A stretch of 48,471 bases of DNA. Source: Bacteroidota bacterium (GTDB lineage: Bacteria; Bacteroidota; Bacteroidia; 2-12-FULL-35-15). The notes below the pieces were generated by a model. It did not search any database, was not told where the DNA came from, and worked only from the letters and a program-made list of their open reading frames with translations. Each line of letters begins with the position of its first letter. The first letter of the stretch is position 1. The translations under genes were made by a program, and so were the position numbers. Shown one piece after another: positions 1 to 48,471 of the stretch. The stretch spans positions 1 to 48,471 of the forward strand of contig PLYN01000055.1 in the NCBI GenBank assembly GCA_003151815.1, in the 5' to 3' direction.

Positions 1-92
1 TGGGACTTTAAACAACTTCGATATAAAAATCAATTATTTATTCAAAAAAATTGCAAATATTTTATGCAGCTATTATTATTAAATCAAGTATT

Positions 93-148
93 CTTACAGA
101 CTTCAAATCTGTAAGCTCTTTTGTCAGGATTTATAATCCTGACAAAAG
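93..148. repeat. Two adjacent palindromes (REP-like)
   Basis: The first palindrome (93-115) has arms CTTACAGA and TCTGTAAG around a nearly symmetric centre. The second (118-148) is a perfect 14-base stem, CTTTTGTCAGGATT against AATCCTGACAAAAG, with a 3-base loop. Paired palindromes of this style are common between genes in Bacteroidota and resemble the targets of REP-associated Y1 transposases. No such transposase lies in the window, so the link is inference. Confidence 0.6.
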
Positions 149-161
149 AAACGGAGCAAAA

Positions 162-198
162 AAAGAAAGCCCCACAATATCGCGGGGCTTTCTTTTTT
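162..198. terminator. Bidirectional intrinsic terminator
   Basis: A 12-base stem (AAAGAAAGCCCC at 162-173 with GGGGCTTTCTTT at 184-195) is flanked by A and T runs, so it can terminate on either strand. It lies just beyond the stop of the DUF2795 gene, which reads toward it. The loop resembles that of the terminator after rng near 46.1 kb. Confidence 0.85.
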
Positions 199-214
199 GT
201 AGGGATGTTCAATA

Positions 215-436
215 CTAATATTCGTCTTCATTAAAAAAGAAATCATCTTTGGTTGGATAATCGGGCCAAATTTCTTCGATGGTATCATACGTCTCTCCTT
301 CATCTTCAATTTCCTGAAGGTTTTCAATTACTTCCATTGGAGCACCCGAACGAATTGCAAAATCAATTAATTCATCTTTTGTTGCAGGCCAGGGTGCATC
401 TTCTAAATTTTTTGCTAATTCAAGTGTCCAGTACAT
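215..436 (-). CDS. DUF2795 family protein
   Basis: A 73-residue acidic cytoplasmic protein with no signal peptide or membrane segment. The core around WPATKDELIDFAIRSGAP matches the small DUF2795 family, which is widespread in Bacteroidota and usually stands alone. The C-terminus is very acidic and aromatic (DDFFFNEDEY). Its molecular function is unknown. It starts at ATG and is followed by a strong terminator. The family call is by recall of the conserved Trp-Pro and Ala-Pro pattern, and I do not propose a function. Confidence 0.8.
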   Translation of the reverse strand: MYWTLELAKNLEDAPWPATKDELIDFAIRSGAPMEVIENLQEIEDEGETYDTIEEIWPDYPTKDDFFFNEDEY

Positions 437-534
437 CGTGTTTTATCTTCTAAAAGTAATTTGTAAAAGGGTTTTTGATATTTGTGCAAAAGTAAATATT
501 AATTTCACATATCAAAATGATATGCAATAATTAT

Positions 535-1083
535 TTACATGCGTGGCTTCCAAGGTATTTCCTGAGCGTGTAAATCCTGAGTAAACTTACGCGAAAGCAT
601 AAAAAGATAATCACTGAGACGATTCAGGTATTTGATCACTATGTTGGATACAACACTGTTTTCTGAAAGGTGTATTGTTAAACGTTCCGATCTGCGACAT
701 ACACAACGTGCAATATGGCAAAAAGAAACAGTAGTATGACCTCCAGGCAAAACAAACGAACGCATTTCGGGTAATGTCTCATTCATTTTATCCATTTCAT
801 TTTCCAACAATGTAATGTCTTCTTCCTTTAAATCAGGAATTTTCATTTTCGATTTTTCAGGATCTGATGCTAATGATGAACCAATGGTAAACAAACGATC
901 CTGTATTTCTATTAATATTTGTTTGCTATGTTCATCAATTTGCTGGTCGCGGATCAAACCAATATATGAATTCAATTCGTCAACTGTTCCGTAAGCTTCA
1001 ATACGAATATGATATTTAGGAACACGAGTTCCGCCAATCAATGAAGTTTGACCTTTATCACCTGTTTTAGTATATATTTTCAT
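535..1083 (-). CDS. Cob(I)yrinic acid a,c-diamide adenosyltransferase (PduO/EutT-type ATR)
   Basis: The enzyme transfers the adenosyl group of ATP to cob(I)alamin to make adenosylcobalamin. The 182-residue protein opens with the family's ATP-binding motif KIYTKTGDKGQTSLIGG and carries the C-terminal RCVCRRSER and YLNRLSDYLFMLSR helices typical of the PduO type. The frame is open upstream to a Met at 1185, but the extra 34 residues are atypical and a TAnnTTTG box at 1136-1143 lies inside them, so the ATG at 1083 is the better start. No other cobalamin gene is nearby, and it stands divergent from a lipoprotein gene. Salvage of imported cobalamin is the likely use. Confidence 0.93.
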   Translation of the reverse strand: MKIYTKTGDKGQTSLIGGTRVPKYHIRIEAYGTVDELNSYIGLIRDQQIDEHSKQILIEIQDRLFTIGSSLASDPEKSKMKIPDLKEEDITLLENEMDKMNETLPEMRSFVLPGGHTTVSFCHIARCVCRRSERLTIHLSENSVVSNIVIKYLNRLSDYLFMLSRKFTQDLHAQEIPWKPRM

Positions 1084-1135
1084 TGCTTTAATAAAATTAA
1101 AACTATTGATTAAAATGCTCGTTTTTTTGATTCTA

Positions 1136-1143
1136 CAAAAGTA
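1136..1143 (-). promoter_or_regulatory. -7 box of the adenosyltransferase gene
   Basis: Read on the minus strand this is TACTTTTG, a match to the Bacteroidota -7 consensus TAnnTTTG, about 53 bases before the chosen ATG at 1083. It rules against translation from the upstream in-frame ATG at 1185. Confidence 0.6.
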
Positions 1144-1205
1144 TTCTAAAAAACTAAAATGTTTATTTAAAAATGTTTGTTTCATTATTTTTGTATTAAA
1201 TAGTA

Positions 1206-1213
1206 TATATTTG
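1206..1213 (+). promoter_or_regulatory. -7 box of the lipoprotein gene
   Basis: TATATTTG matches TAnnTTTG and lies 28 bases before the ATG at 1242. Together with the box at 1136-1143 it makes this gap a divergent promoter region. Confidence 0.55.
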
Positions 1214-1241
1214 CTTTACAAAAACCAAAACAATCTATACC

Positions 1242-1769
1242 ATGAAAAAAGCACTTATAGTATTAGCAGCTCCTGTAATTATATGTTTTACAAGTTGCGG
1301 TGGTTCAAAAGCAGATGAAGAAGTAATATTGCCGGGCATGATGAAAGTTCAACTGATAGTTGCCAGTGATACACTTTCGATGATCATTCCTGATTCTACA
1401 AAAGGTAAAGTAGAAATTGTTGAACAACCATGGGGAGCTACTGAAATTAAAGTTGGTAAAGATTTTCAACTTTCTATTGAGCAGGGAGAAGGGGATGTAA
1501 CATTAGCCAAAAGTGATATTGCCGGTGATGAAGTATATAAACTTCAACGTTATTTAAAAGATGAACCTACCTTACTATTTTGGGAATCTAAAATTGCCGA
1601 TATGCCGAATTCAAATTTCCATTTTTATTCAATTTCAAAAGTTGGTAAAGCATCTTACTTAATTAAGGATATTGAAAGCGGGGACGCCTATTCTGAAAAA
1701 GCAGTTCAAACAATGGTTGATGCCGCTAAAACATTAAAAGCAAAAGTATCTGAGACACTTAACCCTTAG
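1242..1769 (+). CDS. Putative lipoprotein of unknown function
   Basis: A 175-residue protein. A lipoprotein signal peptide (MKKALIVLAAPVIICFTSCGG) ends in a lipobox with Cys19, so it should be anchored in the inner or outer membrane facing the periplasm. The mature part is mixed beta/alpha with short strands (residues 35-75) and a conserved-looking stretch around LKDEPTLLFWESKI. I do not recognise a named domain. It is a single gene with its own promoter, convergent with the T9SS protein gene downstream. Confidence 0.75.
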   Translation: MKKALIVLAAPVIICFTSCGGSKADEEVILPGMMKVQLIVASDTLSMIIPDSTKGKVEIVEQPWGATEIKVGKDFQLSIEQGEGDVTLAKSDIAGDEVYKLQRYLKDEPTLLFWESKIADMPNSNFHFYSISKVGKASYLIKDIESGDAYSEKAVQTMVDAAKTLKAKVSETLNP

Positions 1770-1930
1770 TGTTAAGAGCCACTGCAAAACTATACCCTTT
1801 TAAAATTGTCACTTTCTTAAATGATTTTAGCCTCACAGATTAAATTTTCGCTTCTATTTCTGAAGTGTTTTTAAACATACTTGCAGTTAATTACTGCCAC
1901 TATAAAAGTTAATATTTGGTTTCATAGAAC

Positions 1931-2437
1931 TTAGTTTTTGATGATTTTAAATGTTTTTACTTCTTTGTTGTTTTCGGTTACTTTCAAAAAATAAGTGCCA
2001 CTAACAAAATTGCTCATGACAATACTTGTTTGGTTAGTGTATAATTTATTGTTTTCTAAAAGATGAACACTAATATCATAAAGTTGATAAGTCAGGTTTT
2101 CATTTTTGTAATTTTCAACTTTCAAGATTAAAACATCAGTTGTAGGGTTGGGATAGGCAGAAATGATTAGGTTAATTCCATTGACCTCTTCCAGTCCGGT
2201 TACAACAAAAATTTCATACGGTTGTTGAATACCTTCAGACATCGAACCATTTGTGCCGGTGTTTGTATTATAAACAACCTGACCAATAGAATAACTCACA
2301 GAGCCACCGCTGCCTTTAGCCTCACCGCCTGAAGCGGTTGTTCCTTCCTGAGCTTGAACACTTGTGAGACCTAAACACAATAAGAGTAAGGATCTGTAAA
2401 TCTTTTTAACTAATGGTTTGGTGTAAATATCTGTCAT
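1931..2437 (-). CDS. Small T9SS-sorted secreted protein
   Basis: The gene starts at the ATG at 2437, although the frame is open up to 2485; the later start gives a clean signal peptide ending at VQAQ. The middle contains a Gly/Ser/Thr-rich motif (GEAKGSGGSVSYSIGQVVYN, then GIQQPYEI). This matches a short cell-surface family found in many copies in Bacteroidota. The C-terminal 75 residues are a type IX secretion type A sorting domain: the YPNPTTD strand near the domain start and the final KTFKIIKN. The T9SS carries such proteins across the outer membrane and sortase PorU removes the domain. There is very little cargo between signal and sorting domain. Confidence 0.88.
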   Translation of the reverse strand: MTDIYTKPLVKKIYRSLLLLCLGLTSVQAQEGTTASGGEAKGSGGSVSYSIGQVVYNTNTGTNGSMSEGIQQPYEIFVVTGLEEVNGINLIISAYPNPTTDVLILKVENYKNENLTYQLYDISVHLLENNKLYTNQTSIVMSNFVSGTYFLKVTENNKEVKTFKIIKN

Positions 2438-2485
2438 GCGAAATACAGTATAATTTGGTAGGTATGAGTTTAATAGATGATTCAT

Positions 2486-2989
2486 TTATCAAAAATTACT
2501 TTATTTTTTTGACGCTGCGAAATTGAGGAAAAATTTAATTGTAGTTTGTGATTTTTATCATATAAATTTATGTTTTTTATCACTATTTTTTTTAAACTTA
2601 AGAAACAAGTCCACTTAAATTCGGCGCGAAAGTAATTCATTTATAATATACAAGTCAAATTTATTTTTTAAAATGGCAAAAAAATTAAGAAAGATCAATG
2701 AATTTCAATAAATACAGGCAATTCAGACGATATTATTTTTTTGTTAATTTATAATGAGTAGGTAATTTTTATTATAATGTATAGGATACAATTGTAATGA
2801 AGATAATTTTTACAATATTCATGCTTCATCAGAAGTTCATAAATTTAATCAGAGAACCGTATTGGGAAATTGAAAAGAAACAGAAAAATAGGCGAGATAA
2901 AAAATTAAATCGAAATCGACAGAAAATTCAAGGTTATAACAAAGGTGAATTTTATTATTACAAACATATTTACAAGATTATGGGTTATC
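2486..2989. other. AT-rich gap with no supported gene
   Basis: This 504-base gap lies upstream of the T9SS gene and downstream of gatC. It is extremely AT-rich with many T and A runs. I see no clean TAnnTTTG box, no strong hairpin and no convincing gene. A 70-codon plus-strand frame (2797-3009) is Lys/Arg/Tyr-rich, runs into the end of gatC on the other strand and looks spurious. Confidence 0.6.
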
Positions 2990-3280
2990 TTATTTCTCAA
3001 TCATCTTAGGCACTTTAAAATAATCCGAATCATGTTTTGGTGCATTTTTTAATGCTTCACTTTGTGTAATTTCGTGCTTCACAATATCTTCACGTAATAC
3101 ATTTACTTCGTCACTCATATATATAAGTGGCTCTATGCTTGAGGTATCTATTTCATTGAGCTTATCAACAAAAGCAAGCATATTATTCATATCCTTTTTT
3201 ATTTGTTCTTTGGCTGCGTTATCAAATTCCAGACGTGCCAGATGAGCTATTTTATCTATTGTTTCGTTATCTATTTTCAT
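2990..3280 (-). CDS. gatC: Asp-tRNA(Asn)/Glu-tRNA(Gln) amidotransferase subunit C
   Basis: The small subunit stabilises GatA in the GatCAB complex, which amidates mischarged Glu-tRNA(Gln) or Asp-tRNA(Asn). The 96-residue length and sequence are typical: an N-terminal KIAHLARLEF helix, a middle MLAFVDKLNEIDTS helix-turn and the C-terminal DSDYFKVPKMIEK tail. Its ATG lies inside the 3' end of the acyltransferase gene (14-base overlap), so the two are translationally coupled. gatA and gatB are not in the window, which is common in this phylum. Confidence 0.95.
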   Translation of the reverse strand: MKIDNETIDKIAHLARLEFDNAAKEQIKKDMNNMLAFVDKLNEIDTSSIEPLIYMSDEVNVLREDIVKHEITQSEALKNAPKHDSDYFKVPKMIEK

Positions 3281-4031
3281 ACTTACTATTATAATTATTC
3301 AATTCATTCTGAATAATATCATGAACTCTTGTTCGCAAAGATACTAAATCATTTGCGGTCATTCCAAGTGTGGAAATGGGTTCATGCACGACCACTTTTG
3401 ATATTCCCGGTTGCCCGTATGTTCGCGTTAAAACGCCATTTTGAAAAATTTTCCAATTGTTTAAAAAGGTGATTGGGATAACCGAAACCTGCTTTTCAAT
3501 TGCTAATTTAAAGGCTCCATTTTTAAAATTATGCAGCTTTCCGGTATTCGATAATATTCCACCTTCAGGGAAAAGAAAAATGCTATTTCCCTTGTCAATT
3601 TCTTGCCCGGCGCGTATAAATGCTTTGTGTGAACCTGTTATACTTTTTCGATCAACGAGGATATTCATCTCTTTAAAAAATCTACGAAATAAAGGGACTT
3701 TGTCCAGCTCTTTTTTACCCATTGAAACAAAATAATTAGGTATAATAAGATAACCGGCAATTACGTCTAAGTATGATGCATGATTAGCGCAATATACAGC
3801 AGGTTGAGGCAGTTTGTTGGCAGGTGTAATGTATTTAACTTTTGTAATAATGCCAGGAACAATAAAGAGCCAGCGCGACCAGATTTTTTTTAACCGAAAT
3901 GCTTTTGAAAACCATTCCTTTTTTGAAAGTAAAATATAAAATAACGGATATAGTATAATTAAACTAAATATGAAATTTAGCATAAACAGGGCTTTCCATA
4001 ATATACGAGGTATGATTTTAAGTAATTTCAT
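3267..4031 (-). CDS. 1-acyl-sn-glycerol-3-phosphate acyltransferase (PlsC family)
   Basis: This membrane enzyme probably acylates lysophosphatidic acid to phosphatidic acid in phospholipid synthesis. The 254-residue protein has an N-terminal hydrophobic segment (about residues 12-35), the catalytic HX4D motif (His84 to Asp89, NHASYLD) and the glycerophosphate-binding FPEGG motif further on. A predicted promoter lies 65 bases upstream, and the 3' end overlaps gatC. The family is certain; the acyl acceptor is inferred from the family, and other lysolipid substrates are possible. Confidence 0.9.
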   Translation of the reverse strand: MKLLKIIPRILWKALFMLNFIFSLIILYPLFYILLSKKEWFSKAFRLKKIWSRWLFIVPGIITKVKYITPANKLPQPAVYCANHASYLDVIAGYLIIPNYFVSMGKKELDKVPLFRRFFKEMNILVDRKSITGSHKAFIRAGQEIDKGNSIFLFPEGGILSNTGKLHNFKNGAFKLAIEKQVSVIPITFLNNWKIFQNGVLTRTYGQPGISKVVVHEPISTLGMTANDLVSLRTRVHDIIQNELNNYNSKYENR

Positions 4032-4095
4032 CCAAGTGTAAATATATTAATTTTTAAAGCAATAACCTATGAATAGGGCTTATAAGTCATTTTAG

Positions 4096-4103
4096 CAAAA
4101 CTA
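4096..4103 (-). promoter_or_regulatory. -7 box for plsC-gatC
   Basis: Read on the minus strand this is TAGTTTTG, matching TAnnTTTG, in the 97-base gap between the polyprenyl synthase stop and the plsC start. It suggests that plsC-gatC can be transcribed apart from the genes upstream. Confidence 0.45.
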
Positions 4104-4128
4104 TTTTAATCCCGCCAGCTCTTTTGAA

Positions 4129-5109
4129 TTAAACTTCTCTCACCATAAGGCTGTCAGCAATAGTGATCAGATTTTCTTTTTTCATTTTGTTTACGGGTAT
4201 ATTTTCGAGAAATGTGAGTGCGGTATCGTAATGCTTTTTCATTTCGTTACGAGCAAGTTCTTTTATATTTAAAAAATTATAGATAGAAGTAATCGCTTCT
4301 ACTTTTTCTTTTGGAACAAACTGTGGAGCATGGATCCATTGATGTAATTCTTCCTTCAAATATCGATTGCTATCAGCCATTTCCATTGCTTTTAAAAGCA
4401 GGTATGTTTTTTTATTAGAAACGATATCACCGCCTTTTTGTTTGCCAAACTTTTCAGTGTCTGCATATACATCCAATATATCATCTTGCAATTGAAATGC
4501 TATTCCTATGTGTTTTCCGAATTCGTAAAGTAATTGTGCATTTATTTCATCGGCGCCTCCAATTAATGCGCCCATCTCAAGACTGCCACCAAGTAATACG
4601 GCAGTCTTCAATTCTATCATTTTTAAGTATTGAGGTATCGAAACCTTTGCAAGTTTTTCGAAGTTCATATCCAACTGTTGTCCTTCGCATACTTTAATAG
4701 CTGTGTTACTAAATATTTTTAATAATTGTGGAAGTATGTCTGTGTTATATTTACACAACTCTTGATATGCTTTTATCATAATTGCATCACCACTTAAAAT
4801 GGCAGTGTTCTCATCCCATTTTTCATGAACTGTACTTTGATTTCTTCTTAAAGGAGCCTTATCCATTATATCATCATGCACTAACGTGAAGTTGTGAAAT
4901 AATTCAATTGCGAGTGCAGGGTGGATCGCGTTAGATGTATCACCTCCAAAAAAATCACAACCTACAAAAACAAAGACGGGGCGCATTCGTTTACCTCCCA
5001 ATGACATAATGTATTCAATAGGTTCGTAAAGTTCCTTCGGATTTGAGCCGTATTTTTTATTTTTTAAAGCAAGCTCAATTTGTTGCTGAAAGTCGGTGAT
5101 CGTTTCCAA
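4129..5109 (-). CDS. Polyprenyl synthetase (trans-isoprenyl diphosphate synthase)
   Basis: It condenses isopentenyl diphosphate onto allylic diphosphates to make an isoprenoid chain. Both aspartate-rich Mg-binding motifs are present: DDIMD at residues 79-83 with the following RR, and DDILD around residue 209. Length (326) and the GGKRMRP motif fit the family. The start appears to be TTG at 5109; the frame is closed three codons further upstream by the epimerase stop, so only ATT or TTG is available. The 6-base gap to the epimerase gene suggests one transcript. Chain length (farnesyl/geranylgeranyl versus longer) cannot be settled by eye. Confidence 0.92.
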   Translation of the reverse strand: METITDFQQQIELALKNKKYGSNPKELYEPIEYIMSLGGKRMRPVFVFVGCDFFGGDTSNAIHPALAIELFHNFTLVHDDIMDKAPLRRNQSTVHEKWDENTAILSGDAIMIKAYQELCKYNTDILPQLLKIFSNTAIKVCEGQQLDMNFEKLAKVSIPQYLKMIELKTAVLLGGSLEMGALIGGADEINAQLLYEFGKHIGIAFQLQDDILDVYADTEKFGKQKGGDIVSNKKTYLLLKAMEMADSNRYLKEELHQWIHAPQFVPKEKVEAITSIYNFLNIKELARNEMKKHYDTALTFLENIPVNKMKKENLITIADSLMVREV

Positions 5110-5115
5110 AATGTT

Positions 5116-6051
5116 CTATAAAATAAATTGAGTGTTTTCTAAAACTTTTTTTAATCCATCTTCCAAAGAAATCAATTCACGATTTAGTAATTGTTTCATT
5201 TTGGTTATATCCGGGTTTCTTCTTGACATATCACCGTCTTCTAATGCCTGAATATGCGTTATTTTTGAGCTGGAATTAGTTGCTTTAATAATTGTTTGTG
5301 CTAATTCCAAGATAGTTATTTCTTCATTTCCACCTACGTTGACCACATCGTTGACAAATTTATTTTCATAAAATGCATTGGTCGTTGCTTCAATATTATC
5401 ATCAATATAACAAAATGTGCGGGTTTGTTTTCCGTCACCATAAATGGTAATATCCTTATTTTTCAGTGCACTTGAAATAAATTTTGAAACAACAAAATCT
5501 TTACTTTGTTTTTGTCCGTAGGTATTAAAAAATCGAAAAATGGTATACTCTAAATCATATTCTTTTTTAAATGATTTAAGATACGCTTCACCAACATTTT
5601 TAACAATGGCATATGGCAAACGCGAATTTAAAGGAGTCGTTTGTTCATTCTGAGGAAACTCAACGGGTTCTCCGTATACCTCAGATGATGATGAGAAGTA
5701 TACGCGTTTTACACCTGTATTTTTTGAAAGATTCAATACATTTTTAATTCCCGAAATATCATCCAGCACACGCACTGGATGTTCCTGTGTTCTGCTGACA
5801 CCCACCATTGCAGCATAATGAAAAACATAATCAAATGAGTAAGCATAAAAAACGCTTGATATATCTCCGAATTCGTTTACATTACACTTAATAAATTTAA
5901 TATTATTGTGAATAGACGTAGGTACCTTTTCCAAGCTGCCGGTAAGTAAATTGTCTACTATAACAATTTGATGATTGGCATTTTCAGCAAGTTTTTCTGC
6001 TAACGCACTTGGTATAAATCCTGCTCCTCCGGTTATTAATATTTTAATCAT
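5116..6051 (-). CDS. NAD-dependent epimerase/dehydratase (nucleotide-sugar SDR)
   Basis: An extended short-chain dehydrogenase acting on nucleotide sugars, probably UDP- or dTDP-hexoses for surface polysaccharide, given the upstream rfbA. It has the N-terminal Rossmann motif TGGAGFIPS (residues 7-15), catalytic Ser122 in SSSSEVYGE, and the YxxxK pair Tyr147/Lys151. The third glycine of the usual GxxGxxG is a proline (residue 14). Length (311) is normal. 4-epimerase versus dehydratase activity cannot be decided from the sequence alone. It is the second gene of the rfbA-epimerase-polyprenyl synthase string. Confidence 0.88.
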   Translation of the reverse strand: MIKILITGGAGFIPSALAEKLAENANHQIVIVDNLLTGSLEKVPTSIHNNIKFIKCNVNEFGDISSVFYAYSFDYVFHYAAMVGVSRTQEHPVRVLDDISGIKNVLNLSKNTGVKRVYFSSSSEVYGEPVEFPQNEQTTPLNSRLPYAIVKNVGEAYLKSFKKEYDLEYTIFRFFNTYGQKQSKDFVVSKFISSALKNKDITIYGDGKQTRTFCYIDDNIEATTNAFYENKFVNDVVNVGGNEEITILELAQTIIKATNSSSKITHIQALEDGDMSRRNPDITKMKQLLNRELISLEDGLKKVLENTQFIL

Positions 6052-6060
6052 ATTTTTTTA

Positions 6061-6131
6061 GTTGTTAGTGGTTAGTTGTCAGTGGTCAGTCTTTAGTACA
6101 ACTAATAACTAACCACTAATAACTATTAACC
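6061..6131. repeat. Inverted short-period repeat between rfbA and epimerase
   Basis: The left arm (6061-6090) is built of GTTAGTGGTTAG-like units and the right arm (6098-6131) of their reverse complements (CTAACCACTAATAAC). The arms can form a long imperfect hairpin, and the right arm includes the rfbA stop codon at 6126-6128. It may terminate or attenuate transcription inside the sugar operon. Confidence 0.7.
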
Positions 6132-6989
6132 ATTCGCTATTGCCATTAAATAATCACCATAACCGCTTTTCATTAATGGAATAGCAAGTTTTTTCAGTTG
6201 TTCTTTATCAATATAATTCATCCTGAAAGCAACTTCTTCAATGCACCCGATGCGGAGTCCCTGACGTTCTTCGATCACTTGTACAAATTGTCCTGCCTGC
6301 ATAAGCGAGGCAAAAGTTCCTGTATCCAGCCAGGCGGTACCTCTGTCTATAATACCAACTTTTAATTTACCTTGTTCAAGGTAATATTTATTCACATCAG
6401 TAATTTCATATTCTCCGCGGGCACTTGGTTTTTGATTTTTTGCAATTTGTACCACGCTGTTATCATAAAAATATAAACCCGGTACAGCATAGTTTGATTT
6501 TGGTTTTTGAGGTTTTTCCTCAATGGAAATAGCTTTGCCGGCTGCATTAAATTCTACCACGCCATAACGTTCAGGGTCTGATACATGATAAGCAAATACA
6601 ACACCTCCATCAGGATCCTGATGCTGTTGCAACAATCTGCCTAAGCCAGCTCCATAAAAAATATTGTCGCCAAGCACCAATGCTACTTTATCATTTCCTA
6701 TAAATTTTTCGCCAATCACAAATGCTTGTGCAAGTCCGTTCGGGATTTTCTGCACTGCATAACTGAATTTACAACCCAAGCTTTTTCCATCACCTAATAA
6801 GCGTTCAAAATTTGGCAGATCATGCGGTGTAGAAATAATTAATATTTCTGAAACACCTGCCATCATGAGCACTGAAAGAGGATAATAGATCATTGGTTTA
6901 TCATAAACAGGCATCAACTGTTTGCTAACAGCGAGTGTTAGAGGATGTAAGCGGGTTCCGGAACCTCCGGCTAAAATTATTCCTTTCAT
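6126..6989 (-). CDS. rfbA: Glucose-1-phosphate thymidylyltransferase
   Basis: The cytoplasmic enzyme makes dTDP-glucose from glucose 1-phosphate and dTTP, the first step toward dTDP-rhamnose and related sugars. The 287-residue protein has the diagnostic N-terminus [17 protein letters not shown], then [17 protein letters not shown], and the [10 protein letters not shown] metal/nucleotide loop, all standard for RfbA. rfbB, rfbC and rfbD are not adjacent, though the next gene is a sugar SDR. It starts at ATG. Confidence 0.97.
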
Positions 6990-7003
6990 ATTTTAAAAAT
7001 TAG

Positions 7004-7216
7004 GGGATTGGAGAATTGGAGAATGTTTGCCCTCCTTTGGCATAATAAATTTTGTTCCAAATTGGAAGTTTAAACTATAATAATTTAATGATTGTTTCAT
7101 GTACAAATTTTATTTTATAATTTTTAAAGTGTTATTATGGTCTATCAATTTAAAATTCTCTTTCACGATTGCAGACTCTAATTTTCCATTTCTTCATTTC
7201 TTCATTTCTCTATTTC
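7004..7216. repeat. Gap with inverted GGAGAAT / ATTTCTTC repeats
   Basis: The gap between the MMPL gene and rfbA carries GATTGGAGAATTGGAGAATG (7006-7025) near one end. The other end (about 7181-7216) has repeated CATTTCTTCATTTCT units that run over the MMPL stop codon. The arms are roughly complementary. The same sequence family recurs between cysD and cysN. The middle (7026-7180) holds nothing I can name. Confidence 0.5.
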
Positions 7217-9604
7217 GCTTTCTTCATCATTCATCTCAATGAGTGGGGTTTGCAAAAATTCTTTATTTGTTAAACGTTTTTCAAGAGTAAGAAGGAAGCA
7301 AGGTAATAGAATAAGATTAGAACAATAAGCGATCAATAGTGTACCTGAAATTAAAATACCCAAAGCTGCAGTTCCACCAAAACTCGATGCAGCAAAAATA
7401 CCAAAACCGAAGAATAAAATAATGGCAGTATAAACCATGCTGACACCGGTTTCTTTGATGGTGAGAGATACAGCTTTAGAGATACTTATTTTTGAACCTT
7501 TCAACTCCTGACGGTATTTGGTTAGAAAATACAAAGTGCCATCAGACGCGATACCAAAGGCAATACTGAATATTAAAATAGTGCTTGGCTTTAAGTAAAT
7601 TTGGAAAAAACCCATTAATCCGGCGGTTATGATCAAAGGAACTAAACTTGGGATCACAGAAACCAGGATCATCCTAGGTGACATAAAAAGAGTATACATC
7701 ACAATAGCAATTAGTATAATGGCAAGTAATACACTTTCCAGTAAATTTTGCACCAAAAACTGATTTCCTTTCAGAAAAATAAAACTGTTCCCTGTTAAAG
7801 ATACTTTGTAATTTTTGTCGGATGCAGCCCATGTGTTGGCTTCATAATCAAAATTAAAAATGCTGTCAATGCGTGGTTTAAGTTCATCGGCCAACTTTCT
7901 CATTTGTATTGATCCAACATCTTTCATTTGAATGCTGACACGTGTAAAACGTTTTGTACCATCAATAAAAGCAACAAACTGACCTTGTTTATCTTTCGTT
8001 CCATCACCCACAAAGTCAGCAATTTTTTGCAACCCCATTGCTCCCGGTAATCGATATGATTTTTCTTCACCATCATTAATTGCCTGATTGGCAAACTTAA
8101 TTCCTTCAACAATAGAAACAGCTTTTGAAAATTCGGGATATTGCTGAAATAATTTTTGAAGTTTATTTATTTTGTAAAGTGTGCGACCACCATCGGCAAA
8201 TACTCCATTTGGTTTTTTAGTGTCAATACTTATTTCAAATGGTAATACACCGTTATAATTTTTTTCGAAATATTTTAAGTCCAGTAAAACGGGGTCTTTT
8301 GTTGGTAAATCATCCACTACATAACCCAAAGGCAATAATTTTGTAATTCCCAAAACCGATAAAATTACAATGACTATTGCAGAAATATAAATTCGGGGGC
8401 GATAATGGTGTACCCAATAATCAACATGTTCCAATATTTTTGAAATCAGTTTGCTTTGTAAATGTTTTGTATGTTTTATAGATGGTGGTGGCAAAAAACT
8501 AAATACAATTGGTACCAGCATTAAGGATATTAAATAGGTTAACATTACACTGATAGATGATATCAATCCAAATTCAAAAAGCATTTGAGTATCGGTGGAG
8601 CAAAAAACAGCAAATCCAATTGACGTAGTTACATTGGCTAACAATAATGAAATCCCTACCTTTTCAATTGAACGTGATAATGCACGCATTTTATTTCGGT
8701 GTTTCTCAAATTCCGTATGGTATTTATTAAGCAACATAATGCAATTGGGAATACCTATTACAATTAACAGTGGCGGTATCAATCCGGTTAAAACTGATAT
8801 TTTATATCCGACTAAAACCAATAATCCTATTGACCATATAACACCAACAATTATTACTGCCAACGAAAACAATACTGGTAAAATAGAACGAAAAAACAGA
8901 AACAAAATAATAGCTGTGACAAGTATGGCAAGCAGCATAAATAAAACCATTTCATGTTGTATTTTACGAGCTACGGATGTGCGTATATATGGCATCCCGG
9001 AATAATGAACTTCAACATTGTTTTTGGAAAGAAATTTATCCACTTGAATTTTAATCGAATCAACAATTACAAACCGATTTTTTGTATTCAAAAGTTTATT
9101 ATCAAAAGTAATGGCCATTAATGTGGAGTGGGTGGAATCGTTGTAAATAATACCACGATAAAATGGTAAACTCTGAATGAGCATTCTGATGCTATCAACT
9201 TCCAGCTGTGTTTGAGGCTTATGGGCAACTAAAGAAACATTTTCAAATTTACCTAAACTGTCATTTTTTACAATTTTTTTTAGTCGGGCTATGGATACTA
9301 CATTTTTTACTCCAACTACATCCTTGATCGCATTCCCCAGATCGTACCAATCTCCGAAACGCTGAAGGGTATAAAGCCCATCATCTTGAATGCCAATAAC
9401 CATAACACTTCCATCTTGTCCGAATAGTTTTTTGAACTGCACATATTCAAGCGCAGTAGTATCATTATCAGGAAGAAGTTTAGGTGTTTCATAAAAAATT
9501 TCCGCCTTTTGGGCATAATAACCCATACCAACAGTAAGTATACCGAGTACAAGTATGATCGTTAATCTATTTCGTAATATAAATCGTGCTATTGAAGCCC
9601 ACAT
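7202..9604 (-). CDS. MMPL/RND-superfamily exporter
   Basis: An 800-residue inner-membrane protein with the duplicated RND layout: TM1 near residues 12-30, a large periplasmic loop, five or six TM helices (about 220-380), then a second TM near 405-425, a second periplasmic loop and a further TM block (about 625-775). Pieces such as IVIGIPNCIMLLNKYH and the SIAFGIASDGTLYFLTKYR segment in the second half fit MMPL or sterol-sensing-like transporters that use the proton gradient. The substrate is unknown; lipids or hopanoids are possible for this family. It stands alone with no membrane-fusion or outer-membrane partner, which argues against a drug efflux tripartite pump. Confidence 0.88.
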   Translation of the reverse strand: MWASIARFILRNRLTIILVLGILTVGMGYYAQKAEIFYETPKLLPDNDTTALEYVQFKKLFGQDGSVMVIGIQDDGLYTLQRFGDWYDLGNAIKDVVGVKNVVSIARLKKIVKNDSLGKFENVSLVAHKPQTQLEVDSIRMLIQSLPFYRGIIYNDSTHSTLMAITFDNKLLNTKNRFVIVDSIKIQVDKFLSKNNVEVHYSGMPYIRTSVARKIQHEMVLFMLLAILVTAIILFLFFRSILPVLFSLAVIIVGVIWSIGLLVLVGYKISVLTGLIPPLLIVIGIPNCIMLLNKYHTEFEKHRNKMRALSRSIEKVGISLLLANVTTSIGFAVFCSTDTQMLFEFGLISSISVMLTYLISLMLVPIVFSFLPPPSIKHTKHLQSKLISKILEHVDYWVHHYRPRIYISAIVIVILSVLGITKLLPLGYVVDDLPTKDPVLLDLKYFEKNYNGVLPFEISIDTKKPNGVFADGGRTLYKINKLQKLFQQYPEFSKAVSIVEGIKFANQAINDGEEKSYRLPGAMGLQKIADFVGDGTKDKQGQFVAFIDGTKRFTRVSIQMKDVGSIQMRKLADELKPRIDSIFNFDYEANTWAASDKNYKVSLTGNSFIFLKGNQFLVQNLLESVLLAIILIAIVMYTLFMSPRMILVSVIPSLVPLIITAGLMGFFQIYLKPSTILIFSIAFGIASDGTLYFLTKYRQELKGSKISISKAVSLTIKETGVSMVYTAIILFFGFGIFAASSFGGTAALGILISGTLLIAYCSNLILLPCFLLTLEKRLTNKEFLQTPLIEMNDEESEIEK

Positions 9605-9858
9605 AGGCGTTTTGATAAATTAATTTTGGCAATAAAATAATAGAATTGTTGATCGTTTTATCGATAATAATTCAACATCGTTTATTTCCCGAAATTAAAC
9701 ATAATAATAATACCGACAAAAAGAGAATTGGAAGGAATTTTATATTGAAGTTGTTCCTGCGCTTCGTTGCGTTAATTCTAAAAATGAAGCCTTGTTTAAA
9801 ATGAAGGATCGGATTCATTTTAAATGCCGATGAGCTGTCGAGACTAATAGATAAATTT

Positions 9859-10908
9859 TTAAATTATTTTCGTAGCCAATATATCTTTTAAATTAGGACG
9901 TAATCTGCTTTTGTAAACCGACAGACAATCTTCTTTTTTTCTTCCTTTTCGTAACGTTCTTTGCTCTTCTACCGGCAGCGCTGCAATGTGCATGCATTCA
10001 TGCGTGCAACAGTTACTCATTTTTTCGGCACATGTTGAACATTGAATAAATAAAAGGTGACAATCATCGTTAGCGCAATTCACATGTGTATCGCAAACTT
10101 TGCCACATTGATGACATTGAGCAATCACATCGTCAGTAATGCGTTCTCCCACACGTTCATCAAAAACGAAATTTTTTCCAATAAATTTAGAAGGCAGACC
10201 CTCCGTTTTTATTTGTCGCACATAATCAATAATACCACCGTGTAATTGATTTACATCCTTAAATCCATGGTGTTTAAAATAAGCACTTGCTTTTTCGCAA
10301 CGAACACCACCGGTACAATACATCAGTATTTTATGATCTTTTTTATCTTTTAATTCATTCAGTACTATTGGTAATTCTTCACGAAATGTGTCAGCATCAG
10401 GACAAAGCGCACCTGTAAATCGTCCTACTTCACTTTCATAATGATTGCGCATATCCACAACAATGGTATCCGGGATCTCCATCGCATCGTTAAACTCTTT
10501 TGCTGTTAAGTGTTTTCCTACATTAGTAACATCAAAAGCATTATCATCCAAGCCATCTGCAACTATTTTATGTCGCACTTTTATGGTGAGTTTATAAAAC
10601 GATTTTCCATCATCTTCAACAGCGATCTTATATGGCATATTCGCAAATCGGAAATCAGCATCCAGATCTTTTTTGAAAAGTTCCCAATTCTCTTTCGGGA
10701 CACACATTTGCGCGTTAATTCCTTCGCGGGCAATGTAAATTCGACCTAAAATATTAAGGCTGTTCCATTGTTCAAATAAATTGTCGCGAAGTTCTTGGGG
10801 CTTATCAATAATGACGTAGCGGTAAAACGAAACAGTAACACGATTAACGGTTTCTTCCTGAATGCGTTTTTTAAGCTCCTTTTTGTTAACTCTGTTTTGC
10901 AATAACAT
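9859..10908 (-). CDS. trhO: tRNA uridine 5-oxyacetic-type hydroxylase, rhodanese family (TrhO/YceA)
   Basis: TrhO proteins hydroxylate uridine 34 of some tRNAs using oxygen. The order of parts fits: an N-terminal acylphosphatase-like region (about residues 25-115), a rhodanese domain (about 135-235) with active-site Cys198 in YCTGGVRCEKA, and a Cys-rich C-terminal region (CHQCGKVCDTHVNC, then CSTCAEKMSNCC) that probably binds zinc. The 349-residue length is normal. A TAnnTTTG box lies just upstream. The gene is monocistronic, with about 250 bases of featureless sequence after its start-side neighbour, the MMPL gene. Confidence 0.92.
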   Translation of the reverse strand: MLLQNRVNKKELKKRIQEETVNRVTVSFYRYVIIDKPQELRDNLFEQWNSLNILGRIYIAREGINAQMCVPKENWELFKKDLDADFRFANMPYKIAVEDDGKSFYKLTIKVRHKIVADGLDDNAFDVTNVGKHLTAKEFNDAMEIPDTIVVDMRNHYESEVGRFTGALCPDADTFREELPIVLNELKDKKDHKILMYCTGGVRCEKASAYFKHHGFKDVNQLHGGIIDYVRQIKTEGLPSKFIGKNFVFDERVGERITDDVIAQCHQCGKVCDTHVNCANDDCHLLFIQCSTCAEKMSNCCTHECMHIAALPVEEQRTLRKGRKKEDCLSVYKSRLRPNLKDILATKII

Positions 10909-10932
10909 AGTATCTGGGATTTAAAATTTGTG

Positions 10933-10940
10933 CAAATTTA
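10933..10940 (-). promoter_or_regulatory. -7 box of trhO
   Basis: Read on the minus strand this is TAAATTTG, 25 bases before the trhO ATG. It overlaps an inverted repeat (AAATTTG, two bases, CAAATTT) that could serve as an operator. Confidence 0.5.
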
Positions 10941-11342
10941 CTTATTTTAATAAGTATTTTAAGGAGATTATTTAAAAAAAAATACCATTACATAAATATA
11001 AAATAATATGGATCAACTCTATATTTAAATGTAATATATTGATAATTAATTATTTAAAATTTATTTTTTTTAAATGAAACCTTTATAAATTCATTATCGT
11101 AGAACATCATCGTAGAATTTGACCAATTCGGCTATTATTTTAGGATTCGTTCATTAAAATTTAATTTTTATCGATTTATTATTCATATTTGTCTAATAAA
11201 TGGAACTTTAATAAAGATAGGGCGTTAAAAAAAGTCTATTTATATTTATCGTTTTAATAGTTCAATTAGTCTAAAAATCAATTTTGTTTAAAAAAGGCAT
11301 TCTATTTTAGTATTGAAATTTGAAATAAATTATTCTATTCAG
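10941..11342. other. AT-rich gap between divergent genes
   Basis: About 400 bases between trhO (minus) and the MORN-like gene (plus). It is very AT-rich and contains degenerate promoter-like stretches such as CATATTTG and TATATTTA but no exact TAnnTTTG on the plus strand. I see no ORF, hairpin terminator or RNA gene. Confidence 0.5.
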
Positions 11343-12227
11343 ATGAAAAAAATTACTTTAATCTTATTATTTATTACTTGTAAAATTGTTATTGCTCAAT
11401 CGTATGAGTTGGTTAACAATGATACTATCAATGTTATTGATTTGACGGGTAAAAAACAAGGTAAATGGGTAATTACGAATATTATGCTTCACAAGCCTTG
11501 TTATGCCGATGATCAAAAAGTAGAGGAGGGAAAATTTTCGGATAGTAAAAAGATAGGGTTTTGGAAAGAATATTACTGTAACAATGCCTTAAAAAGCAAA
11601 ATTGCATACGAGAATAATCGCCCAAGCGGTTATGCTATCATGTACCATGATAATGGTAAGATAAAAGAAGAGGGTTTGTGGAAGAATAATCGTTGGGTAG
11701 GTGATTATAAATTATATTTTTCGAATGGGCAGGTACAACAAGCTTTTACATTTAATACATCCGGTAAACGTGAAGGGGCGCAGCAATATTTTTACGAAAA
11801 TGGTCAATTGATGATTGATGGAACTTGGGCAGAAGGAAAAGAAAGTGGCACTTTGAAGGAATATTACGAAAATGGAGATCTCAGATCTCAAAAAGATTTT
11901 AATGGCGGTAATCTGGATGTTGCTTCTGTAAAAACATATGAGCCTAAAAAACCATTAGTGGAAACACCGGCAGAGATAATGATTGAGGCACCGGCACCTC
12001 CTGTTTTAGCACAAAAAAGTGAAAAAGATAACCTTGGTAAAGTTTTTACCGGTGAGGGGTATTGGAAACTATATAATGCAAACAAACAAATTTCAAAAGA
12101 TGGTAATTTTACTGGTAGTCGCTTAGTAGATGGCAAAGCATATTTTTACAGTCCCGATGGTATTTTAACACGTATTGCTGTATATAAAGAAGGAAGATAT
12201 ATTGGCGATAGTGTTATTGAAGATTAA
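11343..12227 (+). CDS. Secreted MORN-like (YwqK-type) repeat protein
   Basis: A 294-residue protein with a signal peptide (MKKITLILLFITCKIVIAQS). The frame is open to 11313, but the ATG at 11343 gives the proper signal peptide. It contains at least six repeats of the form Y-x-x-NG-x-hydrophobic-x-x-x-G-x-W, for example YHDNGKIKEEGLWKNN and YFYENGQLMIDGTWAEG. This is the MORN-variant pattern of proteins often labelled YwqK-family antitoxin, a misleading label here because no toxin is adjacent. A Pro/Ala linker (about residues 205-235) separates the main block from a last pair of repeats. Function unknown; surface or periplasmic location is likely. Confidence 0.82.
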   Translation: MKKITLILLFITCKIVIAQSYELVNNDTINVIDLTGKKQGKWVITNIMLHKPCYADDQKVEEGKFSDSKKIGFWKEYYCNNALKSKIAYENNRPSGYAIMYHDNGKIKEEGLWKNNRWVGDYKLYFSNGQVQQAFTFNTSGKREGAQQYFYENGQLMIDGTWAEGKESGTLKEYYENGDLRSQKDFNGGNLDVASVKTYEPKKPLVETPAEIMIEAPAPPVLAQKSEKDNLGKVFTGEGYWKLYNANKQISKDGNFTGSRLVDGKAYFYSPDGILTRIAVYKEGRYIGDSVIED

Positions 12228-12260
12228 CACCCCAATCGCATAAAATCTTAAAAATCTTAA

Positions 12261-12268
12261 TACCTTTG
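12261..12268 (+). promoter_or_regulatory. -7 box of cysS
   Basis: TACCTTTG, an exact TAnnTTTG match, 35 bases before the cysS ATG. The start of transcription should fall inside the left arm of the hairpin that follows. Confidence 0.65.
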
Positions 12269-12300
12269 GACTTATGAAAATTTCATAAGTCTTTTTTATT
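12269..12300 (+). terminator. Intrinsic terminator before cysS
   Basis: GACTTATGAAA (12269-12279) pairs with TTTCATAAGTC (12281-12291) and is followed by six T, ending 3 bases before the cysS ATG. It should end transcripts of the upstream repeat-protein gene. Its left arm abuts the cysS -7 box. Confidence 0.75.
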
Positions 12301-12302
12301 TT

Positions 12303-13769
12303 ATGCAAAATCAACTTTTAATTTACAACACGCTAACCCGAACAAAGGAAAAATTTGAACCTATCCATAAAGGAATGGTTGGACTGTATGTTTGCGGCCC
12401 GACCGTTTACAGCGATGTTCATATGGGTAACTGCCGCACCTTTATTTCCTTCGATTTAATTTATCGTTATTTATTGCATTTGGGCTTTAAAGTGCGTTAT
12501 GTGCGTAACATCACTGATGCAGGACATCTAGAAGGTGATCGTGATGAAGGAGATGATAAATTCGAAAAAAAAGCGAGGCTCGAACAATTGGAACCCATGG
12601 AAATTGTGCAGAAATACACCCTTGGTTTTCATGATGTAATGCGAGAATTTAATACGTTACCACCAAGTATTGAGCCTACTGCTACGGGGCATATTTGTGA
12701 GCAAATTGAAATGGTAAAACAAATAATAGCCAATGATTATGCATATGAGGTGAATGGCACTATTTATTTTGATGTTGAAAAATACAATACTAAATTTAAC
12801 TACGGACAATTGACCAATCGTATGTTAGATGATCTGATTGGTGGTACACGTGAACTTGGAGGACAAGATGAAAAGCGTGGACGTTTGGATTTCGCGTTAT
12901 GGATAAAAGCAAAACCTGAACAAATTATGCGCTGGCCATCACCTTGGGGTTGGGGATTTCCAGGCTGGCACATTGAATGTTCGGCAATGAGCAGTAAATA
13001 TTTAGGTAAAACATTCGACATACACGGTGGTGGAATGGACTTACAGGCAACTCATCATACCAACGAAATAGCACAATCACAAGCATGTAATCATAAAGCA
13101 CCAGTTAAATATTGGATGCATACCAATATGCTAACGGTAAATGGTGTGCGCATGTCGAAAACGGCAAATAATGGCTTCCTTCCAAGTGAATTATTTTCGG
13201 GCAATCATCCATTATTGGAAAAAGGGTACAGCCCGATGGGCGTTCGTTTTTTTATGATGCAAACACATTACCGCAGCACACTTGATTTTTCTAACGAAGC
13301 ATTGCAAGCATCCGAAAAAGGCTATGCGCGCCTGATCGCGTCAATAAAAACATTAGAAAGTTTGAAACCCTCAATTAGTTCTGGAATATTTCTCAATGAA
13401 CACATCAAGGCATGCTATGATGCAATGAATGATGATTTTAATACACCAGTACTCATTGCGGAACTTTTTGAAATTGCTAGATATATCAATTTGGCTAATG
13501 ATGGTAAAACGCCTTTAACAGAGAGTGATATTAATGGGCTAAAAAAACTAATGCACAATTTTGTGTTTGATGTTTTGGGATTGAGATCAGAAACCTCAAA
13601 TACGGAAAATGATAAAGCGTTACAGGGTGTTATGGAAATTATTCTAGAGATCAGAAAAGAAATAAAAACAAGAAAAGATTTCGCTGTTTCGGATAAGTTA
13701 AGAGATGATCTGAGCAAAATTAATATTACAATTAAGGATACAAAAGATGGTGCTATCTGGTCAATTTAA
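12303..13769 (+). CDS. cysS: Cysteinyl-tRNA synthetase
   Basis: Class I synthetase that charges tRNA-Cys in the cytoplasm. The 488-residue length fits. Visible hallmarks are CGPTVYSDVHMGNCRT near residue 31 (zinc Cys plus the HIGH-type signature, here HMGN), the WHIECSAM zinc-site region, GGGMDLQATHHTNE, and the KMSKS-type loop, here RMSKT. The stretch SGNHPLLEKGYSPMGVRFF is typical of Bacteroidota CysS. It is preceded by its own promoter and its 3' end overlaps the open frame of the M28 peptidase gene. Confidence 0.96.
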   Translation: MQNQLLIYNTLTRTKEKFEPIHKGMVGLYVCGPTVYSDVHMGNCRTFISFDLIYRYLLHLGFKVRYVRNITDAGHLEGDRDEGDDKFEKKARLEQLEPMEIVQKYTLGFHDVMREFNTLPPSIEPTATGHICEQIEMVKQIIANDYAYEVNGTIYFDVEKYNTKFNYGQLTNRMLDDLIGGTRELGGQDEKRGRLDFALWIKAKPEQIMRWPSPWGWGFPGWHIECSAMSSKYLGKTFDIHGGGMDLQATHHTNEIAQSQACNHKAPVKYWMHTNMLTVNGVRMSKTANNGFLPSELFSGNHPLLEKGYSPMGVRFFMMQTHYRSTLDFSNEALQASEKGYARLIASIKTLESLKPSISSGIFLNEHIKACYDAMNDDFNTPVLIAELFEIARYINLANDGKTPLTESDINGLKKLMHNFVFDVLGLRSETSNTENDKALQGVMEIILEIRKEIKTRKDFAVSDKLRDDLSKINITIKDTKDGAIWSI

Positions 13770-13783
13770 AAATAAAGCTATTT

Positions 13784-13831
13784 CCGTTTCCCTTCTCCTT
13801 TGGGAGAAGGTGTCCGAAGGACGGATGAGGC
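13784..13831 (+). repeat. GC-rich palindromic repeat, copy 1
   Basis: The core CCTTCTCCTTTGGGAGAAGG forms a hairpin and is followed by TGTCCGAAGGACGGATGAGG, itself a second small hairpin. Related copies lie inside polA (two), before the sulfite reductase gene and before the DnaJ-like gene. This copy contains the ATG used by the M28 peptidase gene. Confidence 0.8.
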
Positions 13832-14793
13832 TTTGCAGTATTTATATGCTCGTTATTTTTCTTGCTGCATGTAGTCCTGAAAAAGAAAAACAAGCGGAGA
13901 GTGAAGCTACAAAAACTTCGGAGGTGAAAAAAGTTCCGACTCCTGATTTTAATGCAGATTCGGCTTATTCACTTGTAAAGGCTCAGGTTGATTTTGGACC
14001 ACGTATTCCAGGAACCGCAGCACATGCAAAATGCGCGGATTATTTGGTTGCAAAATTAAAATCGGCCGGCTTTGATGTGATTATACAAAATGGCACGGTT
14101 CAAACATTCGATAAAAAACAATTCTCATTAAAAAATATTATTGCTTCCTATAAACCTGAAGCGCAAAGTAGAATTTTGATCAGTTCGCATTGGGATACGC
14201 GCCCGTGGGCTGATGAGGACACGAAAAATAAAGATAAGACTTTTGAAGGAGCAAATGATGGAGCAAGCGGAGTGGGAATTGCTTTGGAAATTGCAAGGCA
14301 GATAAGTTTTTCGAAACCAAATATTGGTTTAGATATTATTCTTTTTGATTTGGAAGATTATGGAACAAATGGAAATGAAAATTCCTGGTGTTTGGGTTCT
14401 CAATATTGGGCGAACAATCCACATAAACCCAATTATTTCGCCAACTTCGGAATATTGTTAGATATGGTTGGTGGACCAAACGCAATTTTCCCTAAAGAAA
14501 AAAAGTCGGTAGATATGGCATCTTTTGCTGTTGACAAGGTATGGAAAGCGGCAAATGAAATTGGTTATGGCAACTATTTTGTACCGCAAACAAAAGATTT
14601 TGTTGGAGTAGACGATCATGTATTTATTAATAAAGGAGGAGTTCCATGCATTGATCTGATAGAGTATAACCAGACTTCCGGAGGGTTTGGGGATTACCAT
14701 CATACTCATCAAGATAATATGAGTTTGATTGATAAAAACACCTTGAAAGCAGTAGGACAAACATTGTTAGAAGTGATCTATAGCGAAAAGTAA
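13825..14793 (+). CDS. M28-family lipoprotein (zinc peptidase or glutaminyl cyclase-like)
   Basis: A secreted zinc metalloenzyme of the M28 fold. From the ATG at 13825 the protein is 322 residues with a lipoprotein signal (MRLCSIYMLVIFLAAC, then SPEK). Metal-site stretches are visible in order: SSHWDTRPW (His, Asp), GANDGASG (Asp), LFDLEDYG (acidic) and YHHTHQDNM (His). The fold is shared by aminopeptidases and glutaminyl-peptide cyclotransferases, and the ANDGASG and EDYGTNG spellings resemble the cyclase side, so either activity is possible. The frame is open back into cysS (13747), but that extension is encoded by a repeat and would spoil the signal peptide. Confidence 0.88.
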   Translation: MRLCSIYMLVIFLAACSPEKEKQAESEATKTSEVKKVPTPDFNADSAYSLVKAQVDFGPRIPGTAAHAKCADYLVAKLKSAGFDVIIQNGTVQTFDKKQFSLKNIIASYKPEAQSRILISSHWDTRPWADEDTKNKDKTFEGANDGASGVGIALEIARQISFSKPNIGLDIILFDLEDYGTNGNENSWCLGSQYWANNPHKPNYFANFGILLDMVGGPNAIFPKEKKSVDMASFAVDKVWKAANEIGYGNYFVPQTKDFVGVDDHVFINKGGVPCIDLIEYNQTSGGFGDYHHTHQDNMSLIDKNTLKAVGQTLLEVIYSEK

Positions 14794-14794
14794 A

Positions 14795-15763
14795 CTGAAA
14801 AAAATTCTCATCATACGTTTTAGTTCCATCGGCGATATTGTATTAACAACGCCTGTAATCCGCTGTATTAAAAATCATCAACCGGATATTGAAATTCATT
14901 ATGTAACAAAAAAAATGTTCAAAGGCATTTTAGAACATAATGTGTATATCACAAAAATTCATACGATCGAGAAAAATATAAGTGAGGTAATTGGCGATTT
15001 AAAGAAAGAGAATTTTGATTTTGTAATTGACCTACACAACAATATCAGATCCATGCAAATAAAAAAACTGCTTGGTAAACGGTCGTCAACATTCAAAAAG
15101 TTGAATTTCAAAAAATGGATACTGGTTAATTTTAAGATCAATAAAATGCCTGCGTTGCATATTGTTGATCGCTATATGCAAACTGTTTTACCATTGGGAG
15201 TTATAAATGATAACAAAGGCTTGGATTATTTTATTCCTGAAAATGAAAGCATAAAAATTTCTTCTCTTCCTTCATCACATCAACATGGATATATTGGTTT
15301 TGTTATCGGTGCAAAGCATTTCACCAAACAATTACCAATCGAAAAAATTATTTCTATCTGTAAAAAAATAAATAAACCCATTATTTTGCTTGGTGGAAAA
15401 GAAGATAATGTGCGGGCGATTGAAATTGAAAAATCTGTAGGATCTACTGTTTATAATGCTTGTGGAAAATACAGTTTGAATCAGTCCGCATCATTAGTAA
15501 AGCAGGCTACAAAAATAATCACACACGATACAGGTATGATGCACATTGCTGCTGCATTTAAAAAAGAAATCATTTCGGTGTGGGGAAATACTGTTCCAGC
15601 CTTTGGCTTTACTGCTTATTTACCTGATGCTAAGTCGAGAATAGTGGAGGTGAATGGTTTATCGTGCAGGCCTTGCTCTAAAATTGGTTATGATAAATGT
15701 CCGAAAGGACATTTTAAATGTATGAATGATATTGATGAAAATGAGATTGTTTCGTCATGTTAA
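14795..15763 (+). CDS. Glycosyltransferase family 9 (heptosyltransferase-like)
   Basis: GT9 enzymes add heptose or related sugars to lipopolysaccharide core. The family N-terminus is encoded from 14795 (KKILIIRFSSIGDIVLTTPV), well before the first in-frame ATG at 14915. The only plausible initiator is CTG at 14795, one base after the peptidase stop; upstream the frame closes at 14774. The full product is about 322 residues. The C-terminal half carries the nucleotide-sugar loop HDTGMMHIAAAF and a SCRPCSKIGYDKCPKGHFKC cysteine cluster common in GT9. Tight spacing suggests coupling to the peptidase gene. Using the ATG at 14915 would delete the acceptor-side Rossmann strand. Confidence 0.88.
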   Translation: MKKILIIRFSSIGDIVLTTPVIRCIKNHQPDIEIHYVTKKMFKGILEHNVYITKIHTIEKNISEVIGDLKKENFDFVIDLHNNIRSMQIKKLLGKRSSTFKKLNFKKWILVNFKINKMPALHIVDRYMQTVLPLGVINDNKGLDYFIPENESIKISSLPSSHQHGYIGFVIGAKHFTKQLPIEKIISICKKINKPIILLGGKEDNVRAIEIEKSVGSTVYNACGKYSLNQSASLVKQATKIITHDTGMMHIAAAFKKEIISVWGNTVPAFGFTAYLPDAKSRIVEVNGLSCRPCSKIGYDKCPKGHFKCMNDIDENEIVSSC

Positions 15764-15766
15764 AAT

Positions 15767-15857
15767 TGTCAGTTCGAGTAGGGGTTTTGCCCCTATCGAG
15801 AACAAGTTCGGCTAGTATATTTCTCGATATGCTCGTGCCTCGCTACTCGAAATGACA
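15767..15857. repeat. MITE-like element with 15-base inverted ends
   Basis: The ends TGTCAGTTCGAGTAG (15767-15781) and CTACTCGAAATGACA (15843-15857) are inverted repeats with one mismatch. An inner hairpin AGGGGTTTTGCCCCT sits at 15780-15794. The 91-base element fills the gap between convergent GT9 and thioesterase genes and encodes nothing. Confidence 0.7.
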
Positions 15858-15866
15858 AAAGAAAGT

Positions 15867-16385
15867 TTATTTCTCTCCTAAAAATAATGCTCTTAATTCA
15901 GTAGCTTCTTTAGGATCCATTTTATTTGCTAAAATTAAACTCAACTGCTTGCGTCGCAAAGCACTGTCAAATCTATATTTTTCTTCTTCTGTTTCAGGAA
16001 TTAATTCGGGAACCGGCAAAGGAGAACCGTTATTATCTATGGCTACAAACGTGTAAATGGCTTCGTTGCATTTTAAAAGTTCACCGCTAACATGATCTTC
16101 TATCCATACATCAATAAACACTTCCATGGATGTTTTAAATGCCCGTGATACCTTTGCTTGCAGTGTTACAATACTTGCCTGCCTGATCGGTACATTAAAG
16201 GATACATTGTTTACCGATGCAGTAACTGCAACTGCTTTACAATGGCGGTGTGCTGATATAGAGGCTGCAATATCCATCCATGCTAATAATTGACCTCCGA
16301 ATAAATTGCCAAGTGAATTAGTATCATTCGGTAATACAAACTGAGTTTGCACGGTTAGTGATTGTTTAGCTGTTTTTGGTTTCAT
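15867..16385 (-). CDS. Acyl-CoA thioesterase (hotdog fold, YciA/BACH type)
   Basis: Hydrolyses acyl-CoA esters in the cytoplasm. The 172-residue hotdog protein carries the family signature NSLGNLFGGQLLAWMDIAA (Asn/Asp catalytic region) and the VTASVNNVSFNVPIR strand. A single-hotdog protein of this kind acts as a hexamer. The C-terminal 40 residues are charged and helical. It starts at ATG; the substrate chain length is not predictable. Confidence 0.92.
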   Translation of the reverse strand: MKPKTAKQSLTVQTQFVLPNDTNSLGNLFGGQLLAWMDIAASISAHRHCKAVAVTASVNNVSFNVPIRQASIVTLQAKVSRAFKTSMEVFIDVWIEDHVSGELLKCNEAIYTFVAIDNNGSPLPVPELIPETEEEKYRFDSALRRKQLSLILANKMDPKEATELRALFLGEK

Positions 16386-16541
16386 CTGTTTTTTTTGTAA
16401 AGATAATGAGAGGATTTTAATTTTAGGAATAAAATTTAAACAGTTACTAAATCGTTTTTTTTATAATTTAGTTTTTGATTCGTATCTTCGTAAAAACAAA
16501 CACGCCTTCACTAACTCCAAGGGTAAATAACAAAAATAAAT

Positions 16542-17087
16542 ATGGATTTTTTATACATTAAAGCGTTGCACATCATTTTTGTGGTTACATGGTTTGCCGG
16601 CTTATTCTATATTGTTCGACTATTTATTTATCATACTGAAGCAGATACAAAAACAGAACCTGAAAAAAGTATTTTGCAAACCCAATATAAAATAATGCAA
16701 ACGCGTTTATGGTACGGGATAACCTGGCCATCCATGATTTTAACGCTTGCTTCAGGAGGTTGGATGATTTGGATAAATCCTGCATTTTTAAATCAAGCTT
16801 ATTTTATTTTAAAATTATGTTTTGTCGGAGGATTGGTTTTGTATCATATGCAGTGCCATGTGATATTTAAGCAAATTAAAAATGATGTTGTAAAACATTC
16901 ATCGTTTAAATTGCGCTTATGGAATGAAGTAGCTACGATTTTTTTAGTGGCTATTGTTTTTTTAATTGTATTGAAAAGTAATACCGGATTTATTTGGGGA
17001 TTGCTTGGATTAGCAGTATTTGCAGTTACCTTGATGATGGCTGTGAAAATTTATAAGAAGAGCAGGGAGAAAAATTTGAAGAAGTGA
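16542..17087 (+). CDS. hemJ: Protoporphyrinogen IX oxidase HemJ
   Basis: Inner-membrane heme enzyme that oxidises protoporphyrinogen IX to protoporphyrin IX. The 181-residue protein has four or five hydrophobic helices. The N-terminal KALHIIFVVTWFAGLFY segment has the conserved His in helix 1, RLWYGITWPSMILTLASG follows in helix 2, and LKLCFVGGLVLYHMQCH in the third. All match HemJ. It fits with heme A synthase elsewhere in the window. It starts at ATG. Confidence 0.93.
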   Translation: MDFLYIKALHIIFVVTWFAGLFYIVRLFIYHTEADTKTEPEKSILQTQYKIMQTRLWYGITWPSMILTLASGGWMIWINPAFLNQAYFILKLCFVGGLVLYHMQCHVIFKQIKNDVVKHSSFKLRLWNEVATIFLVAIVFLIVLKSNTGFIWGLLGLAVFAVTLMMAVKIYKKSREKNLKK

Positions 17088-17102
17088 AATCTTTGGAAAA
17101 TC

Positions 17103-17135
17103 CACGCTCAGATTCTGAATCAAGTTCAGAATGAC
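17103..17135. terminator. Hairpin between convergent hemJ and HU/SPOR gene
   Basis: ATTCTGAA (17112-17119) and TTCAGAAT (17125-17132) form a perfect stem with a 5-base loop, set in sequence resembling dispersed intergenic repeats of the phylum. There is no T run, so termination is a guess from its place between converging genes. Confidence 0.45.
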
Positions 17136-17141
17136 CCAGCG

Positions 17142-18194
17142 CTAATTTTTTAACAACCATGCATTTGGTTGATTGACTCTGAGTTGATTCAAATTATCCA
17201 AAGCATCTTTTCGGGTAGAATAATTTCCACAACTAACTACATACAAGCCGTTGCGTTTTCCTATTATGGATGCAGGGATATTTTGATTTTTAAGACTCGT
17301 TACAAAATTAATGGCGTTTTGTTCAATCTGGAAACAACCCGTTACTAAATGAAATTTCAAGTCGTTCCTATTAACTACATCACCAACTGAAACACTAGTA
17401 GTATCAGCCTTTACATCAACAGTAGCATTGGTGCCGGCAACAGTTGATGCAGTAATTAATTGTGCATTTGTTGCAGTATCGTTTTTAACTAATAAAGGTT
17501 CAGGCTTAATAACTTTAATTTTTAATTTGGCAGTGATTGCTTTTTCATTAATAACCTTTTTTGTAGTTTCTTTTGATGCGAAAGGATTCAAATTAGAGTA
17601 ATTGATATTTTTTAATAAGTCCGTTTTTAATGGAATCCAAATCATTCCAAAAATAAAAGGGACAAGGATGGCAATTGCCACATAACGTTTTATGTTTCCC
17701 GCACGTGTGGGATTTTTTTCTGAAGGAATAGCATCTCTGTCTTTGAATTCTTTTTCAATGCGTTTCCCAATAGTATCACGCTTTATGGCCGGGGATTGGA
17801 AATGCGGAAGTCCGAATGCATCTAAAAGATAATTCGTTGTTGCGGGAACAAATTGTATGTTGCGTTCGACATCTAAATGCAAAGTGCCAACTTCTTCAAT
17901 TGTTATTTTTTCTCCTCTTTTCAGTAGTAAATTTGTAGAAGATACAAATTGATTAATCGTGTTGATAGCTTCCGGATAGCTTGTTTTTATAGTACTTACT
18001 ATGTGGTTGGCCAAAAGACCATCGTTGGTATTCAGATTTTTATTGAATACAATATTTTTAGAAGGGGGCGTAAAAGTATGTTGCGTCGGATGAATTTTTG
18101 CGGAAGCATAATTCGCCACAAAGCCTCCAAAATTAGGCACAATTACACAATTGTGTTCGTATAATAATTCACTGATATGTTTATCTACCTTCAT
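17142..18194 (-). CDS. HU-CCDC81 domain and SPOR domain membrane protein
   Basis: A 350-residue single-pass protein. The N-terminal 130 residues (HISELLYEHNCVIVPNFGGF, then ANYASAKIHP) are the bacterial HU-CCDC81-like tandem domain. One TM helix follows at about residues 170-187, then a Lys/Thr-rich linker and a C-terminal SPOR domain (about 280-350) that binds denuded septal peptidoglycan. The topology therefore puts a DNA-binding-like domain in the cytoplasm and a cell-wall reader outside. It lies 13 bases after kdsB. The exact function is not established. Confidence 0.9.
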   Translation of the reverse strand: MKVDKHISELLYEHNCVIVPNFGGFVANYASAKIHPTQHTFTPPSKNIVFNKNLNTNDGLLANHIVSTIKTSYPEAINTINQFVSSTNLLLKRGEKITIEEVGTLHLDVERNIQFVPATTNYLLDAFGLPHFQSPAIKRDTIGKRIEKEFKDRDAIPSEKNPTRAGNIKRYVAIAILVPFIFGMIWIPLKTDLLKNINYSNLNPFASKETTKKVINEKAITAKLKIKVIKPEPLLVKNDTATNAQLITASTVAGTNATVDVKADTTSVSVGDVVNRNDLKFHLVTGCFQIEQNAINFVTSLKNQNIPASIIGKRNGLYVVSCGNYSTRKDALDNLNQLRVNQPNAWLLKN

Positions 18195-18207
18195 TTCTAA
18201 ATCAAAA

Positions 18208-18945
18208 TTACAAAAACTTTGTCAATTTTTTAAGATCATCGGGAATATCAATAGCAATACTCTCAAAATCAGTTATTTCAACTTTTATTTTATATCCATT
18301 TTCTATCCAACGTAGCTGTTCTAAGCCTTCTGCAAGTTCCAGAGAAGATTGTTTCAGCAAAGTTATTTCAGACAATACTTTTGCGGTATATCCATAAATA
18401 CCGATGTGTTTATAAAATGTTTGGTAATTGAGCCATTCATTTTGTTTTTGTTCTCGGATATAAGGTATTGTTTGCCTGCTGAAATAAATGGCTTCTTCAA
18501 CTTTATTCAAGATTACTTTTGGAGTATTGTTGTTATACAATTCATCATAATTATTAATTTTTTTAACAAGTGTAGCAAGTTGTACCTTATCGGAATTAAA
18601 ACAGGAAGCAAGTAAATCAATCTGTTCAGGATGTATAAAAGGTTCATCACCTTGGATATTTATTATGATGTCCGCTGAACCGGTATATTTTTGTAATGTT
18701 TCAAAACATCTGTCAGTACCGCTTTGGTGACTTTCTTTGGTCATTATTACGTTTCCACCAAATGTTTTTACGTGCTCTTCAATGCGTATATCATCAGTAG
18801 CTATGATCACGTCAGCTAAGGATTTTGATTTTTTTGCTTGTTCGTAAACACGTTGAATCATTGATTTTCCGGCAATATCCACCAATGGCTTTCCGGGGAA
18901 TCGTGTAGAAGAGTATCGTGCAGGTATTATTCCGATTATTTTCAC
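18208..18945 (-). CDS. kdsB: 3-deoxy-manno-octulosonate cytidylyltransferase
   Basis: Activates Kdo with CTP to CMP-Kdo for lipid A-core assembly in the cytoplasm. The sequence is standard: KIIGIIPARYSSTRFPGKPL at the N-terminus, then QGDEPFIHPEQID in the middle. Two starts are possible, TTG at 18951 and GTG two codons later at 18945; the GTG gives the usual family N-terminus. About 245 residues, normal length. It is followed closely by the HU/SPOR gene. Confidence 0.95.
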   Translation of the reverse strand: MKIIGIIPARYSSTRFPGKPLVDIAGKSMIQRVYEQAKKSKSLADVIIATDDIRIEEHVKTFGGNVIMTKESHQSGTDRCFETLQKYTGSADIIINIQGDEPFIHPEQIDLLASCFNSDKVQLATLVKKINNYDELYNNNTPKVILNKVEEAIYFSRQTIPYIREQKQNEWLNYQTFYKHIGIYGYTAKVLSEITLLKQSSLELAEGLEQLRWIENGYKIKVEITDFESIAIDIPDDLKKLTKFL

Positions 18946-19037
18946 AAACAAGATTTATTTTGACGAAAATACAGAATTTAATTTATTTATTGCGTCTTCC
19001 AATGAGAACTTTCATTGCCTTTTTTTGTATTTTTTGT

Positions 19038-19045
19038 TATTTTTG
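19038..19045 (+). promoter_or_regulatory. -7 box very close to a start codon
   Basis: TATTTTTG matches TAnnTTTG but ends only three bases before the ATG at 19049. If used, the mRNA would be leaderless or start inside the gene. Confidence 0.35.
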
Positions 19046-19048
19046 CAA

Positions 19049-19900
19049 ATGCGATTTTTAAAATTATCAGTTCTAATTATTATTCCTCTTCTTTTTTTGG
19101 CTGCCAGTCAGCCGAAAGAAAATTTATCCTGTCGAGAAATTGTCAGTCACTTGCTAGATAGCATCAAAAATATCAGAACTCAACATTGTGACGTAAAATC
19201 CGTTGAACGTATAAACGGTCATCTTTTTTTTGCAGAATCCCGTTTAAAATTGAATGTCAACCCTAAAATGATCTATTATAAAAGTATATTAAAGGGGAAT
19301 GAAGTATTGTGGGTTCAAGGTGAAAATAAAGGAAATGCAAGAGTGCATGCGCGCTCACTACTTCTTATAAATTTGGATTTAGATCCTTATGGAAGCCTTA
19401 TGCGTAAGGATAATCATCATACTATTTTTGATTTAGGATTTCCATACATCGGTTCTATTATTGCAAATACAATTGTAAAGTCACCAAAAGATTTTGACAA
19501 ACATTTTGCATTTGCAGGAACGCTGACATGGAATCATACTGAATGCTATCAAATTGTAATTAGTTTTTCTGAATACAGATACGTTGAATATACTGCTGTA
19601 AAAGGAGAAACGGCTAACGGTATCGCTAAGAAATTTAGCACAAGCGATTTTAAAATCCGTAATAAAAATGGACTTTCGAGTTATTATGGTTTTATAAAAG
19701 AAGGAAAAAAATTGTTGGTCCCTACACCTTATGGTAACAAGGTGATCGTGTATATTGATAAAAAAACATATATGCCTGTTAATGTTAAAATATATGATGA
19801 GGAAGGACTTTTCGAATCTTACGAATTTTATAATGTTAAAATTAACACTACTTTTGCTTCTGATGAATTTTCTGAAAACTTTAAGGAATACGCGTTTTAG
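19049..19900 (+). CDS. DUF1571-like exported protein with nested degenerate LysM (paralogue 1)
   Basis: A 283-residue exported protein. The ATG at 19049 begins a signal peptide (MRFLKLSVLIIIPLLFLAAS); a TTG at 19025 is also in frame but unlikely. Residues about 25-175 resemble DUF1571, a LolA/lipoprotein-carrier-like beta fold (IRTQHCDVKSVERINGHLFF, VLWVQGENKGNARV). Residues about 180-230 (YTAVKGETANGIAKKF, then EGKKLLVP) look like a decayed LysM peptidoglycan-binding module. After it the first fold resumes (VIVYIDKKTYMPVNVKIYD). The next gene is a paralogue of the same design. Function unknown; a periplasmic lipid- or wall-associated role is inference. Confidence 0.78.
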   Translation: MRFLKLSVLIIIPLLFLAASQPKENLSCREIVSHLLDSIKNIRTQHCDVKSVERINGHLFFAESRLKLNVNPKMIYYKSILKGNEVLWVQGENKGNARVHARSLLLINLDLDPYGSLMRKDNHHTIFDLGFPYIGSIIANTIVKSPKDFDKHFAFAGTLTWNHTECYQIVISFSEYRYVEYTAVKGETANGIAKKFSTSDFKIRNKNGLSSYYGFIKEGKKLLVPTPYGNKVIVYIDKKTYMPVNVKIYDEEGLFESYEFYNVKINTTFASDEFSENFKEYAF

Positions 19901-20001
19901 AGTTTTATATTTCATATTTAAAATCCCAGTCATAAAATTAAAAATTTCTTAATTTAAAAATGTAATTAACTTTACATGATAGATTAATAAAAAATAATGA
20001 T

Positions 20002-20862
20002 TTGAAAGCATCTTTTATCGGTTTGTATATTGTAATTATAAGCATTGGTATTTCGCTGCTTTCATTTAACCCTTCCTCTAAAAAGACGGTATACAATCCA
20101 CAAGAAATTCTCAAAAATATTTTTGCTTCAGTCGCAAATGTAAAAACGATGCGATATAACCTACAGTGCAATGAGCGTATTAAGGGCAAAATGCATCATA
20201 CAGAGTCGCATGTGAAGCTGCAAATAAATCCACGTAAAATATATTTGTCGTTAAAAGGTCCAGAAGTATTATGGATACAGGGAGAAAATAATGGAGACGC
20301 ATTTGTCAATCCTGCTGCATTTCCATATATAAATCTTAACCTCGACCCTTTTGGATTATTGATGCGAAAAGATCAACATCATACAATACATGAAATGGGG
20401 ATTCATTACCTTGTTGATATAATGCGAGATGGGCTGGTAAAGGCTGGCAATAATATTGATAGACATTTTGTTATTCAGGGAGAAGAAGAATACGATGGAC
20501 ATCATTGCTACAGGCTTTCAATAGCCTTTCCTGATTTTTCATGGGAATCCTATACTGTTAAAAAGGGAGAAACTGTTACTTCAATTTCCAGAAGGCTTCA
20601 TATAAGCGAATATATGGTTCTTGAGAAAAATCCTAATTTAAGTTGGTATGATGATATAAAAGCCGGACAGATAATTCAAGTTCCCAATGTTTACGCAAAA
20701 CTTACTATGTTACTTATTGATAAAGAATCGTTTTTACCTTTAAGTAATAAAGTATATGACGATAAGGGACTTTATGAAACTTATGAATATGTTAATTTAC
20801 AAATAAATACACCGATACTCTCTGAAGAATTTACGAAAGATTATAAGGATTATCATTTTTAG
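20002..20862 (+). CDS. DUF1571-like exported protein with nested LysM (paralogue 2)
   Basis: A 286-residue paralogue of the preceding gene, alignable over the full length (NERIKGKMHHTESHVKLQ, VLWIQGENNGDAFVNP, LMRKDQHHTIHEMG). The start is TTG at 20002, as no in-frame ATG gives the signal-like hydrophobic N-terminus (GLYIVIISIGISLLSF). The LysM here is much better preserved: YTVKKGETVTSISRRLHI, then LEKNPNLSWYDDIKAGQIIQ. It again sits between two strands of the outer fold. The 100-base gap between paralogues holds no clear terminator. Same uncertainty about function. Confidence 0.78.
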   Translation: MKASFIGLYIVIISIGISLLSFNPSSKKTVYNPQEILKNIFASVANVKTMRYNLQCNERIKGKMHHTESHVKLQINPRKIYLSLKGPEVLWIQGENNGDAFVNPAAFPYINLNLDPFGLLMRKDQHHTIHEMGIHYLVDIMRDGLVKAGNNIDRHFVIQGEEEYDGHHCYRLSIAFPDFSWESYTVKKGETVTSISRRLHISEYMVLEKNPNLSWYDDIKAGQIIQVPNVYAKLTMLLIDKESFLPLSNKVYDDKGLYETYEYVNLQINTPILSEEFTKDYKDYHF

Positions 20863-20881
20863 AAAATTATTTTTCGTTTTT

Positions 20882-20928
20882 GTCGTCCTGAGCGAGCCTG
20901 CACTGAGCATAGTCGAAGTGAAGGGTCA
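20882..20928. repeat. Dispersed repeat at the 3' end of polA
   Basis: GTCGTCCTGAGCGAGCCTGC and the following CATAGTCGAAG stretch are typical of a dispersed intergenic repeat in Bacteroidota. On the polA strand the repeat begins with the polA stop codon TGA, so the gene's stop comes from, or has fused with, the element. Confidence 0.5.
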
Positions 20929-23811
20929 ATGCGCTTCTAACCAGTTTCTGCCAATACCCATTTCAATTTCAATGGGAACAATTAAATTTGGAATCGCATT
21001 TTTCATGTGATTTTCAATGATCGGTTTTACAATTTCTAATTCATCTATTGATACATCAAATACTAATTCATCGTGAACTTGCAAAAGCATTTTTGATTTT
21101 AAATTTTTGTTTTTAAATTCATGATGAATATTAATCATTGCAATCTTAATCATATCGGCGGCACTGCCTTGTATGGGTGCATTAATGGCATTGCGTTCTG
21201 CATAACCTCTAACAGTATGGTTGCTTGAATTGATGTCACGTAAATAACGTCTGCGTCCCATAATTGTTTCTACGTACCCTTTTTCTCTTGCAATTTCAAT
21301 ACTTTCATCCATATATGCTTTGATACGCGGATATTTTTCAAAATAGTTTTCAATAATGGATGCCGCTTCTTTGCGAGGTATGTTCAATCGTTCAGAAAGT
21401 CCGAAAGCGGATATTCCATAGATGATCCCGAAGTTCACCATCTTCGCATTTCTACGCATATCTGAAGTTACCTCTTCTAAACTTACGTTATATACTTTTG
21501 CTGCTGTGGCTTTGTGTATATCTTGCCCGGATTGAAAAGCTTCGATCATGCCCATATCTCCGCTTAATTCAGCAATAACACGTAATTCAACTTGCGAATA
21601 ATCGGCAGAAAGCAATACGTAATTTTCATTTCTCGGAATAAAAGCTTTTCTGATCTCTCTTCCTCTTTCTGTGCGGATAGGGATATTTTGCAAGTTTGGA
21701 TTATCGGAACTCAAACGACCCGTAACAGCCACCACTTGATTGTATGATGTATGGATACGGCCTGTTAGCGGATTCATTAATTCCGGAAGCGTATCAACAT
21801 ACGTATTTTTTAATTTCACCAATTCACGATAGTCTAAAATTTTTCCGACAATTTCATGCTTTCCTACCAGTTTTACTAATACTTCCTCACCTGTTGCATA
21901 CTGACCTGTTTTTGTTTTCTTAGGTTTTTCAACGATCTTTAAAATTTCAAATAATATTTCACCCACCTGTTTTGGTGATGAAATATTAAAAGGAGTTCCG
22001 GCAAGTTGTTGAATTTCTGTATCAATAATTAAAATATCTTTTTTTAATTCAGCAGATAATTCGTTCAGCGCATGTTTATCCAAAGCTATTCCTTCCTCCT
22101 CCATATCAGCTAAAACAGGAATAAGCGGAATTTCAATTTCATCGAATAATTTTTTTGTAAATGTATCATTGAGCATCGGCTCAAATTTATTTTTAAGTTG
22201 CAAAGTGATATCGGCATCTTCTGCAGCATATTCTTTAATTTCTTCAATAGCTACTGAACGCATGGTCAATTGCTCCTTCCCTTTTTTTCCGATCAGAGTT
22301 TCAATGGAAACTGGTGAATAATTTAAGTATGTTTCGGCAAGCACATTCATGTTGTGGCGCATCTCAGGCTGTATAAGGAAATGTGCTACCATTGTATCAA
22401 AAAGTTTTCCTTTTATTTCAATGTTATATCTTTTTAAAATGGATAGATCATATTTAATATTTTGTCCGACCTTAGTGATGTGTTCATTTTTAAATAGTGC
22501 TTTGAACTCATTTACGATAAGTTGCGCTTCATCAAAATTTTCAGGAACAGGAATGTAATAGGCTTCCGAAGTTTTATAAGCGAAGGACATACCTACCAGT
22601 TCGGCAGTGTAAACATCCAAACCGGTTGTTTCGGTATCGAAACAAATTTCAGATTGATTATTTAATTCCACAATTAATTGTTCACGTTTTTCTTTTGTAT
22701 CTATTAAATGGTAGGTGTGGGGAGTTGTAGCTATTGTGTTTCGTTCAGTTAGTATCTCTGTTAAAGCCTCACCCCGACCCTCTCCAAAGGAGAGGGAGGT
22801 AAACTCCGCAGGATCATTATTTATTATATCTTCATCTACTTGGGCGAATAAATCAGTTTGGTCAGGATTTGTTTTTGTTCCCCTCTCCTTTGGAGATGGG
22901 CTGGGGCTAAGGATTTGTGATGGGCTTGCGCCATCAAGATCCATTTGCTCAGCCAACCTTCTGAATTCAAGTTCATTGAAAAGCTCTTTCAACGCTTCTC
23001 TATTCGGTTCTTCAATCTCCAATGCTTTTTCATCCAGTTCGATGGGCACATCACAAATAATTGTTGCCAGCCATTTTGATTGAATTGCTTTATCAGTATT
23101 TTGTTCAACTTTTTCTTTTAATTTACCTTTTAGTTTATCGGTGTTTTGCAATAAATTTTCAATGCTTCCAAAATCTTTTATTAGTTGAATAGCTGTCTTT
23201 TCGCCTACTCCGGGGATACCGGGAATATTATCCACCTTATCGCCCATTAATCCTAAAATATCGATCAGCTGATTCACATTTAAAATATCCCATTTTTTAC
23301 ATACTTCAGCAACACCCATTATTTCTGCACCATTTCCCATGCGTGCAGGCTTATATATAAAAATATTTTCAGAAACTAACTGACCGTAATCTTTGTCAGG
23401 AGTCATCATATAGGTAACAAAACCTTGTTGTTCCGCTTTTTTGGCGAGTGTGCCAATTACATCATCGGCTTCGTAACCATTGGAATATAAAACCGGAATA
23501 TTAAAATGTTCAATCAGTTGTTTAATATATGGAATTGCTTTTGCAAGATCTTCGGGCATCGCTTCACGATGCGCTTTGTATTCAGTAAATTCTATATGGC
23601 GAACTGTTGGCTCTGACGTATCAAAAACAACAGCGATGTGTGTTGGTTTTTCCTTTTTAAGAACTTCTAACAACGTATTTGTGAAACCTAATATGGCTGA
23701 TGTGTTTAATCCTTTAGAATTGATACGGTGATTATTACTGAATGCAAAATAAGCACGGTAGATCAATGCAAAAGCGTCAAGTAAAAAAAGTTTTTTATTA
23801 TTTTCGGACAT
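20926..23811 (-). CDS. polA: DNA polymerase I
   Basis: Repair and Okazaki-fragment polymerase. The 961-residue protein has three domains: a 5' nuclease (residues 1-290; LFLLDAFALIYRAYFAF, TPDKDYGQLV, GDKVDNIPGIPGVGEKTA), a 3'-5' exonuclease with intact catalytic acids (FDTETTGLD at 391-399 and YAAEDAD), and the polymerase with motif A DYSQVELR, motif B RRNAKMVNFGIIYGIS and motif C QVHDELVFD. It ends in the normal WLEAH. The linker, residues about 300-350, is unusual: two inverted copies of a GC-rich intergenic palindrome are translated in-frame there (LSPSPSPKERG and SLSFGEGRGEA). It starts at ATG. Confidence 0.97.
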   Translation of the reverse strand: MSENNKKLFLLDAFALIYRAYFAFSNNHRINSKGLNTSAILGFTNTLLEVLKKEKPTHIAVVFDTSEPTVRHIEFTEYKAHREAMPEDLAKAIPYIKQLIEHFNIPVLYSNGYEADDVIGTLAKKAEQQGFVTYMMTPDKDYGQLVSENIFIYKPARMGNGAEIMGVAEVCKKWDILNVNQLIDILGLMGDKVDNIPGIPGVGEKTAIQLIKDFGSIENLLQNTDKLKGKLKEKVEQNTDKAIQSKWLATIICDVPIELDEKALEIEEPNREALKELFNELEFRRLAEQMDLDGASPSQILSPSPSPKERGTKTNPDQTDLFAQVDEDIINNDPAEFTSLSFGEGRGEALTEILTERNTIATTPHTYHLIDTKEKREQLIVELNNQSEICFDTETTGLDVYTAELVGMSFAYKTSEAYYIPVPENFDEAQLIVNEFKALFKNEHITKVGQNIKYDLSILKRYNIEIKGKLFDTMVAHFLIQPEMRHNMNVLAETYLNYSPVSIETLIGKKGKEQLTMRSVAIEEIKEYAAEDADITLQLKNKFEPMLNDTFTKKLFDEIEIPLIPVLADMEEEGIALDKHALNELSAELKKDILIIDTEIQQLAGTPFNISSPKQVGEILFEILKIVEKPKKTKTGQYATGEEVLVKLVGKHEIVGKILDYRELVKLKNTYVDTLPELMNPLTGRIHTSYNQVVAVTGRLSSDNPNLQNIPIRTERGREIRKAFIPRNENYVLLSADYSQVELRVIAELSGDMGMIEAFQSGQDIHKATAAKVYNVSLEEVTSDMRRNAKMVNFGIIYGISAFGLSERLNIPRKEAASIIENYFEKYPRIKAYMDESIEIAREKGYVETIMGRRRYLRDINSSNHTVRGYAERNAINAPIQGSAADMIKIAMINIHHEFKNKNLKSKMLLQVHDELVFDVSIDELEIVKPIIENHMKNAIPNLIVPIEIEMGIGRNWLEAH
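22766..22797. repeat. GC-rich palindromic repeat inside polA, copy A
   Basis: GCCTCACCCCGACCCTCTCC and the following AAAGGAGAGGGA belong to the same family as the element at 13784-13831. Translated on the polA strand as SLSFGEGRGEA, residues about 339-349. It is the inverted partner of the copy at 22878-22912. Confidence 0.85.
22878..22912. repeat. GC-rich palindromic repeat inside polA, copy B
   Basis: TTCCCCTCTCCTTTGGAGAT followed by GGGCTGGGGCTAAGG. It is the reverse complement, with several changes, of the copy 80 bases away. Translated as LSPSPSPKERG, residues about 301-311 of DNA polymerase I. Confidence 0.85.
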
Positions 23812-23821
23812 GGTGGTTGAT

Positions 23822-23950
23822 GTGATAATAAATGAATGTGCTGATTAATTGATGTGCTGATGTGCTGATGTGCTAATTGTGTGATATATTGATGTGTAAA
23901 TTTGATAATGTAAGATAGGATTTTTCTAATTAACACATCAGCACATCAAT
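23822..23950. repeat. GATGTGCTGAT-type tandem repeats with inverted partner
   Basis: Units of GATGTGCTGATGTGCTGATG run through 23843-23880. An inverted partner, ACACATCAGCACATCAATT, lies at 23933-23951 next to the stop of the following gene. The two arms can form a long hairpin upstream of polA. The same family recurs between cysN and the FNR gene. Confidence 0.75.
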
Positions 23951-24507
23951 TATTTATTGTATGCTTTGAACAGTTCAATTACACTGGCATAATTGTATTT
24001 TTCTTCTTCCAATGCTTTCACGATTTCTTTATTATCTGACATGAAAGCGATCATCTGTTTTTTGAATTTACTGGGTTTGTCTTGTATCAGTATTGTTTCA
24101 TCGGATTTTGTATAAAAATAATCAGGCAGATAACTGGTCTCCTTACCATCTGTTTCTTCTGTCCTGCCTTCGTAAAGATTATGGGTTCCGGTTAATATTT
24201 GTTTTATAAAAACATCCAAATCATCAATTTTACGCGAAATAAAAATGATGCTATCCATTCGGTATTCTTTTAGTTTTGAGGCATTGAAGCTTTTAACAGG
24301 CATTCCGGCACTTGCTCTAAATTTTATTTTTCTGAAATTATCAAATTCCTTTTTAGAGTTGCTCTCTATTTCACCTTTTAACGTATCACCTTTCAGTTGT
24401 ATAACATATCCTTTCCGATATTTTACCTGTGCAAAAGCTTTGTGATTGAAAGTTATTGTAACAATTGTTAGGAATAATAGAATTGAAGTGTTTTTTACAA
24501 TTTTCAT
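23950..24507 (-). CDS. Small exported protein of unknown function
   Basis: A 185-residue protein with a signal peptide (LLFLTIVTITFNHKAFAQ). It then has a beta-rich segment (YRKGYVIQLKGDTLKGEIES), a pattern shared by many uncharacterised Bacteroidota periplasmic or surface proteins, and a more helical charged C-terminus (KKQMIAFMSDNKEIVKALEE). I do not recognise a named domain. A TAnnTTTG box lies 35 bases upstream. The gap to polA downstream is filled with repeats, so it is probably monocistronic. Confidence 0.75.
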   Translation of the reverse strand: MKIVKNTSILLFLTIVTITFNHKAFAQVKYRKGYVIQLKGDTLKGEIESNSKKEFDNFRKIKFRASAGMPVKSFNASKLKEYRMDSIIFISRKIDDLDVFIKQILTGTHNLYEGRTEETDGKETSYLPDYFYTKSDETILIQDKPSKFKKQMIAFMSDNKEIVKALEEEKYNYASVIELFKAYNK

Positions 24508-24541
24508 ATTTATTAGAATTTATTGATTTGACCCTTACACG

Positions 24542-24549
24542 CAAAAATA
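24542..24549 (-). promoter_or_regulatory. -7 box of the exported protein gene
   Basis: Read on the minus strand this is TATTTTTG, 35 bases before the ATG at 24507. Confidence 0.5.
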
Positions 24550-24606
24550 AGATTAAATCAATCAAAATCCCAAATCTTTAAAGCGCTAACAAATATTAAT
24601 AATTTT

Positions 24607-24614
24607 TACCTTTG
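24607..24614 (+). promoter_or_regulatory. -7 box of ctaA
   Basis: TACCTTTG, an exact TAnnTTTG match, 36 bases before the ATG at 24650; divergent from the box at 24542-24549. Confidence 0.6.
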
Positions 24615-24649
24615 TTTCTTTAACACATAGAAATATTTAAAATAATATA

Positions 24650-25678
24650 ATGAAAAGCAATCCACATAAATCAATAATAATTTGGCTTTTGGCTGGATGT
24701 TTTTTAATATACCTGATGGTTGTAATCGGTGGAATAACAAGGCTTACACATTCAGGTTTGTCGATGGTTGAGTGGAACATGATTGTTGGTTCTATGCCTC
24801 CAATGAATGAATCCGATTGGGTTGTACCATTCGAAAAATATAAGCAATCGCCGGAATATCAAATCATCAATAACCAATTTTCATTGGAAGAATTCAAATC
24901 TATTTATTGGTGGGAATTTATTCATCGTATGTTGGGACGAACGATTGGAGTGGTTTTCCTGATCCCGTTTTTTTATTTTTTAATTAAAAAGAAATTCGAC
25001 AAATCATTATTAAATAAAATGTATGTATTGCTTGCTCTTGGTGCATTACAAGGAGTTTTGGGTTGGTTCATGGTAAAAAGCGGATTGCAAAAAGAACCTC
25101 ATGTCAGTCATTACAGGCTCGCAGCACATCTTATCAGCGCATTTACTGTTTTCGGATTTACTTTTTGGTATGCATTGGATTTGATTTATCCTAAAAAAAT
25201 AATGGAAAATAATCGCTCTAAAAAATTAAATCGTTTATCTTATTTTATGTTTGCTGTAATTGTTTTACAAATTATGTATGGTGCTTTTGTAGCGGGCTTG
25301 AAAGCCGGTTTATTTTATAACACTTTCCCAAGAATGGGCAACGCAATGTTTCCGGAAACACTATTTTCTTTCGAACCTTTTTGGAAAAACTTTTTTGAAA
25401 ATCCGGCAGGAGTACAATTCATACATCGCTATATTGCTTATCTTGTCGTGATAGTTGTGGTTTTTGTTTGGGAATCAACGCGTAAAATGGAACTAACATT
25501 TTTGCAGCGTAAAACATCTAATTTTATGGTGTCGGTAGTATTCGTTCAGTTTTTGCTGGGAATCATCACCTTGTTGTATTCTGTACCGGTTGTGATGGGA
25601 GTATTGCACCAGACAGGAGCGTTTGTCCTATTTGCTTCTGCTTTATTGTTTATGCATAGTCTTAGGAGAGAGGCTTAA
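24650..25678 (+). CDS. ctaA: Heme A synthase (COX15/CtaA)
   Basis: Inner-membrane enzyme oxidising the C8 methyl of heme O to give heme A for aa3-type cytochrome oxidase. The 342-residue protein has about eight TM helices in two four-helix halves. The COX15 signatures are visible: GGITRLTHSGLSMVEWN near residue 28, WWEFIHRMLGR with its heme His, SHYRLAAHLISA, QFIHRYIAY and GVLHQTGAFVLF, each with a conserved His. It is the long COX15 type rather than the short Bacillus type. It indicates aerobic respiration. Single gene with its own promoter. Confidence 0.95.
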   Translation: MKSNPHKSIIIWLLAGCFLIYLMVVIGGITRLTHSGLSMVEWNMIVGSMPPMNESDWVVPFEKYKQSPEYQIINNQFSLEEFKSIYWWEFIHRMLGRTIGVVFLIPFFYFLIKKKFDKSLLNKMYVLLALGALQGVLGWFMVKSGLQKEPHVSHYRLAAHLISAFTVFGFTFWYALDLIYPKKIMENNRSKKLNRLSYFMFAVIVLQIMYGAFVAGLKAGLFYNTFPRMGNAMFPETLFSFEPFWKNFFENPAGVQFIHRYIAYLVVIVVVFVWESTRKMELTFLQRKTSNFMVSVVFVQFLLGIITLLYSVPVVMGVLHQTGAFVLFASALLFMHSLRREA

Positions 25679-25696
25679 TGATTATATAATTTCTTA

Positions 25697-25811
25697 CCAC
25701 GGAGACACGGAGAACACAGAGTTTCACAGAGAATAAATCAATATTTTTTTGTATTTTAAAAAATAATACGAAGCACCTCCGTGTTTCTTTGTGTTCTCTG
25801 TGCCTCCGTGG
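25697..25811. repeat. Long inverted repeat between convergent ctaA and gldD
   Basis: The left arm CCACGGAGACACGGAGAACA continues with CAGAG (25697-25721). The right arm (25774-25811) ends in CTCTGTGCCTCCGTGG. The arms match at nearly all positions over about 25 bases and consist of degenerate CACGGAGA units. It probably acts as a bidirectional terminator. Confidence 0.8.
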
Positions 25812-25816
25812 TTTTA

Positions 25817-26428
25817 TTATTTTTTTTGATGTTGGATAGTGTTCTCATTCTTCCACTCGAAAGTATTGATCATGTTGTAAACATCTTTTTTAATAAATTC
25901 CAGAACAGGTCCTATGGAATCGATATTCGGAACTTCATTAAAATACAACGCTCCACGAATAAAATGTTTTGTACTATCGGTTAGATAAAACTGCATGGCT
26001 GATGCCGCATTGCCTTCAATTTCATAAATTAGTCCGTAAATATGGCTGGAGTCTCTTGTAATTAATTTCTCTTCAATACCCGAAGCTTTGATCTGATGTT
26101 TTGAAGCCAGTGTATAGGTGTCTTCAATATATTGTTGAATATTACCATTTACAGCTTTATAACTCAAATGCAGAGTTCCATTGAATGTCGGAAAATTCAA
26201 ATTCAGCCAGCATGGCTCAGCGCCGGGATTTCTATCTCTGTCCATTTGTGAATACACCGGTCTTTCAAATGTAAACGGACAAACAGAATCGTATTTTATA
26301 TATTTTTTTTCAGGGAAATTTAGTCTGAAATATGCTCTTGGTTTTGGAGCGAGTGTATCATCATCGCTGCCACAGGAAAATAAAAACAGACAAGAGACAA
26401 GAGATAAGAGACAAAAAATAATCGTCAT
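25817..26428 (-). CDS. gldD: Gliding motility lipoprotein GldD
   Basis: GldD is one of the lipoproteins required for gliding and type IX secretion in Flavobacteria. From the ATG at 26428 the protein is 203 residues with a lipoprotein signal (MTIIFCLLSLVSCLFLFSC). The mature part has the family motif AYFRLNFPEKKYIKYDS, then CPFTFERPVYSQ and NLNFPTFNGTLHLSYK. An in-frame extension to 26494 is encoded by a TTTAAAGTTCAAAG repeat and is probably not translated. gldE directly precedes it, the usual arrangement. Confidence 0.94.
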   Translation of the reverse strand: MTIIFCLLSLVSCLFLFSCGSDDDTLAPKPRAYFRLNFPEKKYIKYDSVCPFTFERPVYSQMDRDRNPGAEPCWLNLNFPTFNGTLHLSYKAVNGNIQQYIEDTYTLASKHQIKASGIEEKLITRDSSHIYGLIYEIEGNAASAMQFYLTDSTKHFIRGALYFNEVPNIDSIGPVLEFIKKDVYNMINTFEWKNENTIQHQKK

Positions 26429-26440
26429 TAAAAAGTTTCC

Positions 26441-26475
26441 ACTTTTTGAACTTTGAACTTTAAACTTTGAACTTC
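26441..26475. repeat. AACTTTGAACTTTAAAC repeat at the gldE/gldD junction
   Basis: Degenerate 8-10-base units (TTGAACTTTGAACTTTAAAC). They give a spurious Ser/Lys-rich in-frame extension of gldD. Related units occur at 38040-38070 and 43229-43262. Confidence 0.6.
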
Positions 26476-27824
26476 TACTCTTCATTTTTCCCAATAGTTA
26501 TTTTTACTCTTTTTATTTTTCTATTGTCGGCTGACTCTATAGTGAAAAGTAAATTTTTAAATTTTATTCTTTCATTTTTGGTTGGAATCCTACCTTCTAT
26601 TTCAATGATTAAACCCGCTAAGCTATCGGCTTCTCCTTTCGCGTCTTCAAATGCTTCGCCATTAATTTCCATAATTCGGTAAACGTCGTTCAGATGCGCC
26701 TTTCCTTCAAATACAAAATTGTTACTATCTAATTTGGAATATGTTAAATCATCATCATCAAACTCATCATTTATTTCTCCTACGATTTCTTCAATCACAT
26801 CTTCTAAAGAAACAATGCCTGAAGTCCCACCATATTCATCAACGATAATTGCAAGGTGAATTTTTTTATGCTGAAACTCGCGTAATAAATCGTCCAGTTT
26901 TTTATTTTCCGGAACATAAAATGGAGGACGAATAATTCCTTGCCAATTAAAGTTATCGGATTCATTTAAGTGAGGCAATAAATCTTTGGCATAAAGTACG
27001 CCGGCAATGTTATCCAATTTTTCTTTATAGATAGGGACACGCGAAAAACCGCATGCAGTGATATCTTCGAGCAATTTTTTATATCCTATTCCCATTTCAA
27101 AAGCCGCAATATCCATTCTCGGCTTCATAATTTGCTTCACATCAATGTTTCCAAAATTTACAATGCTTTTAAGTATTTTATGGTCTTCATCGGCTATTCC
27201 TTTGTCATTGGTAAGTTCCAAAGCCTGAGATAATTCACCTACAGAAATATTATGCGACCTTGGTTTAATTAATTTATCTAGCAAAGAAGTTGAAAAAATT
27301 AAAAATGAACTTACAGGATAAAATAAGCCCTGTAAAAACTGTACAAAATAAACAAGAACACGAGTGGCACTTAATGGATTTTGAGTAGCATAAATTTTGG
27401 GGGTTACCTCACCTATCAATAAAATTGAAAAGGTAACAACTACCACCTGAATAATAAAACCTAACAGTGGACTACTCGAAAAATTAAACAATCCTTCTTC
27501 TCCGAAAATAAATGTTGAATTGAGGATAACAATGGCTATACCAAGGAAATTGACACTGATTACAAGTGTTGCAAGCAACCGTTTTGGGAAATTAACAAGT
27601 TTGATTATTTTTTCATCTGTTTTTGTGCCGGATGTTTTCAACTCTTCTAAATCCGTTGGGGTGAGTGAAAAAAATGCGGATTCGGCAGCGGATACAAATG
27701 CAACAATAATCAATAATATAAAGATGGTTAATACAGCAAGAATAGTACTTATCGAGAATGGTTTTATAATAATACTAATGAGTGGTAATGTATACAAAAG
27801 TTGTATGGTACTCTGGACAGGCAA
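26475..27824 (-). CDS. gldE: Gliding motility-associated protein GldE (CNNM/CBS transporter-like)
   Basis: GldE is an integral membrane protein linked genetically to GldD. It belongs to the CNNM/hemolysin C family, which elsewhere moves or senses divalent cations. The 449 residues show an N-terminal DUF21 TM domain (about residues 20-190; AFVSAAESAFFSL), two CBS domains (about 205-330; VDEYGGTSGIVSLEDVIEEI) and the C-terminal CorC_HlyC domain. The start seems to be TTG at 27824; no ATG precedes the first TM. It sits between ssb and gldD, the conserved order in this phylum. Confidence 0.92.
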   Translation of the reverse strand: MPVQSTIQLLYTLPLISIIIKPFSISTILAVLTIFILLIIVAFVSAAESAFFSLTPTDLEELKTSGTKTDEKIIKLVNFPKRLLATLVISVNFLGIAIVILNSTFIFGEEGLFNFSSSPLLGFIIQVVVVTFSILLIGEVTPKIYATQNPLSATRVLVYFVQFLQGLFYPVSSFLIFSTSLLDKLIKPRSHNISVGELSQALELTNDKGIADEDHKILKSIVNFGNIDVKQIMKPRMDIAAFEMGIGYKKLLEDITACGFSRVPIYKEKLDNIAGVLYAKDLLPHLNESDNFNWQGIIRPPFYVPENKKLDDLLREFQHKKIHLAIIVDEYGGTSGIVSLEDVIEEIVGEINDEFDDDDLTYSKLDSNNFVFEGKAHLNDVYRIMEINGEAFEDAKGEADSLAGLIIEIEGRIPTKNERIKFKNLLFTIESADNRKIKRVKITIGKNEE

Positions 27825-27944
27825 GATGATGTATTTTAGTTAATGCATTAATTGTAAAGAACAAAGATAGTGTTTTGCAAATAAATAGGATAATTGTTGT
27901 TTCTATCCCAATCCGACATTGTAATAAAATCTTTATAAATCTAT

Positions 27945-28352
27945 TTAAAATGGCAAATCATCTCCAATTTTGGCTCCCATATTATTACTGTCTTCATCCT
28001 TACTTTGTGTTGGATTATTTTCTTTTTTACTCAAAATAGTAAAAGTGTCGCCAACAATTTCAGTGGAATAATGTTTTTGTCCTTCTTTATCATCCCATGA
28101 CCGGGTACGTAATTTCCCTTCCACATAAATAGTCATCCCTTTTTTTAGGTATTTTTCTGCTACATCTGCTAATCCACGCCATACCACAATATTGTGCCAC
28201 TCTGTTTGATCTATGCGTTGTCCGGTTTTGTCCTTATACGATTCGGAAGTTGCTAGTGTGAATTTCGCAACAGCTACACCACCCTCAAGATGTCGCACTT
28301 CGGGATCTTTACCTAAATTCCCAACTAAAATTACTTTGTTTACGCCAGCCAT
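27945..28352 (-). CDS. ssb: Single-stranded DNA-binding protein
   Basis: Binds ssDNA during replication and repair. The 135-residue protein has the OB-fold start [20 protein letters not shown], the WHNIVVW strand and an acidic tail ending GDDLPF, the protein-interaction tip. The length is typical of housekeeping SSB in Bacteroidota. An exact TAnnTTTG box is 29 bases upstream. It lies before gldE and gldD on the same strand. Confidence 0.97.
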
Positions 28353-28380
28353 GAGAAATAAATATTATTGTTTATTCTAA

Positions 28381-28388
28381 CAAATATA
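28381..28388 (-). promoter_or_regulatory. -7 box of ssb
   Basis: Read on the minus strand this is TATATTTG, 29 bases before the ssb ATG. It may also drive gldE and gldD. Confidence 0.6.
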
Positions 28389-28450
28389 AAAAAAGTAAAT
28401 GTTGAAGTTAAATATTATTTGAAAGAGATTGTCAATTTCTTAACAATGCA

Positions 28451-29287
28451 TTAATCAAAAATTACTGTTTTATTTCCTGTAACAAATACTCTGTCTTCAA
28501 AAACATATTGTAATGCTTCTGCCAATACAATACGCTCAATCTCTTTCCCTGATTTACTCATATCTTCCACCGAAAACGAATGGTCAACATTATTTGTTTT
28601 TTGTGTGATAATAGGACCTTCATCCAAGTTGTTTGTTACAAAATGCGCCGTGGCACCAATTAATTTAACTCCTCTTTCAAATGCCTGACGATAAGGATTT
28701 GCACCTATAAATGCCGGTAAAAACGAATGATGAATATTAATAATTTTATTTTCAAATTTATCTACAAATTCAGAAGATATAATACGCATGAACTTTGCAA
28801 GCACTATGTAGTCTGGCTTGTATTGATTTGTAATGTTCAACAATTCTTCTTCAAATTCTATTTTACTTTTATTTTCATACGAAATAAAATAAAAAGGGAT
28901 ATTGAATTTTTCTACAATATCCTTTAAAACATCATGATTGGCAATAACGCATTTTATGTCGGCATTCAATTCTCCGAAATAATTACGGACAAGCAGATCG
29001 CTCAGGCAATGGTATTCCTTGGTGGCATAAATAACGATGTCCTTTTTTTTTCGGGGATTAATATTGATTGTTGCATCTTCCGGAAGAAGCCTGGTTAGTG
29101 ATTCTTTGAGAAGTATTAAGTTCGCATTTTCAGTAAATTCACATCGTAAATAAAATTCATTATTTTGTTCATCAACATGTTCCTTCATTCCAACAATATT
29201 CAAATTGTTTTCAAACAAAAGTGTTGTTACTTTCGAAATCAAACCTTTTTGATCTTTACACTTGATAAGTAAAATGTGATTATACAT
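28451..29287 (-). CDS. purU: Formyltetrahydrofolate deformylase
   Basis: Hydrolyses 10-formyl-THF to THF and formate, balancing one-carbon pools. The protein has an N-terminal ACT domain (MYNHILLIKCKDQKGLISKV) and a C-terminal formyltransferase fold with the catalytic region INIHHSFLPAFIGANPY and the following GATAHFV and DEGPII. The length of about 278 residues fits. The frame is open to 29308, but a TAnnTTTG box covers 29306-29313, so the ATG at 29287 is preferred. Confidence 0.94.
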   Translation of the reverse strand: MYNHILLIKCKDQKGLISKVTTLLFENNLNIVGMKEHVDEQNNEFYLRCEFTENANLILLKESLTRLLPEDATININPRKKKDIVIYATKEYHCLSDLLVRNYFGELNADIKCVIANHDVLKDIVEKFNIPFYFISYENKSKIEFEEELLNITNQYKPDYIVLAKFMRIISSEFVDKFENKIINIHHSFLPAFIGANPYRQAFERGVKLIGATAHFVTNNLDEGPIITQKTNNVDHSFSVEDMSKSGKEIERIVLAEALQYVFEDRVFVTGNKTVIFD

Positions 29288-29305
29288 TGGTTTTATTTTA
29301 ATATT

Positions 29306-29313
29306 CAAAAATA
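29306..29313 (-). promoter_or_regulatory. -7 box of purU
   Basis: Read on the minus strand this is TATTTTTG, 19 bases before the ATG at 29287. It overlaps the alternative upstream ATG at 29308 and so excludes it. Confidence 0.55.
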
Positions 29314-29355
29314 GGAATGCTGTTATAATTTTAATTAATACGGAAGTTCCCCGGT

Positions 29356-30366
29356 TTAGTTATTCTTATTTTTGATATCTTTTATTTTTTTAGATTTTTT
29401 ATTTTGAAAAAAGTATCGTTGGACTCCAATCATATATACGGGATAAAAACGAGTATAGGATCCATTTATCAGTGGGAAGCCAACAGAAAAATCTATCCTT
29501 AAATTAGAATTAATTATTTTCTGAATACCCGGATAAACCTCAACATAATTCCCCGCTTTAAGAAGAGGCGTTTGTACAGCTACCGGTATACCATCCTGAA
29601 TGACTGTTGCAGCTTGGAATGATTTACCCATAAATTCCAAATAAATATTCCAATTGTTTTGATTGTAATCCTGGTATTCTTTCGGAAATAATAAATAACC
29701 AAATGATAAATTATATTTTACCGCTCTTCCATAATTGATTTTAGTATCTGTAAACAATATGCTTCCATTGCCCACAGGCACCGTTTCTTCATAACTTCCG
29801 GAAATTATCACACCGGTTGTAAGAGATGCTGAAAAACGGTTTTTCAGGCATGTGATTATTAATCCGGCACCAACTCCTTTCGTATCATCTAATAAATTGG
29901 GTTCAGCTTCATCATGAGCATCATTAACATTTGAATACTCACCGTATGCCGACATTCTGAAATGACTGTTCTGACCATCTATGGAAAGAAATCGGTATTG
30001 TGCATAAAAATAAAATCCGTTGAAACGATAAGGATAAGGAATTCCTCTGGAAATACTTTGTGTATAAAAAACTGTTTGATTGCCAATGTGTGTATGCGTG
30101 ATTAAATTCTTAGGCAAATTTTTACCGTGATGATTAGATTCCGATGCTGTTAGTGAAATGGAAAGCTTTGAGGTTAATCCATACATTACTCGAACTGCAT
30201 CCAGATTACGTTGAGTTGCATCTGCTTTATAAGTGTCGACGAAAGCACGAACTCCTAAAACTCCTTTCGGAACACTACTTGCAGGTTGATTTTGAATAAA
30301 TAATTCCTGTGAGTTTGCCGGAACGGAAAACAATATAAGCATCGCGAAGGCTATACAGGTTCTCAT
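29356..30366 (-). CDS. Putative outer-membrane beta-barrel protein
   Basis: A 336-residue exported protein with signal peptide (AFAMLILFSVPANSQ). The rest is rich in alternating hydrophobic strands and aromatic girdle residues (FNGFYFYAQYRFLSI, FRMSAYGEYSN, VKYNLSFGYLLFP), suggesting a 10- to 12-strand barrel. It has several His residues (ESNHHGKN, THTHIGN) near the N-terminus that could bind metal. It overlaps the upstream HMA gene by four bases (ATGA), so they are co-translated. No named family is recognised; a role in metal handling is inferred only from the partner. Confidence 0.75.
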   Translation of the reverse strand: MRTCIAFAMLILFSVPANSQELFIQNQPASSVPKGVLGVRAFVDTYKADATQRNLDAVRVMYGLTSKLSISLTASESNHHGKNLPKNLITHTHIGNQTVFYTQSISRGIPYPYRFNGFYFYAQYRFLSIDGQNSHFRMSAYGEYSNVNDAHDEAEPNLLDDTKGVGAGLIITCLKNRFSASLTTGVIISGSYEETVPVGNGSILFTDTKINYGRAVKYNLSFGYLLFPKEYQDYNQNNWNIYLEFMGKSFQAATVIQDGIPVAVQTPLLKAGNYVEVYPGIQKIINSNLRIDFSVGFPLINGSYTRFYPVYMIGVQRYFFQNKKSKKIKDIKNKNN

Positions 30367-30884
30367 AGCTTAACATAATAAGTTTTTTGTTTGCCGGTTT
30401 CACAAAGAGGTTGAAGGAAGATAATAAAATTTTTATATTCTCTTTTTGGAAGAAATTCTTTGCCGATAAATTTTATTACGGTGTTGCCTTCAATTTTTTT
30501 TTTGCCAACATTTATAAACTGATAATTCGAATTTTCATACACAAAACAATAGTTGTCCGAAATTGTTATTGGATCAAACTTAAATACAGCATTAAGATAA
30601 CGTACCGAAAATCCTGCGTCAGTTATTGCCTTTGCAATCTTATCAATGGAAACAGGTATTTCCGTATTAAAGGTGATTTTTCCGTTTGTGTTTTTCAGAT
30701 CCATCACTACATCTTCAACAAAATTTAATTTACGGATGCTCATTTCTACCGAACGTGTACAAGCAGAGCAAGTGAGTCCATTTACCCCAAAATCAACAGA
30801 TATAAATTGACTAAAAGAAAAGTATGGCAAAAACGTCAAGGCAATCAGAAAAAAAATCTTCGGTTTTATCTTAATCGTAAGCAT
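30363..30884 (-). CDS. Secreted heavy-metal-associated (HMA) domain protein
   Basis: A 173-residue exported protein: a signal peptide (IFFLIALTFLPYFSFSQ), then an HMA ferredoxin-like domain at residues 28-96 with the metal-binding GLTCSACT (Cys39, Cys42). The C-terminal region of about 75 residues is beta-rich, with two further Cys. HMA domains normally bind Cu(I) and sit in the cytoplasm as CopZ or in P-type ATPases; a secreted version coupled to an outer-membrane protein is less usual. Metal identity is inference. Confidence 0.8.
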   Translation of the reverse strand: MLTIKIKPKIFFLIALTFLPYFSFSQFISVDFGVNGLTCSACTRSVEMSIRKLNFVEDVVMDLKNTNGKITFNTEIPVSIDKIAKAITDAGFSVRYLNAVFKFDPITISDNYCFVYENSNYQFINVGKKKIEGNTVIKFIGKEFLPKREYKNFIIFLQPLCETGKQKTYYVKL

Positions 30885-30946
30885 AACAGTAAATGTAGAA
30901 ATTATTTGTGTTATTAAAAAACTTCGTTCATTGGAATACTAATGAT

Positions 30947-31711
30947 TTAATGAAAAATCAATGTGAAAACAATATGCCCTACTAACATTAATGCCAAAGC
31001 GGAAAGTGAATACAATACAAACATCAATAAACGATCTTTAAAATTACGTTTTGATTTCCCGCCTGAATGATTAGCATGAGATAGTCGGGCAGGTTCGTTT
31101 TTATCAATTAATACTGAGGTGATTTCGTTTAATTTTTTTACCTTATTTGCAAAATCTCCTTTGAGATGATTACGGAATTTGCTAAGATTTTCGATACTTT
31201 TATTTAGTTCTTCTTCTTTTAATTCTTCATTAAAAACTTCTTTTAATCTTTTTGCAAATGTTGGCGATTTTCCGTTCGTAGAAATGGCAATTTTTAGATC
31301 ACCTTTTTGAACAATGGAACCTAAATAAAAATCACAGAGGTCAGGAGTGTCCGCTACGTTAATTAATATTTTTTGTTTTGTTGCTTCCGCTCGAATAAGC
31401 TCACTAATTGCTCTGTCTCCGGTTGCGGCTATTACCAAACCTTTCCCGGGTAGGTCACTTATTTCAAATTCTTTTTCAAGAATTATTAGCTTGTCCGATT
31501 TTTTTTTTAATGCAATAATTTCAGGTAAAACTTTTCTTGCAACCAATGTTATTTTTGCAGCAGGACTATTATTAAGCACGGCCGAAATTTTTTCCAATCC
31601 AATATTTCCGCCCCCCACAATTAAAACATGCATGTGTTCTAATTTGAGGAAGACAGGAAACAAATGATTGTCTGAAGTAACTGGTATTTTTACTTCTTTA
31701 GGATCTAACAC
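30947..31711 (-). CDS. Precorrin-2 dehydrogenase / sirohydrochlorin ferrochelatase with membrane tail
   Basis: Makes sirohydrochlorin, and possibly siroheme, from precorrin-2, the cofactor of the sulfite reductase encoded nearby. The N-terminal NAD fold is clear (HVLIVGGGNIGLEKISAVL), followed by VIAATGDRAISELI and the active-site stretch INVADTPDLCDFYLGSIVQ. The C-terminal 25 residues form a TM helix (LLMFVLYSLSALALMLVGHI), an addition to the soluble Met8/SirC type. It starts at GTG, which shares its first base with the last base of the upstream peroxiredoxin stop (TAGTG). No methyltransferase domain is present. Confidence 0.9.
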   Translation of the reverse strand: MLDPKEVKIPVTSDNHLFPVFLKLEHMHVLIVGGGNIGLEKISAVLNNSPAAKITLVARKVLPEIIALKKKSDKLIILEKEFEISDLPGKGLVIAATGDRAISELIRAEATKQKILINVADTPDLCDFYLGSIVQKGDLKIAISTNGKSPTFAKRLKEVFNEELKEEELNKSIENLSKFRNHLKGDFANKVKKLNEITSVLIDKNEPARLSHANHSGGKSKRNFKDRLLMFVLYSLSALALMLVGHIVFTLIFH

Positions 31712-32346
31712 TATTTATTTGGTTGAGGTGTTAAGCGTAAATACGGTTTAATTTTAGTGTGACCTTTTGGGAATTTTGCCGCAATATCTTCATCTTTAAT
31801 TGCCGGTGAAATTACTACATCATCACCATCACGCCAGTTTGCCGGTGTTGCTACACTGTGGCTCGCCGTTAATTGTAATGAATCGATCACACGTAATAAT
31901 TCATCAAAATTTCTTCCTGTTGAAGCAGGATATGTTAAGATCAATTTTATTTTTTTATCCGGCCCGATAACAAATACAGAACGTACCGTAAATCTATCCG
32001 ATGCATTCGGATGGATCATATCATATAATTTGGATACTTCAAAGATCGGATCTGCGATAATTGGAAAATTTACAGTTGTGTGTTGCGTTTCATTGATGTC
32101 TTTGATCCATTCCATATGAGAATCCAAAGGGTCAACACTTAATGCAATTGTTTTTACATTACGTTTTTTAAATTCATTCTGAAGTTTTGCAACAGTACCT
32201 AGTTCTGTTGTGCAAACGGGTGTAAAATCAGCAGGATGCGAGAAAAGAACTCCCCAACTGTTGCCGAGCCATTTGTGAAATTCAATTGTACCTTCAGTAG
32301 TTTCTGCGGTAAAATCCGGTGCGATGTCGCCTAGTCTTAGTGCCAT
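31711..32346 (-). CDS. 1-Cys peroxiredoxin (Prx6 type)
   Basis: Reduces hydrogen peroxide and organic peroxides in the cytoplasm. The 211-residue protein has the catalytic PVCTTE motif (Cys45) in FSHPADFTPVCTTELG, and the long Prx6 C-terminal arm (TPANWRDGDDVVISP). It sits between the Rrf2 regulator and the siroheme gene in one tight string, linking oxidant defence with Fe-S/siroheme supply. It starts at ATG. Confidence 0.95.
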   Translation of the reverse strand: MALRLGDIAPDFTAETTEGTIEFHKWLGNSWGVLFSHPADFTPVCTTELGTVAKLQNEFKKRNVKTIALSVDPLDSHMEWIKDINETQHTTVNFPIIADPIFEVSKLYDMIHPNASDRFTVRSVFVIGPDKKIKLILTYPASTGRNFDELLRVIDSLQLTASHSVATPANWRDGDDVVISPAIKDEDIAAKFPKGHTKIKPYLRLTPQPNK

Positions 32347-32401
32347 GTTTTTGTTTTTTTATTAATGATTATTAAAATTTGTTTATACTATAATGTGAAA
32401 T

Positions 32402-32851
32402 TTAAATAGATGCTTTACGTTTTTTTGCTGTTTTCTTTTCTTCATTCAAAAAAGATTGAATATTTGTTTTACTCATTACAACCCTTGCCCCTTCCCGTAT
32501 TTTAATGAATTCTCTTCGAAGCGAACAGGTTGTTTCGTCATTACAGTCATCGCATTTTTCGTAAAAGTTAAGCGAAACACAGGGTAACAAAGATATTGCG
32601 CCATCAAAAATACGATACACATCAGCAACAGAAACTTCTTTCGGTTCCTTTAACAAATAATATCCGCCTTTGCTTCCTTGTTTGCTATTTACAATTTTTG
32701 CATGTTTCAGATCCAGCAATATCTGTTCAAGAAACTTTTTAGGAATATTTTCTGCTGCTGCAATATCTGCTGTATGCATATAACCATTTTTATAATTTCC
32801 CGCAAGGCTTACCAAAGCTTTAATGGCATACTTGCATTTCATTGACATCAT
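32402..32851 (-). CDS. Rrf2-family transcriptional regulator with four Cys
   Basis: A 149-residue winged-helix regulator related to IscR and CymR. The N-terminus (MKCKYAIKALVSLA) and the recognition region (NIPKKFLEQILLDLKHA, then SKQGSKGGYYLLKEP) are typical. Cys91, Cys100, Cys103 and Cys109 sit where IscR binds its Fe-S cluster, with spacing C-x8-C-x2-C-x5-C, so it is probably a redox or Fe-S sensor. It heads an operon with peroxiredoxin and the siroheme gene and lies about 1.2 kb from the end of the sulfate operon. It may start at Met1, Met2 or Met4. Confidence 0.93.
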   Translation of the reverse strand: MMSMKCKYAIKALVSLAGNYKNGYMHTADIAAAENIPKKFLEQILLDLKHAKIVNSKQGSKGGYYLLKEPKEVSVADVYRIFDGAISLLPCVSLNFYEKCDDCNDETTCSLRREFIKIREGARVVMSKTNIQSFLNEEKKTAKKRKASI

Positions 32852-32877
32852 ACTTTTTTATCTATTAAGTTTGAAAC

Positions 32878-32885
32878 CAAAGATA
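32878..32885 (-). promoter_or_regulatory. -7 box of the rrf2-prx-siroheme operon
   Basis: Read on the minus strand this is TATCTTTG, 27 bases before the ATG at 32851. An Rrf2 operator would be expected to overlap it, but I see no convincing palindrome. Confidence 0.55.
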
Positions 32886-33107
32886 ATAATTTCCTGATTC
32901 GAACTCAATTCTTTTCATGCAGTATTCCTCTATTTAATTTTAATCAAAGATATTTTAAAAGTTAGCCTATATCAAGCATTTGTAAGAGGTAAAATTATGA
33001 GAGATATCATACATATAAATGATAATCGTCATTTTTACCATATTTTATATTGATTTCCTTTGACTCAAAATATCTTAATCTTTATCTCTTAATAATTTAT
33101 AAACCAT

Positions 33108-33971
33108 ATGAAACGCCAAAAATTTTTAATTATCGCAACTCTTCCTTTATTATTGTTTTCCTGCGTAAGCAAAAAAAAATTCCATAAACTGCAAACTGAT
33201 TATTTTAATTGCCAGTCAAATGAAAAGGTTTGTTTGACAAATGAAAAACTTTCTGAGGATAAAATAAATAAAATGTCATCAGACAATTCTGCTTTATCCG
33301 GTCAGAACAAGGTATTACAGGATCAAGTTGATTATTTAAAGAAAAATAGCAATCAGGTTTTGAGTGCATTAACAGATATGTCGGTGATGTCAAATAAACA
33401 GGCAGAGAGCGTAAAGCAGTCACTTGAAAGTTTGTCTGAAAAAGATAATTATATAAGAACATTACAATCCGCAATTTCCCGAAAGGATTCTATGAACATG
33501 GTTTTGGTAATGAATCTTAAAAGTAAATTGGCCGATGTGAACGATCAGGATATAAACATCAAAGTGGAAAAAGGTGTTGTATATATTGATATATCTGACA
33601 AGTTACTGTTTAATACCGGAAAATATAATGTTACAGAAAAGGCAAAAAACGTTCTTGGGAAAGTAGCAACAGTTCTAAATACTTACCCTGATATTGAGTT
33701 TATGGTTGAAGGTCATACCGACAATGTGCCTATTCATAATGGGTGTATGGAGGATAATTGGGATCTGAGTGTAAAACGCGCTACTTCTGTTGTTCGTTTA
33801 TTACAAAAAGATTATGGTATTACGCCATTGCGTATGACAGCTGCCGGGCATGGCGAATACCTTCCGATCGCTTCTAATGATACACCTGAAAATAGAGCCA
33901 TTAACAGAAGGACAAGGATAATTATTTTACCTCAGTTAGATCAGTTTTTTAAACTCCTGTTGAAGAAATAG
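33108..33971 (+). CDS. OmpA-family lipoprotein
   Basis: A 287-residue envelope protein that should tie the outer membrane to peptidoglycan. It has a lipoprotein signal (FLIIATLPLLLFSC, Cys19), a coiled-coil region with regular heptads (about residues 30-125), and a C-terminal OmpA domain (about 150-275) with LLFNTGKYNVTEKA, VEGHTDNVPIHNG and NRRTRIIILPQ. The architecture resembles MotB- or Pal-like anchors but lacks a TM helix. Monocistronic, divergent from the rrf2 operon. Confidence 0.92.
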   Translation: MKRQKFLIIATLPLLLFSCVSKKKFHKLQTDYFNCQSNEKVCLTNEKLSEDKINKMSSDNSALSGQNKVLQDQVDYLKKNSNQVLSALTDMSVMSNKQAESVKQSLESLSEKDNYIRTLQSAISRKDSMNMVLVMNLKSKLADVNDQDINIKVEKGVVYIDISDKLLFNTGKYNVTEKAKNVLGKVATVLNTYPDIEFMVEGHTDNVPIHNGCMEDNWDLSVKRATSVVRLLQKDYGITPLRMTAAGHGEYLPIASNDTPENRAINRRTRIIILPQLDQFFKLLLKK

Positions 33972-33980
33972 TTTTTAAAA

Positions 33981-34066
33981 ATAGACAGTAGACAAATAAA
34001 AAAAACAGACAAATTTTAAATTGTCTACTTTTTTTATTGTCTTCTGAATTCTATCTTCTGTCTTCT
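33981..34066. repeat. Inverted repeat between convergent ompA-like and sulfite reductase genes
   Basis: AATAGACAGTAGACAAATAA on the left and repeated TTGTCTACTT and TCTTCTGTCTTCT units on the right form an imperfect hairpin with A/T runs. It is probably the shared terminator for the OmpA gene and the end of the sulfate operon. Confidence 0.6.
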
Positions 34067-34082
34067 CCCTTCCTTTTCCGAG

Positions 34083-36182
34083 TTATGCCAACTGATTTTC
34101 CCTGTATTTTTTTGATGTCTCAACAAATTGTTTCGCATCACTCAAAAATTTCTCAGCAAATTGTTTCGTTGGTTCATTTTCATTGATCCTTAAAACATAC
34201 GTTTTGAAATCAGTTGGGAAAGTAAACAATCCTTTTGAAACATAATGTTTATCAAAATCATTGAGAATACCGATCTGTGTGTTGCACATCACTTCCTTAT
34301 CAATTAATAGTGCTTTTGCTGTGCTAACAAAGAAACTATACGTATTATAAATGCTATCGGCATATTGCCCGGCAGCAAGTGTTTCCTTTGCCCATTCTAA
34401 TTTTTCCTCAGCTTCAAATAATAAAGTAGAAACTAGATCGATCATTACACCTGCACATTCTCCAACACCGATCGCTGTTTCAAATTGCACATCATGTCCC
34501 CAATCAATATACTCATCCGGAGTTAAGGTGGTAAGATCTTTTAACGGTTTTAACAAATTATAGAAATATTCTTTGCCTAAACGATCGTAATAATTGTTAA
34601 AATATTCTCCCTCATTACCATTGTTTTCGTAATCGTTCAAGATCATACTAAGTGCGGTAGTACCACGTTTGCTTGGTACTTTGATCACTTTGTCCGCCAT
34701 ACGTCCTTCACCATTACCCAATGTTCCGCCACCAAGTAATACTTGTAAAGCAGGAACGGTATTGGCTCCTACTTTAAGAGAACTTCCGTGAAAGCCAATA
34801 TTGGCAATAGTATGTTGTCCGCAGGCATTCATACATCCGCTGATCTTAATTTTGATATCATTATTTTTTATCATGTCAGGGAATTCATGACGAATCACTT
34901 TTTCAAGTGCTTCAGTAGCGCCTGTACTGCTTGATATACCAAGGTTACAGGTATCTGTTCCAGGGCAAGACGTAATATCAAATGTTTTGTCAAACCCGGG
35001 TTCCGCTAAGCCAATTGCTGATAATTCGGTATAAATATTCGGTAACGCTTCCTTAGGAACAAATTTTAAAATCAGTCCCTGGTTGATGGTCACCCGTATA
35101 TCGTCTGCCGCATATTTTTTTACGATATCGGCAAGTTTGCGTGCTCTCTCCGTTTTAAGATCTCCGTTTATTACTTTTAAACAAACCGCATAATAACCTT
35201 TTTGTTTTTGTTCAAACACGCTGGTCTCCAACCAAAGATCGTAAGCTGCCTTATCTTTTATTTCAACAGGTGTGGTTACAACATTGGTTGGTGGCTCCGT
35301 TTGTTTGTAGTTTTTGTAATCTATCTTGAACGATTTTACTTTATTAGCTGTTTTTTCTTTCTCTACCAATTCCATAAAAGAGTCATAGCCTATTTTGTTG
35401 ATCAAAAATTTCATACGGGCTTTACTACGTGTGTTACGCTCACCATGACGATCGAATACACGCAACGATGCTTCAATAAATGGTATGATCAGATCTTCGC
35501 CTAAAAACTCATAAGCTGTTTTTGCTAAAAATGGTTGGCTACCCAATCCGCCACCAACAAGCACTTTGAAGCCTCGTACTTCAGCACCATTCTCGATTTT
35601 TAATTTTGGAATGAAGCCAAAGTCATGCATATACGTGAGTGCAGTATCGCTTTCGCTGGAGGAGAACGCAATTTTAATTTTACGTCCCATATCCTGACAA
35701 ATAGGATTACGCAAGAAATATTCAAATACGGCATGTGCATATGGACACACATCAAACGCTTCATTCGGATCAATTCCTGCATTGTATGATGCAGTAACAT
35801 TTCTTACCGTATTTCCACACGCTTCACGTAATGTGATATTGTCTTTCTCCAATTCTGCCCATAGTTCAGGGGTACGTTCCAAACTCACGTAATGTATTTG
35901 AATATCCTGACGGGTAGTTAAATGTAAATTTTTTATTGCGTATTCATCGGATACATCGGAGATCTTCAGCATTTGTTTCACCGACATTTTCCCGTAAGGC
36001 AATTTGATACGGATCATCTGAACGCCTTGTTGACGTTGACCATAAACACCTCTTGCCAAACGCAGACTTCTGAATTTTTCTGAATCCAATGTGCCATCTC
36101 TAAATAGGCGGATGGATTTTTCCAATTGTATAATGTCTTTTTCTACAATTGGATTTTCTAATTCTGTTCTGAAACTTTGCAT
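34083..36182 (-). CDS. Ferredoxin-dependent sulfite/nitrite reductase with C-terminal HEPN-like extension
   Basis: Reduces sulfite to sulfide with six electrons on a coupled siroheme-[4Fe-4S] centre. The 699 residues contain two half-repeats (about 40-270 and 310-545), cluster ligands Cys406, Cys412, Cys450 and Cys454 (SCPGTDTCNLG and GCMNACGQH), and the siroheme Arg-rich patch LHLTTRQDIQIHY. Operon context with cysHDN argues for sulfite rather than nitrite. Residues about 580-699 are extra: an all-helical segment (EAEEKLEWAKETLAAGQYAD, then YSFFVSTAKALL) resembling a HEPN domain. It is the last gene of the operon. Confidence 0.92.
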   Translation of the reverse strand: MQSFRTELENPIVEKDIIQLEKSIRLFRDGTLDSEKFRSLRLARGVYGQRQQGVQMIRIKLPYGKMSVKQMLKISDVSDEYAIKNLHLTTRQDIQIHYVSLERTPELWAELEKDNITLREACGNTVRNVTASYNAGIDPNEAFDVCPYAHAVFEYFLRNPICQDMGRKIKIAFSSSESDTALTYMHDFGFIPKLKIENGAEVRGFKVLVGGGLGSQPFLAKTAYEFLGEDLIIPFIEASLRVFDRHGERNTRSKARMKFLINKIGYDSFMELVEKEKTANKVKSFKIDYKNYKQTEPPTNVVTTPVEIKDKAAYDLWLETSVFEQKQKGYYAVCLKVINGDLKTERARKLADIVKKYAADDIRVTINQGLILKFVPKEALPNIYTELSAIGLAEPGFDKTFDITSCPGTDTCNLGISSSTGATEALEKVIRHEFPDMIKNNDIKIKISGCMNACGQHTIANIGFHGSSLKVGANTVPALQVLLGGGTLGNGEGRMADKVIKVPSKRGTTALSMILNDYENNGNEGEYFNNYYDRLGKEYFYNLLKPLKDLTTLTPDEYIDWGHDVQFETAIGVGECAGVMIDLVSTLLFEAEEKLEWAKETLAAGQYADSIYNTYSFFVSTAKALLIDKEVMCNTQIGILNDFDKHYVSKGLFTFPTDFKTYVLRINENEPTKQFAEKFLSDAKQFVETSKKYRENQLA

Positions 36183-36214
36183 GGTATTTATATCTTAATT
36201 TTTATTTATCCTGG

Positions 36215-36240
36215 TTCCCCTCTCCAAAAGATAGGGGAGC
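36215..36240. repeat. GC-rich palindromic repeat, short copy
   Basis: TTCCCCTCTCCAAAAGATAG followed by GGGAG; a decayed short copy of the family found at 13784 and in polA. It lies in the gap between the ferredoxin and sulfite reductase genes. Confidence 0.6.
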
Positions 36241-36250
36241 GAGCGTTGGT

Positions 36251-36601
36251 CTATTCAATATGTAAGGTACCTTTTTTTGCCAATAATTCTTCTTTACTTT
36301 CACGCCAGTTCTCATCATCAACACAGCAGTCTACCGGACAAACAGCAGCACATTGCGGCTCATCATGAAAGCCAACACATTCTGTGCATTTATCCGACAC
36401 GATGTAATAAAGATCCATCGACACGGGTGTTTCCGGAGCATCAGCATCAACAGTTAATCCGCTTTTTGACGTGAACATTCCTTTTACAGTTGTTCCATCA
36501 GAAAAACGCCATTCGCTGCCACCTTCATATATCGCATTGTTCGGACATTCAGGCTCACAAGCTCCACAATTTATACATTCCTCTGTTATTTTAATCGCCA
36601 T
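36251..36601 (-). CDS. 4Fe-4S dicluster ferredoxin
   Basis: A 116-residue electron carrier. The first cluster motif is [12 protein letters not shown] (residues 9-20), the second [18 protein letters not shown], with an 8-residue insertion between its second and third Cys, as in Alvin-type 2[4Fe-4S] ferredoxins. It also has an unusual loop between the motifs (about residues 28-68). Position directly before the sulfite reductase gene suggests it is the low-potential donor to that enzyme. Confidence 0.94.
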
Positions 36602-36639
36602 TTTATTCTTGTTTTAAAATATCTATTTCCTATCCTTAT

Positions 36640-36688
36640 CTAACCACCAAAATATAACCTATACTATGTTGCTATGTGGTTAATTTTT
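36640..36688. repeat. CTATGTGG-type repeat between the two ferredoxin genes
   Basis: AACCACC at about 36641 and GTGGTT at about 36676 are inverted, with ACTATGTTGCTATGTGG units between. It can form a hairpin followed by a T run on the plus strand, whereas the operon is transcribed from the minus strand. Confidence 0.45.
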
Positions 36689-36693
36689 TTTGA

Positions 36694-37011
36694 TTAAGGA
36701 ATCAAAATTTTAATATCCTTTAATTTTTTATTTAATTTTATTTGACATGATAACCTTGAATTATCATAGATCACAGGTAATGTTTCTAAGATCGCAAATT
36801 CATCATCACTTTGCTCATCCAGTGATGGTGAGCACTCTAGCACCCGTACATGACAAGTTGCACACAAAGCTAATCCTCCGCAAGTTCCTTCAATTTGTTC
36901 ATAGTCATTTGCATTTAAAAATTCCATCAGGTTTAAACCCATATCATTGGGAACTTCCAGAACTACTTCTTCATCATTATGAACTATGGTCAATTTTATA
37001 TCTTTTTCCAT
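36694..37011 (-). CDS. [2Fe-2S] ferredoxin (adrenodoxin type)
   Basis: A 105-residue ferredoxin with the ligand pattern C-x5-C-x2-C (CGGLALCATC) and a distal Cys (RLSCQIKL), as in adrenodoxin/ISC-type proteins. It starts 3 bases after the stop of the FNR gene, so it is co-translated with its likely reductase and should accept electrons from it. Confidence 0.94.
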   Translation of the reverse strand: MEKDIKLTIVHNDEEVVLEVPNDMGLNLMEFLNANDYEQIEGTCGGLALCATCHVRVLECSPSLDEQSDDEFAILETLPVIYDNSRLSCQIKLNKKLKDIKILIP

Positions 37012-37014
37012 TTT

Positions 37015-38025
37015 TTAAAAGGCTGAAACACCACTTACTGTTGTATATTTCATTGTGTATTTTGCTTCCGGATTAATGTATTTATAAGCGCTGTGAGCCA
37101 TCAATGCCGCTTCGTGGAAACCACATAAAATTAATTTTAATTTATTTTTATACGTGTTGATATCACCAATGGCATAAATTCCCGGGATGTTGGTTGAGTA
37201 GTCATCCGTATTTACTTCAATTGCATTTTTTTCGATGTTCAAACCCCAGTTTCCTATTGGTCCTAACTTTGGACTTAATCCGAAAAGTGGAATTAAATTA
37301 TCCGCATCAATTTTTTGAATCTCATTTGTTTTTGTATTTAAAACAGTTACGATATCCAAATTATCTACACCAAAAACTTCCTGCAAATTAGAGTTTAACA
37401 ATACAGTAATTTTTTTCTCTTCAGCCAATTTTAAAGCTGTATTTACGCTGTGTGGCGCCGCTCTGAATGATTCACTGCGGTGAACAAGTGTAACCTCCGC
37501 TGCAATATCAGCAAGGAAAATAGCCCAATCCAATGCGCTATCACCACCACCTGCAAGCACTACTTTTTTACCTCGATATTTTTCAGGATCAAGTATCATA
37601 TAACTAACACCTTTACCATTTTCATATTTATCAAGATTGATTACTTCAGGTTTACGTGGTTCAAAACATCCCAATCCACCTGCAATCACAATAACTTTAG
37701 CATGAATCGTTGTTCCCAAATGTGTGGAAAGAACAAAATCTTTTTCACCATTTTTTGTTAACGTTTCAATACGTTCACCAAATGTATAAGATGGTTTAAA
37801 GGGCTCTGCCTGTTTTAATAAATTATCTACCAGTTCCTGCGCTCCAACAGTGGGAAAGCCGGGAATATCATAAATAGGTTTTTTAGGATAGATCTCGGAA
37901 AGTTGTCCACCTGCCTGAGGCAAATAATCTACTAAATGGCAACGTAATTTTAATAATCCAGTTTCAAAAATTGCAAATAATCCCACCGGACCTGCACCTA
38001 TTATTGCTATATCAGTTTCTATCAT
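37015..38025 (-). CDS. Ferredoxin-NADP+ reductase (thioredoxin reductase-like type)
   Basis: A 336-residue FAD enzyme that moves electrons from NADPH to ferredoxin. The FAD motif DIAIIGAGPVGLFAIFE is at the N-terminus and the NADPH motif VVLAGGGDSALDWAIFLAD is near residue 160. The CxxC redox pair of true thioredoxin reductases is absent, which marks the TrxR-like FNR group. It is embedded in the sulfate operon with two ferredoxins, which points to supplying sulfite reductase. Confidence 0.94.
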   Translation of the reverse strand: MIETDIAIIGAGPVGLFAIFETGLLKLRCHLVDYLPQAGGQLSEIYPKKPIYDIPGFPTVGAQELVDNLLKQAEPFKPSYTFGERIETLTKNGEKDFVLSTHLGTTIHAKVIVIAGGLGCFEPRKPEVINLDKYENGKGVSYMILDPEKYRGKKVVLAGGGDSALDWAIFLADIAAEVTLVHRSESFRAAPHSVNTALKLAEEKKITVLLNSNLQEVFGVDNLDIVTVLNTKTNEIQKIDADNLIPLFGLSPKLGPIGNWGLNIEKNAIEVNTDDYSTNIPGIYAIGDINTYKNKLKLILCGFHEAALMAHSAYKYINPEAKYTMKYTTVSGVSAF

Positions 38026-38036
38026 AATCTTTTTGA

Positions 38037-38195
38037 GTTTGAAAGTTTAAAGTTTGAAAGTTCAAAGTTTAAGTACTTGGTTAATTATTCGTTATTCGTT
38101 TTTTTTAATCTATTAATCTTCATCAGCACATCATTCGTTTTAATCTTCAATCTGTAATTTTCCAATCAGCACATCAAAAAATCAGCACATCAATT
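38037..38195. repeat. Two repeat families between cysN and the FNR gene
   Basis: AGTTTAAAGTTTGAAAGTTC units lie near the FNR start (38040-38070), and CATCAGCACATCATT and ATCAGCACATCAA units lie near the cysN stop (38119-38192). The second family is the same as upstream of polA. Both are degenerate and do not code. Confidence 0.7.
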
Positions 38196-39435
38196 ATTGA
38201 ATCATACACGCTGCCACGGTCGAGTTACTTGTTTCATCGATCAATATGGCACATCCGTTTACTTTTAATTTTGTGAAAGAATCAAAAGCAATTGGTGATG
38301 CTGTTTTTATTTTCACTCTTACTAAGTCATTTAATCCGCCTTGTTCCGGCGATGGTTCCTTCACCATCGTGTTCACATCAATTTTGTATTCGATTGTTTT
38401 TACAACACTTTTAACTCTGCGACTTCCTATTTGCAATAAATATTTATTTCCAGGAACAAGCGACTGATTGCTCATCCAGCATAACACCACTTCAAAATCT
38501 TGTCCCACCTGAGGCAATTTTCCGCTATTTACGATCATATCGCCACGGCTAATATCTACATCACTTTCAAGATGAAGAACAACGCTTTGTGGCGCAAATG
38601 CTTCCTCTTGTTCAACAGAAGCAACTTCAATTTTCCTGATCCTGCTTTCTACTCCTGAAGGTAGAACAGTTATTTTATCATTCTTACGATAGATCCCACT
38701 TATAATTTTTCCTGCATACCCTCTGTAATCACGCAATTCCTCAGTTTGTGGACGAATTACAAATTGAACCGGAAACCTTGGATTCTCCAGATCAATGTCT
38801 TCGTCGAGTTTTACGTTCTCTAAATATTGCAACAATGTTTCTCCTTTATACCAGACAAGTTTTTGTGATCTGTCTACAATGTTATCGCCCTTTTTAGCGC
38901 TGATGGGAATGAAAGTTACTTTTTTAATTCCTATTAATGCGGCAGCCTTTTCGTAATCACTTACAATTTTAGTATAAACCTCCTCCGAATAATTTACCAG
39001 ATCCATTTTGTTTACAGTAACCACAATGTGTTTTATTCCAAGCAAAAATGCGATGATCGAATGACGTTTGGTTTGTTCTACAACACCGTTTTCAGCATCG
39101 ATCAAAATAATTGCAAGGTCCGAATTAGACGCTCCTGTCACCATGTTCCGGGTATATTGAATATGTCCCGGTGCATCTGCAATGATAAACTTTCTGGTTG
39201 GCGTTGAAAAATATTTATAAGCAACATCAATCGTGATCCCTTGTTCACGCTCAGCACGTAACCCGTCAGTAAGTAGGGCCAGATCAATTTCGCCCTCTTC
39301 CATATTTTTGCTTTGTTTCTCGATCGCCTTCAGTTGATCTATCATGATCGATTTGCTATCATGCAGCAAACGACCTATCAATGTGCTTTTCCCATCATCA
39401 ACACTCCCGGCGGTTATAAATCTTAATATATCCAT
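38194..39435 (-). CDS. cysN: Sulfate adenylyltransferase GTPase subunit
   Basis: With CysD it makes adenosine 5'-phosphosulfate (APS) from sulfate and ATP, driven by GTP hydrolysis. The 413-residue EF-Tu-like protein shows the P-loop GSVDDGKST (residues 10-18), DAPGH and NKMD. There is no C-terminal APS kinase domain and no cysC nearby, so sulfate should enter at the APS level, in line with the CysH type. Shorter than E. coli CysN, normal for this phylum. Confidence 0.96.
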   Translation of the reverse strand: MDILRFITAGSVDDGKSTLIGRLLHDSKSIMIDQLKAIEKQSKNMEEGEIDLALLTDGLRAEREQGITIDVAYKYFSTPTRKFIIADAPGHIQYTRNMVTGASNSDLAIILIDAENGVVEQTKRHSIIAFLLGIKHIVVTVNKMDLVNYSEEVYTKIVSDYEKAAALIGIKKVTFIPISAKKGDNIVDRSQKLVWYKGETLLQYLENVKLDEDIDLENPRFPVQFVIRPQTEELRDYRGYAGKIISGIYRKNDKITVLPSGVESRIRKIEVASVEQEEAFAPQSVVLHLESDVDISRGDMIVNSGKLPQVGQDFEVVLCWMSNQSLVPGNKYLLQIGSRRVKSVVKTIEYKIDVNTMVKEPSPEQGGLNDLVRVKIKTASPIAFDSFTKLKVNGCAILIDETSNSTVAACMIQ

Positions 39436-39446
39436 TTTTTAAAAAA

Positions 39447-39530
39447 TTATTGATTTGTTGATTTGGAGAATGGGAGAATTTTATTAAACTCTCTATTTCT
39501 CCATTTCTTTAATTCTCTATTTCTTTTTGT
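39447..39530. repeat. Inverted GGAGAATGGGAGAA repeat between cysD and cysN
   Basis: GATTTGGAGAATGGGAGAAT (39458-39477) is mirrored by CTCTATTTCTCCATTTC units at 39490-39527. It is the same family as the rfbA-MMPL gap. Confidence 0.65.
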
Positions 39531-40441
39531 TAAAAGTACCCGCCTTTTTTTCTGTCTTCCATTGCAGCTTCCGAAACCTGGTCATCAATGCGTGTTTGAC
39601 CGCGTTCAGAAGTTTTAGTAATGATAATATTACTGATAATATCTTCTATCGTAGTAGCATCCGATTCTACTGCTGCTGTACAAGTCATGTCACCAACAGT
39701 ACGGTATCTGACTTTTCTTTTGCTGATCTTATCTCCCGCTTCAATTTTAATAAAATCATTTACGAACATCAATTGTCCATTGTAATCAAGTACTTCACGC
39801 TCATGCGAGAAATAAATGGAAGGCAATTCAATTTTTTCGCGAAGGATATAATTCCAGATATCAAGTTCCGTCCAGTTGCTGATAGGGAATACTCTCACGT
39901 TTTCACCTTGATGTATTTTACCGTTGTATGTATTCCATAGTTCAGGTCTTTGAAGCTTAGGATCCCATTGTCCGAATTCATTTCTAACAGAAAATATTCT
40001 TTCTTTTGCTCTTGCTTTTTCTTCGTCTCTTCGCGCTCCGCCAAGGCAAGCATCAAAACCAAATTCCTCAATTGTTTCAAGCAACGTAAATGTTTGAAGT
40101 CCGTTTCTGCTTGGGAATTTACCTTTTGTCTCCGTCAGATTTTGACGTTTTATAGTATCTTCTACACTACGCACAATTAATTTCTCGCCTAATTTTTTTG
40201 CAAGATAATCTCTGAAATCAAGGGCTTCCTGAAAATTGTGACCGGTATCAATGTGTACCAAAGGGAATGGAAATTTGCCCGGGCGAAATGCTTTTAAAGC
40301 AAGGTGAACCATTACAATCGAATCTTTACCACCTGAAAAAAGCATGGCAGGTTTTTCAAATTGTCCTGCTACTTCACGCATAATGTGAATCGACTCGGAT
40401 TCCAATTGTTCTAAAAAATCTAAATGATGTTTACTCTTCAT
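39530..40441 (-). CDS. cysD: Sulfate adenylyltransferase subunit 2
   Basis: Catalytic ATP pyrophosphatase subunit of ATP sulfurylase. The PP-loop SGGKDS is at residues 36-41, with the conserved GGARRDEEKARAKERIFS stretch and LDIWNYI further on. 303 residues, ending in the typical KKGGYF. It starts at ATG and is followed by cysN after a repeat-filled gap. Confidence 0.97.
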   Translation of the reverse strand: MKSKHHLDFLEQLESESIHIMREVAGQFEKPAMLFSGGKDSIVMVHLALKAFRPGKFPFPLVHIDTGHNFQEALDFRDYLAKKLGEKLIVRSVEDTIKRQNLTETKGKFPSRNGLQTFTLLETIEEFGFDACLGGARRDEEKARAKERIFSVRNEFGQWDPKLQRPELWNTYNGKIHQGENVRVFPISNWTELDIWNYILREKIELPSIYFSHEREVLDYNGQLMFVNDFIKIEAGDKISKRKVRYRTVGDMTCTAAVESDATTIEDIISNIIITKTSERGQTRIDDQVSEAAMEDRKKGGYF

Positions 40442-40454
40442 CTGTAATTTAATT

Positions 40455-40497
40455 TTGTTTTTTCTGCGTTCATCTGCGCTATCTGCGAGCGACCTGT
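40455..40497. repeat. CTGCG-type repeat between cysH and cysD
   Basis: TTCTGCGTTCATCTGCGCTA followed by TCTGCGAG: three spaced CTGCG units, a common dispersed intergenic repeat of the phylum. No ORF. Confidence 0.5.
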
Positions 40498-40500
40498 TTT

Positions 40501-41235
40501 TTATTTTGCTCCGCCAGGAGCCGTTTGTTCATGCAATCCACATTCTTTTTTACTATCATCTTCCCACCACCAGCGTCCGGCACGGAAATCCTCACCGGTC
40601 TGAATTGCTCTGGTACAAGGCAAACATCCAATACTCACAAAACCTTTGTCTTGCAAGGTGTTGTAAGGTATATTGTTTTTTGTAACATAGGCTCTCACTT
40701 CTTCAGTTGTCCAATGCAAAATCGGATGGAACTTGATCAGTTGATGACCTTCATCCCATTCGATCATTTGCAGATCCTGACGGGCAGCCGAATGCTCTGC
40801 TCTCAATCCGGTGATCCACAGATCTTGTCCTTTCAATGCACGTTTCAGAGGTTCTACCTTTCTGATATGGCAACACAGTTTACGATTGTCAACCGATTCA
40901 TAAAAAGCATTCGGACCTTTTTCTGTTATGTAATTTTCCAGCGTTTTAAAATCCGGAGTGAATGCTTTGATCTGTGTTTTATAGCGTTCGTTGGTGCTGC
41001 TCCAAACCGAATATGTTTCCGGAAAAATGCGTCCGGTATCCAAGGTGAAAATATCAACCGCGATTTTATTTTGAAGAATAGCATGAGAGATCACCTGGTC
41101 TTCCAGACTGAAACTAGTAGAAAAAACGGTCTTTCCGGCAAACTTATCTGCTAATAATTTAACGGCAGAATCCATATCAAGCCCCTTGATCAGGCTTAAT
41201 AATTGGGGGATTTCCGATCTTATATTCGAGTTCAT
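40501..41235 (-). CDS. cysH: Assimilatory APS reductase (CysH family, [4Fe-4S] type)
   Basis: Reduces adenylyl sulfate to sulfite in the cytoplasm. The 244-residue protein has the Cys pairs Cys121-Cys122 and Cys204/Cys207 (GCLPC) that bind a [4Fe-4S] cluster, and the catalytic ECGLH with Cys232. These cluster cysteines mark the APS-using form, in agreement with the lack of an APS kinase. It is the first gene of the operon. Its expression is predicted to depend on the upstream leader peptide and terminator. Confidence 0.95.
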   Translation of the reverse strand: MNSNIRSEIPQLLSLIKGLDMDSAVKLLADKFAGKTVFSTSFSLEDQVISHAILQNKIAVDIFTLDTGRIFPETYSVWSSTNERYKTQIKAFTPDFKTLENYITEKGPNAFYESVDNRKLCCHIRKVEPLKRALKGQDLWITGLRAEHSAARQDLQMIEWDEGHQLIKFHPILHWTTEEVRAYVTKNNIPYNTLQDKGFVSIGCLPCTRAIQTGEDFRAGRWWWEDDSKKECGLHEQTAPGGAK

Positions 41236-41254
41236 TTTATGTTCTTATTAATGT

Positions 41255-41285
41255 AAAAAACCCTTCGGTCTACCGAAGGGTTTTT
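41255..41285 (-). terminator. Intrinsic terminator in the cysH leader (attenuator)
   Basis: In the transcript, CCCTTCGG (41280-41273) pairs with CCGAAGGG (41268-41261) around a 4-base loop, extended by A/T pairs and followed by six U. It ends 20 bases before the cysH ATG, so it cannot be a terminator for any gene other than by blocking entry into the operon. A competing pairing is described under the antiterminator entry. Confidence 0.9.
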
Positions 41286-41333
41286 ATTATGTGATGAGTT
41301 AACTATTCAATTCATTATAATAAACGCCCTTCG
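41274..41333 (-). promoter_or_regulatory. Predicted antiterminator pairing
   Basis: Leader RNA segment CGAAGGG (41333-41327) is exactly complementary to CCCUUCG (41280-41274), the 5' arm of the terminator. Two bases further, UUUAUUAU (41324-41317) is exactly complementary to AUAAUAAA (41290-41283). The result is 15 base pairs with a 2x2 internal loop, mutually exclusive with the terminator. The first strand lies inside the leader ORF near its stop codon. Confidence 0.75.
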
Positions 41334-41392
41334 CTGTTATACACAGCATTATTCATTTTACAACACTTCTTATTTTGAATACTTAAGTTCAT
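41315..41392 (-). CDS. Cysteine leader peptide of the sulfate assimilation operon
   Basis: A 25-residue ORF, MNLSIQNKKCCKMNNAVYN then SEGRLL, starting at ATG 41392 and ending with TAA at 41315-41317. A weak AGAAGA Shine-Dalgarno-like run precedes it. Codons 10 and 11 (41365-41360) are tandem UGU UGU, the control codons expected if the ribosome senses Cys-tRNA. Codons 20-25 contain the antiterminator strand. A second in-frame ATG (41356) follows the Cys codons and would bypass the sensing step. No homology is claimed; the case rests on arrangement and base pairing. Confidence 0.72.
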   Translation of the reverse strand: MNLSIQNKKCCKMNNAVYNSEGRLL

Positions 41393-41433
41393 TGTCGATC
41401 TTCTTTTAAAATTCTATTAATGGATTTGGACTA

Positions 41434-41441
41434 CAAAATTA
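41434..41441 (-). promoter_or_regulatory. -7 box of the sulfate operon
   Basis: Read on the minus strand this is TAATTTTG, an exact TAnnTTTG match. Transcription would start near 41425, giving a leader of about 190 bases that contains the Cys leader peptide and the terminator. No clear -33 element. Confidence 0.55.
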
Positions 41442-41591
41442 AGTGTTTTTATTGTATCCACCTAATTTTTTTACAAAAAAATACGCATTAAAAAATCGCT
41501 GAAGAAGTTAATGATTACAGTTGTTTCGGAGGTTTAAAGTCTACTAATTTAATAGGGTTTAATCTACTATGTCTATAAAACCCATAGAACT

Positions 41592-42650
41592 TCAGTAATT
41601 TCTATCCTGCAAATATTTTTCGATCAATCTGGAAACAGCATGATCATGAATACTTTTTTTGTTGATCACCAATGCCGTTTTGGGAATGATCTTATCGAAC
41701 GGCTTCGGGCAATCGATTTCCCAGAAGCGGGCGTATATTTTTTGATGACTCAAAATATGTTTATAATTGGCGGAAACACTTCTTATGGTGTACTTATTTT
41801 TTTCAATAAATTCAATCCATTCGGTCGATCTTAAAAATTGTTCCTCTGTTAATTCCTTCTCTGTTTCGATCAACGGAAAATCATATAAATTGATCCAGAT
41901 GTCTTTTTCAACACGTTTATTTATTGCAATATTTCCATTATGATGCAATACGATATAATTGAAAAATCGATTACGCGTTTTTGTTTTTTTTGCCTTCACC
42001 GGTAATTCTGAAACTCTTTTTTTTGAATAAGCGAAACATATTGTGTTTAAAGGGCAAACCGAGCAATCGGGATTAACAGGTTTACATTGAATTGCACCCA
42101 ATTCCATGATGGCTTGATTGTGTATTGCCGGATTTTTTTTATCGATCAATTCATTCGCCAATTGATAAAATTCTTTTTTGCCTTGCGAGCTGTCAATAGG
42201 TGTTTCAATGCCGAATACTCTTGCCAATACTCGATATACATTACCATCAACAACAGCATGCGGTTTATCAAAAGCAAAAGAAGCAATTGCAGCAGCAGTA
42301 TATTCGCCAATACCCTTCAGGGATAGGATATCGGCGTATTCACTTGGAAATTTTCCTTTGTAATTATCAGTAATAATTTTAGCCGTTGCGTGTAAATTTC
42401 TTGCTCTTGAATAATATCCCAAACCTTGCCAAAGCTTCATTACCTTTTCGTTGTCGGCTTTTGCCAGATGTTTTACGCTTGGAAATTCTTTTGCAAACTT
42501 TCGGTAGTATTCCATTCCCTGATCAACTCGTGTTTGTTGCAAAATGATCTCCGAAAGCCATATCAAATAAGCATCTTTGGTATCACGCCAAGGCAGATCA
42601 CGCTTGTTTTGTTGATACCAATGAATGATTTTATTTGAGAAGTGTTTCAT
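41592..42650 (-). CDS. mutY: A/G-specific adenine DNA glycosylase
   Basis: Removes adenine mispaired with 8-oxoguanine. The 352-residue protein has catalytic Glu34 in WLSEIILQQTRVDQG, the helix-hairpin-helix LKGIGEYTAAAIASFAF with Asp135, a [4Fe-4S] loop C-x6-C-x2-C-x5-C (CKPVNPDCSVCPLNTIC), and a C-terminal NUDIX-like domain. It is divergent from HU. In related genomes it usually neighbours ssb-gldE-gldD, which here lie 13 kb away. Confidence 0.97.
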   Translation of the reverse strand: MKHFSNKIIHWYQQNKRDLPWRDTKDAYLIWLSEIILQQTRVDQGMEYYRKFAKEFPSVKHLAKADNEKVMKLWQGLGYYSRARNLHATAKIITDNYKGKFPSEYADILSLKGIGEYTAAAIASFAFDKPHAVVDGNVYRVLARVFGIETPIDSSQGKKEFYQLANELIDKKNPAIHNQAIMELGAIQCKPVNPDCSVCPLNTICFAYSKKRVSELPVKAKKTKTRNRFFNYIVLHHNGNIAINKRVEKDIWINLYDFPLIETEKELTEEQFLRSTEWIEFIEKNKYTIRSVSANYKHILSHQKIYARFWEIDCPKPFDKIIPKTALVINKKSIHDHAVSRLIEKYLQDRNY

Positions 42651-42861
42651 ATTTATTTAGAGTGCAATTTACAATAATACCTGATACCTTGGAAACAACG
42701 GAGATTTGCCTTCAGAAAAACCAGAAAAAAATACCCGCCAAGATCCGATTAAGCAGAAATCATAGTACGAATTCTCTTCAATATCTCCCCTTTAAAATAA
42801 AAGCATCCAACATTTAAAACAACAAAAGTTCAGATTTTTTTTCGTTTGTATATTAAAATAC

Positions 42862-42869
42862 TATCTTTG
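42862..42869 (+). promoter_or_regulatory. -7 box of the HU gene
   Basis: TATCTTTG followed by CACTCC, 60 bases before the ATG at 42929. The typA box is followed by the same CACTCC, so the two share a start-site context. Confidence 0.65.
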
Positions 42870-42928
42870 CACTCCTAAAAATAAATTTTCTCGAATTAAT
42901 TATTTGATTTTAAATAGATTATAGACAT

Positions 42929-43225
42929 ATGACAAAGGCAGACATAATCAACGACATTGCAGAAAAAACAGGAATAGAAAAAGTAGCGGTAAAGGCAAGT
43001 GTAGAGGCTTTTATGAAGTCAGTAAAGGATTCAATGGTAAATGGTGATAATGTGTATTTAAGAGGCTTCGGAAGTTTTATTGTTAAAAGACGTGCTGAAA
43101 AAACAGGTAGAAATATTTCTAAAAATACAACTATCATAATACCCGCTCATTATATTCCTGCATTTAAACCGGCTAAACCTTTTGCTGAAAAAGTAAAGAA
43201 AAGCTCGAAAAAAGTAGCAGCATAA
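42929..43225 (+). CDS. HU/IHF-family DNA-binding protein
   Basis: A nucleoid protein of 98 residues: MTKADIINDIAEKTGIEKVA at the N-terminus, the beta-arm region LRGFGSFIVKRRAEKTGRNI, then IIIPAHYIPAFKPAKPF and a Lys-rich tail (VKKSSKKVAA). The Bacteroidota IHF-like HU variant matches. It lies between mutY and the TPR-rng genes, a conserved neighbourhood in the phylum. Its -7 box is well placed. Confidence 0.96.
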   Translation: MTKADIINDIAEKTGIEKVAVKASVEAFMKSVKDSMVNGDNVYLRGFGSFIVKRRAEKTGRNISKNTTIIIPAHYIPAFKPAKPFAEKVKKSSKKVAA

Positions 43226-43228
43226 TTA

Positions 43229-43348
43229 AAACAGTTCAAAGTTTAAAGTTTTTTAGTTCAAAGCTTTTAAAACTGGAAGCTTGGCTTGATTAGAAATGAT
43301 AAGTATGGTGAGGAGTAGATTCGTATGGTGAGCGGAGTCGGACCATAC
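43229..43348. repeat. Two repeat types between HU and TPR genes
   Basis: AGTTCAAAGTTTAAAG-type units lie at 43229-43262. Downstream, GTATGGTGAGGAGTAGATTC (43303-43322) is tandemly followed by GTATGGTGAGCGGAGTCGGA (43323-43342), whose GTATGGT pairs with ACCATAC at 43342-43348. The second resembles a dispersed hairpin repeat. Confidence 0.6.
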
Positions 43349-43384
43349 ATAGCGATAAAACACTGATTTGTAATTAATAGAAAA

Positions 43385-44206
43385 GTGAGCAAGACGCAAA
43401 TATCAGTAATTGTAGGTTCAATAGTAGTGATCGTTCTTTTATTATTTGCAAACACCAAGCTTCCTAAAAAGGAAGGGTTGCCGCCAATGTCCGATCATGC
43501 CGGTGCTAAAAGTGCCGATATAAACACATTGATAGAGGGTGCTAAAAGTGCTTTAAATGCTGCTCAGAAGCTGAATTTTGAAAAACTGGAAGAAGCCTTA
43601 AAAACTTCTCCCGACAAAAAAAGATCTTTCGAGAACATTATCGATCAGTGGGATAGTTTACGTCAGCCGGCTGTTGCAGCTTTTTATATGGAACAGGCAG
43701 CAATAGCATCTTCCAGTGAAAAAACTTGGAAAGAAGCCGGTGACAGGTATTATACCGCTACCCGATTTGTGAAGGAAGAGGAAAAGCCGATACTTTATAA
43801 TAAAGCATTGGAGTGTTTTCAAAAAACATTGGACTTGAATCCAAACAATGTGGAAGCAAAAATTAGTTTGGCTTCTTGTTATGTTGAAGGAACAGCCGAT
43901 CCGATGAAAGGAATCACCATGTTGCGTGAAATTGAAAAAACAGATTCTAATAATGTGAACCTGCAACTCAACTTCGCTTTCTTCTCAGAAAAATCAGGAC
44001 AATGGGACAGAGCAATAGCCCGCTTTAAAAAGGTTTTAAAGATAAAACCTGATTTTATTGAAGCTTATTTGCACCTCGCCGATGCTTACGAACAAAAAGG
44101 TGATAAAGTAAAAGCAATTGAAAGTTTAGAAAAATACATTACTCTTGTAGATGATATTACCATTAAAACGGAGATTCAGAATTATATAAATAAATTAAAA
44201 AAGTAA
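43385..44206 (+). CDS. Membrane-anchored tetratricopeptide repeat protein
   Basis: A 273-residue protein starting at GTG (43385), as no ATG is available before the TM helix (residues 6-22, VIVGSIVVIVLLLFANT). Three or four TPR motifs follow, for example ALECFQKTLDLNPNNVEAK and AIARFKKVLKIKPDFIEAY. TPRs mediate protein contacts; the partner is unknown. It lies between HU and rng, and similar TPR proteins occupy this place in related genomes. Confidence 0.88.
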   Translation: MSKTQISVIVGSIVVIVLLLFANTKLPKKEGLPPMSDHAGAKSADINTLIEGAKSALNAAQKLNFEKLEEALKTSPDKKRSFENIIDQWDSLRQPAVAAFYMEQAAIASSSEKTWKEAGDRYYTATRFVKEEEKPILYNKALECFQKTLDLNPNNVEAKISLASCYVEGTADPMKGITMLREIEKTDSNNVNLQLNFAFFSEKSGQWDRAIARFKKVLKIKPDFIEAYLHLADAYEQKGDKVKAIESLEKYITLVDDITIKTEIQNYINKLKK

Positions 44207-44221
44207 TTAAACATTTTAGTT

Positions 44222-44308
44222 ATGCCAAGCGGTAAAAAAAGAAAAAGACATAAAATGGCTACTCACAAACGTAAAAAACGTTTGAGAAAAAACAGACATA
44301 AAAAATAA
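44222..44308 (+). CDS. AURKAIP1/COX24-domain small basic protein
   Basis: A 28-residue, extremely basic protein (MPSGKKRKRHKMATHKRKKR then LRKNRHKK) 15 bases after the TPR gene. The RKRHKMATHKRKKRLRK core is the bacterial counterpart of the C-terminal domain of mitochondrial COX24/AURKAIP1, thought to be a small ribosomal-subunit protein in Bacteroidota. It is far too short for standard ORF cut-offs but the spelling is unmistakable. Confidence 0.88.
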   Translation: MPSGKKRKRHKMATHKRKKRLRKNRHKK

Positions 44309-44359
44309 AAACAGTTAATAGCTGGTTTTATTATTGTGTGTTAAGCTAAACCTATTCAG

Positions 44360-44479
44360 GCAGAATGAAATTTTATATTTCATTCTGCTTACTTACACAC
44401 CTGTTTTTGCTTTCATCGGTTTCACCGATTTAGTCAGGATTAAACCTATTTATTGTTCTGAAGTTCATTAAAAATGAAC
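44360..44479 (+). promoter_or_regulatory. Three consecutive hairpins in the rng leader
   Basis: First: GCAGAATGAAAT (44360-44371) with ATTTCATTCTGC (44377-44388), a perfect 12-base stem. Second: ATCGGT (44415-44420) with ACCGAT (44424-44429). Third: GTTCATT (44463-44469) with AATGAAC (44473-44479). None is followed by a clear T run. They could stop transcription weakly or act as a site for RNase-based autoregulation. Confidence 0.6.
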
Positions 44480-44514
44480 CTTGGGACGATTGTATTTATT
44501 TAAAAAACTTTAGA

Positions 44515-46068
44515 GTGAATAACGAATTAATTATTGATTCTACATCCTCCGAAGTTGTTATTGCACTATTAAGTGATAAGTGCTTAGTTGAGCTTAATAA
44601 AGAAAAAAGTAATAACAACTTTTCAGTTGGCGACATATATTTGGGACGCGTTAAAAAAGTTATGCCCGGATTGAATGCCGCTTTTGTGGATGTTGGATAC
44701 GAAAAAGATGCCTTTTTGCATTATCTGGATCTGGGTCCAAATGCATTTTCTGTAAATAAGTACACGAAGCTTGTACAAACAGGAAAGCAAAACTCCTCCG
44801 CCCTGGAAGATTTTAAGCTGGAGAAGGAAATTCAAAAAGATGGCAAGATTGGAACCGTGATAAATTCCAATCAGCAAATACTGATACAAATAGCGAAAGA
44901 ACCTATCTCTACTAAAGGTCCTCGTATCACTACCGAAATTTCATTGGCAGGTCGTTACTTGGTATTGATACCTTTCTCCGATAAAATTTCGGTGTCCCAA
45001 AAGGTAAAGACCAACGATGAGAAAAATCGCCTGAAGCGTTTAATAGCAAGCATAAAACCTAAAAACTTCGGAGTAATTTTACGAACCGTTGCTGAAGGCA
45101 AAAGCGTTGCCGACCTTCATGCTGATCTGAATGATCTTATCAGCAAGTGGGATCAATGTTACGCAGCCTTAAAAACTGCACAACCTCCACAAAAAGTGTT
45201 GGGTGAAATTGATCGTACTTCAGCCATACTCCGCGACTTATTAAATGCAAGTTTCAATAGCATTCACATTAACGATGAAAAGTTATATGATGAACTAAAA
45301 ACATATTTGCACACCATTGCGCCCGACAAAGAAAATATTTTAAAACTTTATAAAGGTACAGTTCCTATATTCGAAAACTTTGGTGTTGACCGTCAGATAA
45401 AAGGCCTTTTCGGAAAAACGGTAACCATGAAAAGTGGCGGATACCTTATCGTTGAGCATACCGAAGCATTGCATGTTATTGATGTAAACAGTGGTAACCG
45501 CGCAAAATCAGATAATAACCAGGAAACAAATGCGCTTGAAGTTAATATTGAAGCAGCCATAGAAGTAGCACGTCAGTTGCGTTTGCGCGATATGGGTGGA
45601 ATTATTGTTGTTGACTTTATCGATCTGCATTCAGCAGAAAACCGCAAGCTTCTCTTTGAAAAGATGAGAGACGAAATGGCGAAAGATCGTGCTAAGCATA
45701 ATATTTTGCCTCCAAGCAAATTTGGTTTGATACAAATTACCCGTCAGCGTGTACGCCCGGAAATGAATATTGTTACTGTTGAAAAATGTCCTACTTGTGG
45801 AGGCTCCGGCGAAATACAGGCAAGTGTTTTAATAATGGATCAGATAGAAAATAACCTGGGTTATATTTTAAAAGAGCAAAACGAATCTTCCGTTACACTT
45901 TGCGTTCATCCATACTTAGAGGCATACATCACCAAAGGCTTCTTTACTTCACTTAGACGCAAATGGAGCAGCAAATTCGGTAAAAAAATTAAAGTACGTG
46001 CTGTATCTTCTTATACGTTTTTAGAATATCATTTTTTGAATAAAGACGAAGACGAGATAAAGATTTAA
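44515..46068 (+). CDS. rng: Ribonuclease E/G
   Basis: Endoribonuclease for RNA processing and decay. The 517-residue protein, starting at GTG, has an S1 domain (about residues 38-130), the 5' sensor/RNase H-like region, catalytic Asp323 (VIDVNSGN) and Asp367 (VVDFIDLHS), and the zinc-link CPTCGGSG (Cys425, Cys428). It lacks the long C-terminal scaffold of E. coli RNase E, hence the G-type. A hairpin-rich leader precedes it and a terminator follows. Confidence 0.96.
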   Translation: MNNELIIDSTSSEVVIALLSDKCLVELNKEKSNNNFSVGDIYLGRVKKVMPGLNAAFVDVGYEKDAFLHYLDLGPNAFSVNKYTKLVQTGKQNSSALEDFKLEKEIQKDGKIGTVINSNQQILIQIAKEPISTKGPRITTEISLAGRYLVLIPFSDKISVSQKVKTNDEKNRLKRLIASIKPKNFGVILRTVAEGKSVADLHADLNDLISKWDQCYAALKTAQPPQKVLGEIDRTSAILRDLLNASFNSIHINDEKLYDELKTYLHTIAPDKENILKLYKGTVPIFENFGVDRQIKGLFGKTVTMKSGGYLIVEHTEALHVIDVNSGNRAKSDNNQETNALEVNIEAAIEVARQLRLRDMGGIIVVDFIDLHSAENRKLLFEKMRDEMAKDRAKHNILPPSKFGLIQITRQRVRPEMNIVTVEKCPTCGGSGEIQASVLIMDQIENNLGYILKEQNESSVTLCVHPYLEAYITKGFFTSLRRKWSSKFGKKIKVRAVSSYTFLEYHFLNKDEDEIKI

Positions 46069-46095
46069 TTAGCATTCAATGCTTTCAGATAAAAC

Positions 46096-46130
46096 AAAAA
46101 TGCTCCACAATATTGCGGAGCATTTTTGTT
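46096..46130 (+). terminator. Intrinsic terminator after rng
   Basis: AAAAATGCTCC (46096-46106) pairs with GGAGCATTTTT (46117-46127), with a partly palindromic 10-base loop (CAATATTG) that resembles the terminator at 162-198. Confidence 0.85.
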
Positions 46131-46168
46131 TTTGTTAACTTTACATTCCTCCCTCCTAACGAAATTGC

Positions 46169-46240
46169 TTCCGCTTCCCTTCTCCATTTGGAGAAGGTGT
46201 CCAAAGGACGGATGAGGCGGAGAGGGGTAGGGGTGAGGGC
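46169..46240 (+). repeat. GC-rich palindromic repeat, long copy
   Basis: TTCCCTTCTCCATTTGGAGA, then AGGTGTCCAAAGGACGGATG, then AGGCGGAGAGGGGTAGGGGT. The longest member of the family in the window, in the gap before the DnaJ-like gene. Its ATG corresponds to the one used by the M28 gene, but here no gene starts from it. Confidence 0.8.
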
Positions 46241-46284
46241 TAACGGAGAAGATTTATTTCCTGTCATAATTGAACGCTTAAAAC

Positions 46285-46713
46285 ATGCAAAATAAAAACT
46301 GTTATACCGTTTTAGGAGTCACCGGCAAAGCCAATTCCAAAGAAATAAAATCAGCCTATCGTCTTTTAGCTAAAAAATTTCATCCTGATAAAAATCCCGG
46401 AAACAAAATTGCAGAAGATCATTTTAAAGAGATACAACATGCATATACAGTTTTATCGGATCCGGAAAAACGTAAAAAATACGATCTTAAATTTTCTTAT
46501 GATGGTGCCTATTCACAACAAAAAAAATATTCCGGATATAGTGGCAATGCTTATCAATATGCACAACAACAAGCTAAGCATCAAACACAACAACACAATC
46601 ATTATTCCAACCCCGCGCCACCATCAAAAAAACAGTATGGAACAGAAATAAATCAAATATTAATAAGCATTGTTATTGCATTGATATTGCTTTATTTCAT
46701 TGTATCATATTAA
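46285..46713 (+). CDS. DnaJ-domain membrane protein
   Basis: A 142-residue J-domain protein. Residues 5-68 are the J domain with the HPD at 33-35 ([11 protein letters not shown]) that stimulates DnaK ATPase. A Gln/His/Tyr-rich linker (residues about 75-115) follows and a C-terminal TM helix ([18 protein letters not shown]). There is no zinc-finger or substrate domain, so it is a type C J-protein tethered to the membrane. The client is unknown. Confidence 0.9.
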
Positions 46714-46796
46714 ATTCTTATTCTGAAAAATCAACTATTTTCAATCCATTTTAATTATATAACACAGGATATACCTTAAATAAGGATTAAAATGAC

Positions 46797-46804
46797 TACT
46801 TTTG
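46797..46804 (+). promoter_or_regulatory. -7 box of typA
   Basis: TACTTTTG followed by CACTCC, 46 bases before the ATG at 46851. The context is shared with the HU promoter. Confidence 0.65.
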
Positions 46805-46850
46805 CACTCCCTTTCGTAAAGGGACCTAATCATTTATATTAAATAAAAAA

Positions 46851-48471
46851 ATGCAAAATCTTAGAAACATTGCCATTATTGCTCACGTTGACCATGGCAA
46901 AACAACTTTAGTGGACAAAATTTTACACACCGGAAAATTATTTCGCGAAAACGAAGAATCAGGTGAATTGATCTTAGATAACAATGACTTGGAGCGCGAA
47001 CGCGGAATAACCATTCTTGCTAAAAACGTATCTGTTCGTTACAAAGGCACCAAAATAAATATTATCGACACTCCCGGTCACAGCGACTTTGGTGGTGAAG
47101 TGGAACGTGTATTGAACATGGCCGACGGTGTAGTTTTATTAGTAGATGCCTTTGAAGGTCCAATGCCTCAAACACGCTTTGTAACTCAAAAGGCACTTGC
47201 TCAAAACAAAACAGTTCTATTGGTTATCAATAAAGTAGATAAACCAAACTGTCGTCCTGATGAAGTGCATGATCAGGTATTTGATCTGTTCTGTAATCTT
47301 GAAGCGACTGAAAAACAATTGGATTTCAGAACTGTTTACGGTTCATCAAAACAAGGTTGGATGGGTCCGGACTGGAAAAATCCGACAACTGACATTACTT
47401 ATTTATTGGATCAGATCATCGATTTTTTCCCTGAAGCACCGGCATACGAAGGTACTTTGCAAATGCAGATCACCTCTTTGGATTATTCATCATTTGTTGG
47501 ACGTATCGCTGTAGGCCGTGTATTAAGAGGAACTATCAAAGAAAACATGCCTGTATCACTTGTTAAACGAGATGGCTCTGTTGTAAAATCCCGTATCAAG
47601 GAATTATTTACATTCGAAGGATTAGGCAAGCAAAAAGCGACTGAAGTTGGTGCTGGTGAAATTGTAGCCATCACAGGTATTGAAGGATTTGAGATCGGTG
47701 ATACCATTGCTGATTTTGAAAATCCTGAAGGACTTACTCCTATTGCCATTGATGAGCCAACAATGAATATGTTGTTTACCATCAACAACTCTCCGTTCTT
47801 TGGTAAAGAAGGTAAATTCGTTACTTCTCGCCACTTACGTGATCGTTTGTTTAAAGAGTTGGAAAAAAATCTTGCTTTGAAAGTGGAAGAAACTAATTCA
47901 GCGGATTCTTATTTAGTTTTTGGACGTGGTATTTTGCACTTATCCGTTTTGATCGAAACAATGAGACGCGAAGGGTACGAGTTACAAGTTGGTCAGCCTC
48001 AGGTTATCATTAAAGAAATTGATGGCGTTAAATGCGAGCCAATAGAATATTTAACTGTTGATGTTCCTGAACCTGTATCCGGTAAAGTAATTGAGTATGT
48101 TAGTCAGCGTAAAGGCGATCTAAAGATCATGGAACCTAAAGGCGATTTGATCCATATCGAATTTGAAATTCCATCTCGTGGAATTATTGGTTTACGTAAC
48201 AATATTTTAACTGCAACAGCCGGTGAAGCTATTATGGCGCATCGTTTTAAAGCATTCGAACCTTGGAGAGGTGTGATACCTAATCGTGGAAGTGGTGTAT
48301 TAATTTCAGGTGAGCAAGGTACTTCAATAGCTTATTCAATTGATAAATTGCAGGATCGCGGTAAATTCTTCGTTGAAGCCGGAGATCCTATTTATGAAGG
48401 ACAAGTGATCGGTGAAAACAATCGTCAGGATGATATTGTGGTAAACATCACAAAAGAAAAAAAATTATCCA
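46851..48471 (+). CDS. typA: Translational GTPase TypA/BipA (3' end cut by the window)
   Basis: Ribosome-associated GTPase used in 50S assembly and stress adaptation. About 540 residues are visible of an expected 600. Motifs: G1 AHVDHGKTT, DTPGH, NKVD, then domain II, and the TypA-specific C-terminal region (EPIEYLTVDVPEPVSGKV, GIIGLRNNILTATAGEA). No stop codon is reached by 48471, so the gene continues beyond the window. It starts at ATG after a good -7 box. Confidence 0.97.
   Translation, partial: MQNLRNIAIIAHVDHGKTTLVDKILHTGKLFRENEESGELILDNNDLERERGITILAKNVSVRYKGTKINIIDTPGHSDFGGEVERVLNMADGVVLLVDAFEGPMPQTRFVTQKALAQNKTVLLVINKVDKPNCRPDEVHDQVFDLFCNLEATEKQLDFRTVYGSSKQGWMGPDWKNPTTDITYLLDQIIDFFPEAPAYEGTLQMQITSLDYSSFVGRIAVGRVLRGTIKENMPVSLVKRDGSVVKSRIKELFTFEGLGKQKATEVGAGEIVAITGIEGFEIGDTIADFENPEGLTPIAIDEPTMNMLFTINNSPFFGKEGKFVTSRHLRDRLFKELEKNLALKVEETNSADSYLVFGRGILHLSVLIETMRREGYELQVGQPQVIIKEIDGVKCEPIEYLTVDVPEPVSGKVIEYVSQRKGDLKIMEPKGDLIHIEFEIPSRGIIGLRNNILTATAGEAIMAHRFKAFEPWRGVIPNRGSGVLISGEQGTSIAYSIDKLQDRGKFFVEAGDPIYEGQVIGENNRQDDIVVNITKEKKLS

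Follow-up and report, generated by a model that had tools for sequence, protein, structure and literature searches.

Introduction

In the trp and his attenuators of enterobacteria, the position of the ribosome selects between an antiterminator and a terminator, and a comparable role for Trp is held by the Bacteroid-trp motif (RF01692). This motif is named in PMC2864571, and leader-peptide attenuation has been described for amino acid operons of F. psychrophilum, with cysteine unnamed in the accessible part of that source (PMC9723704). Poly-Cys leader ORFs precede the cys operons of Mycobacterium and P. acnes as well as B. longum cbs, and no terminator was found for these leaders (PMC1262725). 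In PMC13236596 they are cited as translation attenuators (Canestrari et al. 2020), and the title of a paper cited there describes the mycobacterial Cys leader ORFs as leaderless. The uORFC-8-2 motif found before cysS of Rhodobacterales consists of a tandem-Cys uORF, a terminator stem and a U run, and is a single motif with 145 examples in Alphaproteobacteria (PMC8632094).

Here we describe a leader on the minus strand of a 48,471-nucleotide stretch of Bacteroidota DNA (contig PLYN01000055.1, hereafter the window) that very probably acts as a ribosome-mediated transcription attenuator reading the supply of Cys-tRNA ahead of a cysH-cysD-cysN-...-sir operon. It combines the features by which attenuators are recognized, namely a cluster of codons for the pathway product in a leader ORF, a predicted intrinsic terminator before the first gene and an antiterminator that is mutually exclusive with it. 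The sequence itself establishes the ORF, its Cys codons, the terminator and alternative helix as predicted structures, their retention in the nearest relative and the recurrence of such leaders before the same pathway.

As in the actinobacterial leaders, cysteine genes in the window are preceded by a small ORF that holds consecutive Cys codons, and leaders in one family of relatives (f40) are predicted to be leaderless or nearly so. It differs from them in that its Cys pair (CC) is placed mid-ORF, in possessing an intrinsic terminator and an antiterminator, and in belonging to another phylum, and Bacteroidota leaders differ further by Met codons beside the Cys run. The window therefore falls outside the actinobacterial poly-Cys type, which has its Cys run near the stop and no conserved terminator hairpin, while relatives that have no terminator, L181 among them, are indeed similar to that type. 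With uORFC-8-2 it shares the tandem-Cys uORF followed by a terminator stem and U run, but that motif controls a tRNA synthetase gene whereas the window leader precedes sulfate assimilation and has no RNA sequence in common with it; with cysH as its first gene and a Bacteroidota host, the window is not a uORFC-8-2 member. The likeness to trp and his lies in ribosome position deciding which helix forms, and the differences are the amino acid and a small hairpin that does not exclude the antiterminator. The F. psychrophilum operons and Bacteroid-trp share both phylum and class of mechanism with the window, cysteine being unnamed in the accessible parts of those sources. A preliminary description of this locus, made from its sequence, noted that Cys-rich leaders are known in Actinobacteria, which was borne out (PMC1262725), and knew of none in Bacteroidota. 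Our search of the open-licence literature, outside which most subscription papers lie, likewise found no case of Cys attenuation in Bacteroidota; the supplement of PMC9723704 and Lopatovskaya et al. (2010) could hold one.

Leader elements and the operon behind them

The cysH to sir run is a sulfate-assimilation operon (Table 1), in which the sulfite specificity of the last protein was taken from its operon context because all of its NCBIfam matches were below cut-off. The elements listed in the preliminary description were all recovered. The TAnnTTTG element, which we take to be the Bacteroidota-type -7 promoter consensus, is present, though the -33 box is weak (TTAG near 41464). The 25-codon ORF carries UGU UGU 14 codons ahead of its stop, and the terminator hairpin (AACCC...GGGTT; -15.8 kcal/mol) is separated from the cysH ATG (41235) by 19 bases. 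The antiterminator forms 15 base pairs with one 2x2 loop, in which 41333-41327 pairs with 41280-41274 and 41324-41317 with 41290-41283. A Sigma-70 and terminator consensus scan of the window leader did not flag the terminator, which we attribute to its A and U flanks pairing and thereby consuming the U tract, and returned one promoter-like match compared to 3.5 expected. Rfam 15 produced no match at gathering threshold in the window, and the 20 matches below threshold (up to E = 10) within 41200-41600 included none that was convincing. Elsewhere in the same genome, four CC ORFs, counted irrespective of their position relative to the genes, were present in three of four cysK-like and sulfate-transporter loci.

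Table 1. Positions of the leader elements and operon genes in the window.
Feature	Position	Strand	Basis or remark
Leader region	between mutY end 41592 and cysH start 41235	-	
Near-palindrome CTATTAAATTAGTAG, possible operator	41541..41555	-	only exact copy in the window
TAATTTTG (TAnnTTTG), putative promoter element	41434..41441	-	sequence; 41 nt before uORF ATG
Leader ORF MNLSIQNKKCCKMNNAVYNSEGRLL	41315..41392 (ATG 41392, UAA 41317-41315)	-	25 codons + UAA
UGU UGU Cys codon pair, putative stall site	41360..41365	-	CC retained in L031
Met codon, second codon past CC; may signal a second sulfur amino acid	41354..41356	-	
Small hairpin GCUGU-GUAUA-ACAGC, possibly pause-like	41333..41347	-	fold
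Antiterminator 5' strand, CGAAGGG (41333-41327) + UUUAUUAU (41324-41317)	41317..41333	-	duplex vs shuffles, folds
Antiterminator 3' strand, AUAAUAAA (41290-41283) + CCCUUCG (41280-41274), overlapping the terminator 5' arm	41274..41290	-	
Predicted intrinsic terminator CCCUUCGG-UAGA-CCGAAGGG-U6	41255..41280	-	hairpin; same in L031
cysH, (P)APS reductase	40501..41235	-	PF01507, NF002537, TIGR02055
cysD, sulfate adenylyltransferase subunit	39530..40441	-	NF003587, TIGR02039
cysN, sulfate adenylyltransferase GTPase subunit	38194..39435	-	TIGR02034 over cut-off
Pyridine-nucleotide oxidoreductase, thioredoxin/ferredoxin-reductase-like	37015..38025	-	PF07992; TIGR01292 below cut-off
2Fe-2S ferredoxin-like protein	36694..37011	-	PF00111
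4Fe-4S ferredoxin-like protein	36251..36601	-	PF00037
Sulfite/nitrite-reductase (NIR_SIR) family protein, probable sulfite reductase	34083..36182	-	PF01077, PF03460

Folding of the leader and proposed mechanism

The antiterminator duplex was calculated at -18.2 kcal/mol compared to a shuffle mean of -5.9, with none of 1000 shuffles as good, and the fold of the whole leader gave z = -3.19 (1 of 200 shuffles as good). In the fold representing a stalled ribosome (masked to 41348, the RNA stopping short of the terminator 3' arm) the pairs of the antiterminator had probabilities of 0.95-1.0, the exception being C41333-G41274 at 0.06 because C41333 joins the hairpin 41347-41333, which adjoins the antiterminator and does not exclude it. 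In the fold representing a ribosome at the stop codon (masked to 41304) all eight terminator stem pairs reached 0.987-1.0. These cotranscriptional folds with the leader exposed or covered were as the preliminary description had predicted, but the finished RNA favoured the terminator even in the stalled state, where equilibrium gave the terminator approximately 0.74 and the inner antiterminator approximately 0.25 (-29.7 and -27.5 kcal/mol, respectively); in the finished RNA without a ribosome the terminator reached 0.999. This equilibrium preference indicates that the choice must fall during transcription and would be a matter of kinetics.

From these elements we infer translation of the leader, a stall, termination and relief of termination. 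Under ample Cys-tRNA the leading ribosome would reach the UAA (41317-41315) and cover the 5' strand of the antiterminator, so that the terminator (41280-41255) would form before cysH. When Cys-tRNA is scarce the ribosome would stall at 41365-41360, allowing 41333-41317 to pair with 41290-41274 once the latter is made, and the operon would be transcribed; Met-tRNA supply is perhaps read alongside that of Cys-tRNA. Since hairpin 41347-41333 is compatible with the antiterminator, a leader that is not being translated may initially be read through, unlike trp. This hairpin was absent from the preliminary description, as were Met codons and the terminator-less relatives described below. The interpretation given in that description is supported as the best available.

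Retention in the nearest relative

Among 36 genomes of the genus, a DNA-level match to the IQNKKCC portion of the leader ORF was obtained in two, that of the window and G030. By contig place and sequence, the latter corresponds to MAG contig CANFLQ010000148.1 (locus L031), which encodes a CysH 83% identical to that of the window. The L031 leader ORF (MIINIQNKKCCDIACCMLNSEGLLLS) is in frame, contains a second CC, and over IQNKKCC has three synonymous changes and zero amino acid changes. Its terminator and antiterminator strands are retained, with identities over the helix strands of 22/24 (41340-41317), 19/20 (41290-41271) and 14/14. Elsewhere identity was 25/32 from the ORF start to CC, 7/18 mid-ORF, 19/26 in the spacer and 22/50 in the 5' leader, which the end of the contig truncates in L031. 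For helix covariation, the window's own group offers these two sequences only. The CysH loci of G012 and G020, which belong to the same genus (CysH 58% identical), had no such leader.

Recurrence of Cys-codon leaders in Bacteroidota

A CysH search of 395 genomes of the class, including the window's own, matched 79 at E <= 1e-40, and 80 loci were taken for the leader count, two of them without a CysH match in a re-scan. In 32 of these 80 loci, and in 13 of 27 families, the operon run is preceded by a short ORF that starts with ATG and contains clustered Cys codons; at least one of these matches is due to chance. The f69 match (L192) is probably due to chance, and the f6 match (L153) precedes a homoserine dehydrogenase gene, upstream in the run. 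CC ORFs were present in 30 of 206 intergenic regions on the operon side in comparison to 5 of 251 other intergenic regions, and in 88 of 4120 (approximately 2%) Markov-simulated operon-side regions. Many relatives do not have the Cys-codon leader. Within 72 named contigs a CC uORF outside called genes was found in four (L031, L034 from Hydrotalea flava, L045 and, probably by chance, L074). Chryseobacterium, Dyadobacter and Capnocytophaga, which form the bulk of this set and for some of which the flank does not reach the operon start, gave no further CC leader. As similar Cys-rich leaders stand before the same pathway in many Bacteroidota, the bacteria carrying them probably sense cysteine supply through the reading speed of the ribosome on the leader. 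A separate scan of the 395 class genomes for five Cys codons plus a stop matched 155, and was not used as evidence since all 17 plus-strand matches (14 of 30 loci examined) overlapped long ORFs, meaning that the scan does not discriminate.

Family f40, in which sir is often the first gene of the operon, was analysed in depth (130 of 142 sites obtained and 129 counted, L334 being dropped at 38 bases). CC uORFs ending 60-135 nt before sir were found at 50 of 129 loci, with one on the reverse strand and 1.45 expected, and CC had the largest excess among all homodipeptides in the uORFs of this family. By genus, these uORFs were present in 19/22 (g82), 13/17 (g98), 12/20 (g68) and 0/18 (g40) loci, and their peptides share little outside the Cys run. 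Terminators were found at 44 of 54 loci with CC versus 21 of 75 without (p = 1.6e-9 with no correction for kinship). The expectation that relatives would keep their Cys codons was thus supported in that clustered Cys is kept while the peptides diverge, but the 21 terminator loci without a detected CC uORF correspond to a sign named beforehand as speaking against it; 10 of these 21 belong to g211, where the Cys pair was either lost or missed by the filters. The promoter count was limited to the 38 f40 uORFs in which no other start codon precedes the first ATG, and TAnnTTTG was located within 60 nt of 36 of them compared to 1.8 expected. Its position 4-14 nt before the ATG indicates that the message probably begins at or just before the uORF. 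In 22 of the 36 (L139, L141, L261, L270 and others) the ATG is only 4 nt past TAnnTTTG, predicting a leaderless mRNA.

Architectures and helices among the relatives

Two architectures occur when the leader sequences are compared: CC followed by an intrinsic terminator, as in the window, and an ORF ending in poly-Cys without a terminator. The 30 tabulated leaders comprised 15 with a terminator after the ORF and 13 that lack one and have their Cys codons at the end of the ORF or close to it, while L150 and L160 fit neither cleanly. The trp/his logic that had been proposed for cysteine is supported for the window, but given these 13 it is not the sole scheme.

The antiterminator was better than shuffles (p < 0.05) in 7 of 15 terminator leaders (window, L031, L139, L142, L163, L165 and L172), with a combined p of 1.8e-9 for all 15 and 9e-9 for ten leaders, one per subgroup (L031, L141, L143, L155 and L158 dropped). 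This test omits L160, whose hairpin has no U tract, and L150, which has no terminator by script and a hairpin by eye that is followed by N. Support for the alternative helix in relatives was weaker in f40, in which only 5 of 44 leaders reached p < 0.05 (combined p 0.0013 for g82, 0.017 for g68 and 0.17 for g98).

Alignment of 16 of the 22 g82 leaders identified one antiterminator pair that is G-C in nine, A-U in four and broken in three. For the antiterminator, 10 of 500 shuffles equalled the alignment in paired cells and covariation score. The double-change pair count was equalled by 349 and the pair types by all 500, leaving two of five measures no better than shuffles. The same column covaries in an overlapping terminator pair (C-G 9, U-A 5, U-G 2), a three-way variation that is expected if both helices matter, and the seven-pair terminator stem had no double change. 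The alignment omits L251, L254, L255, L257, L271 and L304, where terminators differ or no leader was found, an omission that favours the structure counted. The covariation anticipated in the preliminary description was therefore seen in one pair of each helix, but not by the other measures or in the terminator stem.

In L133 (p = 0.012), L034 (p = 0.036) and L045 (p = 0.020), pairing is possible between the Cys codons and the structural start, which suggests that stalling would open this pairing in these three leaders. The pairing was non-significant in the other 10 of 13 terminator-less leaders, and the combined p was 0.023 for the 13 and 0.08 for 9 non-redundant leaders. In L194, L198 and L203, CCCCCCC-stop uORFs were located 141-159 nt before cysH with neither a terminator nor start pairing detected, and Rho is a possible factor there.

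Methionine codons beside the Cys run

The Met count was performed on 49 non-redundant leaders, reduced from 68 by a 60% identity filter that was the sole handling of kinship, with approximately half coming from one family. Met was found at 61 of 276 positions within three residues of or inside the Cys cluster in comparison to 22 of 683 elsewhere, and ATG in the other two frames near the cluster at 5 of 552. Overall, 38 of the 49 leaders had Met by the Cys run. Counted from the first CC run, Met occupied 37/145 positions before and 23/129 after, and in 38 promoter-anchored leaders 32/114 before, 18/105 after and 15/490 far away, compared to 92/4276 in simulated CC uORFs. Met after the Cys run cannot be the start codon for that run. 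The simplest reading of this crowding is that the leaders may sample both sulfur amino acids, and a peptide-level role for the Met/Cys run is possible.

Alternative explanations

A refinement of the Cys-tRNA attenuator would have a stall at either Cys or Met relieve termination, so that the operon answers both products. The crowding of Met on both sides of the Cys run, promoter-anchored leaders included and well above the simulated frequency, argues for this refinement. The window itself, however, has a single Met, two codons past CC, Met before the run could represent alternative starts, about half of the 49 leaders come from one family with kinship handled by the identity filter, and the poly-Cys leaders L132, L137, L194, L198 and L203 have no Met beside the run. 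We consider dual sensing a genuine but tentative possibility, not quite reaching an even chance. Alternatively, control could be translational, with the leader pairing to the cysH start, a stalled ribosome freeing that start and the hairpin not being a working terminator. The start-site pairing in L133, L034 and L045 is consistent with this scheme, but 10 of 13 terminator-less leaders lacked significance, and the hairpin in the window is terminator-shaped, lies 19 nt before cysH and is overlapped by the antiterminator, making this explanation quite unlikely here.

Cys- and Met-rich runs can bind soft metals, and the nascent Cys(-Met) peptide could itself sense metal, redox state or sulfide and arrest the ribosome. 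The run, however, varies from 2 to 7 Cys with widely differing neighbours in peptides that share little else, and the controlled genes make cysteine precursors, so that we regard a peptide sensor as very unlikely. Even less credible is a metabolite riboswitch or protein-bound leader in which the ORF is incidental; the leader is structured, as its z value indicates, but it matched no Rfam family at gathering score (weak matches fell below), its ORF is under coding constraint and CC uORFs are far above chance in relatives. We give equally little credence to a chance ORF combined with the ordinary terminator of upstream mutY. The hairpin does lie on the mutY strand, about 310 bases beyond the mutY end, and CC uORFs do arise in some simulated regions, but L031 keeps all elements, the leaders recur before the same pathway, and an alternative helix is present.

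Attenuation by Cys-tRNA supply, our preferred reading, would explain, in a form open to testing, how sulfate assimilation is adjusted in many Bacteroidota. Cys-codon attenuation, as in Actinobacteria and Rhodobacterales cysS, would then reach one more phylum and include the control of sulfate assimilation by an intrinsic terminator, while Met beside the Cys run suggests that both sulfur amino acids are sensed. Searching by codon content can reveal such leaders even though their RNA and peptides change too rapidly for family models to follow. A broader proposal is that Bacteroidota sulfate assimilation is governed by class-wide, repeatedly rewired leaders that read clustered Cys and Met together, in a terminator or a start-site-pairing form and often as leaderless uORFs, and that arose independently of the actinobacterial poly-Cys leaders. 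We put this forward speculatively, judging it somewhat more apt to fail than to hold in full.

A possible operator and other Cys-rich leaders

The near-palindrome CTATTAAATTAGTAG upstream of the promoter is possibly the operator of a second, repressor-type control. L034 and L045 have motifs similar to CTATTAAATTAGTAG next to their promoters. In the Chryseobacterium herbae locus L055, cysH has an Rrf2-family gene (PF02082) directly upstream, and a palindrome similar to that of the window, CCTACTAATTTGGTAGG, lies between the two.

Poly-Cys leaders were also found in L165 (approximately 3515-3577, oriented) and in L160 upstream of 4512-5282. These two leaders, MKKFLIKYKYEYCCCCRMCRM and MHKKHKIYIKYEYCCCCMIMQSSL, are alike across two families and precede a tetrapyrrole methylase gene (PF00590) that probably serves siroheme; L165 carries another Cys leader before sir. 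In L153, a uORF ending in MCCCCCMCMC was identified upstream of 877 before the homoserine dehydrogenase gene, placing a Cys-Met run ahead of a methionine-pathway gene.
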